NCBI RefSeq assembly: GCF_900119365.1
Contig: NZ_FPJO01000006.1
Span: 186,001 to 250,000, forward strand
DNA: 64,000 nucleotides
Direction: 5' to 3'
Source of the DNA: Streptomyces atratus
Lineage (GTDB): Bacteria; Actinomycetota; Actinomycetes; Streptomycetales; Streptomycetaceae
The notes beneath the pieces were generated by a model. That model did no database searches. It saw nothing but the letters and a program-made list of their open reading frames with translations, and was not told the origin of the DNA. How positions within the stretch are numbered: position 1 is the first letter of the stretch; the number at the start of each line of letters is the position of its first letter. Below, piece by piece: positions 1 through 64,000 of the stretch. The translations under genes and the position numbers were made by a program.

Positions 1-1340
1 ACCTTGCGCCCGGTCTGGGAAGCGAGCTGGTCCGCCGCCGCATGCAGCACCTTGGCCGGGTCGGCGCCCTTGAGCAGCACCTTCGTCTGGGCGTCGGTGA
101 CCACCTTGAGCGCTCGGGCATAGTCGGAGGTGTAGTTGAACGCCGGCGAGGGCGCCTTGAGGGCACCGAAGAAAATCTCACCCTTCTTCTGACCGCCGAA
201 GAATTTCGACGGCTCGTGGAAGACCGGATCGTCGTACGTCTTCAACAGGGCCGGGGCGATCCCCTTGCCCCGGTAGATCTCGACCTGCGACTCGGGCCGC
301 GTCAGCGCGAACTCCACGAAGTTCCAGGCCGCGGCCTGGTGCTTGCTGGTACCGGCAACGGCCAGGTGTGTGGAGTTCACGGTGGCGGCGGTGGCCCCGC
401 CGCGGCGTACGGACGGGGGCAGACGCACACCCCACTTGCCCGCCTGGTCGGGGACCGTCTCCTCGATGATGCCGCCGAACCAGGTCGGCCACGGCAGGAC
501 CGCCGCCGTCCCCTTCTTGATCGAGCTGATCAGCGCGTTCCAGCCGCCGGAGATGTCGCTGACAAGCCCGGCGTCGTTCATCTTCTTGATGAGCGACATG
601 GCACGCACGGCCTCGGCGGAATCGAGGGTGATGTCGCCGTCGGTGTTGAAATAGAAGCCGCCCTGGAGCTGGAGCAGGAGCTGGAAGAAGTTCGCCGAGT
701 CCTGCTGCGAGGCGGGCTTGTCGATCCCCAGAAGGTATTTGCCCGTCTTCTTCTTGATCTTCTTGCCGGCCTCGATCGCGTCGTCCCAGGTGTCGAGCGC
801 TCCGACATCGACACCGGCTTCCTCGAAGACATCGGCGCGGTAGTAGAACCCGGCCGAGTTCGCCTCCCACGGAAGCGCGTTCACCTGTTCGCCCTTGGGC
901 GAGACCGTCTCCCACAGGCCCTTCGCGAAGGAGTCCCGGTACTTGTGGGCTCCCAGCTTGCCGAGATCGGCAAGCTGGCCCGGGAAGCGGTCCACGTATC
1001 CGGGCAGGTAGTCGACGCCTATGTGCAGTACGTCCGCGAGGCCCGCCCCTCCGGCCGCCATGCCCGTGGTGATCTTGTCCCAGATCGCCGGGTTCCCGAT
1101 GTCCTGCACGGTCACCTTGATGTCCGGGTACTTCTTGTTGAACGCCGGAACCAGCGCCCGCAACTCCGCCGCCGGGCCCTGCCAGCTCCACACCGTGATC
1201 GAGCCCTTGGTGGCGTCACCGACATCGCCGCCCTGAGCGCCCGTGCTGCCGGTGCCGGAGCAGGCGGTCAGGCCGCCGAGGCCCGCTCCTGCGGCAAGTA
1301 CGCCGCCCACTCCAAGAACTCTGCGACGACTCATGTCCAT
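1..1340 (-). CDS. ABC transporter sugar-type substrate-binding lipoprotein (3' end outside window)
   Basis: The minus-strand reading frame begins MDMSRRRVLG and runs without a stop off the left edge, giving about 446 codons. A twin-arginine-like start (SRRR) is followed by a hydrophobic stretch ending in a lipobox (LTAC), so it is probably exported and lipid-anchored. The mature part has the extracellular solute-binding family 1 pattern (an N-terminal strand ITVWSWQGP, then an acceptor-binding fold with aromatic residues), typical of oligosaccharide ABC importers. The family is about 430-460 residues, so only a few residues are missing. Start chosen at 1340 because GAGGTGG lies just upstream; ATG at 1334 is the alternative. 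It diverges from a secreted glycosidase-like gene, suggesting joint uptake and degradation of a sugar polymer (inference). Permease genes would lie left of the window. Confidence 0.9.
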   Translation of the reverse strand, partial: MDMSRRRVLGVGGVLAAGAGLGGLTACSGTGSTGAQGGDVGDATKGSITVWSWQGPAAELRALVPAFNKKYPDIKVTVQDIGNPAIWDKITTGMAAGGAGLADVLHIGVDYLPGYVDRFPGQLADLGKLGAHKYRDSFAKGLWETVSPKGEQVNALPWEANSAGFYYRADVFEEAGVDVGALDTWDDAIEAGKKIKKKTGKYLLGIDKPASQQDSANFFQLLLQLQGGFYFNTDGDITLDSAEAVRAMSLIKKMNDAGLVSDISGGWNALISSIKKGTAAVLPWPTWFGGIIEETVPDQAGKWGVRLPPSVRRGGATAATVNSTHLAVAGTSKHQAAAWNFVEFALTRPESQVEIYRGKGIAPALLKTYDDPVFHEPSKFFGGQKKGEIFFGALKAPSPAFNYTSDYARALKVVTDAQTKVLLKGADPAKVLHAAADQLASQTGRK

Positions 1341-1547
1341 GAGATGACCACCTCTGCATGCGGCTCGGGCATCGACCGAACGTCGGGTCGACTGCAGGGA
1401 AGTTAGCAACCAGTCACACTTACTTGCAATGGTCGATTGAAAACTTTCTGATCGATTCCGCAACGTAGGTCTGCAGGACTATTGCAACCCGTCGAGCGCC
1501 GCTGCTAGCTTGCGGCCACTCACTCGAGCCCCGCACTGGAGTACGCC
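1341..1547. promoter_or_regulatory. divergent promoter region with inverted repeats
   Basis: This region separates the substrate-binding protein gene from the glycosidase gene. It holds TTGCAAT at 1424-1430 and its inverse ATTGCAA at 1481-1487, plus CTGCAGG twice (1392-1398 and 1471-1477). An AT-richer stretch between them (about 1435-1457) contains GATTGAAAACTTTCTGATC, itself roughly symmetric. This resembles binding sites of LacI-type sugar regulators, but no regulator gene is visible here, so the assignment is inference. Confidence 0.4.
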
Positions 1548-3503
1548 ATGAGGCATCGCCGTCCTGCCCGCCTGGCAGCCGTAGCCACACTCGCCACACT
1601 CGCCCCGCTCACACCACTGACCCTGGGCAGTCCGGCCATCGCAGCCACCTCAGCGCTGACCCTCAGCAATCCCGGCTTCGAGGACGGCGCCACGGGCTGG
1701 ACGTTCACTTCCGGCACCGGAGTCGCCACCAACGCACCGCACGGTGGCGCAAAGCTCGCGTACCTGGATGCCGGAAGCGGCAACAAGGTGGCGCAGACCA
1801 TCACGGCGTCCGGTGACGGTACGTACGACTTCTCCGCCTGGATCGCCACCGGCGGCCCGGGGGGAAGGTTCGTCGCCCGGGTGAACGGCGCGCAGTCCGG
1901 TGCGGTGGATCTGCCCAGCCGGTCCGGCTACGCCCGGTACACGATCAGCCGGGTGTCCCTGAAAAGCGGCGACCAGCTGGAGCTCGCCTTCGAGTCCGGC
2001 AGCAGCTGGGTCAACGCCGACGACGTCATGGTCTCCCCCGCGGCCCCGGTCGACCCGGAGATCTCGTCCTCCGACCCGAAGATCGTCGAGATGTTCAACT
2101 GGTCGAAGCGCAAGGCCAACAGCTGGGTCCAGATGCCCGGCGCGACCGGTCCGCTGAACGTCGACGAGAACCACCTGTCCGGCACCGGGACCGGGACCTA
2201 CGGCCCGTCCTACTGGGCCGGGTATGCGCATCGCAGCGGCTACTACTCACGCGATATGGCCCACCAGCTCGCCGGTGCCTCCATCCTCGGACTGAACGAC
2301 GCGAACAAGGCCATGCTGCGCGCCTTCGCCGGCTCCGCGACGCCCGAGCACAAGTACTACCCCGTATGGGCCATCAACTTCGACAACAAGACATACCTCT
2401 CGATCGACTACCGGAGCCCAACCTCCTTCGTCCGAGAGGTCCCGGCCACGTTCGAGCTGGTGGAGAAAGCCCGTCACGCCTACCGCTGGAGTGGCGACAG
2501 CGCCTACGTCAACGAGGGCACGCTCTGGGACTTCTACAAGCACGCGACCAAGGAATTCGTCGAACTCCACGACGCCAACAAGCCGAACGGTGTCGCCGAA
2601 GGCACCGGCAACGGCATCTTCGCGGGCGCCGCCAGCTACAACGAGGTCGGAGAGGAGCACCTGGCCGAATCCGGGGACTCCATCGGATCCCAGTACCAGG
2701 CCTACCGGGCGATGTCCGACCTGGCCGCCGCCAAGGGCGACAAAACCCTGTCCAAGGAGTTCCAGCAGAGGGCCGACAGCCTCAAGGCGTACTTCAACGA
2801 CACCTGGAGCGGCTCCGGCTCAGGGGCCGACATGGTCCGCGGCTACACCACCGACGGCAAGGCGCTCACCGGCTGGGGCAAGGAGAACAGCTGGTTCATG
2901 CCCATGAAACAGATCATGAATCCGGGGGCACGCGCCGACGCCTACCTGGACTACGTCGACGAGCAGGCGAGCGGCAGCGGCAAGCCGTCCAACATCGAGG
3001 CGATCAGCTACCTGCCGGACACCTTCTTCGCCTACGAGCACAACGACACGGCCTGGAAGTGGATGCAGTACGTCTACGACAAGCGGAACGACCAGCACCC
3101 GGTGTCCAAGCAAGGCCCCAACGGCGACTACCCCGAGGTCTCCTACACCCTGCTGAGCCAGACCGTCGAGGGCCTCATGGGCGTGCAGCCCAACGCCCCG
3201 GGGCGCGCCCTGAGCACCCAGTCCCGCATGCCCGCCGGAATGAGCTGGCTGCAGATCAAGGACATCAAGATCGGCGGCAACACCTTCACCCTGCGTCATG
3301 ACGGTGCCACCAAGTCGACCCTGACCAACGCCACGGGTTCGGCCCGCTACAAGTGGGAGGCCCGCTTCCCCGGCAGCCACTCGACGATCAAGGTCAACGG
3401 CGTCCCCCAAGCAGTCAAGACGAAGACCGTCAACGGAAAGACCTGCACCTACGCAAAGGTGTCCGTCGCACCCGGACAAAAGGCCACTGTGCAAGTCTCG
3501 TAA
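1548..3503 (+). CDS. secreted glycoside hydrolase-like protein with N-terminal carbohydrate-binding module
   Basis: The product is 651 residues. A signal peptide (basic start, long Ala/Leu/Thr core, probable cleavage after AIA near residue 32) is followed by a CBM4/9-like beta-sandwich (about residues 38-165, beginning NPGFEDGATGWTF). The rest (about 175-600) looks like an all-helical six-hairpin glycosidase domain with many aromatic and acidic residues (YYSRDMAHQ, YNEVGEEH). A short beta-rich C-terminal domain follows. GGAG precedes the start by about 7 bases. It diverges from an ABC sugar-binding protein, so a role in digesting an extracellular polysaccharide is likely. I cannot name the GH family or substrate with certainty. 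Confidence 0.75.
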   Translation: MRHRRPARLAAVATLATLAPLTPLTLGSPAIAATSALTLSNPGFEDGATGWTFTSGTGVATNAPHGGAKLAYLDAGSGNKVAQTITASGDGTYDFSAWIATGGPGGRFVARVNGAQSGAVDLPSRSGYARYTISRVSLKSGDQLELAFESGSSWVNADDVMVSPAAPVDPEISSSDPKIVEMFNWSKRKANSWVQMPGATGPLNVDENHLSGTGTGTYGPSYWAGYAHRSGYYSRDMAHQLAGASILGLNDANKAMLRAFAGSATPEHKYYPVWAINFDNKTYLSIDYRSPTSFVREVPATFELVEKARHAYRWSGDSAYVNEGTLWDFYKHATKEFVELHDANKPNGVAEGTGNGIFAGAASYNEVGEEHLAESGDSIGSQYQAYRAMSDLAAAKGDKTLSKEFQQRADSLKAYFNDTWSGSGSGADMVRGYTTDGKALTGWGKENSWFMPMKQIMNPGARADAYLDYVDEQASGSGKPSNIEAISYLPDTFFAYEHNDTAWKWMQYVYDKRNDQHPVSKQGPNGDYPEVSYTLLSQTVEGLMGVQPNAPGRALSTQSRMPAGMSWLQIKDIKIGGNTFTLRHDGATKSTLTNATGSARYKWEARFPGSHSTIKVNGVPQAVKTKTVNGKTCTYAKVSVAPGQKATVQVS

Positions 3504-3663
3504 CGAGGGAGTTTCATGAATTAGGCACTGCAGCAGTGCTTGAGGTGACGAGGTCGCAGTTCGTGGGCTGTGGCCTCGTACACCTGGACGATCTGGAGCA
3601 CCGACGAGCGGCTGAGCAAGCGCGTGCGCGGTGCCGGCGTCCCGCGCACGCCTCTCACTCTCA

Positions 3664-3717
3664 GGGTTGTGGGCGGAGTTTTTTTGAGGGACAACCCCAC
3701 CCGGTTTCGGGGGTTTT
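3664..3717. terminator. overlapping hairpins after the glycosidase gene
   Basis: GGGTTGT at 3664-3670 pairs with ACAACCC at 3691-3697. A second, more terminator-like hairpin pairs AACCC (3693-3697) with GGGTT (3711-3715), with an inner CCG/CGG pair, followed by a short T run. They lie between the glycosidase stop at 3503 and the next start at 3759. The 160 bases before them hold no recognisable gene. Confidence 0.45.
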
Positions 3718-3758
3718 CCCGGAGTCTGCCGAGGTGTCCGCCGCCCTAGCGTGCGGGC

Positions 3759-5291
3759 ATGTCAACTTCCCGACGCATCAAGGCCTTCGCGGCGTGCGCG
3801 GCGGTGCTCGCCGCAACCGCGACGACCACCGCCACCGCCACAGCCGCTGACCCGGACCCGTTGGCCCGCTTCCACAACCAGCACGTCGACTGGCACGCCT
3901 GCGCCCTCGGCGCCGACGACGAGCTCGGCCAGTCGCTGGACGCCGCCGGCGCCGACTGCGCCGACATCACCGTGCCGCTCGACTACGCCGACCCCGGCGG
4001 TCGCACCATCACCGTCGCCATATCCCGCCTGAAGGCCACCGACACCGCCCACCGCGTCGGCCCGCTGCTGCTCAACGACGGCGGGCCGGCCGGCCCCAGC
4101 CTCCACATGCCACTGCCCAAGTCGAAGGTGATGGGAGAGGTCGCCGACCGCTACGACCTGATCGGCATGGACCCGCGCTTCGTCGGCCGGAGCACCCCGC
4201 TGGACTGCGGCTGGGACCTCGGCTCCGCCCTCGTCCGCTCCGCGGGCGCCGACCTGGCGGCGTACCGCGAGGAGGTCGCCGTCGCGCGCGAGCTGGCCGG
4301 GCGGTGCGAGCGCGCCCACGGTGACGTGCTGCCGTACGTCACCACCCGCAACACCGCCCGCGACATGGACGTCATCCGCGCCGCCCTCGGCGAAAACGTC
4401 CTCTCCTACCTCGGCTACTCCTACGGCAGTTACCTCGGCGAGGTCTACACACAGCTCTTCCCCGGCCGCACCGACCGCATGGTGCTCGACGGCGTCAACT
4501 CCCCGGAGCACTACAGCCAGACCCTGCTGCGCGGCGCAGAGGCGGCCAACGAGGCGGCCCTGCGCGCGTGGGCGTCGTGGGCCGCCGCACGGCACGGCAC
4601 CTACGGGCTGGGCGCCACGCGCGGCGAGGTCCTGGCGACGGTGGAACACATCCTCGACGCCGCTGCGGAAAAGCCGCTGCGGATCGGAAAGGCGTACCTG
4701 CTGGACGAGCACGTGCTCCCCTCCGTCTTCATCGGCGGCCTCGGCAGCGACCTCGACGAGCGGCGTGCCGACCTGGCCGCGACCGTACGCCTCCTGGCGC
4801 GCGCTGCGGACCGGGAGCCGGTCGAGCCGTCCGAAGCACTCGCCGGACAGCTGGAGTTCCTGCTGACCGGGGCAGGCGCGGCCTCCTCCAGCCAGATGAC
4901 CGCGATCATCTGCGGCGACGTGGCCGAGCGGCGCGGCGTCGGCAGCTACTGGCGCGCGGTCGAGGAGTCCCGCCAGCGGTCCCCCCTCGCCGGGCCGCTG
5001 GCCAACAACATCACCCCCTGCGAGTTCTGGGACCGGCCCGCCGAGGCGCCGACCGTGCTCGGCAACGACGTCCCGGCCCTGCTCGTCAACGCCACCGGCG
5101 ACCCCCGCACCCTCTACGCCGGCGCCGAGGCCATGCGCGAGCAGTGGTCGAGCTCCCGGCTGCTCACCGTGGAGGGCGCCCGCCAGCACGGCCTGTACGG
5201 CGAGTACGGCAACGCCTGCGTCGACGAGCGCATCAACGCCTACCTGCGCACGGGACGGCTCCCCGCGCACGACCTGACCTGCCAGGCGTAG
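3759..5291 (+). CDS. secreted alpha/beta hydrolase, S33 tripeptidyl aminopeptidase-like
   Basis: The product is 510 residues with an Ala/Thr-rich signal peptide (about residues 1-30). The alpha/beta hydrolase core shows the oxyanion strand LLLNDGGPAG, the nucleophile elbow GYSYGS with Ser221, and a C-terminal TAP-like domain with the motif NATGDPRTLY and a late His (RQHGLYG). This matches the Streptomyces secreted tripeptidyl aminopeptidase/proline iminopeptidase-like S33 family, about 500-540 residues long. A -10-like TAGCGT at 3747-3752 lies 6 bases before the ATG, so the transcript is probably leaderless. The usual family motif GGPGxSG is altered here (GGPAGPS), so activity and substrate may differ. 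Confidence 0.85.
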   Translation: MSTSRRIKAFAACAAVLAATATTTATATAADPDPLARFHNQHVDWHACALGADDELGQSLDAAGADCADITVPLDYADPGGRTITVAISRLKATDTAHRVGPLLLNDGGPAGPSLHMPLPKSKVMGEVADRYDLIGMDPRFVGRSTPLDCGWDLGSALVRSAGADLAAYREEVAVARELAGRCERAHGDVLPYVTTRNTARDMDVIRAALGENVLSYLGYSYGSYLGEVYTQLFPGRTDRMVLDGVNSPEHYSQTLLRGAEAANEAALRAWASWAAARHGTYGLGATRGEVLATVEHILDAAAEKPLRIGKAYLLDEHVLPSVFIGGLGSDLDERRADLAATVRLLARAADREPVEPSEALAGQLEFLLTGAGAASSSQMTAIICGDVAERRGVGSYWRAVEESRQRSPLAGPLANNITPCEFWDRPAEAPTVLGNDVPALLVNATGDPRTLYAGAEAMREQWSSSRLLTVEGARQHGLYGEYGNACVDERINAYLRTGRLPAHDLTCQA

Positions 5292-5767
5292 CCCTGGCAG
5301 CGGTACCCGGCGACGCGGGCGGTGCCGGCGTCGCCGGAGGCGCACACCCTCAGCGCGCTCACGATGCCGGTGACGGCGACGGCGCAGATCCGGGAGGAAT
5401 CCGCGGGCGCCTGGGGTGGTGTGGACAGGGGGCGGCAGCTGGAGTTGAGCATGGATCCGGGCTCGCCAGCATTCGGGCCGGCGGCATACAAGCCGGCACT
5501 CTCACAGGTGGCCCGGGCGGGCCGCACGGGGTCTGCAGGGGAAGGTTCGGGGGCAGTTCGTAGCCCGGCCGTGTGAGGTGCCCGGCCGAAATACAGCTGC
5601 GTCGCGCGCCGGTCTGTCCCGCCTTCGGCGCAGGGTGCTTTCGTCTGGGGGCCGGATGTGCGACGGCTCCTGGGTCTGTCCTGGCGGGCCGGCCGACGCC
5701 TGGCCTTCCCCAGGCGCTCGCCCGTTCCCTGAGGGCGTGCCGTCCGAAACGCCGAAAGGATGAGGTC
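5292..5767. other. intergenic region without recognisable gene
   Basis: About 475 bases between the S33 hydrolase and the SDR gene. Open frames here have no recognisable domains and poor third-position bias. The only clear signal is the ribosome-binding sequence GAAAGGA at the right end (about 5754-5760), which serves the SDR gene. Confidence 0.5.
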
Positions 5768-6610
5768 GTGGTGGCAGGAAACGCCGACGAGAACAGTGGG
5801 GCGATGTCCGCGCAGCTGCTCCGGGGCCAGAAGGCACTGGTGACCGGTGCCAACTCGGGTATCGGCAAGGCGACTGCCATTGCTCTGGGCCGGGCCGGAG
5901 CGGACGTGGTGGTGAATTACGTCGTCGGTGCGGACGAGGCCGAGAAGGTCTGTGCGCAGATCGAGGGCTTCGGGGTTCGCGCCTACGCCCACGAGGCCGA
6001 CGTGTCCAACGAGGACCAGGTGGTCGCCATGGTCGCCCGGATGGTCGAGGAGTTCGGAACCATCGACATCCTGGTGGCCAACGCCGGCCTCCAGCGGGAC
6101 TCGGCCGTGACGGAGATGACGCTCGCGCAGTGGCAGAAGGTCATCGACGTCAACCTGACCGGGCAGTTCCTCTGCGCTCGGGAGGCCGCCAAGGAGTTCA
6201 TGCGGCGCGGCGTGGTGGAAGAGGTGTCCCGGTCGGCAGGGAAGATCATCTGCATGAGCTCGGTCCACCAGATCATCCCCTGGTCGGGGCACGTGAACTA
6301 CGCCTCCTCCAAGGGTGGTGTGGGGATGTTGATGCAGACCCTCGCCCAGGAGCTGGCCCCCCATCGGATCAGGGTCAACGCGGTTGCACCCGGCGCGATC
6401 CGCACGCCGATCAATCGCGACGCCTGGTCAACCCCCGAGGCCGAGGCCGACCTCCTGCGGCTGATTCCGTACCGCCGCGTGGGCGACCCGGAAGACATCG
6501 CCAACGCCGTCGTCGCCGTGTCCTCGGACCTGCTCGACTACGTCGTCGGCAGCACGCTCTACGTCGACGGTGGGATGACGCTCTTCCCCGGCTTCGCCAC
6601 CGGAGGCTGA
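5768..6610 (+). CDS. SDR-family oxidoreductase (glucose 1-dehydrogenase-like)
   Basis: A classical short-chain dehydrogenase of about 280 residues. The cofactor loop is TGANSGIG, the NAG motif is present, and the catalytic tetrad includes Ser in MSS and Tyr178/Lys182 (YASSK). The C-terminus has the family pattern DGGMTLFPGF. Reduction or oxidation of an alcohol/ketone with NAD(P) is expected; the substrate is unknown. Start set to GTG 5768 because GAAAGGA lies about 7 bases upstream; ATG 5804 would also give a complete Rossmann fold. It stands alone, so no pathway can be assigned. Confidence 0.85.
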   Translation: MVAGNADENSGAMSAQLLRGQKALVTGANSGIGKATAIALGRAGADVVVNYVVGADEAEKVCAQIEGFGVRAYAHEADVSNEDQVVAMVARMVEEFGTIDILVANAGLQRDSAVTEMTLAQWQKVIDVNLTGQFLCAREAAKEFMRRGVVEEVSRSAGKIICMSSVHQIIPWSGHVNYASSKGGVGMLMQTLAQELAPHRIRVNAVAPGAIRTPINRDAWSTPEAEADLLRLIPYRRVGDPEDIANAVVAVSSDLLDYVVGSTLYVDGGMTLFPGFATGG

Positions 6611-6636
6611 TCCCCTGTGCAAGACCATGTGACGCC

Positions 6637-6738
6637 CGCCGGGTGGTGATCCTCGGCGGGTTTCGCCGGGTTGTTCGCCGCTCGCGCGCTGCGGCGGTCA
6701 CCGGTCGCGGTGACCGTGGTCGACCGCCGCGCGCCGGC
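6637..6738 (+). pseudogene. relic of type II NADH dehydrogenase N-terminus
   Basis: Reading starts as RRVVILGG, then needs a two-base shift at the G run near 6655 to continue as FAGLFAARALRRSPVAVTVVDRR. Together this is the dinucleotide-binding start of NDH-2-type NADH dehydrogenases. The expected continuation (HHLFQPLLYQ in the family) is absent, so only about 100 bases remain and the gene is dead. Confidence 0.5.
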
Positions 6739-6741
6739 GGT

Positions 6742-6912
6742 GAGCGAGGGGTTCACCGCGTCGATGCTTGGGAAGAAGCTGGAGGTCCTCCCGCACAGCC
6801 AGAAGTCGACGGCGTGGTGCGCCAGCATCTCGAACGGCATGTCGGGCGAGGCCGCACCGGCCCAGCGTGGCGCCTCGCCGTGGATCTGGTCGGCGTCCGA
6901 CTTGCCGAGCAT
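6742..6912 (-). pseudogene. unidentified gene fragment
   Basis: On the minus strand an ATG at 6912, about 10 bases after a GGAGGG, opens a frame beginning MLGKSDADQIHGEAPRW. It keeps very high GC third positions for about 57 codons, to about 6742, then runs into the NDH-2 relic. This looks like the start of a real gene cut off by rearrangement. I do not recognise the family. The upstream hairpin CCCTCCTG/CAGGAGGG (6923-6940) overlaps its possible ribosome-binding site. Confidence 0.3.
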
Positions 6913-7647
6913 CCTGAAGCCGCCCTCCTGTCCAGGAGGGGCACATCGCGTGCCCCGAGCAGCCGACCTCGCAGCCGGGCGGAGCGGTTGCTCCGCTGCC
7001 TGTGGCCCCGGTCGGCGAACGTGCCGGGCGATCGGGTCGGCAGGAACGTGTCGCGCTTGACCGGGCCGGCGCGGAGCCGCACGCTCCAACGAGTAGGCCA
7101 AGACCACAGGCCACCATCACGCCCACGTCCGAGGACCTCGGCCGGGCGAACCAAGGGGGCCCCGTAGTCGCACGTCGTTCGGTAGACCTCCTTGCGGGCC
7201 CGCACGATGGCGCCCAGGGGGCGTGCTCGGCAGTGACCCGCAATGCCAGAGGCCGCCGGGAGTGCTTCCTGGACCGCAGTGGACCGGCCATTCGGCAAGC
7301 CCCGTCCGCCCAGCTCAGAGGCTTACTCCTCCTACTCGGTCAGCCCTCGGACGCCGGGGAGACGGACGCCCGCTCGTCCCTTTCTCCGGGGTGCGGACGA
7401 CGTGCGCGCGGGATACCCTTTTGAGGGCAAGGTCAGGCTCTCCGGGTGGTTTTGCAGACGCCCGGTCCGCATTCGCGATGATCAAATTCTGCCTGCGGAG
7501 ACCTTTGACGGGCGTGGTGCGCTCCTTCGTATGCGCAGGAGCGAGCAACAGCCGATTCCCTTCTTCGAAGGAGCGCCTCGCGCTTTGGGCGCCGTGGTGG
7601 TGCAGCCTCAGGGTCCGCAGCTTCGTGTCCCTGAAATGGAGCTCGGG
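6913..7647. other. intergenic region without recognisable intact gene
   Basis: About 735 bases before the ferredoxin gene. Apart from the inverted repeat at 6923-6940, no open frame has a recognisable domain. Several frames are open simply because the DNA is GC-rich. The promoter of the ferredoxin-reductase-P450 cassette is expected near the right end, but I could not assign -35/-10 boxes with confidence. Confidence 0.4.
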
Positions 7648-7875
7648 ATGAGAGTTGTCGTTGATCTTTCCCGGTGTCAGGGGTATGCGCAGTGCGCGTT
7701 CCTGGCTCCGGACGTGTTCCGGATGCACGGTGAAGAAGCGCTGATGTACAACCCGAACCCCGACGATGCTCAGCGCGAGCAGGTGCTGCGTGCCGCGGCA
7801 GCCTGCCCGCTCCAGGCGATTCTGGTCGACCGGTTGGAGGGGCGGGACTCGCCGGTGGGGACGGCGCAGTCATGA
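7648..7875 (+). CDS. [3Fe-4S]-type ferredoxin
   Basis: A 75-residue ferredoxin beginning MRVVVDLSRCQGYAQC. Cluster ligands Cys10, Cys16 and Cys53 (CPLQAI) form the spacing of actinobacterial P450-associated ferredoxins, where the central position of the usual CxxCxxC is not Cys (here Tyr13), consistent with a 3Fe-4S cluster. Its role is to carry electrons from the reductase to the P450. ATG 7648 is chosen because GGAG (7638-7641) sits 6 bases upstream; longer frames to the left are not supported. The stop overlaps the next start (ATGA), so the three genes are translationally coupled. Confidence 0.9.
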   Translation: MRVVVDLSRCQGYAQCAFLAPDVFRMHGEEALMYNPNPDDAQREQVLRAAAACPLQAILVDRLEGRDSPVGTAQS

Positions 7876-9263
7876 CCAGCGCCGATACCTTGAAGAGGTT
7901 CAAGAGCGACGGCCGTGTCGTGATAGTCGGGGCGTCACTGGCGGGACTGCGAGCCGCGGAGACTCTTCGCGATGAGGGGTTCACCGGATCCTTGACCATG
8001 ATCGGTGACGAGTTGGGTGAGCCCTATGACCGGCCCCCGCTGTCCAAGCAGGTGCTGACCGGGTGGGTGCCGGCCGGGGGCACCACGCTGCCGCGACGTC
8101 GTGACATCAATGCGGAATGGCTGCTGGGCGTGCCCGCCGACGGGCTGGACCTGGCGACCAACCACGTGCATCTCGCCGACGGCCGCGAGGTTCCCTTCGA
8201 CCGAGTTCTGATCTCCACCGGGGTACGGGCCCGGCCTTGGTTCGTCGAGACCGAAGCGGCCCTGGACGGGGTGTTCGTCGTGCGCACGCGCGAGCACGCC
8301 GAGGGCCTGCAGCGAGCCCTCGCCGCCGGACCCTCCCGCGTACTGGTCATCGGCGCGGGCTTCACCGGCTCCGAGATCGCCTCCATCTGCCGCGAGCGGG
8401 ATATCCCGGTGACCGTCGCCGAGCTCGCGCCGGCCCCGCTGGTCGGGGCGCTCGGCGCCGTGATCGGTGATGTCGCGGCGGACATGCAGCGCGCCCATGG
8501 CGTCGACCTGCGCTGCGGTGTCAAGGTCACCCAGCTGGAGGGCGACGCGCAGGGGCGCTTTCACCGCGCCCACTTCGACGACGGCAGCACCATCGACGCC
8601 GACGTGGCGGTGGTGGCGCTCGGCGGCATCCGCAACACCGAGTGGCTGCGCGACTCGGGACTGGCGGCAGGCCCATGGGGTATTGCCTGCGACACGGGTT
8701 GCCGCGCCCTCGACCTCAACGGCCTGATCACCGACGACATCTTCGTCGCCGGAGACGTGGCACGTTGCCCGAACCCGATCTACGAGTACCGGCTCATCTC
8801 GCTGGAGCACTGGGTCAACGCCGTGGAGCAGGCCCAGGTCGCGGCGCACAACATGGTCAGCGCTCAGGCGGACCGCTGGCCGCACCTGTCCATCCCGACG
8901 TTCTGGTCGATCCAGTTCGGCGTCAACATCAAGTCCGTCGGCGTACCGACTTTCGCCGACGAGGTCGTCGTCACCCAGGGGTCGGTGCCCGACCACCGCT
9001 TCGTCGCCGCGTACGGCTACCAGGGCCGCGTCACCGCGGCGGTCAGTTTCAACAACGCGAAGTGGCTGGACCACTACCGGCAGTTGATCGAGACGGCCGC
9101 GCCCTTCCCGCCGCCCTGCCCCACGCCCGACGAACCCGCCGACGCGAAGCCGGTTCCTGTCGACTTCCCCGGCCCCAGGCTGCTCGCCCAGGGCGCCACG
9201 GTGGTCGTCACCGGCCACGACCCGGGCGAGCGGCGCGTCACGGCCGCGTGGCAGCACCGGTAG
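7872..9263 (+). CDS. FAD-dependent ferredoxin reductase
   Basis: A 463-residue flavoprotein of the putidaredoxin-reductase type. It has an N-terminal FAD-binding GxSxAG motif (VVIVGASLAGLRAAE), a middle NAD-binding motif (VLVIGAGFTGSEIAS), the second FAD motif ending in DDIFVAGDVAR, and a C-terminal reductase dimer domain. It would pass electrons from NAD(P)H to the ferredoxin encoded just upstream (4-base overlap) and on to the P450 starting 13 bases downstream. The C-terminus is about 40-50 residues longer than many relatives. Confidence 0.92.
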   Translation: MTSADTLKRFKSDGRVVIVGASLAGLRAAETLRDEGFTGSLTMIGDELGEPYDRPPLSKQVLTGWVPAGGTTLPRRRDINAEWLLGVPADGLDLATNHVHLADGREVPFDRVLISTGVRARPWFVETEAALDGVFVVRTREHAEGLQRALAAGPSRVLVIGAGFTGSEIASICRERDIPVTVAELAPAPLVGALGAVIGDVAADMQRAHGVDLRCGVKVTQLEGDAQGRFHRAHFDDGSTIDADVAVVALGGIRNTEWLRDSGLAAGPWGIACDTGCRALDLNGLITDDIFVAGDVARCPNPIYEYRLISLEHWVNAVEQAQVAAHNMVSAQADRWPHLSIPTFWSIQFGVNIKSVGVPTFADEVVVTQGSVPDHRFVAAYGYQGRVTAAVSFNNAKWLDHYRQLIETAAPFPPPCPTPDEPADAKPVPVDFPGPRLLAQGATVVVTGHDPGERRVTAAWQHR

Positions 9264-9276
9264 GAGGGAAAGCGAC

Positions 9277-10494
9277 ATGACCACGACCGAGACGCCCGAC
9301 ATCCTGCACCGGATCCTCGATTACTCCGCCCGGGCCGACCCGTATCCGCTCTACGCCGAGCTGCGCGAGACGCCGGTGGCCCTGCAGGAGGATGGCAGCT
9401 ACGTCATCAGTGCCTACCGCGAGCTCACCGGCATACTGCACGACCCGCACCTGAGCTCCGATGTCCGCCACCTGTCGCGGCCGATGGCCGCGGCCGAGGC
9501 ACGTACCACGCCGTCGTTCATCAATCTCGACCCGCCCGAGCACGACCGCCTGCGGCGCCTGGCGATGCGTCACTTCGGCCCCCCGCACACCCCGGGTCTG
9601 GTGACCGGCATGGAACCCGACCTGACCGCCATCGTCAGCGGCCTGATCGACCACTTCGCGGGCAAACAGCAGATCGACATCGTCGACGACTTCGCCTACC
9701 CGTTCCCCGTCACCGTGATCTGCCACCTGCTCGGCGTGCCGCGCGAGGACGAACCGCAGTTCCACGTGTGGGTGAATGCCGTCATCGACTCGCTCGACTA
9801 CGACCCCAAGACCGACCCGAAGGAGAAACTGGACAACGGCATGCAGGCCACCACAGACCTGCGCGAGTACCTCGGCGGGCTGCTGGAGCAACGCCACGGC
9901 CGGCCCGGCGGTGACCTGCTGACACGGCTGGCCAACGATGACGGGCCCGACGGGCGGATGACCGACGACGAAATCGTCAGCACCGCGAATCTGCTGCTCA
10001 TCGCCGGCCACGAGACCACCGTCAACCTCATCACCAACGGCATGCTGACGCTCCTGCGCCACCCGCGGGTGCTGCAGCGGCTGCGCGACGAACCGGACCT
10101 GATCGTGCCGCTGGTCGAGGAACTGCTGCGCTACGAACCCCCCGTGCACATCATTCCCTGGCGGGCGGCGTACAGCGACATCACCGTCGCCGACACCGTC
10201 ATCCCCAAGGGCTCGCAGATCATGCTCATGCTGGCCTCGGGCAGCCGCGACCCGGACCGCTTCCACGATCCCGACCGCTTCGACCCCGATCGCCAGGACA
10301 ACCAGCACCTGGGCTTCGGCAGCGGCATCCACCTGTGCTTCGGCGGCCCGCTGGCCCGACTGGAAACCCAGATCGCACTGACCGAACTGGTACGCCGCCT
10401 GGACCGGCCCAGGCTGGTCGCCGACCCGCCACCGTACCGGCCCAGCCCCATCCTGCGAGGTCCCATCCATCTGCACATCGAGCAGAGCCAGTGA
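9277..10494 (+). CDS. cytochrome P450 with dedicated ferredoxin and reductase
   Basis: A 405-residue bacterial class I P450. Visible motifs are the I-helix AGHETT (residues 243-248), the K-helix ExxR (Glu282-Arg285, ELLR) and the heme-binding loop FGSGIHLCFGG with Cys354. All invariant residues are present, so it should be a working monooxygenase. A purine-rich GGAGGGAAA lies 7 bases before the ATG. With its own ferredoxin and reductase in the same operon it forms a complete three-component hydroxylase; the substrate cannot be read from sequence. Confidence 0.93.
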   Translation: MTTTETPDILHRILDYSARADPYPLYAELRETPVALQEDGSYVISAYRELTGILHDPHLSSDVRHLSRPMAAAEARTTPSFINLDPPEHDRLRRLAMRHFGPPHTPGLVTGMEPDLTAIVSGLIDHFAGKQQIDIVDDFAYPFPVTVICHLLGVPREDEPQFHVWVNAVIDSLDYDPKTDPKEKLDNGMQATTDLREYLGGLLEQRHGRPGGDLLTRLANDDGPDGRMTDDEIVSTANLLLIAGHETTVNLITNGMLTLLRHPRVLQRLRDEPDLIVPLVEELLRYEPPVHIIPWRAAYSDITVADTVIPKGSQIMLMLASGSRDPDRFHDPDRFDPDRQDNQHLGFGSGIHLCFGGPLARLETQIALTELVRRLDRPRLVADPPPYRPSPILRGPIHLHIEQSQ

Positions 10495-10597
10495 TGAACG
10501 CGGCAGCCGAGGTCAGCAGCAATGCGCGCCAGCCTCGCTCACCTCAGTGGTGACCTCTACCTGGAGAAACAATCCCTTCCGAGACCTCGGAGCCGCA

Positions 10598-12418
10598 ATG
10601 GACCGTTACCCTCCCATCGCCGAACACGGCCTGGTGGGCGACCTGCAGACCGCCGCGCTCGTCTCGTCGCAGGGCGTCGTCGACTGGTTCGCCGCTCCCC
10701 GGTTCGATTCGCCCAGCATCTTCGCGGCCCTGCTCGACCACGACCGCGGCGGGTACATGCGGCTGGCCCCCGAGCATTCCGACGGGACCTGCAAGCAGCT
10801 CTACTACCCCGACACCGCCATCCTCGTCACCCGGTTCCTGTCGCCGGACGGAGTGGGCGAGGTGGTCGACTTCATGGCCCCGGACCGGACCCGCGCCGCC
10901 ACCGACCGGCACACCCTGGTCCGCGGCGTCCGTGCCGTGCGGGGGACCGTCGACTTCACGCTTGAGTGCCGGCCGCGCTTCGACTACGGCCGGGCCGAGC
11001 ACGAGCTCGAACTCGGCGAGAGCGGCGCTCTGTTCCGGGCCCCCGGGATCGACGGGCACCTGCAGGCCACCTTTCCGCTGGAGCGGGACGGCCGGGACGT
11101 ACGCGGAAAGGTGACACTGAACGCCGGCGAGTCCGGCGGCGCCGTCTTCACCGTCTGCGCGTCCGACGGCGAGACGCCCACACCCCCCACGGTCGACGGG
11201 CTCAACGGGCAGTTCGACGAAGTCGCCCAGTTCTGGCGGCACTGGCTGAGCCGGTCCCACTACCGGGGACGGTGGCCCGAGCTGGTGCACCGCTCGGCCA
11301 TCACCCTCAAACTCCTCACCTACGCCCCCACCGGCGCGCTGATCGCGGCGGCCACCACGGGCCTGCCCGAGCAGGTCGGCGGAGAGCGGAACTGGGACTA
11401 CCGGTTCACCTGGGTACGCGACGGCTCGCTGTCCGTGCGGGCCATGCTGGACCTCGGCTTCGTCGAGGAGGCCACCGCCTTCGTCCACTGGCTGGTCGAC
11501 AGGCTGCGGGAGCGAAAGGGCAAGGAGGGCGAGCCGCTCCAGACCATGTACCGGATCGACGGCAGCCCCGACCTGCCGGAAGAGACACTCGATCACTTCG
11601 AGGGCTACCGCGGCTCTTATCCCGTCCGCATCGGCAACGGCGCCGCCGACCAGCTCCAGCTGGACATCTACGGCGAAGCCCTCTACGCGGTGTCCCAGGG
11701 TGCCGAGATCGCGCAGCAGGCCAGTTTCGAGGGATGGCAGGCGCTCACCAGGACGCTGGACTGGTTCACTGGCGCCTGGGACCGGCCGGACGAGGGCATC
11801 TGGGAGACCCGCGGCGGTCGCCAGGACTTCACCTACAGCCGGGTGATGTCGTGGGTTGCCTTCGACCACGGGCTGCGTCTGGCCGAGTACTTCCGCAGGC
11901 CCGCCGACCTGGAGCGGTGGCGCAAGGCGCGGGACGCCGTATTCGAGCAGATCATGGAGCGCGGCTGGAGCGAGAAGGAGCGCGCCTTCGTCCAGCACTA
12001 CGACGGCAAGGTCCTGGACGCCTCGCTGCTGCTCATGCCCAGGGTCGGGTTCATCGCTCCTCGGGACCCGGCGTGGTTCTCCACGCTCGACGCGATGGAC
12101 CGCAAACTTGTCTCCGACAGCCTTGTCTACCGCTACGACCCGGCGGCATCGCCGGACGGGCTGCGCGGCTCGGAGGGCACCTTCAGTCTGTGCACCTTCC
12201 TCTACGTCGATGCACTGGCCCGGGCGGGGCGGCTGCCCCAGGCCCGCTACACCTTCGAGAAGATGCAGACCTACGCCAACCACGTAGGACTGTTCGCCGA
12301 GGAGGTCGGTCCGAGCGGGGAGCAACTGGGCAACTTCCCCCAGGCGTTCACCCATCTGTCCCTGATCATGGCTGCCACCACCCTCGACGAGGCGCTCGAC
12401 GCGGAGAACGGGCGCTGA
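10598..12418 (+). CDS. glycoside hydrolase family 15 protein (glucoamylase/trehalase-like)
   Basis: About 606 residues. The N-terminal beta domain starts YPPIAEHGLVGDLQTAALVSSQGVVDWF, the hallmark of actinobacterial GH15 proteins, and the (alpha/alpha)6 catalytic domain includes NWDYRFTWVRDGS and GSEGTFSLCTF. Some members of this group are trehalases and others glucan hydrolases; no signal peptide is seen, so it is cytoplasmic. ATG 10598 has GGAG at 10589-10592; a GTG at 10547 is possible but has no ribosome-binding site. It follows the P450 by about 100 bases in the same direction. Co-transcription is possible, but a functional link is not evident. Confidence 0.88.
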   Translation: MDRYPPIAEHGLVGDLQTAALVSSQGVVDWFAAPRFDSPSIFAALLDHDRGGYMRLAPEHSDGTCKQLYYPDTAILVTRFLSPDGVGEVVDFMAPDRTRAATDRHTLVRGVRAVRGTVDFTLECRPRFDYGRAEHELELGESGALFRAPGIDGHLQATFPLERDGRDVRGKVTLNAGESGGAVFTVCASDGETPTPPTVDGLNGQFDEVAQFWRHWLSRSHYRGRWPELVHRSAITLKLLTYAPTGALIAAATTGLPEQVGGERNWDYRFTWVRDGSLSVRAMLDLGFVEEATAFVHWLVDRLRERKGKEGEPLQTMYRIDGSPDLPEETLDHFEGYRGSYPVRIGNGAADQLQLDIYGEALYAVSQGAEIAQQASFEGWQALTRTLDWFTGAWDRPDEGIWETRGGRQDFTYSRVMSWVAFDHGLRLAEYFRRPADLERWRKARDAVFEQIMERGWSEKERAFVQHYDGKVLDASLLLMPRVGFIAPRDPAWFSTLDAMDRKLVSDSLVYRYDPAASPDGLRGSEGTFSLCTFLYVDALARAGRLPQARYTFEKMQTYANHVGLFAEEVGPSGEQLGNFPQAFTHLSLIMAATTLDEALDAENGR

Positions 12419-12578
12419 GCCGACCCACGGTCACGCATGCGCGTCCGGCAGGCGGCCCACAGCTGACCGCGGCGGAGTTCGATGTGCTGTACCGCAGGAT
12501 GCTCTCGCGCGCACTGCGTCGCCCAGGGCAACCGGACAGCCAGGTCGTCGCCGAGCCACCACAGCTGACATCCGCAAA

Positions 12579-12617
12579 CGCCCCCGCCTGCCGGCGGATC
12601 GGCAACAGGCGGGGGCG
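12579..12617. terminator. strong 12-bp GC hairpin
   Basis: CGCCCCCGCCTG at 12579-12590 pairs perfectly with CAGGCGGGGGCG at 12606-12617 across a 15-base loop. It lies about 160 bases after the GH15 stop and has no T tract, as is common for actinomycete terminators. The sequence from 12419 to 12860 contains no recognisable gene. Confidence 0.7.
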
Positions 12618-12860
12618 GTCCGGTGCGGATGTCGCGGACGGCCTGGCGGGCCACGGCGCGCACCGCCGGCTCATCGGTGGTCGGCGCCTTCTGACGGCGC
12701 GCCCGGTCGGCCCCTACGGGCCTGAGCGACCGGCAGCCCGAACCGGTCGGCCGACAGCCGTCCCGCTTCGCGTCGTCCCGGACTCGGATGGTCCAATCAT
12801 CAGGATGTTCCTTGTATCTTTTGCTGTGAACGGCGGCGACCGGACAGGGAGGTGTCGCGG

Positions 12861-13349
12861 ATGGTGCGTCTGACCCGCGAGCGTGCCGCCACGGCTGAGC
12901 ACAGCGGCACCGCGGAGTCCCACACCACCAGCGCGGTCCCGCAGCCTCCGACACCGTCTGCGGGATCCATCGCCGACGCGTTGGGCGCATTCGCCCGGAC
13001 CTGGCTCGAACGAATGCCCCTGGCCGACGGCACCCCCTCCTTCGGCCGGGTGCATCTCCGCTCGCCGGCCGGGGTTCTCGACGACGAACCGATCCGCGAC
13101 GCGTTCGGACAGGTGACCCACCTCGAGGCTCTGCTGCTGGCACTCGCGCTCGAGTCGCACGCGCCCGCCGACGCCCCGTCCGTGCGTCAAGTCCGGCGGG
13201 CCCAGCTGGTCCTGAGGCTGCTGGGGGCCCGGGTGCCTCGGCGGATCCGGCGCTCGGCTTCGGTGACCCCTTCGACATCGTTCAGGCCTGCGCGCATCTG
13301 GGCGGGCTCACCCTCGCCGACACCTGGAACCCTTGGGGCCGCGCCATGA
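12861..13349 (+). CDS. protein of unknown function, 3' part frameshifted
   Basis: A good ribosome-binding site (GGGAGGTG, 12848-12854) precedes ATG 12861. The frame codes well up to about residue 121 (LVLRLLG). From about 13228 onward the coding signal (GC at third positions and natural amino-acid usage) moves to the frame of the next gene, reading ASADPALGFGDPFDIVQ without a stop or start through to 13346. A single G missing from the G run at 13223-13227 explains this. The two adjacent frames are therefore probably one gene (about 372 residues, 12861-13978) broken by a frameshift or a sequencing error. The family is not recognised. Confidence 0.6.
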   Translation: MVRLTRERAATAEHSGTAESHTTSAVPQPPTPSAGSIADALGAFARTWLERMPLADGTPSFGRVHLRSPAGVLDDEPIRDAFGQVTHLEALLLALALESHAPADAPSVRQVRRAQLVLRLLGARVPRRIRRSASVTPSTSFRPARIWAGSPSPTPGTLGAAP

Positions 13350-13978
13350 CCCAGCCTGTTTCGTCCCACGCGACCAGCACCGACCTCCTGGTGCTTCACA
13401 CCCTCCGCTGCATCGGCTTCTCCGGCCTCTCCGGGGTGGCCAGGGCGTCGGGACTCCCCGAGTCCGACGTCGAATCGGAACTGATCGACCTCGCCGTGGC
13501 CGGACTCGTCACCCATGCTGCGGGCGACTTCGGCGGATGGGGCCTTACGGAGGAGGGTCGAGCCGCGGACGCCGAGCGGATCGCCGACGAGTTGGAGGAA
13601 GCCGGAGCCCGGGCCCGACTGACCGCGGCGTTCGACCGGTTCCTGGTGCTCAACCCCGAGCTGCTGGATCTCTGCACGGCGTGGCAGACCCGCACCGTAG
13701 GCGGCTCCATGACGATGAACGACCACAGCGACCCCTCCTACGACGCCCGGGTGCTCGACCGGTTCACGGAGTTCCACCAGCGTGCCGAGCCCCTCTGCGC
13801 CGAGCTGTCCGCGGCGCTGCTCCGCTTCCGGCGCTACCCCGTCCGGCTCGCCGACGCGCTCGCCCGGGCGAGGGCCGGCGCTCTGGAGTACGTGACGGAC
13901 AGCACGTCCTCGTATCACACCGTGTGGTTCCAGCTGCACGAGGACCTGCTGGCCACCCTCGGTATCCCGCGCCATTGA
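13346..13978 (+). CDS. winged-helix-like protein of unknown function (probably second half of a frameshifted gene)
   Basis: A 210-residue frame starting MTQPVSSHATSTDLLVLHTLRCIG. Residues about 10-80 resemble a winged helix (short helices, then GLTEEGR). The rest is helical and includes NPELLDLCTAWQTR. The same frame is open and well-coded for at least 37 codons before the ATG, which argues that translation originally began at 12861. It is followed 77 bases later by a PPDK-like gene in the same direction, so it may regulate or assist that enzyme (inference). Function is unknown. Confidence 0.65.
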   Translation: MTQPVSSHATSTDLLVLHTLRCIGFSGLSGVARASGLPESDVESELIDLAVAGLVTHAAGDFGGWGLTEEGRAADAERIADELEEAGARARLTAAFDRFLVLNPELLDLCTAWQTRTVGGSMTMNDHSDPSYDARVLDRFTEFHQRAEPLCAELSAALLRFRRYPVRLADALARARAGALEYVTDSTSSYHTVWFQLHEDLLATLGIPRH

Positions 13979-14055
13979 ATCCCCCGCCCGCCACCCCGCG
14001 CACGGCGCAGGACCCGCAGCCGAATCAGCAAGGGCGACGCAGAGATGACCACGCG

Positions 14056-15702
14056 ATGACCTGGATTCACCCCATTTCGGCTGAGGTCGAGGAGACGGCG
14101 GAAGTCCTCGGCGGCAAGGCACTCGGTCTCGTCGTGCTCCGCCGTCTGGGACTGCCCGTGCCGCCGGGCTTCGTCATCAGCACGGAGGCGTGCCGCGCCT
14201 TCCTCCGCACCGGACGGCTGCCCAGCGGCCTTGACACCGAACTGGCGGCCGCCGTCGCCGGCCTCGAAGCCGCCACGCACCGCAGGCTCGGCGGTCCACG
14301 GCGGCCGCTTGCGGTGTCCGTCCGCTCCGGCGGCAGCGTTTCGATGCCCGGCATGATGAGCACCGTCCTCAACCTCGGGCTCACCACCGAGGCGACCACC
14401 ACCCTGGCCGACGAGACGGGCGACCTGCGGTTCGCACTCGACTCGCGGCTGAGGTTTCTGACCGGCTTCGCCTCCGAGGTCGCCGGCGTGGGCCCGGAGA
14501 GCCTGGCGGCCATCGACCGTGCGCTCGCCGGACAGGACACCGACACGAGCCGCCTCGCCGAGGCGATCCGGGACGTCGAGCAGCTCATCGCAGAACGCAG
14601 CGGCGACAGCGTGCCCGAGAACGCCACCCGCCAGTTGGAGCTCGCTGTCGAGGCCGTGTTCTCGTCGTGGAACACACCGCGCGCGAAGACCTACCGCGAA
14701 CTGCACGGCATCCCGCACGACCTCGGCACCGCCGTGACCGTACAGGCGATGGTGTTCGGCAATCGTGACCAACGCAGCGGAACGGGCGTCGCGTTCAGCC
14801 GTGATCCCAACACCGGCGAGCATGTCCCCTTCGGTGAGGCCCTGTTCGGCCGACAAGGCGAAGACGTCGTCTCGGGATCGTCACTGACCGAGCCCCTGAG
14901 CGAACTGGCCGACCGGGAACCCGAGGTGTGGACCCGCCTGCTGTCCGCCCTGACCCGGCTCGAGGAGAACTACCGCGACGCGTGCTACGTCGAGTTCACC
15001 TTCGAGGCGGGCGAACTGTGGATCCTGCAGGTCCGCCGGGGGCGGTTCGTCGGGCGCGCCGCAGTCCGGGTCGCGGTCGACCTGGCCGACGCGGGAACGA
15101 TCGGGCGCGACGAGGCGCTGCTCCGCGTTTCACCGCAGCACCTCACCCACATACGTACGCCTCGGATCACGGCGATCGAACCCCGCGACCTGTTCACCCG
15201 AGGGCTGGGCGCCTCCCCGGGAGTCGCTGTCGGCCAGGTGGCGACCACCGCCGACAGCGCGGCCCGGCTCGCCGCGGGAGGGCCGGTCGTCCTGCTGCGC
15301 CCCGAAACCTCCCCGCTCGACATGCACGGCCTGGCCGCCGCCGCCGGGGTGGTCACCGCTCGCGGCGGCCCGACGAGTCATGCGGCCGTGGTAGCGCGGT
15401 CGATGGGGAAACCCGCCGTCGTGGGGGCCGCGAACCTCACCGTCGACGCCGCCGACGGCTGCGTCCGGGCAGGCGGACGCACCCTGCCCGAAGGCACCCT
15501 CATCGCCGTTGACGGAACGGGCGGAGAGGTCGTCGTCGGCGAGCCCCGCATCGCCGCGTCCTCGACCGATCCACAGCTGCACCGGCTGCTGAGCTGGGCC
15601 GACGACGTCGCGGGCGACAGGACCACGGGCCGCAGCGAATCCGAACGCCTCACCTCGGCACAGGCCGCCCTCCGGCGGACCGGCGACGGACCGGAGAGCT
15701 GA
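14056..15702 (+). CDS. short pyruvate,phosphate dikinase-like protein (ATP-grasp plus phosphohistidine domains)
   Basis: 548 residues. The N-terminal PPDK/PEP-synthase ATP-binding domain spans about 1-370 (LGGKALGLVVLRRLGLPVPPGF; SVRSGGSVSMPGMM). It is followed by the mobile phosphohistidine domain with the catalytic motif GGPTSHAAVVAR and His442. The C-terminal PEP/pyruvate barrel (about 350 residues) of full PPDK, about 870-900 residues long, is absent and there is no sign of it downstream. It may transfer phosphate to another acceptor, or be a PPDK-derived enzyme with a separate partner. The start lacks a strong ribosome-binding site; it lies 77 bases after the unknown gene. Confidence 0.8.
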   Translation: MTWIHPISAEVEETAEVLGGKALGLVVLRRLGLPVPPGFVISTEACRAFLRTGRLPSGLDTELAAAVAGLEAATHRRLGGPRRPLAVSVRSGGSVSMPGMMSTVLNLGLTTEATTTLADETGDLRFALDSRLRFLTGFASEVAGVGPESLAAIDRALAGQDTDTSRLAEAIRDVEQLIAERSGDSVPENATRQLELAVEAVFSSWNTPRAKTYRELHGIPHDLGTAVTVQAMVFGNRDQRSGTGVAFSRDPNTGEHVPFGEALFGRQGEDVVSGSSLTEPLSELADREPEVWTRLLSALTRLEENYRDACYVEFTFEAGELWILQVRRGRFVGRAAVRVAVDLADAGTIGRDEALLRVSPQHLTHIRTPRITAIEPRDLFTRGLGASPGVAVGQVATTADSAARLAAGGPVVLLRPETSPLDMHGLAAAAGVVTARGGPTSHAAVVARSMGKPAVVGAANLTVDAADGCVRAGGRTLPEGTLIAVDGTGGEVVVGEPRIAASSTDPQLHRLLSWADDVAGDRTTGRSESERLTSAQAALRRTGDGPES

Positions 15703-15708
15703 CGGCGT

Positions 15709-16224
15709 TCATGCGGGGCGCGCGAGACTCGGTCGGCGTGAACCCTTGAACCGGCGGGCCGGCGCGAGCGCCTTCTCAAGTTCGGGCCGTACCTTGATCC
15801 GGGTGCTGATCTGCTCGGAGAAATCCTTGTGGCACTCCGCCCACCGAAGGGCTGCGAGCTGACTCGCCAGCTCCTGCCGGGCGGTCGACGTCCTCGCGTA
15901 CCCGATCCGGATCGGCCGCTCGGTGCATGGTGCGGGCACGACGGCGAGCGCGCGGGGGCGGGACGGCTCCCATGGCCCGCCGCCGTCCTCTGCGGCCGCC
16001 CGGGCCCAGAACTCGTTGAACTCGACGAGGTCGAGGCTGCCGGGCGGGCCGTCGGGAACCAGGAGGCCGAGGTAGTCGTCGAAGTCGCCGTAGCCGAACC
16101 GCTCGACCAGTTCCTTGTAGTCTCTGGGCAACGCTGTCCCGAGCCGGGACTCGACTGTCGCCCAGTCGACAGCGGCGTCGCCCCGCTCCCGTGTCCATCC
16201 GGTGACGGCGACGACCTGGTCCAC
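15709..16224 (-). pseudogene. SMI1/KNR4-domain protein fused to a truncated serine-resolvase N-terminus
   Basis: From GTG 16224 (GGAGGGG about 10 bases upstream) the first about 100 residues form a SMI1/KNR4 (SUKH) domain: VDWATVESRLGTALPRDYKE, then FGYGDFDDYLGLLVPDG. SUKH proteins are often immunity proteins of contact-dependent toxins. At about 15915 the frame continues without a break into IRIGYARTSTARQELASQL and FSEQISTRIKVRPELEKAL, the first 55 or so residues of a serine recombinase with its catalytic Ser, and then stops. The resolvase body and DNA-binding part are missing. The C-terminus of the SUKH protein has been replaced, so either part may be inactive. Upstream DNA (16230-16414) reads as a Gln/Pro-rich segment in another frame, suggesting an additional frameshift. 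Confidence 0.55.
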
Positions 16225-16429
16225 CCAGGGACATCCCCTCCGTCGGCCCGTCCCGCTGCTCCTTCGGTACGGCTTTCGCCACCGGCTGCTGCTGCGATGT
16301 GTCGACCTGCGCGCCCGGCTGTCGAGGTACCGCCTCCGCGTCGGGCTGCTGCTGTACAGCCTGCCCGGCCACCAGCACCACCCTCGTCCGGTTCGTAACT
16401 GCGCGGGGCACCAAGGCCGCGTGTACTGA

Positions 16430-16774
16430 TCAACTCCAGTAAGCTGACCGTGTTTTAGGAAGTGGCAAGGCCGCGAGTCGACTGCGTGCGATAGCGGGAA
16501 GCACCCGATGTAGCCGACGTTCGCAGTCTTCAACGGAGCTCTGATGAACTTGTCCATTTGCGTTCAGCAGGCTCCGCCCCCGTCCTGCGATCGTTTCCGG
16601 GGGCTGGAGTTGCGCGAGGGCCGGCCGGGCGACCGTCGCCGCCTGTGGGGATCGCGGCGCTGGGGCCTTGGCCGGCTCGGGCGATTCACCGGACCTCGCC
16701 TCGGCATGGCAGTCGTTTGTCTGCGGTGGCACTTCTCCGCCGCACGAACGGTCCATGCACTGCTCACTTGCCAC
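16430..16774 (-). CDS. small hypothetical protein divergent from the conservon
   Basis: GTG 16774 is preceded by GGAG at ideal 7-base spacing and opens a 114-residue frame starting MASEQCMDRSCGGEVPP. The first about 60 codons have good GC third positions; the C-terminal 40 do not and may be eroded. Three Cys residues lie close together at the N-terminus (positions 6, 11 and 22), possibly metal-binding or redox-active. No family is recognised. ATG 16776 in another frame shares the same ribosome-binding site but gives an unlikely Arg/Pro-rich peptide. Confidence 0.4.
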   Translation of the reverse strand: MASEQCMDRSCGGEVPPQTNDCHAEARSGESPEPAKAPAPRSPQAATVARPALAQLQPPETIAGRGRSLLNANGQVHQSSVEDCERRLHRVLPAIARSRLAALPLPKTRSAYWS

Positions 16775-16884
16775 ATTGTTTCTCCTGTCCGCCAGCTCTC
16801 CGGAGACCGCGCGCACCCCCCTACGGGGGAGTGAACCGCTGCGCTGTTCTTCGAAGGCTCGATCGACCTCTAGGACCACCCTCC

Positions 16885-18285
16885 GTGACCTTGTCCTCAA
16901 AAATCGCCGTTGCCCTTGGCGTCTTGTCTCTCCTCCTAGCAGTCTGGGCGCTGCTCCTGGCACGCTCGCGCCGCAAACACGTACGACAGGGGCGAGAGTT
17001 GTCCGCGGAGGCGCAGGCCGCCAATTCCCGTGCGCAGGCTGCCGAGGGTCGCGCCCGAACCGAGGTGCAGAACAGGCAGGCCGCAGAGTCCCGCACGACG
17101 GAGCTCAATACCCGCGAGGCGGAGCTTCTCGACGAAGTGCGTCACCTCGTCTCCGATCGGCTTCCCGCTCTCGCACTGCACCTGATCAGCTCTCATCACC
17201 CCGTCCCCGGACTCCTGCACAAGCACCTCGCGGGGTCCGAGGCTGCACAGCTCCTCGACGCCCTGCCCGAAGCGGTTTCTGGCATCGTCCTCAAGGAAAG
17301 GCGCCGCATCGACGCCGCTGCCCGGGCTGCCCTGCGTGGCGCAACTCAGGAGTCCCAGGCCCTCTCCTACCGGTTGCAGACGAATATCGTGGGTCTACAG
17401 CACGAGTTCAGCGCGCCGCCCCGTCTGACGCAGAGTCTGCTTGAGTCCGACCACATCAATGAGCAGAACCTGCGCCTCACGCAGAGATCCGCCATCGTGT
17501 GCGGAGGCTGGCCGGGTCACGTCCGCAAGGACACCTATGTGAGCGAGGTCGTCAGTGGCGCCTCCTCCCGGCTGCGCGGCTTCGACCGCATCAACATCGT
17601 TTCTCGGCTGGGCCTTTCCAACATCGGCGTGGTCGGGCGTGCGGCCGAGCCCGTTGCCGTGGTCTGCGCCGAGCTGATGGCCAACGCGCTGGAGCACTCC
17701 CGTGACGACCTCATGGTGGACGTCGGCTTGATCCAGACCGGCAACGGCAGTGTGTGCATCACGATCGACGACGCCGGCAAGGGCATGACCTCAGAAGCGC
17801 TCGCCCGCGGCCGAAGTCTGATATCGGGTGAACAGCAGGAGGTGATGCTCCTCGAGCTCGGCGACCCGCCGTCCATGGGCTTCGCCGCCATCGGCCGTCT
17901 CGTCGCCGACTACGGCCTCCATGTCTCCATCGACACTTCCTCTCCCTATGGCGGGGTGCGCGCTGTGGTGTCCGTTCCCGAGAACTTGTTGACCTCGATC
18001 GACGAATACGCCACACCTCCGTCGGTCATGGCTCCCCAACCTGCCGTGGCGCCACAGGCCCACAAGCGGCCCGCCGCTGCCGACTCGCCCGCGCACTCGC
18101 CCGCGCCGACCGGCGCGGCCGCGCTGCCGCAGCGCCGCCGCCGTTTCTCGGCGACAGCCACCAATGATGAGGCCGCCGCAGCGCCCCGCCCCTTGAACCC
18201 GGAAGACACCGGTGCCATGTGGAGCGATTTCCAAAGTGGCCTCACCAGCGACCGGTCCGTCACCGATTCGGAGTCAACACTGTGA
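16885..18285 (+). CDS. cvnA: conservon sensor histidine kinase-like ATPase CvnA
   Basis: About 466 residues. A single N-terminal membrane helix (VALGVLSLLLAVWALLLA) is followed by a coiled coil rich in Ala, Arg and Glu (about 35-95), a helical dimerisation region, and a GHKL ATPase domain with N-box ELMANALEHS (from 263) and G-box DDAGKGM (295-301). The C-terminus (about 375-466) is a Pro/Ala-rich tail. Conservons (cvn) are Streptomyces operons encoding a membrane-associated switch resembling a eukaryotic G-protein system. No large extracellular sensor domain is present, so the input is probably membrane-proximal or cytoplasmic. GTG 16885 has AGGA 9 bases upstream. The stop overlaps cvnB (GTGA). 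Confidence 0.88.
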   Translation: MTLSSKIAVALGVLSLLLAVWALLLARSRRKHVRQGRELSAEAQAANSRAQAAEGRARTEVQNRQAAESRTTELNTREAELLDEVRHLVSDRLPALALHLISSHHPVPGLLHKHLAGSEAAQLLDALPEAVSGIVLKERRRIDAAARAALRGATQESQALSYRLQTNIVGLQHEFSAPPRLTQSLLESDHINEQNLRLTQRSAIVCGGWPGHVRKDTYVSEVVSGASSRLRGFDRINIVSRLGLSNIGVVGRAAEPVAVVCAELMANALEHSRDDLMVDVGLIQTGNGSVCITIDDAGKGMTSEALARGRSLISGEQQEVMLLELGDPPSMGFAAIGRLVADYGLHVSIDTSSPYGGVRAVVSVPENLLTSIDEYATPPSVMAPQPAVAPQAHKRPAAADSPAHSPAPTGAAALPQRRRRFSATATNDEAAAAPRPLNPEDTGAMWSDFQSGLTSDRSVTDSESTL

Positions 18286-18719
18286 CCATGTCTGAAGCCC
18301 ACGAAGAGACCGGCCCGTCCGCCTGGGTCCTGAAGCCCATCACCGAAATCCGTGGTGTCCGGCACGCCCTGACCATGACTCTCGACGGGATGGTCCAGGC
18401 CATCTCCGAGGATCTCACCAAGGACGAGGCAGACGGCATCGGTGCGATGACCGCAGCGCTGCACTCCGCCTCCCGCGCCGCCACCAACGCCGTTCTGGGA
18501 GCCCCTCGAAGCACTCCGCTCAAGACCGTCACCTCGCACAACGACCGGGGCATCTACATGGTCATGCCGGTCGGCGAGGGAACCAACACCCTGATCGCGG
18601 CGGCGGGCGACGAGGACATGCCCATGGGAGTGGTCGCGGCCACCATGGCCCGCCAGGCAATGAAACTCGGGGAACAGATAATGTCCGTTCCCGCCCGTAC
18701 CGGCGACGGGGCGTCATGA
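18282..18719 (+). CDS. cvnB: roadblock/LC7-domain protein CvnB
   Basis: About 145 residues starting at GTG 18282, which overlaps the cvnA stop and has GGAG 8 bases upstream; ATG 18288 is the alternative. The roadblock/LC7 fold is visible: ITEIRGVRHALTMTLDGMVQAIS, an Ala-rich central helix, then the repeated beta-hairpin (GIYMVMPVGEGTNTLIAAAG). In conservons CvnB behaves as the regulator or adaptor of the small GTPase CvnD at the membrane. The stop overlaps cvnC by 4 bases (ATGA). Confidence 0.92.
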   Translation: MTMSEAHEETGPSAWVLKPITEIRGVRHALTMTLDGMVQAISEDLTKDEADGIGAMTAALHSASRAATNAVLGAPRSTPLKTVTSHNDRGIYMVMPVGEGTNTLIAAAGDEDMPMGVVAATMARQAMKLGEQIMSVPARTGDGAS

Positions 18720-19099
18720 GCCGGGGCCAGGAACAGCGACGGCTGCTGCCGGCCTACCTCGCGACCGGGACCAGCCCCGGCGCCGGCCTCTCGGGCACCC
18801 TCGATTCGCTGGCCGCTCTGCGTGCCAGTGGTCTGCCCCTCGCGAGGTACCACACAGCGGTGCACCAGCGCGTGATCGAGCTCCTCACCGACGGATCGCT
18901 CAGCGTCGTCGAACTGGCCGGCTACCTCGGCCTCCCGGTCAGCGTGACTCTGGTGCTCGCCGAACAACTTGTCAGTGACGGTCAGTTAAAGGCCACCGTC
19001 CCGCTTCCGGACGCCCTCCGCGCGTCGAACGATGGCCGACCGTCGAAAGAAGTCCTGGAGGAGGTTCTGAGTGGACTCCACGCTCTCCTTGCCGCCTAG
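18716..19099 (+). CDS. cvnC: DUF742 protein CvnC
   Basis: 127 residues, the usual size for DUF742. It contains the family's RLLPAYLATG start and a winged-helix-like core (QRVIELLTDGSLSVVELAGYLGLPVSVTLVLAEQLVSDG). It is the third conservon component, thought to work between the CvnA ATPase and the GTPase. It overlaps both neighbours (4 bases with cvnB, 29 with cvnD), so expression is translationally coupled. Confidence 0.92.
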   Translation: MSRGQEQRRLLPAYLATGTSPGAGLSGTLDSLAALRASGLPLARYHTAVHQRVIELLTDGSLSVVELAGYLGLPVSVTLVLAEQLVSDGQLKATVPLPDALRASNDGRPSKEVLEEVLSGLHALLAA

Positions 19100-19691
19100 C
19101 TCGCCCCCCGTCTACCTGCCCGAGGGGGAACACCGAAGGATCAAGATCCTCGTTGCCGGCCCGCTCGGTATCGGCAAGACGACCGTGGTCAAGTCGCTGT
19201 CGCAGATTCCGACACTGCACACCGACGAGGTCATGACGAACGCGGCGGTCGCTACCGATGACCTCAGCCACGATGTCCTGCGCGACAAAACCACCACCAC
19301 GGTCGCCATCGACTTCGGCCGTCTGACGCTGCCAGGCGACAAGATCGTTCTGTACCTGTACGGAACTCCGGGGCAGCGCCGCTTCCTTCCGCTGTGGGAA
19401 GGCATCGCGTTCGGAGCACTCGGTGCCCTCATCCTGGTCGACACCCGGCGGCTCAAGGACTCCTGGGAAGTGATGGAACTCATCGAGGAGCGCGGTTTGC
19501 CGTACGCCGTCGCTGTCAATGTCTTCCCTGACTCACCCAAGTACGACTTGGCGCTCATCCGTTCGAAGCTCGACCTCGCCCCGGAGACACCACTGGTCAC
19601 CTGTGACGCACGAGAGAAGAACAGCGGCCTGCACGCCCTCGCCCAACTGACCGCCCATTCCATATCCGTTGCCGGAGTCAAAACCTCGTGA
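19071..19691 (+). CDS. cvnD: conservon small GTPase-like protein CvnD
   Basis: 206 residues beginning MDSTLSLPPSSPPVYLPEG. The Walker A loop is GPLGIGKTT (residues 30-38). The switch/G3-like region is TPGQRRFLPLW, and ILVDTRRLKDSW lies in the middle of the fold. CvnD proteins bind GTP or ATP and form the switch of the conservon. GTG 19071 lies inside cvnC; GGAGG at 19059-19063 is at suitable spacing. It overlaps cvnE by 4 bases. Confidence 0.92.
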   Translation: MDSTLSLPPSSPPVYLPEGEHRRIKILVAGPLGIGKTTVVKSLSQIPTLHTDEVMTNAAVATDDLSHDVLRDKTTTTVAIDFGRLTLPGDKIVLYLYGTPGQRRFLPLWEGIAFGALGALILVDTRRLKDSWEVMELIEERGLPYAVAVNVFPDSPKYDLALIRSKLDLAPETPLVTCDAREKNSGLHALAQLTAHSISVAGVKTS

Positions 19692-20980
19692 CGCTCACAC
19701 CAGCCGAAGCCCCCGTGTCCCTGCACGGGGCCGAACACGCCGCGAACCCGCAGCGCAGCTATGAACTGCTGCGCAGACAGGGACCGGTCGGCGTAGCCGA
19801 GGTGGCCCCCGGTGTCGTGGTCAACCTGGTCACCGACTACCGGGCCGCCCTCGACCTCCTCCAGGACACCGATACGTGGACCAAGGACACCCGGAGCTGG
19901 CTGCCGCAGGTGCCGGAGGACAGCCCGATCCGGCCCCTGGTGGAGTGGCGGCCGAGTCTGTTCTTCGCCGACGGCGAGGCACACGCGCACCTGCGACGTG
20001 TGATCACGGACAGCTTCGGTCTCCTGGATCCCCATGATGTGCGCACCCTGACATTCCGCTTCGCCGACACGCTGCTCCAGGAATTCGCCGATACCGGGAC
20101 GGTCGACCTCGTCCGCCAGTACGCGCAGCAGCTGCCCCTGATGGTCTTCAACGCTCTGTTCGGCATGCCGGACGAGGAGGGCCGGCGGCTTGTGTGGGCG
20201 CTCGGGGCGATGATGGACAGCGATCCGGAGACGCAAGCAGCGGGCGGGCAGTCGTTCGGCGCCTACCTCGAAACGCTCTACGCGACCAAGGCGGCACAGC
20301 GCGGCCACGATCTGACCTCCTGGTTCATCGATCATCCCAATGGGCTGAGCCAGGAAGAGGCCGTCAACCAGATCCTCATCACCCTCGGGGCCGGGAACGA
20401 GCCGCTGGGCAACCTCATCGCCAACACGCTCGTCCGCATGCTCAGCGACGACCGCTATTTCGGCACCCTGACCACCGGGAGCCTGCCCATCCAGAACGCC
20501 ATCGACGACGCGCTGTGGCACGACGCGCCGCTGGCCAACTACAGCGTCCACTTCCCCAAGAAGGACGTGACCTTCCACGGCGCTCGCATCCCCGCGGGCT
20601 CGCCCGTCATGGTGTCGTACGCAGCCGCCAACACCTGTCCCCACTCGGGCATTCCGGCGGACGGCTACCGCTCCGGGAACAAGGCCCACCTGGCCTTCGC
20701 CGCAGGTCCCCATACATGTCCTGCCCGTGACGTCGCCACACTGATCGCCACGGCCGCCATCGAGAGGCTCCTGACCTATCTGCCGGACATCGAACTGGAC
20801 GTTCCCGCCGGCAGGCTGACCTACCGCCCCGGGGCTGTCCACCGGACGCTCACCACGCTCCCGGCCCGATTCACCCCGCTGACCCCCGACGCCGAGGGGG
20901 CCACCCCCTGGAGCCGGAGCCCCTCCCGCCCCGAGCGGGACACGCCGTCGGCCTCGACGTCAGGCAGGTCTGAGGCGTAG
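19688..20980 (+). CDS. cvnE: conservon cytochrome P450 CvnE, K-helix ExxR motif absent
   Basis: 430 residues, starting at GTG 19688 that overlaps the cvnD stop. The heme loop FAAGPHTCPARDV with Cys344 is clear. The I-helix reads GAGNEPLGN rather than AGxET. Where other P450s have ExxR, this protein has DDALW (273-277). Loss of ExxR is the described hallmark of the CYP157 family found in conservons, so this is probably a CYP157-like protein. The Ser/Pro/Arg-rich tail (about 400-430) is unusual. It is the last gene of the operon and is followed by a strong hairpin. A role in the switch rather than ordinary hydroxylation is possible (inference). Confidence 0.88.
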   Translation: MTLTPAEAPVSLHGAEHAANPQRSYELLRRQGPVGVAEVAPGVVVNLVTDYRAALDLLQDTDTWTKDTRSWLPQVPEDSPIRPLVEWRPSLFFADGEAHAHLRRVITDSFGLLDPHDVRTLTFRFADTLLQEFADTGTVDLVRQYAQQLPLMVFNALFGMPDEEGRRLVWALGAMMDSDPETQAAGGQSFGAYLETLYATKAAQRGHDLTSWFIDHPNGLSQEEAVNQILITLGAGNEPLGNLIANTLVRMLSDDRYFGTLTTGSLPIQNAIDDALWHDAPLANYSVHFPKKDVTFHGARIPAGSPVMVSYAAANTCPHSGIPADGYRSGNKAHLAFAAGPHTCPARDVATLIATAAIERLLTYLPDIELDVPAGRLTYRPGAVHRTLTTLPARFTPLTPDAEGATPWSRSPSRPERDTPSASTSGRSEA

Positions 20981-21010
20981 AAGCCGAATCACCTGCCGTC
21001 GATCGTCGCG

Positions 21011-21051
21011 TCGCGGTGGTGCCGCCCGGGAGCCGGCCGGCACCACCGCGA
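21011..21051. terminator. 14-bp hairpin closing the conservon
   Basis: TCGCGGTGGTGCCG at 21011-21024 pairs perfectly with CGGCACCACCGCGA at 21038-21051 over a 13-base loop. It starts 31 bases after the cvnE stop and ends 94 bases before the diterpene operon start. It implies that the diterpene genes have their own promoter between 21052 and 21145. Confidence 0.8.
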
Positions 21052-21145
21052 CAGCCTTAGGAAGGAGACGCGGGTCCGTTGGCCCCGTCCTCTGCAAGAA
21101 CGGAACCGCAACGACGGTTCTCGAACGAAAGAGGATCAACCGCCG

Positions 21146-22225
21146 GTGACACAAGCCCTTCCCACAAAACTGCCCGACCTCTCTTCCCTACGACAGAAGG
21201 TGGGCGCGGCTCTGACCGGATTCCTGGACACCAAGGAACGTGCTGCGCCAGGAATCGAGCTGCTCCACCTGACCACCGCCCTGCGCGGACTTCTGACCGG
21301 CGGAAAACGACTTCGGTCCCTGCTGTGTCTGTACGGATGGCAAGCCGCCGGAGCAACAGGCGACATGACTGCTGCCGTTCGCGCTGCCGCCAGTCTCGAA
21401 CTCTTCCAGGTGTTCGCCCTGGTACACGACGACGTGATGGATGACAGCGATATCCGCCGCGGCCGGCCGTCCGCCCACCGTGCACTGGCCACCGCGTATA
21501 CCGACAGCGGCGGCCCCGGCAGCAGGGCCCAGGCGCATGGTCTGGGCGCGGCCGTCCTTCTCGGAGACCTGGCCCTGGTGTGGTCCGATGAACTTCTCCG
21601 CACAGCGGACCTCAGCCCGGGGCGGCTGGCACAGGTGCTGCCCCTGGTGGCCGAAATGCGGAGCGAGGTCATGTACGGCCAGCTCCTGGACTTGCAGACC
21701 ACCGGCCGTCTTACCGGCGACGTGGATACGGCACTGCACGTCATTCGATACAAGACGGCCAAATACACCATAGAACGGCCCCTGCACATAGGGGCGGCTG
21801 TGGCCGGAGCCACCCCACCCGTACTCGATGCATGCACCGCCTTCGGCATACCACTAGGAGAAGCGTTTCAGCTGCGGGACGACCTGCTCGGGGTCTTCGG
21901 CGATCCCGCCAAGACAGGCAAACCAATACTGGACGACCTGCGCGAGGGCAAGGCCACCGTCCTGATGGCACTCGCGGTCCAGCGAGCCTCCACGGCCGAA
22001 CTGAAAACACTGCGCGAACTCGTCGGCCGAAGCGACCTCAACGAGGAACATGCCGCCGCGGTCCGCACGATCCTGAACTCCACCGGCGCCCGGCAGACCG
22101 TGGAGGAAATGATCACCACGCGACGGGCGGCCGCCCTCGCCGCCCTGGACAACGCCCCCTTCCCGGGAAGTACCACAGCCTCCCTGCGCCGGCTCGCCCT
22201 GGACGCAACGGCCAGGCAGGCATAA
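21146..22225 (+). CDS. polyprenyl (geranylgeranyl) diphosphate synthase
   Basis: 359 residues. The first aspartate-rich motif is DDVMDD (95-100), the second DDLLGVFGD (245-253), and FQLRDD and the KT(G)K pocket are intact. The family condenses isopentenyl diphosphate onto allylic diphosphates. Because the next gene is a class II diterpene cyclase, the C20 product GGPP is expected. GTG 21146 has AGAGGA about 10 bases upstream. It is the first gene of a four-gene diterpenoid operon; the next starts 48 bases downstream. Confidence 0.92.
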   Translation: MTQALPTKLPDLSSLRQKVGAALTGFLDTKERAAPGIELLHLTTALRGLLTGGKRLRSLLCLYGWQAAGATGDMTAAVRAAASLELFQVFALVHDDVMDDSDIRRGRPSAHRALATAYTDSGGPGSRAQAHGLGAAVLLGDLALVWSDELLRTADLSPGRLAQVLPLVAEMRSEVMYGQLLDLQTTGRLTGDVDTALHVIRYKTAKYTIERPLHIGAAVAGATPPVLDACTAFGIPLGEAFQLRDDLLGVFGDPAKTGKPILDDLREGKATVLMALAVQRASTAELKTLRELVGRSDLNEEHAAAVRTILNSTGARQTVEEMITTRRAAALAALDNAPFPGSTTASLRRLALDATARQA

Positions 22226-22273
22226 GGCATCGCCGCACTCCGCTAGTCAGAACCCCGAGGAGGAAGTCGCCCC

Positions 22274-23872
22274 ATGAGCATCAGCACACCCATCGGCACG
22301 TCCTACACCGAGCGAGCGACCAGCCTGGTCGCGAGGGCAGACCAGGACCGATGGGGAAGCGTCCGTCCTTCCCTGTACGAGACGGCCCGCGTCCTCTCGG
22401 CGGCACCGTGGTTGCCCGGGGAGCCACAGCGGATCACGTACCTGCTGGAACAGCAGGCACCCGACGGCAGTTGGGGGGAGGGACCGCTGCCCTACCGGCT
22501 CCTGCCGACACTCAGCGGCGTGGAGGCCGCACTGGCGGTCCTGCGAAGGGGCACCGCGTCCGCAGAGGGTACCGGCCGGCTCACGACCGCGGTGAACAGG
22601 GGCCTCGACGTACTGCGATCACTGCCACCGGTGGGCCCGTGGCCGGACACGGCTGCAGCGGAAATACTCGTACCCAGCCTGATAGCCAAGATCAACGAGA
22701 AGTTGGGCTCCCCGGCCACCGGCGAGGACATGCCAAGCTTCGGTGGCCGTCGGCTCGCGGTTCCGGGCGGCTTTCATGAGTCGGCACCTGCTTCCGTGGC
22801 CAGACGGTACGAGTCGGCGGGCAGCCTGCCCATCAAGTTTCACCACACGTTCGAAGGCATAGACAGCTACATACCGCCGGCTCTCGTCCCTGACGTCGAA
22901 GGCCTGCTGGGCAGCTCGCCGGCCGCCACCGCGGCGCGGGCAATGCGGTCACCTGATACTACCGCTAAGGCCGTCGCCGATCTCACAGCAGTGGCGCAGC
23001 GCTACGGCGGTCTCTTCCCTGAGGCCGCGCCCCTCCGCGTGGTCGAACGGCTATGGGTCGCCGCCGCGCTGGCGCGCGCCCACCTGCCCGTTGCCGCTCT
23101 TCCCACTGTCCGCGGGTGGGCCGAGGAGATCTACGACTCTCAGGGTGTGCGCGGTGCGCCCGGCCTCATGACCGATGCCGACGACACCGCCATGGCGGTG
23201 CTGGTTGCCTCGCTCGTCGGCCTGCCGTACGACCCGGCACCGCTGGACCTGTTCCACAACGGCAGCCACTACGACTGCTACATCGGCGAGGACACCGGAT
23301 CGGTCACCGCGAACGCCCACGCCCTCCAGGCCCTGGTGAGCTACCTGCGGCGCTGCCCGACGGCAGAGCATACGTACGGCCCCCGAGCGGCGAAGCTGTG
23401 CGACTGGCTGACCGGCCAGCAGCGGCCCGAAGGGCACTGGACCGACAAGTGGCACGCCTCCCCCTACTACGCCACCGCGCGGAGCGTCACCGCGCTCGCA
23501 CAGTACGGCGGCCACCAAGCGTCCAGGGCCGTCCGGAGGGCCGCCGCGTGGACCACTGAGACTCAGCGCGCCGACGGCTCCTGGGGTGTGTGGGGCAGCA
23601 CCGTCGAAGAGACCGCATACGCCGTCAAAATCCTGCTGAGCGCCGCCACCCCCACACCGCAGCCACAGCACACCCGGGCCCTGGACCTCGCCGAGACATA
23701 CCTGCGCACCGCCTCGCACCCCAGCCACCAGCACCCCGCCCTGTGGCACGACAAAACCCTGTACGCGCCCACCGCAGTGATCGAAGCGGAGGTGCTCGCT
23801 GCGCGGGAGTTGCTGCGGGCACGTCGCGCAGCCGCATGTACAGAAGCAGATGTGGAAAGGACGGACGCGTGA
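22274..23872 (+). CDS. class II diterpene cyclase (copalyl diphosphate synthase-type)
   Basis: 532 residues with the two alpha-barrel domains of bacterial class II cyclases. The general-acid motif DxDDTAM is DADDTAM (Asp301, Asp303, Asp304). QW-like repeats are present near residue 60 (QAPDGSWGEG) and near 430 (QRADGSWGVWG). No class I DDxxD is present, so it protonates GGPP to a labdane-type copalyl diphosphate and leaves the diphosphate for the class I enzyme encoded two genes later. AGGAGGAAG lies 4-12 bases before the ATG. The stop overlaps the P450 start (GTGA). Confidence 0.93.
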   Translation: MSISTPIGTSYTERATSLVARADQDRWGSVRPSLYETARVLSAAPWLPGEPQRITYLLEQQAPDGSWGEGPLPYRLLPTLSGVEAALAVLRRGTASAEGTGRLTTAVNRGLDVLRSLPPVGPWPDTAAAEILVPSLIAKINEKLGSPATGEDMPSFGGRRLAVPGGFHESAPASVARRYESAGSLPIKFHHTFEGIDSYIPPALVPDVEGLLGSSPAATAARAMRSPDTTAKAVADLTAVAQRYGGLFPEAAPLRVVERLWVAAALARAHLPVAALPTVRGWAEEIYDSQGVRGAPGLMTDADDTAMAVLVASLVGLPYDPAPLDLFHNGSHYDCYIGEDTGSVTANAHALQALVSYLRRCPTAEHTYGPRAAKLCDWLTGQQRPEGHWTDKWHASPYYATARSVTALAQYGGHQASRAVRRAAAWTTETQRADGSWGVWGSTVEETAYAVKILLSAATPTPQPQHTRALDLAETYLRTASHPSHQHPALWHDKTLYAPTAVIEAEVLAARELLRARRAAACTEADVERTDA

Positions 23873-25248
23873 CTGCCGACATAGATGTGACTGCCGACAT
23901 GGACGTTCCGCCGACCGCTCCGGGGCGGCTGCCGCTCATCGGACACGTTGTACCCCTGATCAAGGACCGCCTGGAGTTCGTCGAACGCCTGCGCACGTAC
24001 GGGCCGATCGTCCGTATGTCGGTCGGCCCCAAGAAGGTGACCGTGGTCAACTCGCATGAGCTGATCCACGAGATGCTCACCAGCAAGTCCGGCTCCTTCT
24101 CCAAGGGGTTGCTGGGCGAGAAGCTCAAGCTTTTCGGTCAGTCGGCCCTGCCGGTCGCGGAAGGCGAGCCCCACCTGCGTCGGCGCCGCCTGCTCCAGCC
24201 CGCCTTCCACCGCGAGCGGATCAGCGGGTACGTCAACACGATGCGGGAAACGGTGGAGCCGTCCATCACGGGCTGGCGTGAGGGGGAACTGCTCGACCTG
24301 AAGACCGAAATGGGGCTCATGGCCCAGGACGTGGCCATGTCGGTGCTGTGCTCCTTCCGCGCGGAACAAGAGCGGGCGCGCGCGATCCTCGACGCCGTCG
24401 ACACAGTCTTCACGGCCGCCATCTGGCGCACCATGGTGCCCGTGTCCTCGCTGGAACGGCTCCCCACCCGCAGCAACCGGCGGCTCAAGGCCGCCCGCAG
24501 CCTGCTGCGCAGCGAGGTGGCGGACATCATCGCGGAGCGCCGGGCGGCCCCCGACGCCCATGACGACCTCGTGACGCTGCTCCTGGAGGCCCGGGACGAA
24601 ACCGGTGCGCCACTGCCCGACAACGAGATCCTGTCGGAGATCATCGGGCTGCTGGCCGCAGGCTCCGAGACGACGGGAGTCATGCTGGCCTGGCTGTTCC
24701 ACGAGCTGGGCCGCGACCCCGAGCTGGAGCGCAGGCTGCACGAGGAGGTCGACTCCGTGGTCGGAGAGGGCCCGATCACCGCCGAGCACGTCCCCCAACT
24801 CTCCTTCACCCGCAGACTGGTCAGTGAGACCCTCCGCCTGCACCACGCCGGCTGGCTGGTGACCCGGCAGGCCACCAAGCCCGTACGCCTCGGGCAGGTC
24901 AGCCTGCCGGCGGGGGAGCAAGTGCTATGGAGTCCCTACGCACTGCACCGGGACCCGGCCCTGTACCCCGACCCGCTGCGCTTCGACCCCGACCGCTGGC
25001 TGCCGGAGCGCCCCCAGCCGCCGAGGGGAGCCTTCATCCCCTTCGGGTCAGGAAAGCGCATGTGCATCGGCGACGCGTTCGCCTGGACGGAGGGGATCGT
25101 CATCACGGCGTTCATCGCGTCCCGCTGGCGGCTGCGGCCCGTTCCCGGCGCCACCGTGAAGCCGATCGGGCTGCTCACCGTGCACCCGTCGGACCCCCGT
25201 ATGGTCGCCGAGACCAGGCAGCGGGCCGTCGCGAGGACAGCCGTATGA
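23869..25248 (+). CDS. cytochrome P450 of the diterpenoid cluster
   Basis: 459 residues from GTG 23869, which overlaps the cyclase stop and has GAAAGGA 7 bases upstream. A proline-rich N-terminus (PPTAPGRLPLIGHV) is followed by the I-helix AGSETT (264-269), ExxR (Glu320-Arg323) and heme loop FGSGKRMCIGD with Cys399. All invariant residues are present. By position it should hydroxylate the diterpene hydrocarbon made by the flanking cyclases. Its N-terminus carries a short internal repeat (TADIDV/TADMDV). The stop overlaps the next gene by 4 bases. Confidence 0.93.
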   Translation: MTADIDVTADMDVPPTAPGRLPLIGHVVPLIKDRLEFVERLRTYGPIVRMSVGPKKVTVVNSHELIHEMLTSKSGSFSKGLLGEKLKLFGQSALPVAEGEPHLRRRRLLQPAFHRERISGYVNTMRETVEPSITGWREGELLDLKTEMGLMAQDVAMSVLCSFRAEQERARAILDAVDTVFTAAIWRTMVPVSSLERLPTRSNRRLKAARSLLRSEVADIIAERRAAPDAHDDLVTLLLEARDETGAPLPDNEILSEIIGLLAAGSETTGVMLAWLFHELGRDPELERRLHEEVDSVVGEGPITAEHVPQLSFTRRLVSETLRLHHAGWLVTRQATKPVRLGQVSLPAGEQVLWSPYALHRDPALYPDPLRFDPDRWLPERPQPPRGAFIPFGSGKRMCIGDAFAWTEGIVITAFIASRWRLRPVPGATVKPIGLLTVHPSDPRMVAETRQRAVARTAV

Positions 25249-26234
25249 GCCACACCCGCAGCTCGGACGCGCGTACCCTGCCGATGCCCGACCTCCGAGG
25301 CTCTTTCCCCGGCCCCTTCGCCACCAGCCCGTATGCCGACGCCATCGAGGAGCAGACCGCCCACTGGCTCCGGGCCTTCCCCTTGATCGGTTCACCCGGC
25401 GAGGCGAAGGCCCTCTGCAACATCACGGCCCACGGGGTGGCTCGTGTGTTGCCCGCGGCGGACCGGGACGGCGTGTTCCTGTGCGCCGATCTCTTTCTGT
25501 GGCTCACCGCGTTCGACGACGTACACGGCGAGGCCGAAGGAGGCCGTGACACCGCCCGTCTGGTCCGCCGCATCAGTCACTGTGTCCATCTGCTGGCCGG
25601 CCACGACGAGCCGGCGGCCGATGACGACGCCTACATCGCCGCCCTGCGGGACCTTCTGCACCGGTTCCGGGAACGGGCCACGCCCGCGCAGTACCTGCGG
25701 CTCACCGCACACCTGCGGGACAACCTCTTCGGCATCCTCTGGGAGGCCCATCACCTCGACAGACCCGACCAGGTCACCCTGAGCGACTATTGCGCGATGC
25801 GCCCCCACACGGTCTTCGTCCGGACCGTCATGGCGACCGCGGAAGTCGCGCTCGGATACGAACTGACAGAGGATCAGCGAACCTCGACAGCGGTGCGGGA
25901 ACTAGAGAAGGCCGTTGCCGACCTTGCCGGGTGGATCAACGACCTTGCCTCGTACGCGAAGGAGACGGATCGCGGTGGCCCGACTCCTCCGAGCCTGCCA
26001 ACACTGCTGATCCGACACCGCGAGTGCGACCTCGAAGAGGCGTTCCGCCTGGCCTCCCGCATGTGTGAAGGCCAAGCCTCCACCGCACGCCTTCGCATCA
26101 CCGAACTCGCCGCCAACAGCGGGAACGCCCTCGCGGATCACGCTCGCGCCATGGAGGCCGTCGCAGCCTCCTACGTGTGGCACATAGGACACGCCCGCTA
26201 CGACTCCTTCGGCGAGGTCGGTGCCATGCAGTAG
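25245..26234 (+). CDS. class I terpene synthase acting after the class II cyclase
   Basis: 329 residues, the usual length of bacterial class I synthases. The Mg-binding motifs are DDVHGE (Asp91-Glu96) and the NSE triad NDLASYAKE (Asn232, Ser236, Glu240). Family markers near the C-terminus include the Tyr after the last helix (HARYDSF). It would ionise the copalyl-type diphosphate and form the final hydrocarbon. The gene order GGPPS, class II cyclase, P450, class I synthase is the one I recall for cldA-D (cyslabdan) and rmnA-D (raimonol). A labdane-type product is therefore the leading guess, but side-chain and ring chemistry cannot be read here. Confidence 0.92.
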   Translation: MSHTRSSDARTLPMPDLRGSFPGPFATSPYADAIEEQTAHWLRAFPLIGSPGEAKALCNITAHGVARVLPAADRDGVFLCADLFLWLTAFDDVHGEAEGGRDTARLVRRISHCVHLLAGHDEPAADDDAYIAALRDLLHRFRERATPAQYLRLTAHLRDNLFGILWEAHHLDRPDQVTLSDYCAMRPHTVFVRTVMATAEVALGYELTEDQRTSTAVRELEKAVADLAGWINDLASYAKETDRGGPTPPSLPTLLIRHRECDLEEAFRLASRMCEGQASTARLRITELAANSGNALADHARAMEAVAASYVWHIGHARYDSFGEVGAMQ

Positions 26235-26390
26235 GTCGTCAAGGTCGTGGTGTTGATGCCAACGGGGGCGCTGTCCCTCGGTGCGGTGGAGCCAGGTGTG
26301 GAACTTGCGGTTTGGCTCGGGCCTCGCTCGTCAGCCCTGCCGACCGTTCGTCAACCACCTGGTTCGTCCTCACTTCTCTATACGCCTACC

Positions 26391-26414
26391 GCGCCGTCGG
26401 GACACCGACGGCGC
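26391..26414. terminator. 10-bp hairpin after the diterpene operon
   Basis: GCGCCGTCGG (26391-26400) pairs perfectly with CCGACGGCGC (26405-26414) across a 4-base loop, about 160 bases after the terpene synthase stop. The DNA between the stop and the hairpin holds no recognisable gene. Confidence 0.65.
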
Positions 26415-26684
26415 GCTTCTCAGGGACGGCACCTCTGTGATGACCGGTGCCGGTATCGATGACGAAGCCGCCGCGGGCACGAGCGTCGACCCGCCGTGCC
26501 GCAGCGTGGTCGGGTGGCCGACTCGCCCGGCCCCTGGCCATCCTTCAGCAGCTGGTTGATGATGGCCAGTTCGTCCAGCAGCTCGTCGCGGCGTGCTCGC
26601 AGGTCGGCGTGCGGTACGGGCGGCCGGGGTTCTCCGGTTCGACGAGGGTCATGCTCGAGGTGTTCTGCTGGACGGACTCGGCGC
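26415..26684. other. relic-rich intergenic DNA
   Basis: No intact gene. On the minus strand about 26540-26640 reads with good coding bias as a short helical segment (DLRARRDELLDELAIINQLLKDGQG), probably the remnant of a small regulatory or mobile-element protein. It has no start, no stop context and no identifiable domain. Confidence 0.3.
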
Positions 26685-26766
26685 GCCGCAGAGCTGAACA
26701 GCCGCCCACGCAAAACGCTCGACTGGGAAACCCCAGCCGAGCGCCTGCACAAACTACTCGCGGCCA
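26685..26766 (+). pseudogene. C-terminal relic of an IS30-family transposase
   Basis: The frame reads ELNSRPRKTLDWETPAERL, the conserved end of IS30-type DDE transposases (N-R-P-R-K-T-L-G/D-W-x-T-P). About 27 codons remain; no inverted repeats or other transposase parts were found next to it. Confidence 0.6.
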
Positions 26767-26849
26767 TCCGTGACTCGGTTTCCTGGCGCCCGCACCACAG
26801 TGATCGGAACATGCAGCTGACAACGCGGGCAGGCAGCGACTCCGCGGCC

Positions 26850-27413
26850 TCAGGCTGGAGTGTCGGCACGTCGTATATGCAGATGGCCGTCTCTGGGGAA
26901 AGGCGGCCGAGCCGGAAGGACCTGGTGAAACCCGTATCTGGCCTTCTCCGCAACCCGGCACGAGGCGAGGTTGTCCACCTGATGCAGCAAGTCGAGACGT
27001 TTCAGACCTACGCCCGCGAAGACGTCGAAGGCCCAGCTGGTGAGGGCTTCGAGGGCACGAGGGGCCACCCCCTGGCCTCGGGCGTGGGCTGCCGTCCAGT
27101 AGCCGACTTCTGCGGATTCGTGGCTGGGACCGGTCCGCTTCATGACCACGTTGCCGGCCAGCCGACCTTCGACTGTGCCGGAGTGACCTTCATGCACGGC
27201 GAAGCTCAGCCGTTCTCCGGTCGCCCAGCCACATCTCTGAAGCTCCAGCCACTCCACAGCATCCTCGATGCTCTCTACAGGAGGCCCCGCCCAACGACGC
27301 AACGTGGGATCGCGATACGCCTCCACCAGCGGCTCGACGTCGCCATCATTCCAAGGGCGTAAGAAGAGCGCAGAGGCAGACGGCGTCGCGTCCACCTGCA
27401 AGGTGACGTTCAT
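26850..27413 (-). CDS. GNAT-family N-acetyltransferase
   Basis: 187 residues from ATG 27413, preceded by GGGGAGGA at 5-base spacing. The RimJ/RimL-like fold is visible: LFLRPWNDGDVEPLVEAYRDPTLRRW at the start, then an acetyl-CoA loop ARGQGVAPRALEALTSWAF and LDLLHQVDNLASCRVAEKARY. Family members acetylate N-termini or small amines; the substrate is unknown. It is an intact gene in a stretch otherwise full of relics. Confidence 0.88.
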   Translation of the reverse strand: MNVTLQVDATPSASALFLRPWNDGDVEPLVEAYRDPTLRRWAGPPVESIEDAVEWLELQRCGWATGERLSFAVHEGHSGTVEGRLAGNVVMKRTGPSHESAEVGYWTAAHARGQGVAPRALEALTSWAFDVFAGVGLKRLDLLHQVDNLASCRVAEKARYGFHQVLPARPPFPRDGHLHIRRADTPA

Positions 27414-27555
27414 CAAGGTCCTCCCCGAACGGTTCCCCTGATCATCTCTCATCCCGTGAGCTGTGATCCGTGCGGTCGCACAATCAACGGAACGCCGACA
27501 AGAGGAACCGATCCGCGGAAGACGTGCCACGGGTCGACACAGGGCGAACGAAGAG

Positions 27556-27655
27556 GTGATCTTCACGGAGCAGTACGCACACCGGGCCGGTGTCGAAGGC
27601 ACGATCTCCCAAGGCGTTCGGGTCTTCGGCCTACGGCGATGCCGCTATCACGGAA
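27556..27655 (+). pseudogene. DDE transposase C-terminal relic
   Basis: The frame reads EQYAHRAGVEGTISQGVRVF followed by GLRRCRYHG. This is the highly conserved end of Streptomyces DDE-domain transposases of the IS1182-like type. Only about 33 codons survive and the sequence then joins a different fragment. Confidence 0.55.
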
Positions 27656-27855
27656 GGACTCGCAGCCGCCCGCGCCTGGGCCAACGTGCACGGCCACCTC
27701 CTGCCGCCTGCCACCCCAATCGGCGAACGCGGATACCCCATTGGCACCTGGGCCAAGAATCTCCGATTCGCCGCACGGACCGCGGATCAGATCGCGCAGC
27801 GGCAGCAGGCCGGCCTTGCCGTCCCTTCCAGTGCGGGCGTGCTGACCGAGGCGCG
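27629..27855 (+). pseudogene. relic of a helicase-associated domain
   Basis: In a frame overlapping the transposase relic, the sequence EGLAAARAWANVHGHLLPP followed by GYPIGTWAKNLRFAARTADQ matches the helicase-associated (HA) repeat found in large actinobacterial DEAD-box helicase-like proteins (pattern A-R-x-(Y/W)-x-x-x-H-G-H-L ... G-x-x-L/I-G-x-W). No helicase core is nearby, so this is a fragment. Confidence 0.45.
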
Positions 27856-27879
27856 GCAGGCGGTGCGACGCCGGGGATC

Positions 27880-28222
27880 CGGCCGTAGGGGGCTTTGTAG
27901 CCGACGGTGCCGGTGAAGGCGGCGGGGATGCGGGTGGAGCCGCCGATGTCGGAGGCGGAGGTGAGCAGTGCGGTGCCGGCCGCGAGGGAGGCGCCCGCGC
28001 CGCCGGACGAGCCGCCGGGGGTGAACTCGGGGTTCCACGGATTGCGCGTAACGCCCCACAGGCGGCTGTGGGTGAAGGTGGCGATGGAGAACTCGGGGGT
28101 GGCGGTGCGGGCGTGGATGATGCCGCCGGCGTCCAGGATGCGGTCGATCACCGGGGCGTTCTCGGTCGCTGTGCTGCCGACATCGACGAGCGAGCCCTCG
28201 GTGAGGGAGCGCCCGGCGAGCC
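27880..28222 (-). pseudogene. amidase-signature fragment
   Basis: The minus frame reads AGRSLTEGS, then ILDAGGIIHARTATPEFS, TPGGSSGGAGASLAAGTA and SDIGGSTRIPAAF. This is the Gly/Ser-rich core of amidase-signature enzymes, including the cis-Ser and nucleophile region. The protein start and the C-terminal half are missing. At 28222 the frame runs in without a break from an M20 peptidase fragment. Confidence 0.65.
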
Positions 28223-28470
28223 AGTGGGCGGCCGCCGCGAGCAGCGCCGTCACACCGGTCCGGATCGTGGGCTCCGGAACGGGGGCGAAGTACGGGGAGT
28301 GGTTGGCGGGGATCGTGTCGGGCAGACCGTCCGTCAGCAGGGTTCCGGGGTCGATGTGCTGGAACAGTGCCGGGTCGGCGCCGCCGAAGTGCCAGAAGAC
28401 CGAGGGGACACCGAGGGCCGTGCCGAAGGCACCGAAGTCCTCGCTGCCGGTGACTTCGATCTCCTGGCGT
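28223..28470 (-). pseudogene. M20-type amidohydrolase C-terminal fragment
   Basis: The minus frame reads EVTGSEDFGAFGTALGVPSV followed by FWHFGGADPALF, IPANHSPYFAP and VTALLAAAAHWL. This is the last part of M20 peptidases/N-acyl amino acid amidohydrolases, including the metal-binding Glu/His region. The N-terminal metal-binding domain is absent. The fragment is joined in frame to the amidase piece. Confidence 0.6.
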
Positions 28471-28537
28471 CGGTCGTCGCGGCCGACCTGCCCGCCCTCG
28501 GCCGCTCGGTCCATGGCCTGATCGGCGGTCTGAAAGG

Positions 28538-29177
28538 TGTACGGTCCACCCGTACGCGGCCCGGCATCACGCTGTACAGCGAGGGCGGCGACTGGCGGAT
28601 GCGGGCCATGGAGCCCTCCGGCCACGCGGAGCTCTCCACCCCGCGCGCCTCACGCCCGACCGTGTACAGCGCCCACATGCATCACCGGCCGCCGCCCGGG
28701 GACCGGGCTCTCCTGGAAGCCCTCGGCCGCGACGGGCGCCTCGGCTACACCGACCTGGGCGCCGCGACAGGCATGAGCGAACACACCGCCCGACGCCGGC
28801 TTCAGCGGATGATCCGGGACAGAGACATCACCTTCCGCTGCGACCTGGCCCACCCCGTCGCCGGGCTCTCGACGGTCGTGCTCTACCGCGCCGCGGTCCC
28901 GCACACCCATCTCGAAGGCACGGGCAACGCGCTGGCCCGGATGGAAGAGGTTCGCCTGGCCGTGTCCATCAGTGGTTCCGACAACCTGCTCGTGATGGTC
29001 CGGCTGCGCGGCCTGCACGCCATCGACCCCTTCGAAGCGCACCTCGCGGAACGCTTCCCGAATCTGACGGTCAACGACCGCACCGTCTTCCTCCACTCCC
29101 GCAAACGCATGGGCCGACTCCTCGACGCCACCGGCCGTGCCATCGGGCACGTCCCCTTCTCCCTGCCACAGGTCTGA
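28538..29177 (+). pseudogene. Lrp/AsnC-family regulator, 5' truncated
   Basis: The frame enters from the M20 relic and reads as the C-terminal half of a two-module Lrp/AsnC regulator. The second HTH is RALLEALGRDGRLGYTDLGA followed by TGMSEHTARRRLQRMI, and the ligand-binding domain ends in the typical FLHSRKRMGRLLDATGR. The first HTH module is missing. Internal ATGs at 28599 and 28677 could still give a protein of 160-190 residues, so activity as a short Lrp is not excluded. It has no clean promoter of its own. Confidence 0.6.
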
Positions 29178-29367
29178 CCCCGGGATCCCGAGCGTGGGCG
29201 CGAGGACGCTGTGTGAGTGATTCCGACAAATCGGTCGGGTCGCAGTGCCCGCGCTGCCGGAGGATCGGTGCGCTGTTTCGCTAGTGTCCTGGGCACCGGG
29301 CCTTCGCGGGCGAGCGAACGCGCAGAAGCCCCAGCTCATCGAATCCAGCAGCAAGGGATGATCGTCC

Positions 29368-29610
29368 ATGGCCGTGTGCGAGGTCTGCCACAATGACTAC
29401 GAGCTGGCGTTCGAGGTGCGTGCCGCAGGCGGGGCGGTCCACGTCTTCGACAGCATCGAGTGCGCCGCCCAGAAGATCGCCCCGACCTGTGTCAACTGCC
29501 AGTGCCGCATCCTCGGCCACGGCATGCAGGCCGACGGGCAGTTCTTCTGCTGCGCGCATTGTGCGCGTGTGGCGGGTCTTTCCCAGTCCCAGCTCGTGGA
29601 TCACGCCTGA
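29368..29610 (+). CDS. small Cys-rich zinc-finger-like (metallothionein-type) protein
   Basis: 80 residues, MAVCEVCHNDYELAFEVR at the start and CVNCQCRILGHGM then FFCCAHCARV near the end. Nine Cys plus two well-placed His suggest binding of one or two metal ions. Similar short proteins are common in Streptomyces and are often labelled prokaryotic metallothionein or hypothetical. AAGGGA lies about 9 bases before the ATG. It is monocistronic between a regulator relic and a non-coding stretch. Confidence 0.75.
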   Translation: MAVCEVCHNDYELAFEVRAAGGAVHVFDSIECAAQKIAPTCVNCQCRILGHGMQADGQFFCCAHCARVAGLSQSQLVDHA

Positions 29611-30008
29611 ACCTCTCGGGTCGCTGGAGCCGACTGCGATGCACCCTTCCTCGGTGGTCGTCCGCTGACCACCGGCTCGTGCATTGACTTCGTGGGCGGC
29701 GCGGTAGTCGCGACAATGATCGCGACAACAATTCCTGGCGACATCGAGCGCCTCCCTTGATGTCGCTGTTCAGGCCGACGCGCGCCGCGGCAGTCCGGGA
29801 GGCAATTCCCGCGCCCCGCGCGCCATCCCTTGCCCCCACGCCGAAACAGTGAACACGGAAGAGGGGGCGAGTGAACGGCCCAGCCTCCCCCGGCCCGCAC
29901 AGCACGCTGACGAGCCGCACGGAGCGGGGCCGCTGGATGTGGACGAAGCAGGCATGGGTCTCTACACATCTCGCGTATCCCTCGTACTCCAAAAGGAGCG
30001 TGATCAGG
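29611..30008. other. intergenic region with a short direct repeat
   Basis: Nearly 400 bases without a supported gene. The 9-mer TCGCGACAA occurs twice, at 29708-29716 and 29720-29728, a 12-base period on one face of the helix that could be a regulator site. The right end carries the ribosome-binding site GGAG (29995-29998) of the SRPBCC gene. Confidence 0.35.
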
Positions 30009-30455
30009 ATGGCCCGGAGCCGCCGTCTGATCCTGAGCTCGCCGTCCGAAGTCTGGGGCCTGCTGTCCGACAGCCACCGCTACGGGGAGTGGGTGACAGG
30101 TACCCAGCAGGTCCTCGCCGCGGACCCGCACTGGCCCGAAGTAGGCGCCCGCCTGAAAGTCCGGGTCGGAGCCGGTCACCTGACCCTCGACGACACCTGC
30201 GTCGTCCGCATCTGTGAACCGCAGCACCGCCTCGAACTGGAAGCGAAGGCAGGTCCATTCGGCGCGGCCCGCATCGCCATGAACTTGATCCCCTGGGGCG
30301 AGCACACCCTCTTCGTTCTCGACTGGCACCCCCTGCGGGGCCCCGGCACCCGGATGCACGGACTCCCGGTGGATTACGTCGTCGGGGTCCGCAACGGATG
30401 GATGCTGACGAAGCTGGCCCGGATCGCGGTGCGCGAGCATGGCGGGAACGCCTGA
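30009..30455 (+). CDS. SRPBCC-family (polyketide cyclase/START-like) protein
   Basis: 148 residues starting MARSRRLILSSPSEVWGLLS. The pattern of an N-terminal strand, the helix VWGLLSDSHRYGEWV, a seven-stranded sheet (LKVRVGAGHLTLDDTCVV, HRLELEAKAGPFG) and a long C-terminal helix fits the SRPBCC/START helix-grip fold, which binds hydrophobic ligands. Function is not predictable from sequence. ATG 30009 has GGAG 10 bases upstream; a GTG at 30000 is too close to that site. Confidence 0.75.
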   Translation: MARSRRLILSSPSEVWGLLSDSHRYGEWVTGTQQVLAADPHWPEVGARLKVRVGAGHLTLDDTCVVRICEPQHRLELEAKAGPFGAARIAMNLIPWGEHTLFVLDWHPLRGPGTRMHGLPVDYVVGVRNGWMLTKLARIAVREHGGNA

Positions 30456-30593
30456 GGCTCTCCGCACTTCCGGCATGGTTGAGGGCCCGTCCGTACGGAC
30501 GGGCGGGCAGGCAGTCCGCCGGCGCCGCCACGGCGTCCCGACACATCACCGCACTCCCAGCATGACTGGATTCTGGGGGCCGCGGCGGGACGG

Positions 30594-30634
30594 CCGGGGA
30601 GGCAGTACGCGCAACGGGCGTACTGCCTCCCCGG
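30594..30634. terminator. 17-bp perfect hairpin
   Basis: CCGGGGAGGCAGTACGC (30594-30610) pairs perfectly with GCGTACTGCCTCCCCGG (30618-30634) over a 7-base loop. It lies 8 bases past the stop of the minus-strand MMPL fragment and about 140 bases past the plus-strand SRPBCC stop, so it may terminate from both sides. Confidence 0.85.
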
Positions 30635-30641
30635 TGGTGTG

Positions 30642-30938
30642 TCAGCGGTGTCCGCTGTGGTCGTGCGCGGGGGCGACGGGCTCGGGCTGTTCCTGGGCGG
30701 GCAGCGGGGGCGCCGCCTGCCGGGCCAGGTTCTCTCCTTCGATGTCGACGTCGGGGAGGATGCGGTCGATCCAGGCGGGCAGGGACCAAGCGCGCTTGCC
30801 GACGAGGGCGAGGGTTGCCGGGACGATCGTCATGCGGACGACGAAGGCGTCGAAGAGGACGGCGATGGCGAGTCCGAAGCCCAGGGCCTTGATCATGGCG
30901 TCGTGGGAGCCGACGAAGCCGGCGAAGACGCTGATCAT
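30642..30938 (-). pseudogene. C-terminal fragment of an MMPL-family transporter
   Basis: The frame reads FMISVFAGFVGSHDAMIKAL, GFGLAIAVLFDAFVVRMTIV and PATLALVGKRAWSLPAWIDR. These are the last two membrane helices and cytoplasmic tail of MMPL (RND-like) lipid or drug exporters. It keeps its stop codon and its terminator (30594-30634), but the other about 600 residues are missing: the frame breaks at about 30940, immediately beside the hairpin at 30945-30981. Confidence 0.7.
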
Positions 30939-30944
30939 GAAACA

Positions 30945-30981
30945 GGCTCCGCCCCGGTCCATGCGCGGACGGGGCGGAGCC
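30945..30981. terminator. GC hairpin at the MMPL truncation point
   Basis: GGCTCCGCCCC (30945-30955) pairs with GGGGCGGAGCC (30971-30981). An inner GTCC/GGAC pair (30957-30960 with 30967-30970) extends the stem around one bulged G and a 6-base loop. It sits at the exact edge of the truncated transporter and may belong to the neighbour that replaced it. Confidence 0.6.
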
Positions 30982-31113
30982 GCCCGGCGTGAGACGGCCC
31001 CCGGCCCGGTCTGGGCCGACGTTGTCTGTGTGTGCCCGACGCGCTGGCCGGCGGGCGCGGCGGCTTCGGCCTCCTCGTGCTGTGCGAGCGCGGCCTTCAC
31101 GTCCGCACCCGGT

Positions 31114-31368
31114 CTATGCGAGGTAGTGCCGGACCAGATCGACCAGGCCGTCGATGAGGGGGCCGGGGTCGACGGATGGGTCGAACGCCACCACGGTGCT
31201 GCGTGGCCCGGCGACGAAGGTGTTGTCACCGCCGAGGTATGCCGCGCCGTCCTGGCTGCAGTGCTCGCGCAGGAAGCGGTGCTCGCCTGGATGCCGCACG
31301 ACAGGCGAACGCCGCCACTCCACGTCCGGCCACCTCACCCCGACAGATTTCGCGTATCGGCTGATCAC
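31114..31368 (-). CDS. hypothetical protein, possibly a fragment
   Basis: An 84-residue frame with good coding bias whose second half (GAAYLGGDNTFVAGPRSTVV, then FDPSVDPGPLIDGLVDLVRH) looks like a genuine protein end. No family is recognised and no ribosome-binding site precedes GTG 31368, so it may be the 3' part of a longer lost gene. Confidence 0.35.
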   Translation of the reverse strand: MISRYAKSVGVRWPDVEWRRSPVVRHPGEHRFLREHCSQDGAAYLGGDNTFVAGPRSTVVAFDPSVDPGPLIDGLVDLVRHYLA

Positions 31369-31546
31369 GCCACGTGCGCAGTCACCCGTTCATGAACCCT
31401 GGTGTCCATTTCCGGGGATCGCCCTCGTCCAACACCTGACCCCTATACGGACCGCTCCCCTTGTGTGGCCCACACACATCCCCTCCCCGGTCCCCCCTTC
31501 CCTAGCGTGTGCGTCGCATCGGCATCGTGGCCAAGGAGGCAGGGAC

Positions 31547-32836
31547 ATGCGGTACAGACGGAATGCTGGAAGCCGGTGGCGGCTGCTGCCCGCCCTGCTC
31601 CTGGCAGTGGTGGCCGGGCTGCCGGCCACCGGCGGAAGCGCGGCGGCCGCCGAACAACCCGCGTATCTCACCCTTGAGGCGAGCTACGGAGCCGGCACCG
31701 TCACCAACGGCTGGGAGCGTGTCGACCGCTATCTCGACACCACCAGCGGCTTCCGCGCCGAGGGCTACCCCTCGGACGGCCGTGGCGACCAGGACGGCAA
31801 GCGAGTCACCTACTTCGGCGGCGTCTCCCGCCCGTCCTCGGACCGCTTCCTCCTCTACTCCGCCCCCGGCTGGAACACCGGGTCCCGCACCACGCCCGTC
31901 CTCCTCGTCCACGGCGCGAACGACACCGCGGACCGTGCCTGGGCCAACCCGGGCGAGTCGGGCGGCTACGGCTGCGGAGCCCTGTCCTGCCCGTCCACCG
32001 GGCTGATGCAGTCCCTGTCCGCGCGCGGCCACCGCGTCTTCGCCGTCGGCTTCGCGCACAAGCAGGGCGACAACCTGATGCAGGCGCAGATCGTCGGCGA
32101 CGCCATCGCCGTCATCAAGGCGAAGCTGGGCGTGAGCAAGGTCGATCTGGTCGGCTGGAGCAAGGGCCAGATGTCGACCCGCGCGTATGTGTCGTCCGTG
32201 AAGCCGAGCTGGGGGCGGGCGTACGCCGGCGACGTACGGAAGCTGATCACGCTCGGTGGTCCGAACGGCGGCTACGACTACCCGTACGCCCACGGCTGGG
32301 CCCACGACTTCTCCATCTGGCCCGAGTGCGGAGGAAAGATCAACGCCCCCTCCCCGCACTCCCACATGACCTGCTACGGCCAGTACACCGCGCACCCCGA
32401 GTTCTCGATGACGCCCTCCGGCGGATACGACAACTATCCCGGCCAGCGCCAGATGCTGGCACGCTGGGACGGCGCGTACGGAGTCGACGGCGCCGCACAG
32501 GACTGGTACACGACCTACTACGGCGGCCAGGGCTTCTACACCGCGGGCAGCGGCATCCAGGCCGCCATCGACGCCGGATCGCTGATCGCACCGCTGCACA
32601 GCGCCGGAGTACCCGCCTCCGTCACCACCTATCTGCTGGCCGGCGGATCCCCCGACGTCGTCGGCATCTTCAACGAGAACCGCGGACCCAGCGACGGCGT
32701 CGTCTTCATCTCCAGTGCGCTCGACACCACCGGCATCCCCACGGTCGGCGGCAAGGCCACCATCACGACCGCCAACCACCTCGAACTGGGCTGGCACAAC
32801 GCGGCCACCTCCCAGGTCGCCACCTGGCTCTCCTGA
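31547..32836 (+). CDS. secreted lipase/esterase (alpha/beta hydrolase)
   Basis: 429 residues. The signal peptide (RWRLLPALLLAVVAGLPATG; cleavage near SAAAA) is followed by an alpha/beta hydrolase with the oxyanion region TPVLLVHGANDTADRAWAN, nucleophile elbow GWSKG (Ser205) and a late His (NHLELGWH). The pattern fits class 2-type extracellular lipases. AGGAGG (31534-31539) lies 7 bases before ATG 31547. A -10-like TAGCGT at 31503-31508 gives a 5' leader of about 35 bases. The next alpha/beta hydrolase starts 10 bases after the stop, so the two form an operon. Confidence 0.88.
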   Translation: MRYRRNAGSRWRLLPALLLAVVAGLPATGGSAAAAEQPAYLTLEASYGAGTVTNGWERVDRYLDTTSGFRAEGYPSDGRGDQDGKRVTYFGGVSRPSSDRFLLYSAPGWNTGSRTTPVLLVHGANDTADRAWANPGESGGYGCGALSCPSTGLMQSLSARGHRVFAVGFAHKQGDNLMQAQIVGDAIAVIKAKLGVSKVDLVGWSKGQMSTRAYVSSVKPSWGRAYAGDVRKLITLGGPNGGYDYPYAHGWAHDFSIWPECGGKINAPSPHSHMTCYGQYTAHPEFSMTPSGGYDNYPGQRQMLARWDGAYGVDGAAQDWYTTYYGGQGFYTAGSGIQAAIDAGSLIAPLHSAGVPASVTTYLLAGGSPDVVGIFNENRGPSDGVVFISSALDTTGIPTVGGKATITTANHLELGWHNAATSQVATWLS

Positions 32837-32846
32837 AGGAACCGAC

Positions 32847-33872
32847 ATGGCCTCACTCCGCACCCGCCGCGTCTCCACGGGCCGGCTGACCGTCCAGATC
32901 CTCGACGTCCGGGACCAGGGCGAACCGGTCGTCTTCGTCCACGGCAACGTCTCCTCCTCCGCCTTCTGGCGCACCGCCCTGCTCACTCTCCCGCAGCGCT
33001 ACCGCCCCATCGCCGTGGACCTGCGCGGCTTCGGCGGCACGGACCCGCTGCCGGTCGACGCGACGCGCGGACTGCTCGACCACACCGACGATCTCGCCGC
33101 GCTGCTCGCCGCCCTCGAAGTCGACCGGGCACATCTGGTGGGCTGGTCCATGGGCGGAGGGGTGGTCATGCAGTACCTGCGGGACCACCCGGCCGCGGTG
33201 CGTTCACTGACCCTGGTCAGCCCCGTCTCACCGTACGGCTTCGGCGGTACGCACGGGCCGGACGGCACCCTCAACTCCCCCGACGGGGCCGGCTCGGGCG
33301 GCGGCACGGCCAACCCCGAGTTCGTCCAACGGCTCGCCGAGGGCGACCGCGGCGAGGACTCGCCGCTCTCGCCCCGCACCGTCCTGGCGACCTGCTACGT
33401 CAAGCCGCCGATGCGCCCCGAGCACGAGGACGAGTACGTCGAGTCCATGCTCACGACACGGACCGGTGACGACCACTACCCGGGCGACAGCGCGCCGTCC
33501 TCCGCCTGGCCGGGAATCGCGCCAGGCACCCGAGGAGTGCTCAACTGCCTTGCGCCGACGTACTTCCGCATCGGCGACCTGCACATGATCGATCCCAAAC
33601 CGCCGGTGTTGTGGGTACGCGGCGAGGACGACGTCATCGTCTCCGACACCTCGATGTTCGACCTGGCACACCTGGGCGCGATCGGCGCGGTGCCGGGCTG
33701 GGACGGGACCCCCGCCCAGCCGATGGTGGCGCAGACCCGTCATGTCCTGGACCAGTACGCGGCGGCCGGCGGCTCGGTGAGAGAGGTCGCCGTGCCCGGA
33801 GCGGGGCATTCGGTACACCTGGAACGCCCCGAGGAGTTCGGCGCAGCACTGTTGGGGATCCTGTCTGCATAA
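32847..33872 (+). CDS. alpha/beta hydrolase
   Basis: 341 residues without a signal peptide, so cytoplasmic. It contains PVVFVHGNVSSSAFWR, the nucleophile GWSMGG (Ser101), the acid region ending RGEDDVIVSD and the catalytic His in GAGHSVHLERP. A lid insertion of about 90 residues rich in Gly/Pro lies between. It is coupled to the secreted lipase gene (gap 10 bases, AAGGA before ATG 32847), which suggests processing of imported lipase products (inference). Confidence 0.88.
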   Translation: MASLRTRRVSTGRLTVQILDVRDQGEPVVFVHGNVSSSAFWRTALLTLPQRYRPIAVDLRGFGGTDPLPVDATRGLLDHTDDLAALLAALEVDRAHLVGWSMGGGVVMQYLRDHPAAVRSLTLVSPVSPYGFGGTHGPDGTLNSPDGAGSGGGTANPEFVQRLAEGDRGEDSPLSPRTVLATCYVKPPMRPEHEDEYVESMLTTRTGDDHYPGDSAPSSAWPGIAPGTRGVLNCLAPTYFRIGDLHMIDPKPPVLWVRGEDDVIVSDTSMFDLAHLGAIGAVPGWDGTPAQPMVAQTRHVLDQYAAAGGSVREVAVPGAGHSVHLERPEEFGAALLGILSA

Positions 33873-34064
33873 CAGTGTGCACCACGCGTCCGGGCGCCCC
33901 GGCATGGGCCCGGATGCTCGCCTCCGCCCGGGCTCACGATCGGCCGGACTGCCCGACGCCGTCAACCACCCGGCCACCGCCCTCCCCCGCCTCCCTCCGG
34001 GCTGTGCCCGGGTGGGAGGCCGGTACGCGGAGGTACCGGTGGCCGTTCCTGCGAGTCGGAGTTC

Positions 34065-34523
34065 TCAGTCGTCGGCGATCTGCAGGGCCAGCGCGAAGTG
34101 TTCACCGTTCGTCCCTGCGATCAGGCTGTCGAACAGCGGGGTGAGCCCGTTCACGGCGCCGCAGCCGATGTCGTGGTTGGTCCACCAGCTGGCCTCCGGT
34201 CCCAGCAGGGATACCACCCTGCCCGCCGCGCGCTCGGCGGCCTCGGCGGGCAGGTGCCGGTGGCTGGGCCAGACCAGGTCGACGGCCGCGACCCGGGCCA
34301 GGAACGAGGCGGCACCATGCGTTTCCACCGGCTCCAGCGCCGCACAGATTTCCGGAACGGACGGCGGGGTGTATCCGGGCAGGAAGCGCCGCCAGGGCTC
34401 GTCCGCCGCGACCGCGGCCAGCAGCCCACGGATACGGGCCGCCAGCTCCGGCAAGTCGGGTTCCGGCTCGGTGAACCGCCCGGCCTCCACGTACACCCGC
34501 ATCGGCGTGGACAGCTCTGCCAT
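34065..34523 (-). CDS. hypothetical protein
   Basis: 152 residues from ATG 34523 (GGAAG about 7 bases upstream); a longer start is possible but is Arg-rich and unlikely. The protein is mostly helical, with motifs YVEAGRFTEPEPDLPELAAR and ASWWTNHDIGCGAVNGLTPL. No signal peptide or known domain is visible. It is convergent with the alpha/beta hydrolase and divergent from the AraC-type regulator. Confidence 0.6.
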   Translation of the reverse strand: MAELSTPMRVYVEAGRFTEPEPDLPELAARIRGLLAAVAADEPWRRFLPGYTPPSVPEICAALEPVETHGAASFLARVAAVDLVWPSHRHLPAEAAERAAGRVVSLLGPEASWWTNHDIGCGAVNGLTPLFDSLIAGTNGEHFALALQIADD

Positions 34524-34768
34524 GCCCGCTTCCAGCTCCGCCGAGCCCCCCAAAGACGCCACAGCAGGATTCTGCCGTACGCCCCGTCCACTCCTCGACC
34601 CGCGCCCCGGCCGACTGGACCGCTCACCGGCCAAGTCGGTTGTCGTCCGCCTTCGAGCCGGCCGGGATCGCGTACCGCGGCGGACTGGCGGGCCGTCGAC
34701 CGGCCGGTGTCATCTGCCCGGTCCACGCGGTGGCGTATCGCAGGCACACCCCACGTAGCCTCTCTCCC

Positions 34769-35725
34769 GTGCCATCCTCACGCCTGAATCGCGTCGCCGT
34801 ACTTGTGCTCGAAGGTGCGAAGCCGCTCGATGTCGGAATTCCCGCGCAGGTTTTCGCGACCCGCGCGAGCATGCCGTACGAGGTACGGGTGTGCGGGCCG
34901 GCACCCGGTCTCGTGACCGGCGGCGACGGCCTGTCGTACGGCGTCGCCCACGGCCTCGACGCGCTTGAGTGGGCCGACACCGTCTTCGTCCCCGGCTACC
35001 GGTTCCCGGACCGCGACGACCCCCCGCAGGCCGTCCTCGACGCACTGATCGCCGCCCATGCCCGGGGCGCTCGGCTCGCCGCCATCTCGACGGGCGCCTT
35101 CGCACTCGCCGCCACGGGCCTGCTCGACGGCAAGCGCGCCACGACGCACTGGCACTACACGCGGGCGCTGATGGCACGGCACCCGCTCGTTCAGGTCGAC
35201 GAGAACGTCCTGTTCGTCGACGAGGGCAGCGTGCTGACGTCGGCCGGCGCCGCCTCGGGCATCGACCTGTGCCTGCACATCCTGCGCGGCGACCTCGGAG
35301 TGGCCGCGTCGAACCACGCGGCCCGGCGCCTCGTCGCGGCCCCCTACCGCAGCGGCGGTCAGGCGCAGTATGTGCCACGCAGCGTGCCCGAACCACTCGG
35401 CGAGCGGTTCGCCGCCACCCGCGAGTGGGCGCTCCACCGGCTCGGCGAGCCCCTCACCCTCGAAGCGCTCGCCCGGCACGCGGCGGTGTCGCCACGCACG
35501 TTCTCGCGGCGTTTCGCCGAGGACACGGGATACACGCCGATGCAGTGGGTCATGCGCGCCCGCGTCGATCTGGCCCGCGAACTGCTCGAACGTTCGGAGC
35601 GGAGCGTCGAGCAGATCGCCACCGATGTCGGTCTCGGCACCGGTGCCAATCTGCGGTTGCACTTCCAGCGGATCCTCGGCACGACACCGAGCGAGTACCG
35701 GCGCACCTTCACCCGGGGTGAGTAG
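34769..35725 (+). CDS. GlxA-family AraC-type transcriptional regulator
   Basis: 318 residues. The N-terminal DJ-1/PfpI-like domain (VAVLVLEGAKPLDVGIPAQV; AAISTGAFALAATGLLDGKR) is fused to a C-terminal double HTH of AraC type (LTLEALARHAAVSPRTFSRR then ERSVEQIATDVGLGTGANLR). GlxA-type proteins sense small molecules and bind DNA. In the DJ-1 elbow the usual Cys is replaced (STGAF). GTG 34769 is probably a leaderless start because a TAGCCT -10 lies 7 bases upstream (34756-34761). The GAPDH gene follows about 100 bases later and could be a target. Confidence 0.9.
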   Translation: MPSSRLNRVAVLVLEGAKPLDVGIPAQVFATRASMPYEVRVCGPAPGLVTGGDGLSYGVAHGLDALEWADTVFVPGYRFPDRDDPPQAVLDALIAAHARGARLAAISTGAFALAATGLLDGKRATTHWHYTRALMARHPLVQVDENVLFVDEGSVLTSAGAASGIDLCLHILRGDLGVAASNHAARRLVAAPYRSGGQAQYVPRSVPEPLGERFAATREWALHRLGEPLTLEALARHAAVSPRTFSRRFAEDTGYTPMQWVMRARVDLARELLERSERSVEQIATDVGLGTGANLRLHFQRILGTTPSEYRRTFTRGE

Positions 35726-35827
35726 CCCGCTGCCACGTGGCGAGATCCTTTTGAACCGTGGCGATCATGCCGCTGTCGCGGGCGGGCGCGGCACGCGAAA
35801 TTGATGGCGAACGAAGGGACACCATTC

Positions 35828-36826
35828 ATGACTCGCATCGCCATCAACGGATTCGGCCGCATCGGACGGAACGTGTTCCGGGCACTGCTCGAGCGCGACA
35901 CCGACCTCGATGTCGTCGCCGTCAACGACCTCACGGAGCCCGTCACCCTCGCGCGGCTGCTCTCCTACGACACGACGGCCGGCCGGCTCGGTCGCCCGGT
36001 GACCGTCGACGGGGACACCCTCGTCGTGGACGGCCGTCGCATCACGGTGCTCGCCGGGCGCGAACCGGCGCAGCTGCCGTGGGCCGAGCTCGGCGTGGAC
36101 ATCGTGCTCGAGGCGACCGGCCGCTTCACGTCGGCCGAGGCCGCCCGCGGCCACCTCGACGCGGGCGCGAAGAAGGTGCTCGTCAGTGCTCCGTCGGACG
36201 GCGCCGACGTCACGCTCGCGTTCGGGGTCAACACGGACGCGTACGACCCGGACGTGCACACCGTCGTCTCGAACGCCTCGTGCACGACCAACGCGCTGGC
36301 GCCGCTCGCCGCGGTGCTCGACGACCTCGCCGGCATCGAGCACGGCTTCATGACGACGGTGCACGCCTACACGCAGGAGCAGAACCTGCAGGACGGTCCG
36401 CACCGTGACGCCCGCCGGGCCCGTGCCGCCGCCGTCAACATCGTGCCGACCACGACGGGCGCCGCCAAGGCGATCGGCCTCGTGCTGCCGAACCTCGACG
36501 GCAAGCTGTCGGGTGACTCGATCCGCGTGCCGGTTCCGGTGGGCTCGATCGTCGAACTCAACACAACTGTCTCCCGAGACGTGACGCGCGACGAGATCCT
36601 GGCCGCATACCGCGCCGCAGCGGAGGGGCCGCTCGCCGGCGTACTCGAGTACTCGGACGATCCGCTCGTGTCGTCCGACATCACGGGCAATCCGGCTTCG
36701 TCGATCTTCGACTCGGCCCTTACCCGCGTCGACGGGCGCCACGTCAAGGTGGTCGCCTGGTACGACAACGAGTGGGGCTTCTCGAACCGCGTGATCGATA
36801 CGCTCCAGCTGCTCGCCACCCGCTGA
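35828..36826 (+). CDS. gap: type I glyceraldehyde-3-phosphate dehydrogenase
   Basis: 332 residues, the normal length. The NAD-binding start INGFGRIGRNVFRALLE, the catalytic Cys152 in SNASCTTNALAPL, and the C-terminal WYDNEWGFSNRVIDT are all present, so it should oxidise GAP to 1,3-bisphosphoglycerate. ATG 35828 is preferred over an upstream ATG at 35801 because the homologous N-terminus starts at TRIAINGFG. It is isolated from other glycolytic genes, so it is probably an accessory copy. Some Streptomyces clusters carry such copies as resistant targets, but nothing here proves that. Confidence 0.93.
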   Translation: MTRIAINGFGRIGRNVFRALLERDTDLDVVAVNDLTEPVTLARLLSYDTTAGRLGRPVTVDGDTLVVDGRRITVLAGREPAQLPWAELGVDIVLEATGRFTSAEAARGHLDAGAKKVLVSAPSDGADVTLAFGVNTDAYDPDVHTVVSNASCTTNALAPLAAVLDDLAGIEHGFMTTVHAYTQEQNLQDGPHRDARRARAAAVNIVPTTTGAAKAIGLVLPNLDGKLSGDSIRVPVPVGSIVELNTTVSRDVTRDEILAAYRAAAEGPLAGVLEYSDDPLVSSDITGNPASSIFDSALTRVDGRHVKVVAWYDNEWGFSNRVIDTLQLLATR

Positions 36827-36907
36827 CCGGACGTCAGGGCGGCACCCCACCTCCTGTGAGCGCTCCAGTCGGCGCTCAGGACGTGTCCGGGTGCCGCCGA
36901 CAACTCG

Positions 36908-37374
36908 GTGGCTCCGAAATCCGCGAGCCATTCGGTACGCGATCTGCCGGCCGGGATCCGCGACGCGCCGGCCACCGACCCCGACGCGAAAGCGGTCAAG
37001 TCCATCGCTTCGCACCCGGGCCTCTCCGAAGCACAATTGCGCACCATGGTCGACCGGCACGGAGTCCGTGTCATCGCCAAGGTGGCGGCCAACCCGGACG
37101 CGACTCCGGCGCTGCTGGAGGACCTGACCCGGCACGAACCCCCGGTACGGAAAGCGTTCCGCGAGGTCGCCCGGCACCGCAATGCGACGGGTCCGGCACT
37201 GCACAACTGCTTGGCGGACAAGCAGGCGCGGCCCCTGGCCGCCCGCCATCCGGCCCTTTGGCCGCGAGTCGTCGCGGAGCTGCTCACCGACACCGACCGG
37301 CAGTGGCGGAAGCCGCGGCCGCCAACCCGTCGCTGCCGCTTGCCGTGATGTCGGATCTGGTGCCCCGGCTGTGA
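36908..37374 (+). pseudogene. leucine-rich-repeat-variant-like protein, frameshifted
   Basis: The frame contains repeated helical units such as HPGLSEAQLRTMV, NPDATPALLEDL and HRNATGPALHNCL, resembling LRV/HEAT-like repeats of Streptomyces proteins. At about 37303 the frame should read Q-V-A-E-A-A-A-A-N-P but one G is missing; the natural end (ANPSLPLAVMSDLVPRL) continues in the next frame to the stop at 37374. The 5' end has no ribosome-binding site, and the N-terminal part of the usual longer protein is absent. Either a decaying gene or a sequencing error at the G. Confidence 0.5.
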
Positions 37375-37492
37375 CTGCTCTGCCCGTCGGCTGAAGCGCT
37401 CGGCCCGGCCGGCTGAAGCACTCGGTCACAGCCAGGTGCCGCCGTGTCCCCGCCCCAGGTACGCCCGAGTTCACGAGGGTGCAACGAGCGGA

Positions 37493-38008
37493 TCACTGCT
37501 CGTCGTCGAGGCCCTGGACGTCGACAGGCTGTGCTCCGTCGAAGGTCACGAGAATTCCGTAGGGGTCCGCCAGTCGGAACCTGCTCTCGGCGAAGCGGAC
37601 TGCCCAGGTCTGGTCCGCCCACACCGTTGCTTCGGGAACTGCCAGTGGCAACTCCGGAAGGTCCAGCCAGCTCAGTTCCTCGGCGGTGAGTTCGAAGTGT
37701 CGTTCCCGGAGTCGGGTGCGGCAGTACTCCAGGGCTTGTTCGACGAAGACGTCGAAACGGCTCACAACGTCATGAGCGAGTCGGAGGGTGGACTCTTCCG
37801 GCGGGGCGGCCGGCTCGATCACCAGGCTTACCCCGGCCGGGTCCGTGCCTGCCGGCCGCGGGAAGCAGCCGGTCCAGCAGGCCAGTGACGGAGGACTCTC
37901 CGTCCGCCTCAACGCAAGCCCGGCAACATGCAAGGTTGCGGGCAACCCCGCGTCAGCGCCGGGGTCTTCAACACCCGAGCCGCTCGATGGCGCACCGATT
38001 TCGGACAT
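37493..38008 (-). CDS. hypothetical protein
   Basis: 171 residues from ATG 38008. A -10-like TAGGCT ends 6 bases before the ATG, suggesting a leaderless transcript. The C-terminal half (HDVVSRFDVFVEQALEYCRT, then TWAVRFAESRFRLADPYGIL) looks like a compact alpha/beta fold. No known domain, signal peptide or membrane helix is seen. Confidence 0.65.
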   Translation of the reverse strand: MSEIGAPSSGSGVEDPGADAGLPATLHVAGLALRRTESPPSLACWTGCFPRPAGTDPAGVSLVIEPAAPPEESTLRLAHDVVSRFDVFVEQALEYCRTRLRERHFELTAEELSWLDLPELPLAVPEATVWADQTWAVRFAESRFRLADPYGILVTFDGAQPVDVQGLDDEQ

Positions 38009-38057
38009 TGGCTCAGCCTAGACCAGGCCCGGTCACGACGATGACCGGCAGAGCGGC

Positions 38058-38504
38058 TCAGTCAGGCAGTGCGACGGTGAGGTCCACCTCGACCAGCTGC
38101 CCTGCGAAACCCAGCTGTGCGACACCCAGGAGCGTGCTGGCGGATGCGAAGGCCGGCCCGAGGGCCGAGCTGGTGAGCCGGCGCCATGCGATGCCCAGGA
38201 CATCCCTGTCGTCACTCCGTACGTAGATCACCGAACGCACCACGTGCCGCGGCTGGGCATCCACCGCTCCCAGGGCAGCGAGCGCGTTCACGACGACCTG
38301 ATCGACCTGCAGTTCGACGGAGCCCGGGCCGACGAGTGACCCGTTCCGATCGAGCGGGCACTGGCCCGCCAGGTAGGCCGTCCGGCCGGTCTCCACCACG
38401 GTGATGTGGTGGTAGCCGGGCGTTTCGTGCAACTGCTCGGGGTTGATGCGGGTGATCCTCGCTGTCATGCCCGCAAGTCTGGTCGCAATGCCGCCGACGC
38501 GCAT
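38058..38504 (-). CDS. RidA/YjgF family protein
   Basis: 148 residues. The family pattern is clear: YHHITVVETGRTAYLAGQCP, then VELQVDQVVVNALAALGAVD, VIYVRSDDRD and the end LVEVDLTVALPD. Canonical RidA proteins deaminate reactive enamine/imine intermediates using a conserved Arg. In this divergent subgroup the C-terminal active-site region differs (no C-(I/V)-P-x-R motif is evident), so catalysis is uncertain. A strong GGAGGAGAGG lies 6-9 bases before GTG 38507/ATG 38504, favouring this start over ATG 38468. It is divergent from the PKS gene. Confidence 0.8.
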   Translation of the reverse strand: MRVGGIATRLAGMTARITRINPEQLHETPGYHHITVVETGRTAYLAGQCPLDRNGSLVGPGSVELQVDQVVVNALAALGAVDAQPRHVVRSVIYVRSDDRDVLGIAWRRLTSSALGPAFASASTLLGVAQLGFAGQLVEVDLTVALPD

Positions 38505-38744
38505 CACGATTCGCCTCTCCTCCGGCCCTGTGGACGCGGTCTGTGCGCTCCCTGAAACTTGAAACGCCACGGGCGCCCCTGATCCCCGGCACGGTCCTGG
38601 TGTGACGGGAGCGTGCCCCTGCCCACTCGTACCGCTCGCCCGGCGCGCCCGTCGTACCCCGTCGGTGTCGACCCGTCGCCGGGAGGCAACCTGGTGCACC
38701 ACGCCGTCGTCCTCAACGGCGGGTCGTCTCTAGGAGGTCATGCG

Positions 38745-41700
38745 GTGGGTAGGCACGCCGGCATCGTCACACCACTGCCGGAACTGCTCGGGCACCACGC
38801 CCTGCGCCTCGGGGACAAGGTCTGTTTCGAGGACCGGCTCAGGCGGGTGACCTACCGGGAGCTGGAACGCAGGACCGCACGGCTGGCCGGTCACCTGGCC
38901 GGACTCGGCGTGGCGCGCGGTGACCGGGTGGCCGTACTGCTCGGCAACCGGGTCGAGGCGGTCGAGAGCCTGCTCGCCGTCACCCGGGCGAGCGGCGTGG
39001 GCGTGCCTCTGGACCCCGGGAACTCGGAGGAGGAGCTGACCCGCCTGCTGGACGACAGCGGGGCACGGGTGCTCATCACCGACGACGCCTGCCTGACGCG
39101 ACGGCGAACGCTGCCGCTGCGCCCCGGGCTGACCGTGGTGGTGGCCGAGGGCGGCGCCGAGGACGAGGCCGGGGACCGGCCCGCCGGGGTCGCGGGCGAG
39201 GTCGCGGGCGGGGTTCTGCGGTTCGAGGAGTTGGCGGGTACGGAGCCGCGGACGTCGGCCCGGGACGATCTCGCACTGGACGAAGTGGCCTGGCTGCTCT
39301 ACACCTCGGGCTCCTCCGGTGTGCCCAAGGGCGTCCTGTCCACCCAGCGCAACCGGCTCTCGCCGGTCGCGACGGGCCTGGTCGGTGTCCTGGGCCTGTC
39401 CGAACGGGACCGTGTGCTGTGGCCGTTGCCCCTCCATCACGCGATGAGCCAGATCGTGTGTTTCCTCGGGGTGACCGCGGTGGGGGCGAGCGCGGTGCTG
39501 CTGCCCCGGTTCTCGGTGGCGGGGGTGCTCGGCGAACTGCGCCGTGGGGACACCTCGTTCACCTTGCTCGGCGGGGTTCCGACCACGTATTCGGCGCTGC
39601 TGGACGCGGTCCGGGGCGAGGAGAGCGGCAAGGCCGGCGGCGGTCTCGGCGGCCCCGCGCTGCGGGGTTGTGTCAGTGGTGGCGCGGCGGCGGGGCCCGG
39701 GTTCCACGAGTCCTTCGAGGCGATCTGCGGGGTGCCCTATCTGGAGCACTACGGCAGCACGGAGGTGGGACCGGTCACCATGCCGGCGCCGGGCGAGGCG
39801 ACGGCGTCCGGGGCGTGCGGCCGGGTGCTGCCCGGCGTCCGGGTCCGGGTCGGCGGAGGGCCCGACGGCCGGGACACGGGCGAGGGCGAGCTGTGGGTCA
39901 GCGGGCCCGGGGTGATGGCCGGTTACCACGGCAGGCCGGAGGCCACCGCGGAGGTCGTGCGCGACGGCTGGTTCCGCACGGGTGACCTGGCCAGGATCGA
40001 TGCCTTCGGTGGACTGGCGATCACCGGCCGGGCGAGTGATCTGATCATCCGGGGCGGGGTGAACATCCATCCTTCGGAGGTGGAGGCGGTGCTGCGGCGG
40101 TTGCCGGGGGTGGCGGACGCCGCCGTGGCCGGACGCCCGCACCCCGCCTTCGGCGAGGTGCCGGCCGGCTACCTCGTTGCCGAGCCCGGCGTCGTACTGG
40201 ACAGGGGGCGCATCCTCGCCGCCTGCCGTGCGGAGCTGTCCGGCTTCAAGGTGCCCGCCGAGCTGTTCGAGGTGGAGGGCATTCCCCGTACCGCCTCCGG
40301 GAAGACCCTGCGGCGGGACCTCGCCGGCCTGCCGGCCCGGGCGCTGGGCGCGGAGGCCGCCGGGAAGCCGTCTCAGGACCTGCTGGCCCTGGTGCGGGGC
40401 GAGGCGGCGGCCGTGCTCGGCTGTACGGCCGAGGCGGTGGAGCCGAGCACGGCGCTGCGGGACCTGGGCATGGACTCCCTGACGGCGACGGTGCTGCGGG
40501 AGCGCTTGTCGGCGGTGACCGGTCTGCCGCTCTCCGAGGCCGTCGCCTTCGACTTCCCCACGGCCGCTGCGCTCGCCGCCCACCTCGGGGAACGGAACGC
40601 CGCCGCGCCGGGCGGCGCCGGGCCGGTGGACCGGAGTGCGGCCCGGTCGGACGACGATCCCGTGGTGATCGTGGGAATGGCCTGCCGCTATCCCGGAGAG
40701 GTGGCCTCTCCCGATGAGCTGTGGCGGCTGGTGGCCGACGGGAAGGACGCCATCGGCCCCTTCCCCACCGACCGGGGCTGGGACGTCCGGGCTCTGTACG
40801 ACCCGGACCCCGGGCGGTCCGGACGGACGTATGTGCGTGAGGGAGGGTTCCTCTCCGGTGCGGACCGCTTCGACCCCGCCTTCTTCGGTATCTCGCCCCG
40901 CGAGGCGCTGGCCATGGACCCGCAGCACCGGCTGCTGCTCGAAGTGGCGTGGGAGGCCTTCGAGTACGCCGGTCTCGTCCCCGGCACTCTGCGCGGCTCG
41001 GCGACCGGGGTGTACGTCGGGCTGATGTACAGCGACTACGCGCGCGGCCTGGCGAGGACGCCCGAGCATGTCGAGGGGTACCTCGGCCTCGGCAACGCCG
41101 GAAGCGTCGCCTCGGGCCGTATCGCGTACGCCTTCGGCCTCGAAGGCCCGGCCCTCACCGTGGACACGGCGTGTTCCTCGTCCCTGGTGGCCCTGCATCT
41201 GGCGGCCCAGGCACTGCGCCGGGGCGAGTGTGCCTTCGCGTTGGCCGGTGGCGCCACGGTGATGTCGGGGCCCACGTCGTTCGTGGAGTTCAGCCGCCAG
41301 CGGGCGCTGGCGCCGGACGGCCGCTGCAAGGCGTTCGGTGCGTCCGCCGACGGCACGGGGTGGGCCGAGGGCGCCGGCATGCTGCTGCTGAGCCGGTTGT
41401 CCGAGGCGCGCCGCGCCGGGCTTCCGGTGCTGGCCGTGGTGCGCGGCTCGGCGGTGAACCAGGACGGGGCGAGCAACGGACTGACCGCACCGCACGGACC
41501 GGCGCAGCAGCGGGTGATCCGGCAGACGCTCACTGACGCGGGGCTGACTCCCGAGGACATCGACGCCGTGGAGGCGCACGGCACCGGCACCCGGCTGGGC
41601 GATGTCATCGAGGCGGAGGCCTTCTTCGCGACGTACGGGCGGCAGGAGCGGCAACGTCCCCTCCTGTTGGGCTCGGTGAAGTCGAACATCGGTCATACCC

Positions 41701-44700
41701 AGGCCGCTGCCGGAGTGGCCGGTGTGATCAAGATGGTGCAGGCGATGCGGCATGGTGTGCTGCCGCGTACGTTGCACGCCGACGAACCGACGCCCCGGGT
41801 CGACTGGTCGTCGGGGCGGATCGCGCTGCTGACCCGGCCGGTGGGGTGGCCCGCGACGGATCGTCCGCGCCGGGCGGGGGTGTCGTCGTTCGGGATCAGT
41901 GGCACCAACGCCCATGTGGTGCTCGAAGAGGCTCCGGGTGACGGGGAGGCCGCATCGCTGGGCGCCCCGGCGGACGGCGGGGCGGCGAGGGGCGCTGTCG
42001 GGCCAGGGGTGGAGCCGGAGTGTGCGGCGCGTCCCGGGCGGACCGCGGTGGCCTTTCCCGTGTCGGCGAGGAGCGTGCCGGGGCTGCGGGCCCAGGCGCG
42101 ACGGCTGTACGACCATGTGGCCGCCGCTCCTGACGCGTCCCTGGTGGACATCGGGTACTCGCTCGCCACCACGCGTGCGGCCCTGGAACACCGGGCCGTG
42201 GTGGTGGCCCGGGACCGTGCCGGACTGCTCGGCTCCCTGCGGGCCGTGGCGGAGGGCGGCGGCCGGTCCGGGGTGCACACGGGCATGTCCCGCCATCACG
42301 GCTCGCCGGCCTTTCTCTTCACCGGTCAGGGCAGTCAACGTGTCGGCATGGGCCGCGAATTGTACGAGTCGCGGGATCTGCATCCGGCCTTCGCCGGTGC
42401 GCTGGACGAATGCTGTGCCCTCCTCGACCCGCTGCTGCCGGTGCCGCTGCGGGACGTCATGTTCGCCGGGCCCGGTACGGACACGGGCGCGTTGCTGGAT
42501 ACGACCCGGTTCGCGCAGCCGGCGCTCTTCGCCCTGGAGACGGCGTTGTTCCGGCAGTTCGAGGCGTGGGGGGTACGCCCCGCCCTGGTGGCCGGGCACT
42601 CGGTGGGCGAGGTGGCGGCGGCGCATGTCGCCGGGGTGCTGTCCCTCGCGGACGCGTGCACGTTGGTGGCGGCCCGGGGCCGGCTGATGGACGCGCTGCC
42701 TTCGGGCGGCGCGATGGCGGCCGTGGCCGCCGGCGCGGACGAGGTGGCTGCCCACCTCTACGGGACCGGGGGTGCGGTGGAGATCGCCGCGGTCAACGGG
42801 CCTGCCTCGGTGGTTGTCTCCGGCGACGAGACGGCGGTGCGGGAGGTGACCGCGTACTTCCGGGAGCGGGGCCGTTCGGTGACGCCGCTGCGGGTCGGTC
42901 ATGCCTTCCATTCCGCTCGGATGGAGCCCGTGCCGGCCGAGTTCGCGGATGTCGTGCGGCGACTGTCCTTCGCCGCGCCGCGGCTGCCTCTGATCACCGC
43001 TGTGGCGGGCCGGGCGGCCACCGCCGAGGAGGTGTGCACGCCGGAGTTCTGGGTGGACCATGTCCGCCGTCCGGTCCGCTTCGCCGATTCGGTGGCGTAC
43101 CTGGGTGAACAGGGCGCGGCACACTACGTCGAACTGGGGCCGGACGGGGTGCTCACCGGCCTGGTACGCGATTGCCTCGCCCTGTCCAAGCCGGACGCGG
43201 ACGGCCCGGACGCGGGCGAAGCGGGCGGTGGTGAGCGGGGCCCGGTTCCGCTGGTTCTGCCGACACTGCGCGGGAAGCGGCCGGAGGCGGACGCCCTGCT
43301 CGACACGCTGGCCGCGTTGCACACCCATGGCGTCCCCGTCGACTGGCGGGCCGTCTTCGCCGGGTGCGGCGGGCGGCGCGTCGCACTGCCCACGTACGCC
43401 TTCCAGCGCCGCCGGTACTGGCTGGAGGCCGACCCGGAGCATCCGCCCGTATCGCCGACGGCCGGGCCCGCCCATCCGTTCCTGCGGTCGGGCACCCGCA
43501 CGGCCGACGACGACGGGCTGCTGCTGAGCGGGTTGCTGTCGGTGCAGGACCAGCCGTGGCTTGCCGACCATGTGGTGGCTGGGGAGATCTTGCTGCCGGC
43601 GACTGCGTTCGTCGAAATGGCCCTCCACGCAGGCAAGTTGGCGGGTGCAGCCGTCCTGGACGAGCTCGTGCTGACCGCGCCGCTGCCGCTGCCCTCCGCC
43701 GGTGCCGTCGCCGTGCAGGTGAGGGTGGCGGGGGCGGACGAGGCCGGGCGGCGGGCTGTGCTCTTCCACTCCCGGCCGCATACTCCGGCGGGTGACGAGC
43801 CCTGGCTCCGGAACGCCACCGGCACTCTTTCGCCGGCGCAGCCGCCCGCGGACCGGGAAGCGGCCGCGGGCGGGACCGGCGGCGTGCCCCGGCCGGACGC
43901 GTCCTGGCCGCCGGAGGCGGCGATGCCCCTGCATGCCGATGGTCCGGGCACCGGACCGTATGAGCAACTGGCCGCCGACGGGCTGCGTTACGGCCCCGCC
44001 TTCCGGGGCATGCGTGCTGCCTGGAGGCACGGGGAGGAGCTGTACGCGGACGTCGCGCTGCCCGAAGCGGCCCGCACTGCGCGCCGGGAGGCGGACGGCC
44101 CGGAGTTCGTCCTGCATCCCGCACTGCTCGACGCGGCGCTGCACGCCCTGGCCCTGGACGGCCTTGTCGCGAACGGTTCCGGGGCAGCCGGTCCGGCGCA
44201 CGGCGGCCTGTCCCTGCCGTTCGCCTTCAGCGGGGTGCGTGTGCACACCGCTGGTGTGCGGCGCTTGCGGGTACGGGTGGCCCCCGGGCCGGAAGGTCAG
44301 GCCGGGGTGGAGCTGGCCGACGAGACGGGCTCACCGGTGGCGACGGTCCGTTCGCTGGTGCTCCGGCCTCTTCCGCGTACCGGATCGACGACGGTGGACG
44401 CGGTCACCGGTGCTCTCCACCGGACGGACTGGGTGGCGACGGCCGAGCCGTCCGCACCCGTGGTGATGCCCTGCTGGGGGGTTCTGGGCGAGGCGGGCAC
44501 ACGGCTGGTGGATGCTCTGGCGCCGCCGGGTTCCGGCGTCCCGGTGTACCCCGGCCCGGCGGCGTGCGACGCGTCGTCGGCCGTCGTCGTGGCACCGTGC
44601 CCGCCGCCGGACACGACCGGCGGCGGGCAGGAGGACCAGGCAGCCTGGTTGCTGCGGGCAGCGGACCGGGCGCTGAGGCTCGTTCAGGAGTGGCTCGCCG

Positions 44701-47111
44701 AGCCGCGGCTGTCCCGCTCGCGTCTCGTCCTCGTGACGTCCGGTGCCGTCGCTCCGGCCGATGACGGATTCCCCGCGGATGGTACCGGTCGCGGGAGTGA
44801 CGGCCGATCCGGCGGGACGGTGTCCGTACCGGCGCACACGCCGGTGTGGGGGCTGGTCCGCTCGGCCCTGCGGGAGAATCCGGGCCGCTTCGCCCTGATC
44901 GACGTGGACGAGCACCCCGACTCCTGGAGTGCCCTGCCCGCCCTGCTGGCCACTCCGGTGCCGGAGGCAGCCGTACGCCGGGGGACGGTGTACGTGCCGA
45001 AGCTGGTGCCACTGGCCGAGCCGGCACCGAAGTCACGGAAGAGGCGGCCGCTCGACCCGGAGGGCACCGTCCTGGTCACCGGCGGCACCGGTTCCCTGGG
45101 CATGCTGGTGGCGCGGCACCTGGTCACCGCGCACGGCGTCCGGCATCTGCTGCTCGCCGGCCGGCGCGGGCCGGACGCGCCGGGGGCGCGGGAACTCGTC
45201 GCGGAGCTGTGCGAGGCGGGCGCCCGGGTGACCGTTCACGCCTGTGATGTCGCGGACCGGACCGCCCTCGCGGCCCTGCTCGACGCGGTACCGGCAGCCC
45301 ACCCGCTGACCGGCGTCGTGCACACCGCGGGGGTGCTGGACGACGGGGTCGTCGCGGCACTCACCACCGACCGGGTGAGGCGGGTGATGCGCCCCAAGGC
45401 GGACGCCGCCCTCGCCCTGCACGAACTGACCCGGGGTCACGACCTGGCCGTCTTCGCGCTGTTCTCCTCGGTGGCGGGTACGTTCGGCTCCGCGGGCCAG
45501 GCCAACTACGCCGCGGCCAACTGTGTGCTGGATGCCCTGGCGCGGCACCGCGGACGGCTCGGACTGCCCGGTACGTCGATCGTCTGGGGCCCCTGGCAGC
45601 AGAGCGACGGCATGATGGCGCACCTCGGCGACGCGGATCTGCAGCGGATGGCCCGTTCCGGGTTCGGCCCGCTCGGGCCGGATGAGGGCCTGGCTCTCTT
45701 CGACGCGGCCGTGGCCGGTGACGAACCCGTGGTGGTGGCGGCCCGCCTCGCCCCGGCCGCTCTCCGCGCCGGTGAAACGGCGGCGAACCGGCTCCGTACT
45801 CCTGCTGCCGACGCTGCCGATGGGGACGACACGGGCAACGGGGGCGGGAACCGACTCGGCCGGTCACCGGCGGCTGCTTCCCCCGGCGAGATGCGCGGGA
45901 TGCTGCTCGCCAAGGTCCGGACCCTGGCGGCCCGCGTCCTGGGCCATCGGGAGGAGGCGGACGAGATCGTCGAGGACGCCCTGCTGGCGGACCTGGGGCT
46001 GGATTCCCTGGCCGCGGTCGATCTGCGCAACGAGCTCGCGGCGTGGACGGGGCTGGCACTGCCCTCCACGCTGCTGTTCGACTTCCCGACGCCGCGCGCG
46101 CTCGCCGCCGAGCTGACGCGGCGGTATGCCGTCGAGGCGCCTTCCGCCGGTGCCGCATCCGACGGCCGGGCACGGCCTGAGGCCGCCGGCTCACCGGACT
46201 CCCCCGGCCGGCCGGCGGACGACGGTCCGGGAAGCGGTCCAGGGGCGGGCGGTCCGCCGGACGCCCGGGTGCAGGTCGCCGGGGCACCGCATGCCGGGGA
46301 AGCCCCGGACTCCCTGGGCGTGCTCTTCCGTACCGCATGCGCCCGGGGCCGGAGCTGGGACGGCATGGCACTCCTCACCATCGCCGCGCGCCTCCGCCCG
46401 GTCTTCGACCGGACCGGGGCGCCCGGTGCGACGCACGAACCCGTCATGCTCACGGCGGACGGCGCGGGGCCTCGGCTGGTCTGCTTCCCCGCGCTCAGCG
46501 CGCTGTCCGGGCCGCAGGAGTACGCGCGCCTCGGCGCCGGGCTGCGAGGGCTACGGCCGGTTTCCGCGGTGCGGCACCCCGGGTTCGAGCCCCGAGAGGC
46601 TCTGCCCGCCACACTGGACGCTCTCGTCACCGCCCAGGCCGCTGCCGTCCGCGCAGCCACGGCCGGAGGCCCTCTCGTACTGCTGGGGCGGTCGGCCGGT
46701 GGCTGGGTGGCCCATGCCGTGGCCGAGCGTCTGGAGTCCGAGGGTGCCACCCCGGTGGCCGTCGTCCTGGTGGACACCTATCCCCCCGGTCACGGTGACC
46801 AGGAGCAGGCGCTCTCCACGATGACGTCGGACATGCTGCGCCGGGCGGCGAAGTTCGCCTCTGCCAGTCCCGATCGGCTCACCGCCATGGCCGGATACTT
46901 CGAGCTCTTCCGTGACTGGAAGCCCGCGCCGCTCGCCTGTCCCACCCTGTACGTACGAGCCCGGGACCCACTGCCCGGCGCCGAACCCGCCCCGGACTGG
47001 AACCGGCCGCACGCCGAGATCACTGTGCCGGGGGACCACTTCACCATGCTGGAGGAGCACGCCCGTACCACCGCACTCGCCATCCACCAGTGGCTCGGCG
47101 GCCGGCTCTGA
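38745..47111 (+). CDS. single-protein type I polyketide synthase: acyl ligase-ACP-KS-AT-DH-KR-ACP-TE
   Basis: 2788 residues from GTG 38745, with AGGAGG 7 bases upstream. Domains in order: acyl-AMP ligase (about 1-525; [11 protein letters not shown] and [10 protein letters not shown]), ACP1 (Ser578 in LGMDSL), KS (about 638-1064; Cys810 in DTACSSS, His in EAHGTGT and NIGHTQ), AT (about 1189-1475; Ser1286 in GHSVG; HAFH 1386-1389, the malonyl-CoA signature), DH (His1609 in [10 protein letters not shown]; Asp1796 in LLDAALH), KR (from about 2107; LDD near 2198 indicating B-type; Tyr2255 in QANYAAAN), ACP2 (Ser2421), thioesterase (Ser2650 in GRSAGG). All key catalytic residues seen are intact. 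Expected action: activate and load a carboxylic acid, one malonyl extension, reduction and dehydration to an enoyl product, and release. It could also act iteratively. Neighbours are an unknown protein, a P450 and a LuxR-type regulator. Confidence 0.93.
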
Positions 47112-47256
47112 GAACGCCCCGGGAGAGGTGCGGGTGGTGGGCGTGGACAACTGTCCCACGCACCCCCGCACCCGCCGCCCTCGCGTCGCCCGCGCACGAC
47201 CGCCGCGCGTCTGCCGCCCGGTGCCGGGCTGTCGGCCGCGAGGGCCTGCAGCCCGC
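47112..47256. other. convergent intergenic region with imperfect hairpin
   Basis: Between the PKS stop and the stop of the opposing unknown gene. GGTGCGGG...GGCGTG (from about 47128) can pair imperfectly with CACGCACCCCCGCACC (about 47157-47172), a plausible bidirectional terminator. No gene is seen. Confidence 0.35.
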
Positions 47257-48063
47257 TCACGCGTTCTGCGCGAGGTCACCGCCATTCCGGGAGACGGTCA
47301 GGAGCACCGGTTCTGTCACGCCGGTGTCGCGTACTGCGGCGGCGGTGACTTCGGCTGCCCAGACGGCGGTGTCGAGCGACCAGGCCGGCAAGGAGCAATG
47401 GATCGACGCCGCGTTCCGCATTCCCTCGGTCTGCACCTCACCTACGAGCGAAGGAGCCAGCCCTCCTGCGGGTACGGAGGGCCGGCCGGGATGAATGGCC
47501 AGACGGCCGAAGGAGCGTTCGAGAACCAGCACGTTCACGTCTTGCGCCCGGTTCGACAGATCGGCGGATTCCCGGGCCGCGATGGTGAGCACACAGTCGG
47601 CCGCCGGTCCCGGCCCCGCAGCGGCCACCCAGTCCGCGGCCTGCGACAAGTAGACGAGGCTGTCGTCCGTGGACAGTTGCAGGGGCGCGACCGTGTGGAG
47701 ACCGGTGAGCGTGTACGTGCCCATGTGGTGCAGTACGTCGCTGAGGACGGTGGCCACGGGCAGCAGGGGCAGCCGTTGGCCGCGCAGCTGTTCCTCCACG
47801 GCGACCTGGAGCCAGGCCAGTTGACGGACACGGTTGTCCTCGATCCAGTCCTCACCGGCGTCGTTGTGTCCCCATCGGAGGCCATCCAGTGGACCGCGGC
47901 CCAGGTGCGTGCTGCTCCAGCCGTAGGCTTCCGCCCTGGCCACGGCGAGACTGAAGACGTCCTCGTCCTCCAGGTCGTTCTCGGCAAGGAGGCGGTCGAT
48001 CCACGGATGCCGGTGGAAGACTCCGTGCAGGCCCATGATGAGGGTCGGATCGCTCGCATCCAC
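47257..48063 (-). CDS. hypothetical protein next to the PKS
   Basis: 268 residues from GTG 48063, with AGGAG about 9 bases upstream. It has good coding bias throughout. The N-terminal half is helical and acidic (DRLLAENDLEDEDVFSLAVA); the C-terminal half has alternating strands and ends VRDTGVTEPVLLTVSRNGGD. No signal peptide or membrane helix is seen and I do not recognise a family. It is convergent with the PKS and follows the P450 gene in the same direction after 135 bases. Confidence 0.7.
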   Translation of the reverse strand: MDASDPTLIMGLHGVFHRHPWIDRLLAENDLEDEDVFSLAVARAEAYGWSSTHLGRGPLDGLRWGHNDAGEDWIEDNRVRQLAWLQVAVEEQLRGQRLPLLPVATVLSDVLHHMGTYTLTGLHTVAPLQLSTDDSLVYLSQAADWVAAAGPGPAADCVLTIAARESADLSNRAQDVNVLVLERSFGRLAIHPGRPSVPAGGLAPSLVGEVQTEGMRNAASIHCSLPAWSLDTAVWAAEVTAAAVRDTGVTEPVLLTVSRNGGDLAQNA

Positions 48064-48198
48064 GCCACTGCGCTCCTTCTACGCTCCGCATGACAGGGTG
48101 ACGGTCTTGGTGACCGCTTTCTCAGGGGAATGACCGTCCCGGCCACCCTCTTCCGGGCGTGGCCGGGACACGATGGCCCGTCGGCACGGTCGAGGCGA

Positions 48199-49365
48199 CT
48201 ACCAGGTCACCGGCAGGTTCCGGGGGCTCCGGGTGAGAGCGCTCCTGCGCCACTCGACGGCCTCGACCGGCACGGTCAGTCGCAGGTCGGGAAGCCGGGC
48301 GGCCAGCCGGTGCAGGGCGAGGCGGAGTTCCGTACGGGCCAGGGAGACACCCAGGCAGTAGTGCTGTCCGCCGCCGAAAGCGAGGGTGGGGTGTTCCAAC
48401 GGGGCGAACAGGTCGACGAAGGGGTCACCGGGGAAGGCTACGGGGTCACGGTTGGCCGCGCCGCGGTCGAGGGTGACGAGGTCTCCGGCCCGGATGGTCA
48501 CCCCTCCGATCTCCACGTCTTCGGTGGCGCGCAGCGGGTTGAAGTGTTTCGCGGGGTCGTTGAGCGGGATCAGGTGGGTCAGACGGTCGGCCACTGCGCC
48601 GGCGGCCGCTTCGTCGGAGCCCAGGCGGGCCCAGTCCTCCGGGCGTTCGTCCAGGAGGTAGAGGAGGGCGTTGCCCAGCATGGTCATGGTGGTGTCGTAG
48701 CCGGCCACCACGAGCGTGCTGACGAAGTTGACGAGTCGGGATTCGGGGATGCCGCCTTCGCGGTCGGCGGTCTGTACGAGGGTGCTGATCAGGTCCGGGC
48801 CCGGGGTGCTTCGGCGTTCGGCCATGAGGCGGGTGGCGAATTCGGTGAACTCCCGTGCGGCGTCGGCGGTTTCGTCCTCGGGAACGGAGGGATCGGGGAA
48901 GGCGAGCTCGGTCCAGCGCAGCAGCCGGGTGTCGTCGACGTCGTGGACTCCGAGCAGCTTGTTCATGACTGCGATGGGCAGGGGGCGGGTGTAGTGGTCG
49001 ACGAGGTCTGTGGGCGGGCCGTGTTCGGCAAGGTCGGCGACGAGCCGGTCGGCGACCTCGGCGACCATGGGCGTCACCCGGCCGACCCCGCGAGGGGTGA
49101 GGACCCCTTTGACTGTGTGGCGCAGTCGCAGGTGCCCGGCGCCGTCCTGCTTGGTCATGGCGTCGGGGGTTTCGATGAGGGGCGAGGTGGCCGTCGCGGG
49201 CAGCATGGCTCGGGTGAACCGGTCGTCGGCCAGCACCTGGCGGACGTCGTCGTAGCGGGTGAAGTGCCAGGCAGGGCTGCCGCCGGGCAGCGTTGTGTGC
49301 CGGGGCGGGCCGGGGGCGGCGAACGTCAGCCGGTGCAGGGGAAGGCGTTTCTCGTCGGCGGTCAT
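48199..49365 (-). CDS. cytochrome P450 lacking the canonical ExxR motif
   Basis: 388 residues. The I-helix AGYDTT (222-227) and heme loop FGGGQHYCLG with Cys337 are normal. In the K-helix, where VEELLR is expected before the I-P-L turn, the protein reads ADRLTH (259-264), so Glu and Arg of ExxR are replaced (Arg261/His264 in my alignment). The downstream PERF region is also atypical. The rest (N-terminus FAAPGPPRHTTLPGG, substrate-recognition regions) resembles CYP107/105-like polyketide-cluster P450s. With the PKS nearby it is a candidate tailoring enzyme. A weak AGGAcc precedes the ATG. Confidence 0.88.
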   Translation of the reverse strand: MTADEKRLPLHRLTFAAPGPPRHTTLPGGSPAWHFTRYDDVRQVLADDRFTRAMLPATATSPLIETPDAMTKQDGAGHLRLRHTVKGVLTPRGVGRVTPMVAEVADRLVADLAEHGPPTDLVDHYTRPLPIAVMNKLLGVHDVDDTRLLRWTELAFPDPSVPEDETADAAREFTEFATRLMAERRSTPGPDLISTLVQTADREGGIPESRLVNFVSTLVVAGYDTTMTMLGNALLYLLDERPEDWARLGSDEAAAGAVADRLTHLIPLNDPAKHFNPLRATEDVEIGGVTIRAGDLVTLDRGAANRDPVAFPGDPFVDLFAPLEHPTLAFGGGQHYCLGVSLARTELRLALHRLAARLPDLRLTVPVEAVEWRRSALTRSPRNLPVTW

Positions 49366-49500
49366 GGTCCTCCTGACCCCGGGGTACGCGGACGCGTCAT
49401 CATCCTGACATCACTCGAGCACACAGCGTGCAGATGACTACTGTCAGTGTGTCGCCGGCGCGGCACGCCGTGTCCGTGAGTTGCGGCTCCGGTCCGCTTC

Positions 49501-50493
49501 TCACAACCATCCGGAGCGCTGTGCCTGCAAGGCCATCTGGAAGCGGTTCGCGGCGCCCAGCCGGGCCATCAGGATCTGCAGGCGACGGAACAGCGTGCGG
49601 CGGCTGATTCCCAGTTCGCGGGCGATGGCGTCGTCGCTCGCGCCGCCCGCGAGGAGCCACAGCAGTCGGCGGTCGGCGGGTGGCAGACCGCCCGGGTGCG
49701 TGGTGCGGCCGTGGAACGGCAGGGCGTTCTGCCAGGACTGCTCGAACAGCGCCACGAGGGCGGAGAGCAGTCCGCACGGCTGCACGACCAGCATGGTGTT
49801 GTGTACGTCGGCCTCTTTGATCGACAACGACACGAGCGCGTACGCCTCGTCGATGATCACGAGTTTGACCGGTACCGACGGCAGTACCCTCGCCTGTTCA
49901 CCGGCCTTGATGCACGGTTCGATGACGTCCTTCAGGTGGCCCGGATGTTCCAGTGACTCCCGCGAGTACACGACGCGCTGCGTCACACCGCGGGCGAGCG
50001 TGGCCAGCGCGTCGTCCGTGGCTCCGGACAGGGGGAAGTACGGCGGTGACTCGAACTGCCGGATCTGGTCCCGGGCGCTCGCCCAGGCGTGACGCATCCT
50101 GGGGCCGATGGCCTCGCCCGTGACGACCTCGACGAGATCGTCGTTGTACGCGGCGAGCCGCTGCCGCCGGAACGACTCGAACGCGCCCCCGACGGTGATG
50201 CGGGACTCCTCGATCTCGGCCGCCCTGTGCCGGGCGAGGATCTCCAGGCCCGCGGTGGGCGGAACCGGGGCCACCATGTCCCCGCCTTCCTCGGCGGCAC
50301 TGGTCAGACCGGCGTCGACCAGCGCACCGTACGCCTCGGCCAGTTCCGCACCGTCCAGCCCGGACGCGGCCGCGACCTCACTCAGCGGAGCGGGCGCCAG
50401 TTCGAGCAGCGCCAGATAGACCCGGCTCGCCGCGTGATCGATTCCCAGAAGCCGGAGAGCCTCGCCGAGTTTCACGTTCGCCATATGCCTCAT
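49501..50493 (-). CDS. LuxR-type regulator with TrmB-like N-terminus
   Basis: 330 residues. N-terminal winged helix of TrmB type (EALRLLGIDHAASRVYLALL; LSEVAAASGLDGAELAEAYG), a central ligand-binding-like region with phosphate/phospholipase-D-like pattern, and a C-terminal LuxR HTH (LPPADRRLLWLLAGGASDDA; IARELGISRRTLFRRLQIL). Such proteins are common single regulators of Streptomyces metabolite clusters. It is in the same orientation as the PKS-side P450, 135 bases upstream of it, so it may control the P450 and PKS (inference). ATG 50493 has GGAG at 9 bases; ATG 50484 is also possible. Confidence 0.85.
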   Translation of the reverse strand: MRHMANVKLGEALRLLGIDHAASRVYLALLELAPAPLSEVAAASGLDGAELAEAYGALVDAGLTSAAEEGGDMVAPVPPTAGLEILARHRAAEIEESRITVGGAFESFRRQRLAAYNDDLVEVVTGEAIGPRMRHAWASARDQIRQFESPPYFPLSGATDDALATLARGVTQRVVYSRESLEHPGHLKDVIEPCIKAGEQARVLPSVPVKLVIIDEAYALVSLSIKEADVHNTMLVVQPCGLLSALVALFEQSWQNALPFHGRTTHPGGLPPADRRLLWLLAGGASDDAIARELGISRRTLFRRLQILMARLGAANRFQMALQAQRSGWL

Positions 50494-50699
50494 TGTCGAC
50501 GACTCCGGTCAGCGCCGTGGCCGATCCGTGCCAGTGACACTCCTGGGCACCGGGCGCGGGCGGTGCGGGGTACCGTCCGGGAGCCGCCGACGAACGGCGG
50601 CAGCGAGGGTCCCCGAGCCGCCGCGCCGCGAGCAAGGCCATCCGGACGGCTCATGCCACCCCTCGCGCTGAGGAAACCCACCGGAAGAAGGTGTACGCC

Positions 50700-52112
50700 G
50701 TGGCGAAAGGCCGCAAGAACGGTCTCTACTCAGGGATCTCCGAGGAACTGTCCGCTCTGATGCGGACGGGGTGGGCGGACACCGAGCGGCACGACCTGCG
50801 GCCCGACGAGCAGGCCCCGTATGCGGACCGTCGCCGCGCCGCGCTCTCCGCGCGCTTTCCCGGCGAACGCCTCGTCGTTCCCTCGGGGAATCTCAAGGTC
50901 CGTTCCAACGACGACACCTACCCGTTCCGGCCGTACTCGGGCTACGTGCACATGACCGGGGACCAGGCACGGGACGGCGCTCTCGTCCTCGAACCCCGTG
51001 CGGACGGCGGCCATGACGCCTACTGCTACCAGTTGCCGCGGGACAGCCGGGACAACAACGAGTTCTGGACCGGTTCCACGGCGGAGCTGTGGATGGGCCG
51101 GCGCCGCTCCCTCGCCGAGTCGGAGCTCGTGCTCGGTCTGCCCTGCCGGGACGTCCGGACGGCGGCCGACGACCTGGCCGCCGCCTCCGGTGCGCCGACC
51201 CGGATCGTCCGCGGTGTCGACCCGTCCCTGGAGGCCGCCGTCACCACCGAGGAGGAGCGTGACGACGAACTCGAAGAGGCGCTCAGCGAACTCCGCCTCG
51301 TCAAGGACGACTGGGAGATCGCCGAGCTCCGCAAGGCCGTGGACTCCACGGTGCGCGGATTCACCGATGTGATCGGTGAGCTCTCCACGGCGATCGCGTC
51401 GTCCGAGCGGTGGATCGAGGGCACGTTCTTCCGCCGCGCACGCCTGGAGGGCAATGCCGTCGGTTACGGCTCGATCTGCGCCGCGGGCGAGCACGCCACG
51501 ATCATGCACTGGACGGACAACGACGGTCCGGTGCGCCCCGGGGAACTGCTCCTGTTCGACGCGGGCGTGGAGACACACACCCTCTACACCGCCGATGTCA
51601 CGCGCACGCTTCCGATCAGCGGCACCTTCACGCCCCTGCAGCGCAAGGTCTACGACGCGGTGTACGAGGCGCAGGAAGCCGGTATGGCAGCGGTCAAACC
51701 GGGTGCCGCGTACCGGGACTTCCACGAGGCGTCCCAGCGCCACCTGACGGCCCGGCTGGTCGAGTGGGGCTTCATCGAGGGCCCGGCCGACCGTGCGTAC
51801 GAGCTCGGCCTCCAGCGCCGCTTCACCATGGCGGGCACCGGCCACATGCTCGGTCTGGACGTCCACGACTGCGCGCAGGCCAGGAACGAGGAGTACGTCG
51901 ACGGCGTGCTGGAGCCGGGCATGGTGCTCACCGTGGAGCCCGGCCTGTACTTCCAGCCGGACGACCTCACCGTGCCCGAGGAGTGGCGCGGCATCGGCGT
52001 CCGGATCGAGGACGACCTGGTCGTCACCGAGGACGGTCACGAAAACCTGTCGGCGGGCCTGCCGAGGTCGGCGGACGAGGTCGAGGCGTGGATGGCCCGG
52101 TTCGCGAGCTGA
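50700..52112 (+). CDS. pepP: aminopeptidase P family protein (Xaa-Pro aminopeptidase)
   Basis: About 470 residues from GTG 50700 (GGAAGAAG 9 bases upstream; GTG 50691 has no spacing). The N-terminal creatinase-like domain includes KNGLYSGISEEL and FPGERLVVPSGNLKVRSNDD. The C-terminal pita-bread M24 domain has metal ligands in LLFDAGVETHTLYTADVTRT, GTGHMLGLDVHD and TVEPGLYFQ ... GVRIEDDLVVT. The enzyme removes N-terminal residues before proline. Streptomyces usually have two such genes; this looks like the shorter paralogue lacking the acidic N-terminal extension. Confidence 0.92.
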   Translation: MAKGRKNGLYSGISEELSALMRTGWADTERHDLRPDEQAPYADRRRAALSARFPGERLVVPSGNLKVRSNDDTYPFRPYSGYVHMTGDQARDGALVLEPRADGGHDAYCYQLPRDSRDNNEFWTGSTAELWMGRRRSLAESELVLGLPCRDVRTAADDLAAASGAPTRIVRGVDPSLEAAVTTEEERDDELEEALSELRLVKDDWEIAELRKAVDSTVRGFTDVIGELSTAIASSERWIEGTFFRRARLEGNAVGYGSICAAGEHATIMHWTDNDGPVRPGELLLFDAGVETHTLYTADVTRTLPISGTFTPLQRKVYDAVYEAQEAGMAAVKPGAAYRDFHEASQRHLTARLVEWGFIEGPADRAYELGLQRRFTMAGTGHMLGLDVHDCAQARNEEYVDGVLEPGMVLTVEPGLYFQPDDLTVPEEWRGIGVRIEDDLVVTEDGHENLSAGLPRSADEVEAWMARFAS

Positions 52113-52239
52113 CGGAGTCGCGGAAGAAACCGGACATACTGACCACGGGCGTGGTCGGCGCGGACTCGTCACCATCGCTTCGGCGTCGGCCCCGTGGGAC
52201 TTCTCTCCCCCGCCCGTAGGACACACGGAAACCACCCGG

Positions 52240-52268
52240 TTAAAGGCGACATGATCTGTCGCCTTTAA
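52240..52268. promoter_or_regulatory. 12-bp perfect inverted repeat before an SDR gene
   Basis: TTAAAGGCGACA (52240-52251) and TGTCGCCTTTAA (52257-52268) form a perfect dyad around the 5-base spacer TGATC, ending 16 bases before the SDR start. Its AT-rich ends, short spacer and lack of a T tract fit a dimeric repressor operator better than a terminator. No regulator gene is adjacent. Confidence 0.7.
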
Positions 52269-52284
52269 CGTGCACCGTGGTGCC

Positions 52285-53244
52285 ATGAACAAGGACAGGA
52301 ACACCCAGTACAACGGCCAGGACGGCCCACTCGCCGGCCGGATCGCGCTCGTCGCCGGGGCCACCCGCGGCGCGGGACGCGCCCTCGCCGTCGAACTCGG
52401 CCGCGCCGGCGCCACCGTCTACGTCACCGGCCGCACCACCCGCCGGCACGCCAGCGAGGTCGGCCGGACCACGGAGACCATCGAGGAGACCGCGGAACTG
52501 GTCACCGCGGCCGGCGGCACCGGAATCGCCGTCCCCACCGATCACCTGGACGAGGACCGGGTACGCGCCCTCGTCGAACGGATCGACCGCGAGCAGGGAC
52601 GGCTCGACATCCTGGTCAACGACCTCTGGGGCGGCGAGCACCTGCTCATCGGCTCCGTCTTCGGCAAGAAGAGCTGGGAGACGCCGCTCGCCGACGGCCT
52701 GCGCATCCTGGAACTCGGGGTGCGCTCGCACGTGATCACCGCGGCGCTCGCCCTCCCGCTCCTGGTCCGCTCCGACGCGCCCCTGCACGTGGAGGTCACC
52801 GACGGCACGGCGGTCTCCAATCGCCGTTACCGCGAAAACCTCTACTACGACCTCGCGAAGAACGCCCCGATCCGGATCGCCTTCGGGCTGGGCGAGGAAC
52901 TGGCGGAGTACGGGGGGATGGCGGTCGCCGTCACACCGGGCTTCCTGCGCTCGGAACAGATGCTCGCCCACTTCGGCGTGAGCGAGGAGAACTGGCGCGA
53001 CGCCGTCGCCCAGGAACCGGGCTTCGCGATCGCCGAATCGCCGCACTACCTCGCCCGCGCGGTCGCCGCGCTCGCCGCCGACCCGGACCGGGCCGCCCGC
53101 TGGAACGGGAAGTCCACCTCCAGCGCAGAGCTCGCCAGGGCGTACGGCGTACGGGACACCGACGGCAGCCGGCCGGACGGCTGGGCGTACTTCGAGGACG
53201 TCAGGTACGGCGGCAAGGACAGCTCCCCGGACGACTACCGCTGA
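52285..53244 (+). CDS. SDR-family oxidoreductase
   Basis: About 319 residues. The cofactor loop is GATRGAGRALA, the Asn motif is replaced (LVNDLWGGE), and the catalytic region is TDGTAVSNRRYRENLYYDLAK. The usual Ser is Thr/Asp here, while Tyr and Lys (YYDLAK) are kept. Longer than classical SDRs (about 250) because of a C-terminal extension with WAYFEDVRYGG. It resembles SDRs often annotated as 3-oxoacyl reductase-like or dehydrogenase of unknown substrate. ATG 52285 is chosen over GTG 52270, which lies next to the operator-like dyad. Confidence 0.82.
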   Translation: MNKDRNTQYNGQDGPLAGRIALVAGATRGAGRALAVELGRAGATVYVTGRTTRRHASEVGRTTETIEETAELVTAAGGTGIAVPTDHLDEDRVRALVERIDREQGRLDILVNDLWGGEHLLIGSVFGKKSWETPLADGLRILELGVRSHVITAALALPLLVRSDAPLHVEVTDGTAVSNRRYRENLYYDLAKNAPIRIAFGLGEELAEYGGMAVAVTPGFLRSEQMLAHFGVSEENWRDAVAQEPGFAIAESPHYLARAVAALAADPDRAARWNGKSTSSAELARAYGVRDTDGSRPDGWAYFEDVRYGGKDSSPDDYR

Positions 53245-53365
53245 TCCTCCGGCCCCGTGCCGTACAGGACAGCGATGGCCTGCGCAGGCCCGCGGAAGCG
53301 GGCGCAGGACCACCGGACCAGCGCCTGAGCGCCTTCACGAACGGCGCCCGCAGCGCACCCGCCGG

Positions 53366-53408
53366 CGGTCCCGCTGTACCCGGCGCCGTGCCGGATACAG
53401 CGGGACCG
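53366..53408. terminator. 13-bp hairpin, bidirectional terminator
   Basis: CGGTCCCGCTGTA (53366-53378) pairs perfectly with TACAGCGGGACCG (53396-53408); the loop can itself pair (CCGGC/GCCGG). It lies between the convergent SDR (stop 53244) and FBP/amidase (stop 53524) genes. No gene is seen in 53245-53523. Confidence 0.8.
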
Positions 53409-53523
53409 GGAAGATGAATACGGCGACTCAGGTCCGGGCGGCACCCGGCCACCGACGATGAAGATCGACACCGTCGAGATCTGGAGGCCGCTCCGTGCTC
53501 AGCGTCTGCCTGCGGAGAACTTC

Positions 53524-54435
53524 TCAGTGGCCCGTCCGGTTCCCTGCCCACACCGTGGGGGTGCGGCCCGACCACGGTTCGGCCTGTTCGAGTTGTCCGG
53601 CGAGGCGGAAGAGGCGGTCTTCGCGCCCGTAACCGGCGGCGAACTGCATACCGATCGGGAGCCCCGTCCCGGTGTCGGCCGTCACGGGCACGGACATGGC
53701 GGGCGTGCCCGCGACGTTGAACGGCATGGTGAAGGGTGAGCGGTCGTTGAGGCGGTCGATCCAGCCGAGACCGTCCAGCGTCTCCGCGCCCTCGGCATAA
53801 GTGCCCAGGGGCACGGGAAGCTCGGGCAGGGTCGGGGTGAGCAGTACGTCGTACGCGTCGAAGTACCGTGCCGGGCTTCGGGCGACCCGGTTCCGGATCG
53901 CGAGGGCGGTGACGAACTCGGCGCCGCCGACCCGCTTCCCGTAGTGGTAGCCGGCGAGGATCATCGGCTCGAGGGTCGAGGAGTCGACGGGCCGGTCGAA
54001 GGCGGCGGCCAGTTCGTCGAGCGAGGCCGTGAGATTGGCCGTCAGCAGACGGGCGTTGGCCACGACGAACTCCGTCGACATCGGGGCCCATATGTACGCG
54101 CCCACGGAGTTGCCCTGCTGCCCGGCCCTGCCGGCTTTCGCGGCGACCATCAGCGAGACGCCGCCGGTGTGAACGGTCATGCACATCGAGCACATGCTGC
54201 GCCGCGTCTGCCAGGAGGTGGCGCTGGAGCAGCGCAGGGCGAGTGCCGTCGGGCGGCCGTCCAGCTCGGTGGCGAGGTAGGCCCGGCCGGGGGCCTGGGG
54301 GTCCCTCCAGCCGAGGAAGTCCAGGTCGTCCCAGGGCCGTTCGGCCAGGTCGTGGGGGATGGACAGGCGCTTGGCCTCTCCCTTGGTGCAGTTCACGGAG
54401 GCGGTGCGGATCTCCCGCGCGGTCAGAGGTTTCAT
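53524..54435 (-). CDS. chimera: FBP zinc-finger domain fused in frame to an amidase C-terminus
   Basis: About 303 residues from ATG 54435. Residues 1-113 are the N-terminal part of an FBP (treble-clef zinc finger) protein: KPLTAREIRTASVNCTKGEA, LAERPWDDLDFLGWRDPQ, RRSMCSMCMTVHTGG, QQGNSVGAYI. At about 54092 the expected FBP continuation is replaced by the C-terminal third of an amidase-signature enzyme (WAPMSTEFVVANARLL; YDVLLTPTLPELPVPLGTYA; TPAMSVPVTADTGTGLPIGM). The amidase catalytic Lys-Ser-Ser region is missing, so hydrolysis is not expected. FBP proteins bind the ribosome/EF-G in antibiotic resistance; the last FBP helices are lost, so this may be a non-functional recombination product. 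A TetR gene is divergent across an operator. Confidence 0.7.
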   Translation of the reverse strand: MKPLTAREIRTASVNCTKGEAKRLSIPHDLAERPWDDLDFLGWRDPQAPGRAYLATELDGRPTALALRCSSATSWQTRRSMCSMCMTVHTGGVSLMVAAKAGRAGQQGNSVGAYIWAPMSTEFVVANARLLTANLTASLDELAAAFDRPVDSSTLEPMILAGYHYGKRVGGAEFVTALAIRNRVARSPARYFDAYDVLLTPTLPELPVPLGTYAEGAETLDGLGWIDRLNDRSPFTMPFNVAGTPAMSVPVTADTGTGLPIGMQFAAGYGREDRLFRLAGQLEQAEPWSGRTPTVWAGNRTGH

Positions 54436-54449
54436 GAACGACACGCCAG

Positions 54450-54472
54450 TTTGCCTAAAACCTTTAGGCAAA
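54450..54472. promoter_or_regulatory. palindromic operator between divergent FBP-chimera and tetR genes
   Basis: TTTGCCTAAA (54450-54459) and TTTAGGCAAA (54463-54472) form a perfect 10-bp inverted repeat with spacer ACC. It lies 14 bases from the minus-strand start and 34 bases from the tetR start, the classic position for TetR autoregulation of both genes. The AT-rich setting of this patch contrasts with the surrounding high-GC DNA. Confidence 0.8.
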
Positions 54473-54506
54473 TGCATAATGATTTTCGCTGAATAGGAGG
54501 AAGGTT

Positions 54507-55076
54507 ATGGTCAGAGTAGGGCTGACACCGGAGCGTCTGACTCTGGCGGGGGCGGAACTGGCCGACGAGGTCGGCTTCGATCAGGTGACCGTCTCGGCAC
54601 TCGCCCGGCGGTTCGACGTCAAGGTCGCGAGTCTGTACTCGCACCTGAAGAACTCACACGAGCTCAAGACCCGGATCGCACTGTTCGCACTGGAGGAACT
54701 CGCCGACCGGGTTGCCGATGCCGTGGCCGGGCGTGCCGGCAAGGACGCCCTGGCCGCCTTCGCGGATGCCTATCGCGACTATGCGCGGGAGCACCCGGGG
54801 CGCTACGCCGCAGCCCGTCTCAGGCTCGATCCCGAGACGGCGGCCGCCAGCGCCGGGGTACGGCACGCACAGATGACGCGGGCGATCCTGCGCGGCTACG
54901 ACCTGACGGAGCCGGACCAGACGCACGCGGTGCGGATGCTGGGCAGCGTCTTCCACGGCTACGTCAGCCTGGAGCTGGCCGGAGGCTTCGAGCACAGCGC
55001 CCCCGACTCGCAGGAATCCTGGGCCTGGATCGTCGATTCCCTCGACGCTCTGCTGAGGAACCGGGCCACACCCTGA
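54507..55076 (+). CDS. TetR/AcrR-family regulator
   Basis: 189 residues. The N-terminal HTH is LTLAGAELADEVGFDQVTVS followed by LARRFDVKVASLYSHLKNSH. The C-terminal domain contains YRDYAREHPGRYAAAR and a Trp-His-Gly-like region (GSVFHGYVSLE) typical of the TetR_C_33/WHG group. GGAGG with 7-base spacing precedes ATG 54507. The palindrome at 54450-54472 is its likely operator, controlling itself and the divergent gene. An SGNH hydrolase follows about 100 bases later and may be co-expressed. Confidence 0.9.
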   Translation: MVRVGLTPERLTLAGAELADEVGFDQVTVSALARRFDVKVASLYSHLKNSHELKTRIALFALEELADRVADAVAGRAGKDALAAFADAYRDYAREHPGRYAAARLRLDPETAAASAGVRHAQMTRAILRGYDLTEPDQTHAVRMLGSVFHGYVSLELAGGFEHSAPDSQESWAWIVDSLDALLRNRATP

Positions 55077-55172
55077 CCGGCCGTCCGCACCGCCGGAGGC
55101 GGTCACCCGCGCCGGGCACCGGCGCATCCGAGCACCGAACATTCCGGAAATCTTGATCAGCAGGCTGAGGAA

Positions 55173-56351
55173 ATGAACACCGAGCACGACACGATCACCA
55201 CACCTGTCACCACGGACATCCTGCGCGGCTTCCTCGACGTGGAAGCGACCGCGCACGGTCTGCTGCCCCATCGGCTGCCCGCCCGGGCACGCAGGCAGAT
55301 CCCCGACAACCAACTGGCCGTGGCCGAGGCCCAGCCCTCCGGCGTGCGGTTGGCCTTCCGTACCCGGGCCACCACGATCGAACTGGACACGCTGCCCACC
55401 AAGCGCGTCCTCCAGGGATTCCCGGCCCCGGCGGACGGCGTGTACGACCTGCTGGTCGATGGCCGTCTCGCAGCCCAGGCCACAGTTGCCGGCGGCAACG
55501 TACGCACGATCACCGACATGGTCGCCCAGACCTCCGAGTTGTCACCGGGACGTGCCGGCACCGCCCGGTTCACCGATCTGCCGGCGGGCGACAAGGACAT
55601 CGAGATCTGGCTCCCGCACACGGAGATCACCGAACTGATCGCCCTGCGCACCGACGCCCCCGTCGAGAAGGCTCCGGACAGCGGGCGCCGGGTGTGGCTG
55701 CACCACGGCAGTTCCATCAGCCACGGCTCGAACGCCACTCATCCGACCGCCATCTGGCCGGCCCTGGCAGCCGCCCGGGGCCGGGTGGACCTCGTCAATC
55801 TGGGGTTCGGCGGCAGCGCGCTGCTCGACCCGTTCACCGCCCGTGCGATGAGGGACGCGCCCGCGGACCTGATCAGCGTCAAGGTCGGCATCAACGTCGT
55901 CAACAGCGACGTCATGCGCCTGCGCGCCTTCTCCCCCGCGGTCCACGGCTTCCTCGACACCATCCGAGAGGGGCACCCGACCACGCCGCTGCTGGTCGTG
56001 TCCCCCCTCCTGTGCCCGGTCCAGGAGGACACCCCCGGTCCTCTCGCGCCCGACTTCGACGGCGGCTCCCTGCGGTTCAAGGCGACGGGCGATCCGGCCG
56101 AACGCGCCGCCGGGCGCCTGACGCTCGACATCATCCGCGACGAACTCGCCCGGATCGTCGAGCAGCGGGCGGCCGACGACCCGAACCTGCACTACCTCGA
56201 CGGCCGTGACCTCTACGGCGAGAAGGACTACGCACAATTCCCGCTGCCCGACGAGGTCCATCCTGATCCGGCAGGACACCGCCGCATCGGCGAGAACTTC
56301 GGGCGGCTCGCGTTCGGCGAAGGCGGCCCTTTCGCGACCAGGATCAGCTGA
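55173..56351 (+). CDS. SGNH/GDSL-type hydrolase
   Basis: 392 residues without signal peptide. An N-terminal beta-sandwich domain (about 1-165) is followed by the SGNH domain: block I HHGSSISHG (Ser180/181), Gly block NLGFGGSALLD, Asn block VKVGINVVNSD and the Asp-His pair DEVHPDPAGH (Asp360, His363). This is an esterase or deacetylase fold; a two-domain layout like this occurs in carbohydrate esterases. GAGGAA is only 3 bases from the ATG, so the start is slightly uncertain. Confidence 0.88.
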   Translation: MNTEHDTITTPVTTDILRGFLDVEATAHGLLPHRLPARARRQIPDNQLAVAEAQPSGVRLAFRTRATTIELDTLPTKRVLQGFPAPADGVYDLLVDGRLAAQATVAGGNVRTITDMVAQTSELSPGRAGTARFTDLPAGDKDIEIWLPHTEITELIALRTDAPVEKAPDSGRRVWLHHGSSISHGSNATHPTAIWPALAAARGRVDLVNLGFGGSALLDPFTARAMRDAPADLISVKVGINVVNSDVMRLRAFSPAVHGFLDTIREGHPTTPLLVVSPLLCPVQEDTPGPLAPDFDGGSLRFKATGDPAERAAGRLTLDIIRDELARIVEQRAADDPNLHYLDGRDLYGEKDYAQFPLPDEVHPDPAGHRRIGENFGRLAFGEGGPFATRIS

Positions 56352-56417
56352 CCAGGACCGGCCGCCTGACAGGTTGCTCCAAAACAGCACCGGTTCGAGC
56401 GGGAAAGGGGACCAGCA

Positions 56418-57117
56418 ATGTTCGATTCACCTGATCTCGATCTGGCGCCGTACGGCGACATCGACATGACGAAGTACGTACGGCGCAGCTACTGCAGTTG
56501 GAATGATGCCGGGCAATCACTCCTCGTGCAGTGTTTCGCGCATGCCCGCCAGGTCGAGAACCTGCTGCTGCCCGGAACCTCCGACCTGCATCTCGTGCTG
56601 TGCACGGCCGGACGAGCCGTCATGCACGTCGGCTCCGAAGGATCATCGACCAGGCGCCGGTGGACGGCCGGGCGGCTGGAACTGATGGTGCCGGGTCGGT
56701 CGACGGCGCGCAGTTACGTTGCGGCTTCCGCCCTGTCCACCGTCCAGGTGCATCCCCGCACGCCGTCGTGAAGCGGACCGCAGATCAACTGGGTGGCCGG
56801 GAGCCGGACTTCGAGGCGATATCCGCCGGGCTGGGCACGGGCGACCCGGTCGTCGAGAACCTCCTGCGGTCGCTGCCGGCCCGTCGGGAGGCGGGCGACC
56901 TGTACGCCGGGTCGTCGGCGGCGTTCCTCGCGGTCCATCTGCTGTCCCGGGGCCGGGAACCACGCGTACCGGGGAGTGAGCACGCTGCCGTCCGCAGAGG
57001 CGCTGCCGTCATGCAGGACCGCCTGGCCGAGCCGCTCACCCTCGCCGACATCGCGGCCGAAGTGCACCTGAGCGTCTATCACTTCGTACGCGTCTTCCGG
57101 AACGCCACGCACGCTGG
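56418..57117 (+). pseudogene. AraC-type regulator, frameshifted and 3' truncated
   Basis: The gene starts at ATG 56418 (AAAGGGGA about 10 bases upstream) with an AraC-binding-like N-terminal domain (TKYVRRSYCSWNDAGQSLLV). The frame stops at 56769 after VQVHPRTPS. The natural continuation is in another frame from about 56753 (HAVVKRTADQLGGREPDF, then DRLAEPLTLADIAAEVHLSV and YHFVRVFRNAT), consistent with one lost base. The second HTH of the AraC domain is then missing from about 57117. Two separate lesions make this a pseudogene. The stretch 57118-57252 holds nothing recognisable. Confidence 0.7.
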
Positions 57118-57252
57118 TGCAGCGGAGCACGATCTCGACATCGACCGCGACACACCTGACCTACGACGTCCTCTGACGGCGCCGTACGGCGTGGGTCCGC
57201 TGCGTGGTGGGTGGTCATGGCCGGACACCGTGCCGGGGCAGCCGCATGCCCG

Positions 57253-58263
57253 CTATTGCGCGTGGCGCAGCTTGAGAATGTACGTCGCGGTGAGCGCAAC
57301 GGCACGATCTTCGTCATGTGACAGATCCGCGAGGGCACGTGACGCCAGACCTCCCGGAATGTCCGCGAGCGCCTGCGTCAGCCGTCGTCGTGCGGGCGGT
57401 CCAGTGGTGTCGTGGGCCAGGCGGTCGACGAGTCCGGCGGCGATCCGGTCCTCCCACGCGGGATCACTCGCCAGCGTGCTCAGTGCATCGGCTGCGTCGA
57501 CGTCGTTGCTCTCCTCGACGATCATGTCGATGAGCGTCGGGACCGCGTCGGCTGCTCCACGTGCCCCGAGCGCCAGAGCCGCGTACCGGCGGACCACGAT
57601 GTCGGTGTCGGGGTTGGTGAGAGCGTCGTGCAGCAGTGCGGTCGCCTCACCGTTCGGAATCTCGGCGATGGACTGGACGGCACGCTTCCGCACCTCGGCC
57701 GCGGGTGAGCCGAGGCCCTTCGCCAGCAGTGCCGGTCCGTCCTCGCCAGATTGCGCCAGAGCCCAGCGAAGGGCTCCGGCGACGTTCGGGTCCCGCTCGC
57801 TCAGCACGGCCTCGACCAGTGCTTCCACCGGCACGGGCACTGCCTCGACCGCGGACAGGGCCGCGCGCTGCCGCGCCGCCGCGTTCTTCGACCCCAACCC
57901 CTGGAGGAGCGTGACGACCTGGAGGACGTCCTCCCAGCCGGCGGGTTCCGCGGCACCGATCCGACAAAGTCGCGTGAGCAGTTCCGTCTCCGCTGCGATG
58001 CGGTCTCGCGTCTGGCGGATGAGGTCGTCGACGAGTTCCGCGGGCGCGAAGCCGGGGTCGTCGAGCGCGCGCCCGACGTCGCGCAGCGACAGCCCCAATG
58101 AGCGCAGGCTCTCGATGTGGAAGATCCGCCGGATGTCCTCGCCGGAGTACTCCCGGTAGCCGGAGCCGGTACGGCCCGTTGGCCGTACCAGGCCGAGCGA
58201 TTCGTAATGCCTGAGCATGCGGGCGCTGACCCCTGACCGCCGCGCGACATCACCGATCAGCAC
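57253..58263 (-). CDS. MerR-family regulator with C-terminal HEAT repeats
   Basis: 336 residues. The N-terminal MerR HTH and wing are complete (MLIGDVARRSGVSARMLRHY, ESLGLVRPTGRTGSGYREYS) and are followed by the coiled coil (EDIRRIFHIESLRSLGLSLR). From about residue 120 the protein is a series of HEAT-like helical repeats (LSERDPNVAGALRWALAQSG; GSPAAEVRKRAVQSIAEI; VVRRYAALALGARGAADAVP). Repeats replace a small-molecule-binding domain and may bind a protein or peptide. It starts 3 bases after the upstream HEAT gene, in one operon behind a MerR-type promoter. Confidence 0.9.
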   Translation of the reverse strand: MLIGDVARRSGVSARMLRHYESLGLVRPTGRTGSGYREYSGEDIRRIFHIESLRSLGLSLRDVGRALDDPGFAPAELVDDLIRQTRDRIAAETELLTRLCRIGAAEPAGWEDVLQVVTLLQGLGSKNAAARQRAALSAVEAVPVPVEALVEAVLSERDPNVAGALRWALAQSGEDGPALLAKGLGSPAAEVRKRAVQSIAEIPNGEATALLHDALTNPDTDIVVRRYAALALGARGAADAVPTLIDMIVEESNDVDAADALSTLASDPAWEDRIAAGLVDRLAHDTTGPPARRRLTQALADIPGGLASRALADLSHDEDRAVALTATYILKLRHAQ

Positions 58264-58266
58264 TGC

Positions 58267-58938
58267 CTACCGCCCCTCGTCGCCGGCCCCGCCGAGGGCC
58301 ACGATGCGCTTCGCCTCCTCGATCGCGAACTCGAATCCGGCATCCGGGTCGCGCCACAGCCGTTCCGTGGCGATCGCGTGCGCCCGCACGCGAGGGTCGG
58401 GATCCGTCGTCGCGGCGCCCAGTGCCGGCAGCATCACCGCCCCGAGCGCGATCAGCGCCCGGCTGAGGCTCAGCTGCGTCTCGCGTTCGCCGCGTCCGAG
58501 CTGCGTCGCCAACACTAAGGCCAACGCGTACTCCTCACCTTCGGGCACCAGGACGACCGCTGCCCGCCAGGCGCTCCGGGCCACCTCGTCGTCGGCGTCG
58601 GACAGCAGCGCCGGTGTGATCGCCGGCCACGCCTGCCGATCCCCGATCTTGGACAGAGTGTGCAACGCCTGGCTCCGTGCCTGCGCACGATCCGAGCGGA
58701 CTTCGTCGAGAAGCACCGGAACCGTCATCGCTGCCGTGTGGCGGGTGAGTGCCCACGTCAGCATTTCGCGTACGTAGAACTCGGGCTCGACAGCGCATCG
58801 CTCGACGAGTTTGCCGATGAACCCCGGGTCCGGGGTCGTGCCGACCGCCAGCGCCGCCTGCAGCCGGACCGACGAGCTGTTGTTCTCCAGCCCCTGGAGA
58901 GCCCGCGTCGTTTTCGTGTCCTCTTTCGGCATGGTCAT
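58267..58938 (-). CDS. HEAT-repeat protein, operon partner of the MerR regulator
   Basis: About 223 residues from ATG 58938, with GGAGGTGG at ideal spacing. The whole chain is HEAT-like helical repeats (SSSVRLQAALAVGTTPDPGF; VREMLTWALTRHTAAMTVPV; AQARSQALHTLSKIGDRQAW; DEVARSAWRAAVVLVPEGEE). It matches the repeats of the MerR protein encoded 3 bases downstream, and probably interacts with it (inference). The pattern MerR plus HEAT partner recurs in Streptomyces; the inducing signal is unknown to me. Confidence 0.85.
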   Translation of the reverse strand: MTMPKEDTKTTRALQGLENNSSSVRLQAALAVGTTPDPGFIGKLVERCAVEPEFYVREMLTWALTRHTAAMTVPVLLDEVRSDRAQARSQALHTLSKIGDRQAWPAITPALLSDADDEVARSAWRAAVVLVPEGEEYALALVLATQLGRGERETQLSLSRALIALGAVMLPALGAATTDPDPRVRAHAIATERLWRDPDAGFEFAIEEAKRIVALGGAGDEGR

Positions 58939-58967
58939 CAGGACCACCTCCTCGGCCACAGTGAAGT

Positions 58968-58986
58968 CCTTGTCACTGTGTCAAGG
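58968..58986 (-). promoter_or_regulatory. MerR-type operator/promoter
   Basis: CCTTGTCACTGTGTCAAGG (58968-58986) is a 19-bp near-perfect palindrome (one mismatched pair). On the minus strand a -35-like TTGACC (58990-58985) precedes it, with a long spacer of about 19 bases to a weak TTCACT. An elongated spacer over a dyad is how MerR proteins activate promoters by twisting DNA. It drives the HEAT/MerR operon. Confidence 0.7.
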
Positions 58987-59514
58987 TCAAGCGCCCGAGC
59001 TCCTGGTGAGAGCCGACCCCAACGCCCGCCGGATGTCACGGACGCCTTCCCGGCCGAGCCTGACCAGCAGTATCGGCATGAGAACCATGAGCGCGAGCCC
59101 GATCAGGGCCAGCATGCCGTACCCCACCCTGTTGCTCGTCACGGAGTTGGTGCTCGCCGTCTCGGGACGTCCCGGCTCGTAGTGGACGCGGATCGTGTCG
59201 CCGACGTCCGCGTCACCGCCCTCCCAGAACTGGTACGAGCTCCCGGAGGGCGTGGTGAAACGGACTTCGATCCTCTTGAAGCGGCTTCCCTGGGGGCCGG
59301 CCACCTTCTCCTTCGCCACGACGACTCCGTCGACCGACCGTCGGTGCGCGGCGACCGCGGAGGCGTCGTTCAGCCCGTCGAGTCCCCCACGGACGAACCC
59401 GTACCCGAGGACGACGAGGAGCGCCGCCAAAGCCGTCACGGCCAGCCCGCCCACGACCTTCCCGGTGACGCGTGCCCACGCACCGGACCGGCACAGCCAC
59501 CGCCGTCCGCTCAC
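58987..59514 (-). CDS. DUF3592 membrane protein
   Basis: 175 residues from GTG 59514 (GGAGGG about 10 bases upstream). Two membrane helices (VGGLAVTALAALLVVLGYGF near 20-40 and GMLALIGLALMVLMPILLV near 132-150) flank an extracytoplasmic beta domain with the DUF3592 signature VHYEPGRPETAST. Function is unknown. Its stop abuts the MerR-type promoter region of the next operon. Confidence 0.82.
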   Translation of the reverse strand: MSGRRWLCRSGAWARVTGKVVGGLAVTALAALLVVLGYGFVRGGLDGLNDASAVAAHRRSVDGVVVAKEKVAGPQGSRFKRIEVRFTTPSGSSYQFWEGGDADVGDTIRVHYEPGRPETASTNSVTSNRVGYGMLALIGLALMVLMPILLVRLGREGVRDIRRALGSALTRSSGA

Positions 59515-59557
59515 CAGCCGTCATCCCTCCCGTCCGGATTCCCTGGCCTGCCGGGAG

Positions 59558-60199
59558 TCACTTCCCTGCGCGCATCAGCAGATGCCCCCGGCGGAACCGT
59601 TCCCCCTCGCAGGGCTCACGCAGCATCCGGCCGACCTCGGTGAAGCCGGCCTCACCGGCCAGCCCCGCGAGGTCGTCGACAGGCCATCGGTAGGCCGTCG
59701 TCACCTTGTGGTCGAACGCCGTGGTCGGCTCACCCTCCGACTCGAAGAAGGCAAGCAGAAGAGTTCCGTCGGGCGCGAGTACCCGACGGAACTCGGCGAA
59801 GTACTGGGGCACGCCCTGCGGTGGGGTGTGAATGACCGAATACCAGGACACGATGCCCTGCAGCCGGCCATCGGCCAGGTCCAGCGCGTCCATGGAACCG
59901 ACCTCGAACCGCAGGTCCGGGTATGTCTTGCGGGCGAGATCGATCATCACCGGCGACAGGTCGACGCCGAAGGCGTCCAGCCCCAGTTCCCGCAGGTGTG
60001 CAGTGAGGTATCCCGGACCGCATCCCAGCTCGGCGACGGGCCCGGGGCCAGCGGCCCGCACGGTCTCGGCGAACGCGGCAAGCACCGCGCGATCCAGCGG
60101 AAGAGCGTCGAGTGAGTTGTGGACGAGTTCGGCGTAGAGAACAGCGACGGCATCGTAGGCATCGGCTGTCACACGGTGATACGAGGAAAGTTCAGTCAC
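59558..60199 (-). CDS. class I SAM-dependent methyltransferase
   Basis: About 213 residues. The SAM-binding motif I is VAELGCGPGYLTAHLRELG, followed by GVDLSPVMIDLAR and a DUF-type core ending YSVIHTPPQGVPQYFAEFRR. The substrate is unknown. GTG 60199 is preferred because a -10-like TAGTGT (60213-60208) lies 8 bases upstream, implying a leaderless message; GTG 60211 is the longer alternative. It overlaps the end of an L,D-transpeptidase relic. Confidence 0.85.
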   Translation of the reverse strand: MTELSSYHRVTADAYDAVAVLYAELVHNSLDALPLDRAVLAAFAETVRAAGPGPVAELGCGPGYLTAHLRELGLDAFGVDLSPVMIDLARKTYPDLRFEVGSMDALDLADGRLQGIVSWYSVIHTPPQGVPQYFAEFRRVLAPDGTLLLAFFESEGEPTTAFDHKVTTAYRWPVDDLAGLAGEAGFTEVGRMLREPCEGERFRRGHLLMRAGK

Positions 60200-60742
60200 A
60201 GGCGAGGACACTAGAGCCTCCCGGCCGCGCCCTCCCTTCGCTACGGCTCCGGTGTCCGGATGGCACCAGTAATTGGCAACTTCGTGCGGGGCGGTGAGGG
60301 CTGCCCGTGCGGGACCAGCCGACGTGGTCCAGGCGCTTGAACAGGTCCTTGATGTTGGTCGGGTTGAGCTTGATGCAGCCGTTGGAGTAGTAGTCGTTGG
60401 GGCCGCTGTTGGTCCACCGCTCGGACTCGATGGTGCCCTGCTTGCCGTTCGGCTTCATCTCGCTGTGGATGAACAACTCGGTGCGCTTGGTGCCGTTGTG
60501 GCACTTGCGGTCGGAGATCTTGATGACGAAGCCGTTGATGATGCCGTCGAAGTTCTTGCGGTGCCACTGGACGGCGTACGGCTTGCTCGCCCCGGCGTTG
60601 GGCAGCCAGCCCTTGCCGACGGCGCAGGTGTTCTTGACCTGGCCCGAGCCCGCCTTGTACGTCTTGATCACCTTGTCCCGGCCGGGCGTACGCTTGACCA
60701 GTTCGAGGCGGGAGTTGGTGACCGAACCCTTGTGCGCCGAGA
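60192..60742 (-). pseudogene. L,D-transpeptidase-family relic
   Basis: The minus frame reads NSRLELVKRTPGRDKVIKTY, then ELFIHSEMKPNGKQG and the catalytic region NDYYSNGCIKLNPTNIKDLF with the active-site Cys. This is the YkuD-type L,D-transpeptidase domain of secreted Streptomyces proteins. There is no start codon or signal peptide: the frame opens directly beside the DsbA gene. After HVGWSRTG the normal short end is replaced by an Arg/Ser-rich tail through a frameshift. It is probably inactive, although GTG 60671 could start a cytoplasmic fragment. Confidence 0.6.
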
Positions 60743-60783
60743 ACCGCGCTGCGTTGCGTTGCGCTGCGGACCGGATGGAGCCG

Positions 60784-61404
60784 TCACGCCTTGACTTCTC
60801 GGAACGCCGGGACGCCTGCCATCAGGCGGATGGCTTCCCAGAGACGGAGGGCGTCCGCCCGCGCGGGAACGGCGTCGAGGACGGGGCCGAAGAAGGACCG
60901 CTCATCGCCGTCGGGCGTGGTGACGACCAGGACGGGGGTGCCGATCCCGGCGTCGAGGCGGTCGACGCCGGCGTGGTGGGAGGCGCGCAGCGCATCGTCG
61001 TAGTCGGTGGTGGTGCCGGCCTCGGCGAGCCCGGTGGGCAGGCCGCTGCGGTGCAGTGCTTCGCCGATGTCGCCGATCCATTCCCGCTCGGTGCCACCGG
61101 GCTCGGTCCACAGTGCGTCGTAGAACGCACCGAGCGCGGCGTGCCCGTGCTCGGTCTGGACGGCTGCGGCGACACGGGCGGGAATCCACAGGTAGCCGTG
61201 CGGGTCGCCCTCGGGGTCGTCGTCGCGATGCTCGTTGAGCACCGACAGGCTCATCACGTGCCGGCACACCCGAAGCGGTACCTCTTCGGCGATCCGCGCG
61301 ACCCATCGCACGGTGTGGCGGGTGAGCGGGCAGGCGGGATCGAGCCAGACGTCGATGCTCCAGCCTCTCGCCGCGGTCGTGGTCGTGGTCGGCCTGTCGG
61401 TCAT
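60784..61404 (-). CDS. DsbA-family protein (mycothiol-dependent nitroreductase-like) with altered active site
   Basis: 206 residues with the DsbA/Rv2466c-type fold: IDVWLDPACPLTRHTVRWVA at the start, a helical insertion (GHAALGAFYDALWTEPGG), and GIGTPVLVVTTPDGDERSFF near the end with the cis-Pro. Rv2466c relatives have a CPxC or single-Cys site; here it is Cys25-Pro-Leu-Thr28, so only one redox Cys remains. A mycothiol-linked reductase role is possible. It is followed by the L,D-transpeptidase relic and preceded by a tetR gene 40 bases upstream in the same direction. Confidence 0.8.
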   Translation of the reverse strand: MTDRPTTTTTAARGWSIDVWLDPACPLTRHTVRWVARIAEEVPLRVCRHVMSLSVLNEHRDDDPEGDPHGYLWIPARVAAAVQTEHGHAALGAFYDALWTEPGGTEREWIGDIGEALHRSGLPTGLAEAGTTTDYDDALRASHHAGVDRLDAGIGTPVLVVTTPDGDERSFFGPVLDAVPARADALRLWEAIRLMAGVPAFREVKA

Positions 61405-61444
61405 GGCTGCTTACTCGTCCCGTCGGTCATGACTGCGGTTGCGA

Positions 61445-62035
61445 TCACGCCCGTTCGCCGGCTTGGGCGGTGATCCCCCGTTCCAGGGTCCGGGCCACGG
61501 TCGCGGTGAGGTCGAACTTGGCGAGGGTGCCCTGCTCGACCTGCTCGAAGGCGGTGTAGGACACCGCCCACAGGACCTGTTGAATCCACTCGGCCGAGAG
61601 CTGGTCGTCGAACACGCCCTCGGCCTGCCCGCGTCGGATGAGCTCGATCACCGGGTCGTGCGGTGCCGGCAGGGCGGGGTCGGCGGTCGGCACGACATCG
61701 CGCAGGAGCGACTGGTCGCCGAAGACGAACATGATCGCCTCGCTCACCGAGGCCAGAGCGGCGACCACACGGCGCATGGCCGCGAGCGGGTGCCCGTCGT
61801 GGGGTTCGGCTTCGGCGATCGCGCCACCGATGGCTTCCAGGGCGTGCTCGACGGCGGCGCGCACCAGCCCCTCGCGTTCGGGGAAGTAGCGGTGCAATGT
61901 CGTACGGCCGACCTCCGCGGCCTCTGCGATCTGCGGCAACGTCGCCGCCCGGTCGCGCGCCCAGACACTCACCGCGGCGGTCACGATGGCCCGTTCGGTC
62001 CGGCTCCTGGCGCTGGATGCCCGCTTCGCACTCAT
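61445..62035 (-). CDS. TetR-family regulator of the adjacent ABC exporter
   Basis: 196 residues. The HTH is RAIVTAAVSVWARDRAATLP followed by QIAEAAEVGRTTLHRYFPER. The C-terminal ligand domain (FVFGDQSLLRDVVP; WIQQVLWAVSYTAFEQV) is typical of multidrug-sensing TetR proteins. It is divergent from a DrrA/DrrB-like ABC exporter with 92 bases between starts, the usual arrangement for drug-induced exporters. The DsbA-family gene lies downstream in the same direction. Confidence 0.9.
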   Translation of the reverse strand: MSAKRASSARSRTERAIVTAAVSVWARDRAATLPQIAEAAEVGRTTLHRYFPEREGLVRAAVEHALEAIGGAIAEAEPHDGHPLAAMRRVVAALASVSEAIMFVFGDQSLLRDVVPTADPALPAPHDPVIELIRRGQAEGVFDDQLSAEWIQQVLWAVSYTAFEQVEQGTLAKFDLTATVARTLERGITAQAGERA

Positions 62036-62127
62036 ACTCCAACGGTATCAGCAAGACCCACGAGGGATGCCTCTAGATCGATATTGGATGTTTACAGTTC
62101 CACTCTGGGTGTCTTAGTGTCCAGGAC
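62036..62127 (+). promoter_or_regulatory. divergent tetR/ABC exporter promoter
   Basis: On the plus strand TTTACA (62091-62096) and TTAGTG (62114-62119) are separated by 17 bases, a good -35/-10 pair. The -10 ends 8 bases before ATG 62128, so the exporter message is probably leaderless or nearly so. No clear palindrome for the TetR protein was found, although AT-rich DNA at 62075-62096 is a candidate. Confidence 0.55.
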
Positions 62128-63165
62128 ATGGATGGAGACCAGATGATCCGGGCCGAGGGCCTGAGGCGGACCTTCAAGGCGGGCAAGGAGACGATCGAGG
62201 CGGTCCGCGATGTCACCTTCGGTGTCGCGACCGGTGAACTCCTGGCGCTGCTGGGGCCGAACGGTGCGGGCAAGTCCACCACGTTGCGGATGCTGACCAC
62301 GCTGCTGCCGGCCACGGCGGGCAGCGTGCGCATCGCCGGCTTCGACGCGGCGCGCGAACCGGGCAGGGTGCGGGAGTTGATCGGCTACGTGGGCCAGAAG
62401 AACGCCTCCGGGGAGAACCACCGCATCCGCGATGAACTCGTCACCCAGGGCCGCTGTCACGGCCTCAGCAACGGGAAGGCCCGGCGCCGGGCGGACGAGG
62501 TACTGGAGATCCTGGGCATCGGCGACCTCGCCGCCCGCACCCCCAGCACGCTCTCGGGCGGGCAACGGCGCCGTGTGGACATCGCACTCGGCCTCGTCCA
62601 CAACCCGAGAGTGCTGTTCCTCGACGAGCCCACCACGGGCCTCGATCCGCACAGCCGGGCCGCGCTGTGGGACCGGATCCAACTCCTGCGACGCGATCAC
62701 GGCATCACGGTCCTGATGACCACCCACTATCTCGACGAGGCCGACCTTGTGGCCGAGCGGATCGTCATCGTGGACCGGGGCCGGGTCATCGCCGACGGCA
62801 CCGCGGACGCGCTCAAGGCCGAGCTGGCCGGCGACCGGATGCACATCACGGCCTCGGACACCGGCGCGGCGCGTACCGCTGCCGGTCTCGCCGACCGGAT
62901 GCCGGGGGTCTCGGAGGTCACGGCCGAAGGGCGGACGGTGCACGTGCGGATCGCCGACGCCGATGCCGCACTGCCGGCCTACCTGCGGTTACTCGACCGG
63001 GCCGCGCTCACGGTCACCCGCGCCGGCGTGCGACGTCCGTCCCTCGACGACGTCTTCATCAACCTCACCGGGCGCCGGCTCGAAGAATCGGGCGACGCCT
63101 ACGCGACTGCAACCATGACCACGGCCACGACCACTGACGAGCCGATCGGAGCCCCCCATGCCTAG
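62128..63165 (+). CDS. ABC exporter ATP-binding protein, DrrA-type
   Basis: 345 residues. Walker A is GPNGAGKSTT, the Q-loop GYVGQKNASGENHR, signature LSGGQRRRVDI, Walker B RVLFLDEPTTGLDP and switch TTHYLDEA. The C-terminal about 100 residues match the DrrA regulatory domain (LDDVFINLTGRRLEES). Such ATPases pair with a DrrB permease to export daunorubicin-type drugs. ATG 62128 fits the promoter; ATG 62143 with GGAG at 5-6 bases is an alternative. It overlaps the permease gene by 8 bases. Confidence 0.93.
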   Translation: MDGDQMIRAEGLRRTFKAGKETIEAVRDVTFGVATGELLALLGPNGAGKSTTLRMLTTLLPATAGSVRIAGFDAAREPGRVRELIGYVGQKNASGENHRIRDELVTQGRCHGLSNGKARRRADEVLEILGIGDLAARTPSTLSGGQRRRVDIALGLVHNPRVLFLDEPTTGLDPHSRAALWDRIQLLRRDHGITVLMTTHYLDEADLVAERIVIVDRGRVIADGTADALKAELAGDRMHITASDTGAARTAAGLADRMPGVSEVTAEGRTVHVRIADADAALPAYLRLLDRAALTVTRAGVRRPSLDDVFINLTGRRLEESGDAYATATMTTATTTDEPIGAPHA

Positions 63166-63940
63166 GCTCGTCCGCGACGTCGCGACGGTCTTCTCCCGCG
63201 AGATCTCACCGGAGCTCCGCTCCCCGGTCGGCATCGTCCTCACGATGGGACAACCCTTGCTGTTCCTCGTCCTGTTCGGGTCGATGCTCGCCGGTACCGG
63301 AGCGAACCTGGGTGCCGGCACGGGTGACGTCTGGCAGTGGTTCGTCCCCGGCATCCTCGTGATGATGTGCCTCATGGGGCCGCTCTCCGCCGGCCACGGC
63401 ATGCTCAGCGAGCTCAACGGCGGACAGATGGAACGCTTCCTCGTCACCCCCATCAGCCGCACCTCACTCGTCCTCGGACGCACCGCCAAGGACGCCGTCA
63501 CCCTGTTCGCCCAGGCGCTCCTCCTCACCGCCGTCGCCATACCGCTGGGCATGAGCCTCCACCTGCCCGGCGCTCTCGCCACGATGGTGCTGCTGATCGT
63601 CATGGCGATCGGGCTCAGCGCCCTGTCCTGCGTCCTGGCCATCGCCTCGCGCCCCGGCGGCAATCTGTTCTGGATGGTCACCCAGATGCTGATCTTCCCG
63701 ATCACGATGCTCTCGGGCATCCTCCTCCCCGTCGGCGCCGGACCGGGCTGGCTGAGCGCCGTCGCCGCGATCAACCCCGTCACGTACATCGTCGACGCCG
63801 CCCGCGCCCTGTTCGCCGGAGACTTCCTCAACACCTCCGTGCTCCACGGCCTCATCGCCGCCACGGCGCTCGCCGTCATCGGACTGTTCCTGTCCACCCG
63901 CGCCATGAAGCGCTGCGGCCGGCCGGTGGGATCCGCCTGA
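63158..63940 (+). CDS. ABC-2 type permease, DrrB-like
   Basis: 260 residues with about six membrane helices (VLTMGQPLLFLVLFGSML; WFVPGILVMMCLMGPLSAGH; VTLFAQALLLTAVAIPLGMS; TMVLLIVMAIGLSALSCVLA; WMVTQMLIFPITMLSGILLP; GLIAATALAVIGLFLST). The ABC2 signature region is intact. It forms the membrane part of the exporter with the ATPase encoded just upstream and is controlled by the divergent TetR. The last 60 bases of the window after its stop hold nothing recognisable. Confidence 0.92.
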   Translation: MPRLVRDVATVFSREISPELRSPVGIVLTMGQPLLFLVLFGSMLAGTGANLGAGTGDVWQWFVPGILVMMCLMGPLSAGHGMLSELNGGQMERFLVTPISRTSLVLGRTAKDAVTLFAQALLLTAVAIPLGMSLHLPGALATMVLLIVMAIGLSALSCVLAIASRPGGNLFWMVTQMLIFPITMLSGILLPVGAGPGWLSAVAAINPVTYIVDAARALFAGDFLNTSVLHGLIAATALAVIGLFLSTRAMKRCGRPVGSA

Positions 63941-64000
63941 CCGGCCGGGCCGCGAGACCCCTTGCCCGCGCCTGCCTCGAAGAATCCGGCCGCACGCTCA

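Follow-up and report, generated by a model that had tools for sequence, protein, structure and literature searches.

A conservon recurs directly upstream of a predicted labdane-type diterpene cluster in Streptomyces

Conservons beside biosynthetic gene clusters

Conservons have broad effects on both development and metabolism (PMC8510531, PMC6428758), and examples located near prenylated-indole, lanthipeptide and frankiamicin clusters have already been published (PMC3617294, PMC8510531, PMC4383371). In Streptomyces coelicolor, Cvn8 represses the adjacent lan lanthipeptide cluster (PMC8510531). According to a published rule, the accessory proteins CvnE and CvnF accompany CvnAs devoid of a sensor domain; the same source states that neither accessory type had so far been assessed biochemically (PMC13343842). 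The CYP157-like conservon P450s have been described as lacking the arginine of the ExxR motif in the K-helix and as being encoded by a gene following a conservon (PMC3599690).

Here we analyze a conservon of Streptomyces atratus that lies head to tail with a four-gene diterpenoid cluster in a stretch of 64,000 nucleotides (hereinafter, the window). The closest counterparts of the conservon half are cvn9-cvn12 of S. coelicolor, which share the cvnA-B-C-D order, the roadblock, DUF742 and GTPase proteins, the P450-type fifth gene and the sensor-less CvnA (PMC13343842, PMC8510531), whereas the CvnE encoded in the window belongs to a distinct lineage found only with a labdane-type cluster. In the conservon-indole prenyltransferase clusters of the SCO7467/7468 type, a conservon, in some cases with a P450, likewise invariably precedes a small pathway that uses isoprenoids (PMC3617294); however, these clusters make prenylated indoles, whereas the window encodes a geranylgeranyl diphosphate synthase (GGPPS) and two diterpene cyclases, a comparison made by description only. 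Cvn8 and lan also represent a conservon adjoining a biosynthetic cluster, but there the accessory is the GAF protein CvnF8 and the product a lanthipeptide, as opposed to CvnE and diterpene genes in the window (PMC8510531). The biosynthetic half resembles the labdane clusters cld, rmn and lrd (cyslabdan, raimonol and (E)-biformene, respectively) in its four-gene make-up (cldA-D, lrdABDC); the available descriptions of these clusters list biosynthetic genes only and leave a conservon unmentioned (PMC10301674). Thus, the new regulatory pairing proposed in an earlier note on this DNA is new for diterpenes in the literature searched, but not for conservons as such, and the locus is an unusually tight further case of the known conservon-cluster pairings.

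A nine-gene unit in varied surroundings

All nine genes are located on the forward strand (Table 1). The order of GGPPS, class II cyclase, P450 and class I synthase genes is that of the cld, rmn and lrd clusters, and the window, with its DxDD-containing class II cyclase, matches the cld/lrd layout. The earlier note had placed a conservon directly upstream of a four-gene diterpenoid cluster; Pfam and NCBIfam profiles and the coordinates bear out the identity and order of the genes as well as the 165-base spacing between cvnE and the GGPPS gene (20981-21145), with a hairpin inside. The bounds of two genes are corrected: the refined starts of the tailoring P450 and class I genes each overlap the preceding stop by 4 bases. 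The four syntenic conservon core genes encode an HATPase protein, a roadblock protein, a DUF742 protein and a small GTPase, of which CvnA is only marginal by Pfam (HATPase_c, 25.2 bits against a cut-off of 26.4). None of the nine genes encodes a transcription factor.

Table 1. Genes and gap elements of the locus (positions in the window)
Feature	Position	Strand	Assignment and evidence
cvnA	16885..18285	+	histidine-kinase-like, one N-terminal membrane helix; HATPase_c just under Pfam cut-off, hydropathy
cvnB	18288..18719	+	roadblock/LC7 (MglB-like); PF03259 (Robl_LC7) 8.8e-08
cvnC	18716..19099	+	DUF742 protein; PF05331 3.4e-14
cvnD	19071..19691	+	small Ras-like GTPase; PF03029 (ATP_bind_1) 8.9e-20
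cvnE	19688..20980	+	P450-fold accessory protein; NCBIfam P450 models below cut-off, motif counts, Foldseek
hairpin after cvnE	21010..21052	+	terminator-like without T-run; stem score, shuffles, aligned gaps
conserved element before GGPPS	21087..21134	+	alignment of 16 gaps, pair counts
GGPP synthase	21146..22225	+	PF00348 (polyprenyl_synt) 3.1e-54
class II diterpene cyclase	22274..23872	+	DADD motif; PF13243 (SQHop_cyclase_C) 2.1e-12
tailoring P450	23869..25248	+	canonical ExxR and heme loop; PF00067 4.4e-76
class I diterpene synthase	25245..26234	+	PF19086 (Terpene_syn_C_2) 1.6e-35

The nine-gene unit recurs in many genomes of Streptomyces and in a small number from Kitasatospora. The earlier note had proposed a search for the same pairing elsewhere, and the pairing is conserved: among 28 loci whose class II cyclase shares 53% identity or more, the conservon occupies the same place in 27, and in 33 of 34 when six further genomes are added, the sole exception being a truncated cyclase beside a transposase. 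The unit is present in 15 of 392 genomes, and in all 14 relatives found among the 391 other genomes order and strand are kept, as far as the contigs reach and with some blemishes. The flanking genes differ, with 22 context groups on the upstream side and 24 on the downstream side (32 loci each), so that adjacency through conserved chromosome order is ruled out and the nine genes constitute one cassette. With 11 DUF742 matches in the 8.5 Mb of the S. atratus genome, and with the pairing recurring in 33 of 34 genomes that have a close class II cyclase, the adjacency is more than chance. In the reciprocal search of the 392 genomes, the 14 best CvnE matches (61-100% identity, own included) are all cassette members, and none of the next 20 (at most 56%) has window-like GGPPS, class II or class I genes within the surrounding 13-19 kb. 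Four distant class II cyclases adjoin another, sensor-bearing conservon; a general conservon linkage of distant class II cyclases is rejected, with no CvnD match in the stretch examined for 46 of 50 loci, three of these 46 being short contigs (4.8-8.0 kb).

CvnE distances track those of the class II cyclase, GGPPS and class I synthase (r of 0.95, 0.96 and 0.95, respectively; 29 loci, calculated without a housekeeping control), and the tailoring P450 tracks the others less tightly (r 0.70-0.83); class II rows were limited to 560 residues in the motif and distance comparison. All nine genes are under purifying selection in ten close pairs, with dN/dS of 0.01-0.39 in the conservon half and of 0.12-0.58 in the biosynthetic half. 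The halves differ widely in dS in the pair L121/L125 (0.14-0.27 vs 0.03-0.06), which indicates that they can recombine apart.

The biosynthetic proteins retain their characteristic motifs, namely DDVMD in GGPPS (32/33; the exception, L124, is out of frame there), DxDD in the class II cyclase (33/33), ExxR and the heme loop in the tailoring P450 (31/31; L036 lacks this gene), and DDxxx(E/D) together with an NSE-like motif in the class I synthase (all 32 readable sequences). An apparent class II-P450 fusion in L106, L108 and L126 is ruled out by a stop between the two genes in each. The nearest solved structures are ent-copalyl diphosphate synthase 5BP8 for class II (2.3e-90) and the labdane-related diterpene synthase 6OH6 for class I (7.6e-95). 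Similarity to the latter is close in L167 and L118 (585.8 and 536.4 bits, respectively) and less close in the window and in S. anulatus L122 (321 and 248 bits). The diterpene half resembles cld, lrd and rmn, and similarity to 6OH6 points to a putative labdatriene-type product.

The conservon proteins and the gap before the diterpene genes

All 33 cassette CvnAs have a single membrane segment and no extracellular sensor domain, as predicted by hydropathy, which fits the published rule for CvnE and CvnF (PMC13343842). A D-H-x-N-E motif occurs in 29 of them, its histidine being the putative phosphoacceptor if, as assumed, it equates with the published one (PMC13343842); the remaining four read D-Q, with glutamine at this position, and come from L040, L118, L119 and L167, the group with the class I synthase closest to LrdC. 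The CvnD motifs GxxGxGKTT and GTPGQ are present in all 33 cassette loci.

CvnE gives no Pfam match and matches six NCBIfam P450 models far under their cut-offs (best E 8.3e-22), and its model, of moderate confidence (pLDDT 68.9), has the P450 fold according to Foldseek. The ExxR arginine is replaced by tryptophan, giving LW in 33/33 loci, and the I-helix threonine is absent in 22/33; the heme cysteine is kept in all 32 readable sequences. With its K-helix of the E..LW type, its gene following a conservon and its retained cysteine, CvnE has the features of the CYP157-like conservon P450s. The LW motif is also found in 15 of 16 core CvnEs encoded far from terpene genes, so loss of the arginine is no adaptation to diterpenes; the heme-loop search pattern fitted only one of these 16 and is uninformative on their cysteine. 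In a phylogenetic tree, one branch (support 84/100) splits 32 cassette CvnEs from the 16 core CvnEs; judged by sequence, cassette CvnE is a distinct lineage found, among the 392 genomes searched, only with the labdane-type cluster. A dead pseudogene is ruled out by dN/dS of 0.09-0.33 in the ten pairs.

The hairpin after cvnE has a long, near-perfect stem with the outer arms GTCGCGGTGGTGCC and GGCACCACCGCGAC and scores 17, compared with a maximum of 9 among ten shuffles; in 16 aligned gaps, 93.8% of the helix cells are paired and four pairs have changed on both sides. Of 32 gaps, 21 have a stem scoring at least 11 after cvnE, four have shorter stems (score 9-10), and in the remaining seven (L112, L114, L116, L121, L122, L123 and L125) no stem rises above shuffles. 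The earlier argument that the hairpin speaks against read-through is thus supported in part.

The leader element before the GGPPS gene consists of CCTCT, the inverted repeat GAACCG-N6-CGGTTC and a Shine-Dalgarno sequence, AGAGG, that could pair with CCTCT. This pattern occurs once in the S. atratus genome, and hairpin and leader element are both absent from several locus groups. A regulatory RNA in the leader has been set aside because folds are weak (z-scores from -1.73 to +1.52 over 20 sequences) and Rfam, searched for a riboswitch with E up to 1, gave no match. In a search for an operator shared by the region upstream of cvnA and the cvnE-GGPPS gap, no 9-base word recurred in more than three of 32 loci; repeats of the GAACCG-N6-CGGTTC type, in the form searched, were found in 11 of 32 gaps and in none of 33 cvnA upstream regions. 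A sigma-70-type promoter scan yielded 0 matches against 0.7 expected and is uninformative for Streptomyces.

A regulatory reading and its rivals

Conservation, recurrence in varied surroundings and purifying selection strongly support a real conservon-diterpene pairing, and from these we infer that the link is regulatory in nature. The nine genes probably form one cassette in which the conservon is dedicated to regulating the labdane-type cluster and CvnE serves as the input module. CvnA, which one helix holds in the membrane and which lacks a sensor domain, would be under the control of CvnE; this P450-fold protein has lost the ExxR arginine and would act as an input module, not as an oxygenase. 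CvnA, CvnB and CvnC would then set the GTP state of CvnD, which would turn expression of the four biosynthetic genes, from GGPPS to class I synthase, up or down. This four-gene unit probably has its own transcript, beginning in the roughly 150-base cvnE-GGPPS gap behind the terminator-like hairpin. Repression of the adjacent lanthipeptide cluster by Cvn8 provides a precedent (PMC8510531). Four-gene clusters alone have yielded labdanes in other Streptomyces hosts, according to a review (PMC10301674), so the conservon is dispensable for synthesis, which is compatible with regulation and also with no role.

A more specific version can be offered tentatively, namely that CvnE is a P450 turned receptor whose heme pocket binds the labdane of the cluster, or the precursor of this labdane, and which signals through CvnA to CvnD, i.e. 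diterpene feedback or autoinduction via a Ras-like switch. In its wider form, conservons would have been acquired beside diterpene cyclases more than once, as they are suited to lipophilic, membrane-borne signals.

It is unlikely that the conservon acts on enzymes instead of genes, through a membrane CvnA-CvnE complex that gathers or switches terpenoid enzymes or through CvnE as a biosynthetic P450. The cassette without a transcription factor, the flanks that vary between loci, the invariant heme cysteine and the CvnE distances that track the cyclases would suit such action, but CvnE lacks the ExxR arginine throughout and the I-helix threonine in two thirds of the loci, the LW motif is shared with core CvnEs outside such clusters, and the review lists only four genes for the clusters giving labdanes elsewhere (PMC10301674). 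An old neutral linkage, kept merely because the block spreads by horizontal transfer, would account for the patchy distribution (15/392 genomes) and the numerous context groups; this is improbable given that the boundaries held although the proteins diverged by up to 41-58%, that the pairing persists in 33/34 genomes with purifying selection on each conservon gene, and that the tailoring P450, missing in L036, is tied less tightly than the conservon. Least probable is a protective conservon that senses labdane membrane stress and acts on tolerance or development at other genomic sites instead of on the cluster, which the wide action of conservons (PMC8510531, PMC6428758) would allow, but none of the nine genes is an obvious tolerance gene and no CvnE above 56% identity occurs outside the cassette in 392 genomes.

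Conservon inputs and the role of the P450-type accessory are an open question in the field (PMC13343842). In the genomes searched, one conservon lineage is tied nearly one-to-one to a single small pathway whose type of chemistry is known. This tie suggests labdanes as the candidate ligand and the roughly 150-base gap before the GGPPS gene as the candidate target, and so makes the question of conservon sensing testable with few genes. The conservon may also help to switch on silent labdane clusters.

Conservation of the pairing

The order and coordinates of the nine genes, as well as the spacing of 165 bases between cvnE and the GGPPS gene, proved to be as in the earlier note; for the tailoring P450 and the class I synthase, better starts were identified, each overlapping the preceding stop by 4 bases (table below). 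The note had also proposed a search for the same pairing in other genomes, and this check showed that the pairing is kept in 33 of the 34 distinct genomes with a close class II cyclase (27 of 28 from the second search described below, plus G000, G344, G065, G354, G044 and G380).

In the first search, the class II cyclase was compared with 392 genomes of the genus, sampled evenly out of a larger group. Full-length relatives with at least 54% identity were found in 15 genomes, including its own; cvnE ends directly before the GGPPS gene in all 15, and the conservon is present in all 14 relatives (stretches of up to 20 kb). One contig (L039) stops after the class II gene, cvnE is frame-broken in L044, and the tailoring P450 is absent altogether from L036 (G065), where the conservon is complete. 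The eight class II genes next in distance (36-41%, L016-L023) lack a comparable upstream cvnE; six of these loci, taken at 20 kb (L045-L050), contain no cvnA-cvnD match, and in four of the six there are P450 genes with 24-28% identity to CvnE.

In the second search, an alignment of the 15 cyclases was compared with named genomes, and the best 80 of 157 candidates yielded 78 distinct loci. Among these, 27 of the 28 loci with class II identity of at least 53% carry five conservon genes directly upstream (24 records named Streptomyces and 3 Kitasatospora). The contig of L117 ends after the class II gene, and frames are broken in the assemblies of L167 (class II, P450) and L124 (cvnE, with GGPPS partly out of frame). 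The sole exception among the 28, S. odonnellii L127 on an 8.5-kb contig, is a decayed locus, with a class II gene in two pieces that starts from residue ~152 and lacks the N-terminal part, an adjoining DDE transposase, and no conservon within 6 kb upstream of the class II gene.

Coordinates of the features discussed (window positions, unless a compared locus is named)
Feature	Coordinates	Strand or orientation	Remark
Frame just upstream of cvnA	15709-16557	(-)	possible trace of insertion
Long stem after cvnE	21010-21052		
Conserved block nearer GGPPS	21087-21134		CCTCT, inverted repeat GGAACCG...CGGTTC, Shine-Dalgarno
Tailoring P450, better start	23869		
Class I synthase, better start	25245		
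Frame downstream of the cassette	27648-28625	(-)	looks like gene remains
Class II to class I interval	L036:6746-6844		
Close pair, first locus	L121:4600-13883		
Close pair, second locus	L125:4602-13865		
Class II gene, S. odonnellii	L127:5872-7368		
Cyclase gene and conservon, Phytohabitans	L136:9941-15571	same strand	91 bases between the two
Cyclase gene and conservon, Amycolatopsis	L146:5532-11596	divergent	660 bases between the two
Cyclase gene and conservon, Longispora	L147:5844-11359	divergent	306 bases between the two
Cyclase gene and conservon, Dactylosporangium	L153:5837-11647	divergent	181 bases between the two

The cassette as a unit

When CvnE was searched against the same 392 genomes, the top 14 matches (61-100%, own included) were all cassette members; the fifteenth cassette, in G224, has a broken cvnE. 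In none of the next 20 matches (at most 56%) did a predicted gene within the surrounding 13-19 kb match the GGPPS, class II or class I proteins of the window (blastp, 1e-5). In the CvnE tree, computed with L124 left out, a single branch (84/100; all 200 bootstrap trees) splits 32 cassette CvnEs from 16 core CvnEs, that is, those of conservons far from terpene genes; long branches, core_L079 foremost, prompted a warning from the program. A blastp comparison of open frames within at most 5 kb of the cassette, covering 32 loci per side and preceded by a trial on 15 loci, gave 22 context groups upstream and 24 downstream, although the flanks actually span ~0.5 to 5 kb and short ones may falsely split groups. 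The cvnA-to-class I boundary is thus preserved in surroundings that vary among loci. In the window, the upstream frame matches the resolvase N-terminal domain over a short, truncated stretch (residues 218-269) and SMI1/KNR4 weakly; in the downstream frame, the Amidase domain is incomplete, covering positions 62-175 of the 445 in the profile.

Over the 29 loci that remain without L117, L036, L124 and L167, the correlation of pairwise CvnE distances is 0.95 with class II, 0.96 with GGPPS and 0.95 with class I, figures to which species descent contributes. The tailoring P450 correlates more weakly with all other genes (0.70-0.83) and is the member least tightly bound to the cassette. Ten close pairs gave dN/dS values of 0.01-0.39 in the conservon genes and 0.12-0.58 in the biosynthetic ones. 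In the pair L121/L125, dS is 0.14-0.27 for conservon versus 0.03-0.06 for biosynthetic genes, and this inequality indicates that recombination has occurred within the cassette; this argues against strict co-inheritance of the two halves but leaves the pairing itself intact.

The biosynthetic enzymes retain their signatures: the class II DxDD motif in 33 of 33 sequences, the class I metal-binding motifs in 32 of 32 and the canonical motifs of the tailoring P450 in 31 of 31. In the cldA-D genes, the order is GGPPS, class II, P450 and class I. The nearest solved relative of the window's class I enzyme is the labdane-related diterpene synthase 6OH6, which we take to be LrdC; the enzymes of L167 and L118 resemble 6OH6 far more closely than the window's does, and that of S. 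anulatus L122 is less close (248 bits). The available text of PMC10301674 presents the structure of LrdC, an (E)-biformene synthase, as well as the clusters cld, rmn and lrd, and reports that the four-gene clusters yielded labdanes in other Streptomyces hosts; by this account, synthesis can proceed without the conservon.

The gap between cvnE and GGPPS

The gap is 128-210 bases long in 32 loci (L124 left out). The hairpin described in the earlier note is real, scoring 17 against a maximum of 9 in ten shuffles. A stem after cvnE scores at least 11 in 21 of the 32 gaps and at least 9 in 25, with sequences that differ between groups; in the remaining seven the score is not above that of ten shuffles, and in L113 (11 vs 11) and L167 (9 vs 9) it is not strictly above. 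In 16 aligned gaps selected from the 32, 93.8% of cells preserve the pairing at the ten pairs of the stem, and both sides have changed in four of these pairs. Judging from its sequence, the CCTCT of the conserved block could pair with, and sequester, the Shine-Dalgarno before GGPPS. Since single-sequence folds of the block are not unusually stable and its pairing changes are one-sided, it may equally be a DNA operator. The block has no Rfam match, and its pattern occurs once in its own genome and is thus not a genome-wide box.

Conservon components, novelty and precedents

Each of the 33 CvnA proteins is predicted to cross the membrane with a single helix and to lack an extracellular domain; in the window, the HATPase_c match falls just under the Pfam cut-off. 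The His of the D-H-x-N-E motif is replaced by Gln in 4 of 33, all from one group (L040, L118, L119, L167), in which the kinase step may differ, this His being the putative phosphoacceptor. The same group has the class I enzymes nearest to LrdC. CvnE has no Pfam match and matches six NCBIfam P450 models well under their cut-offs; a structure model of moderate confidence suggests a P450 fold. Trp replaces the ExxR Arg in all 33 sequences and Pro replaces the I-helix Thr in 22 of them; all 32 readable sequences retain the heme Cys. The LW motif also occurs in 15 of 16 core CvnEs, the remaining one lying outside the search pattern. The ExxR loss agrees with that of the CYP157 proteins behind conservons, as reported in the accessible part of PMC3599690.

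In 4 of the 50 distant class II loci (34-42%) among the best 80 of 157 candidates, the cyclase gene directly adjoins a conservon (L136, L146, L147, L153). These conservons differ from that of the cassette in having a sensor-bearing CvnA (803-843 aa, two membrane helices with ~270 residues in between), and no CvnE was seen for them. Their cyclases occupy three places among unlabelled cyclases in the printed tree, with two gene arrangements; the program's own count, with 46 unlabelled rows left out, is one change. As these genomes have only 2-6 DUF742 matches each, chance direct adjacency is improbable (a rough ~0.1% per locus).

The earlier note held that a conservon-terpenoid link would be a new regulatory pairing, and this holds in part. 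Listings and excerpts from the full-text literature on conservons and on cyslabdan or raimonol yielded no report of a conservon with a labdane cluster; in the conservon texts examined, terpenes come up solely among the references, except in PMC6428758, where the mention concerns 2-methylisoborneol. Conservons beside other biosynthetic clusters are already in print (PMC3617294, PMC8510531, PMC4383371, as far as their retrieved text goes), so the kind of pairing is known and the diterpene case is new.

No transcription factor is encoded among the nine cassette genes. According to the retrieved sections of PMC13343842, CvnE and CvnF go with CvnAs that lack a sensor, and CvnE11 has been modelled on the HATPase domains of CvnA11; this makes CvnE the likely input of the cassette's conservon. 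The output would be directed onto the neighbouring cluster, for which Cvn8, described in the excerpted text of PMC8510531 as repressing the adjoining lan cluster, may serve as a precedent.
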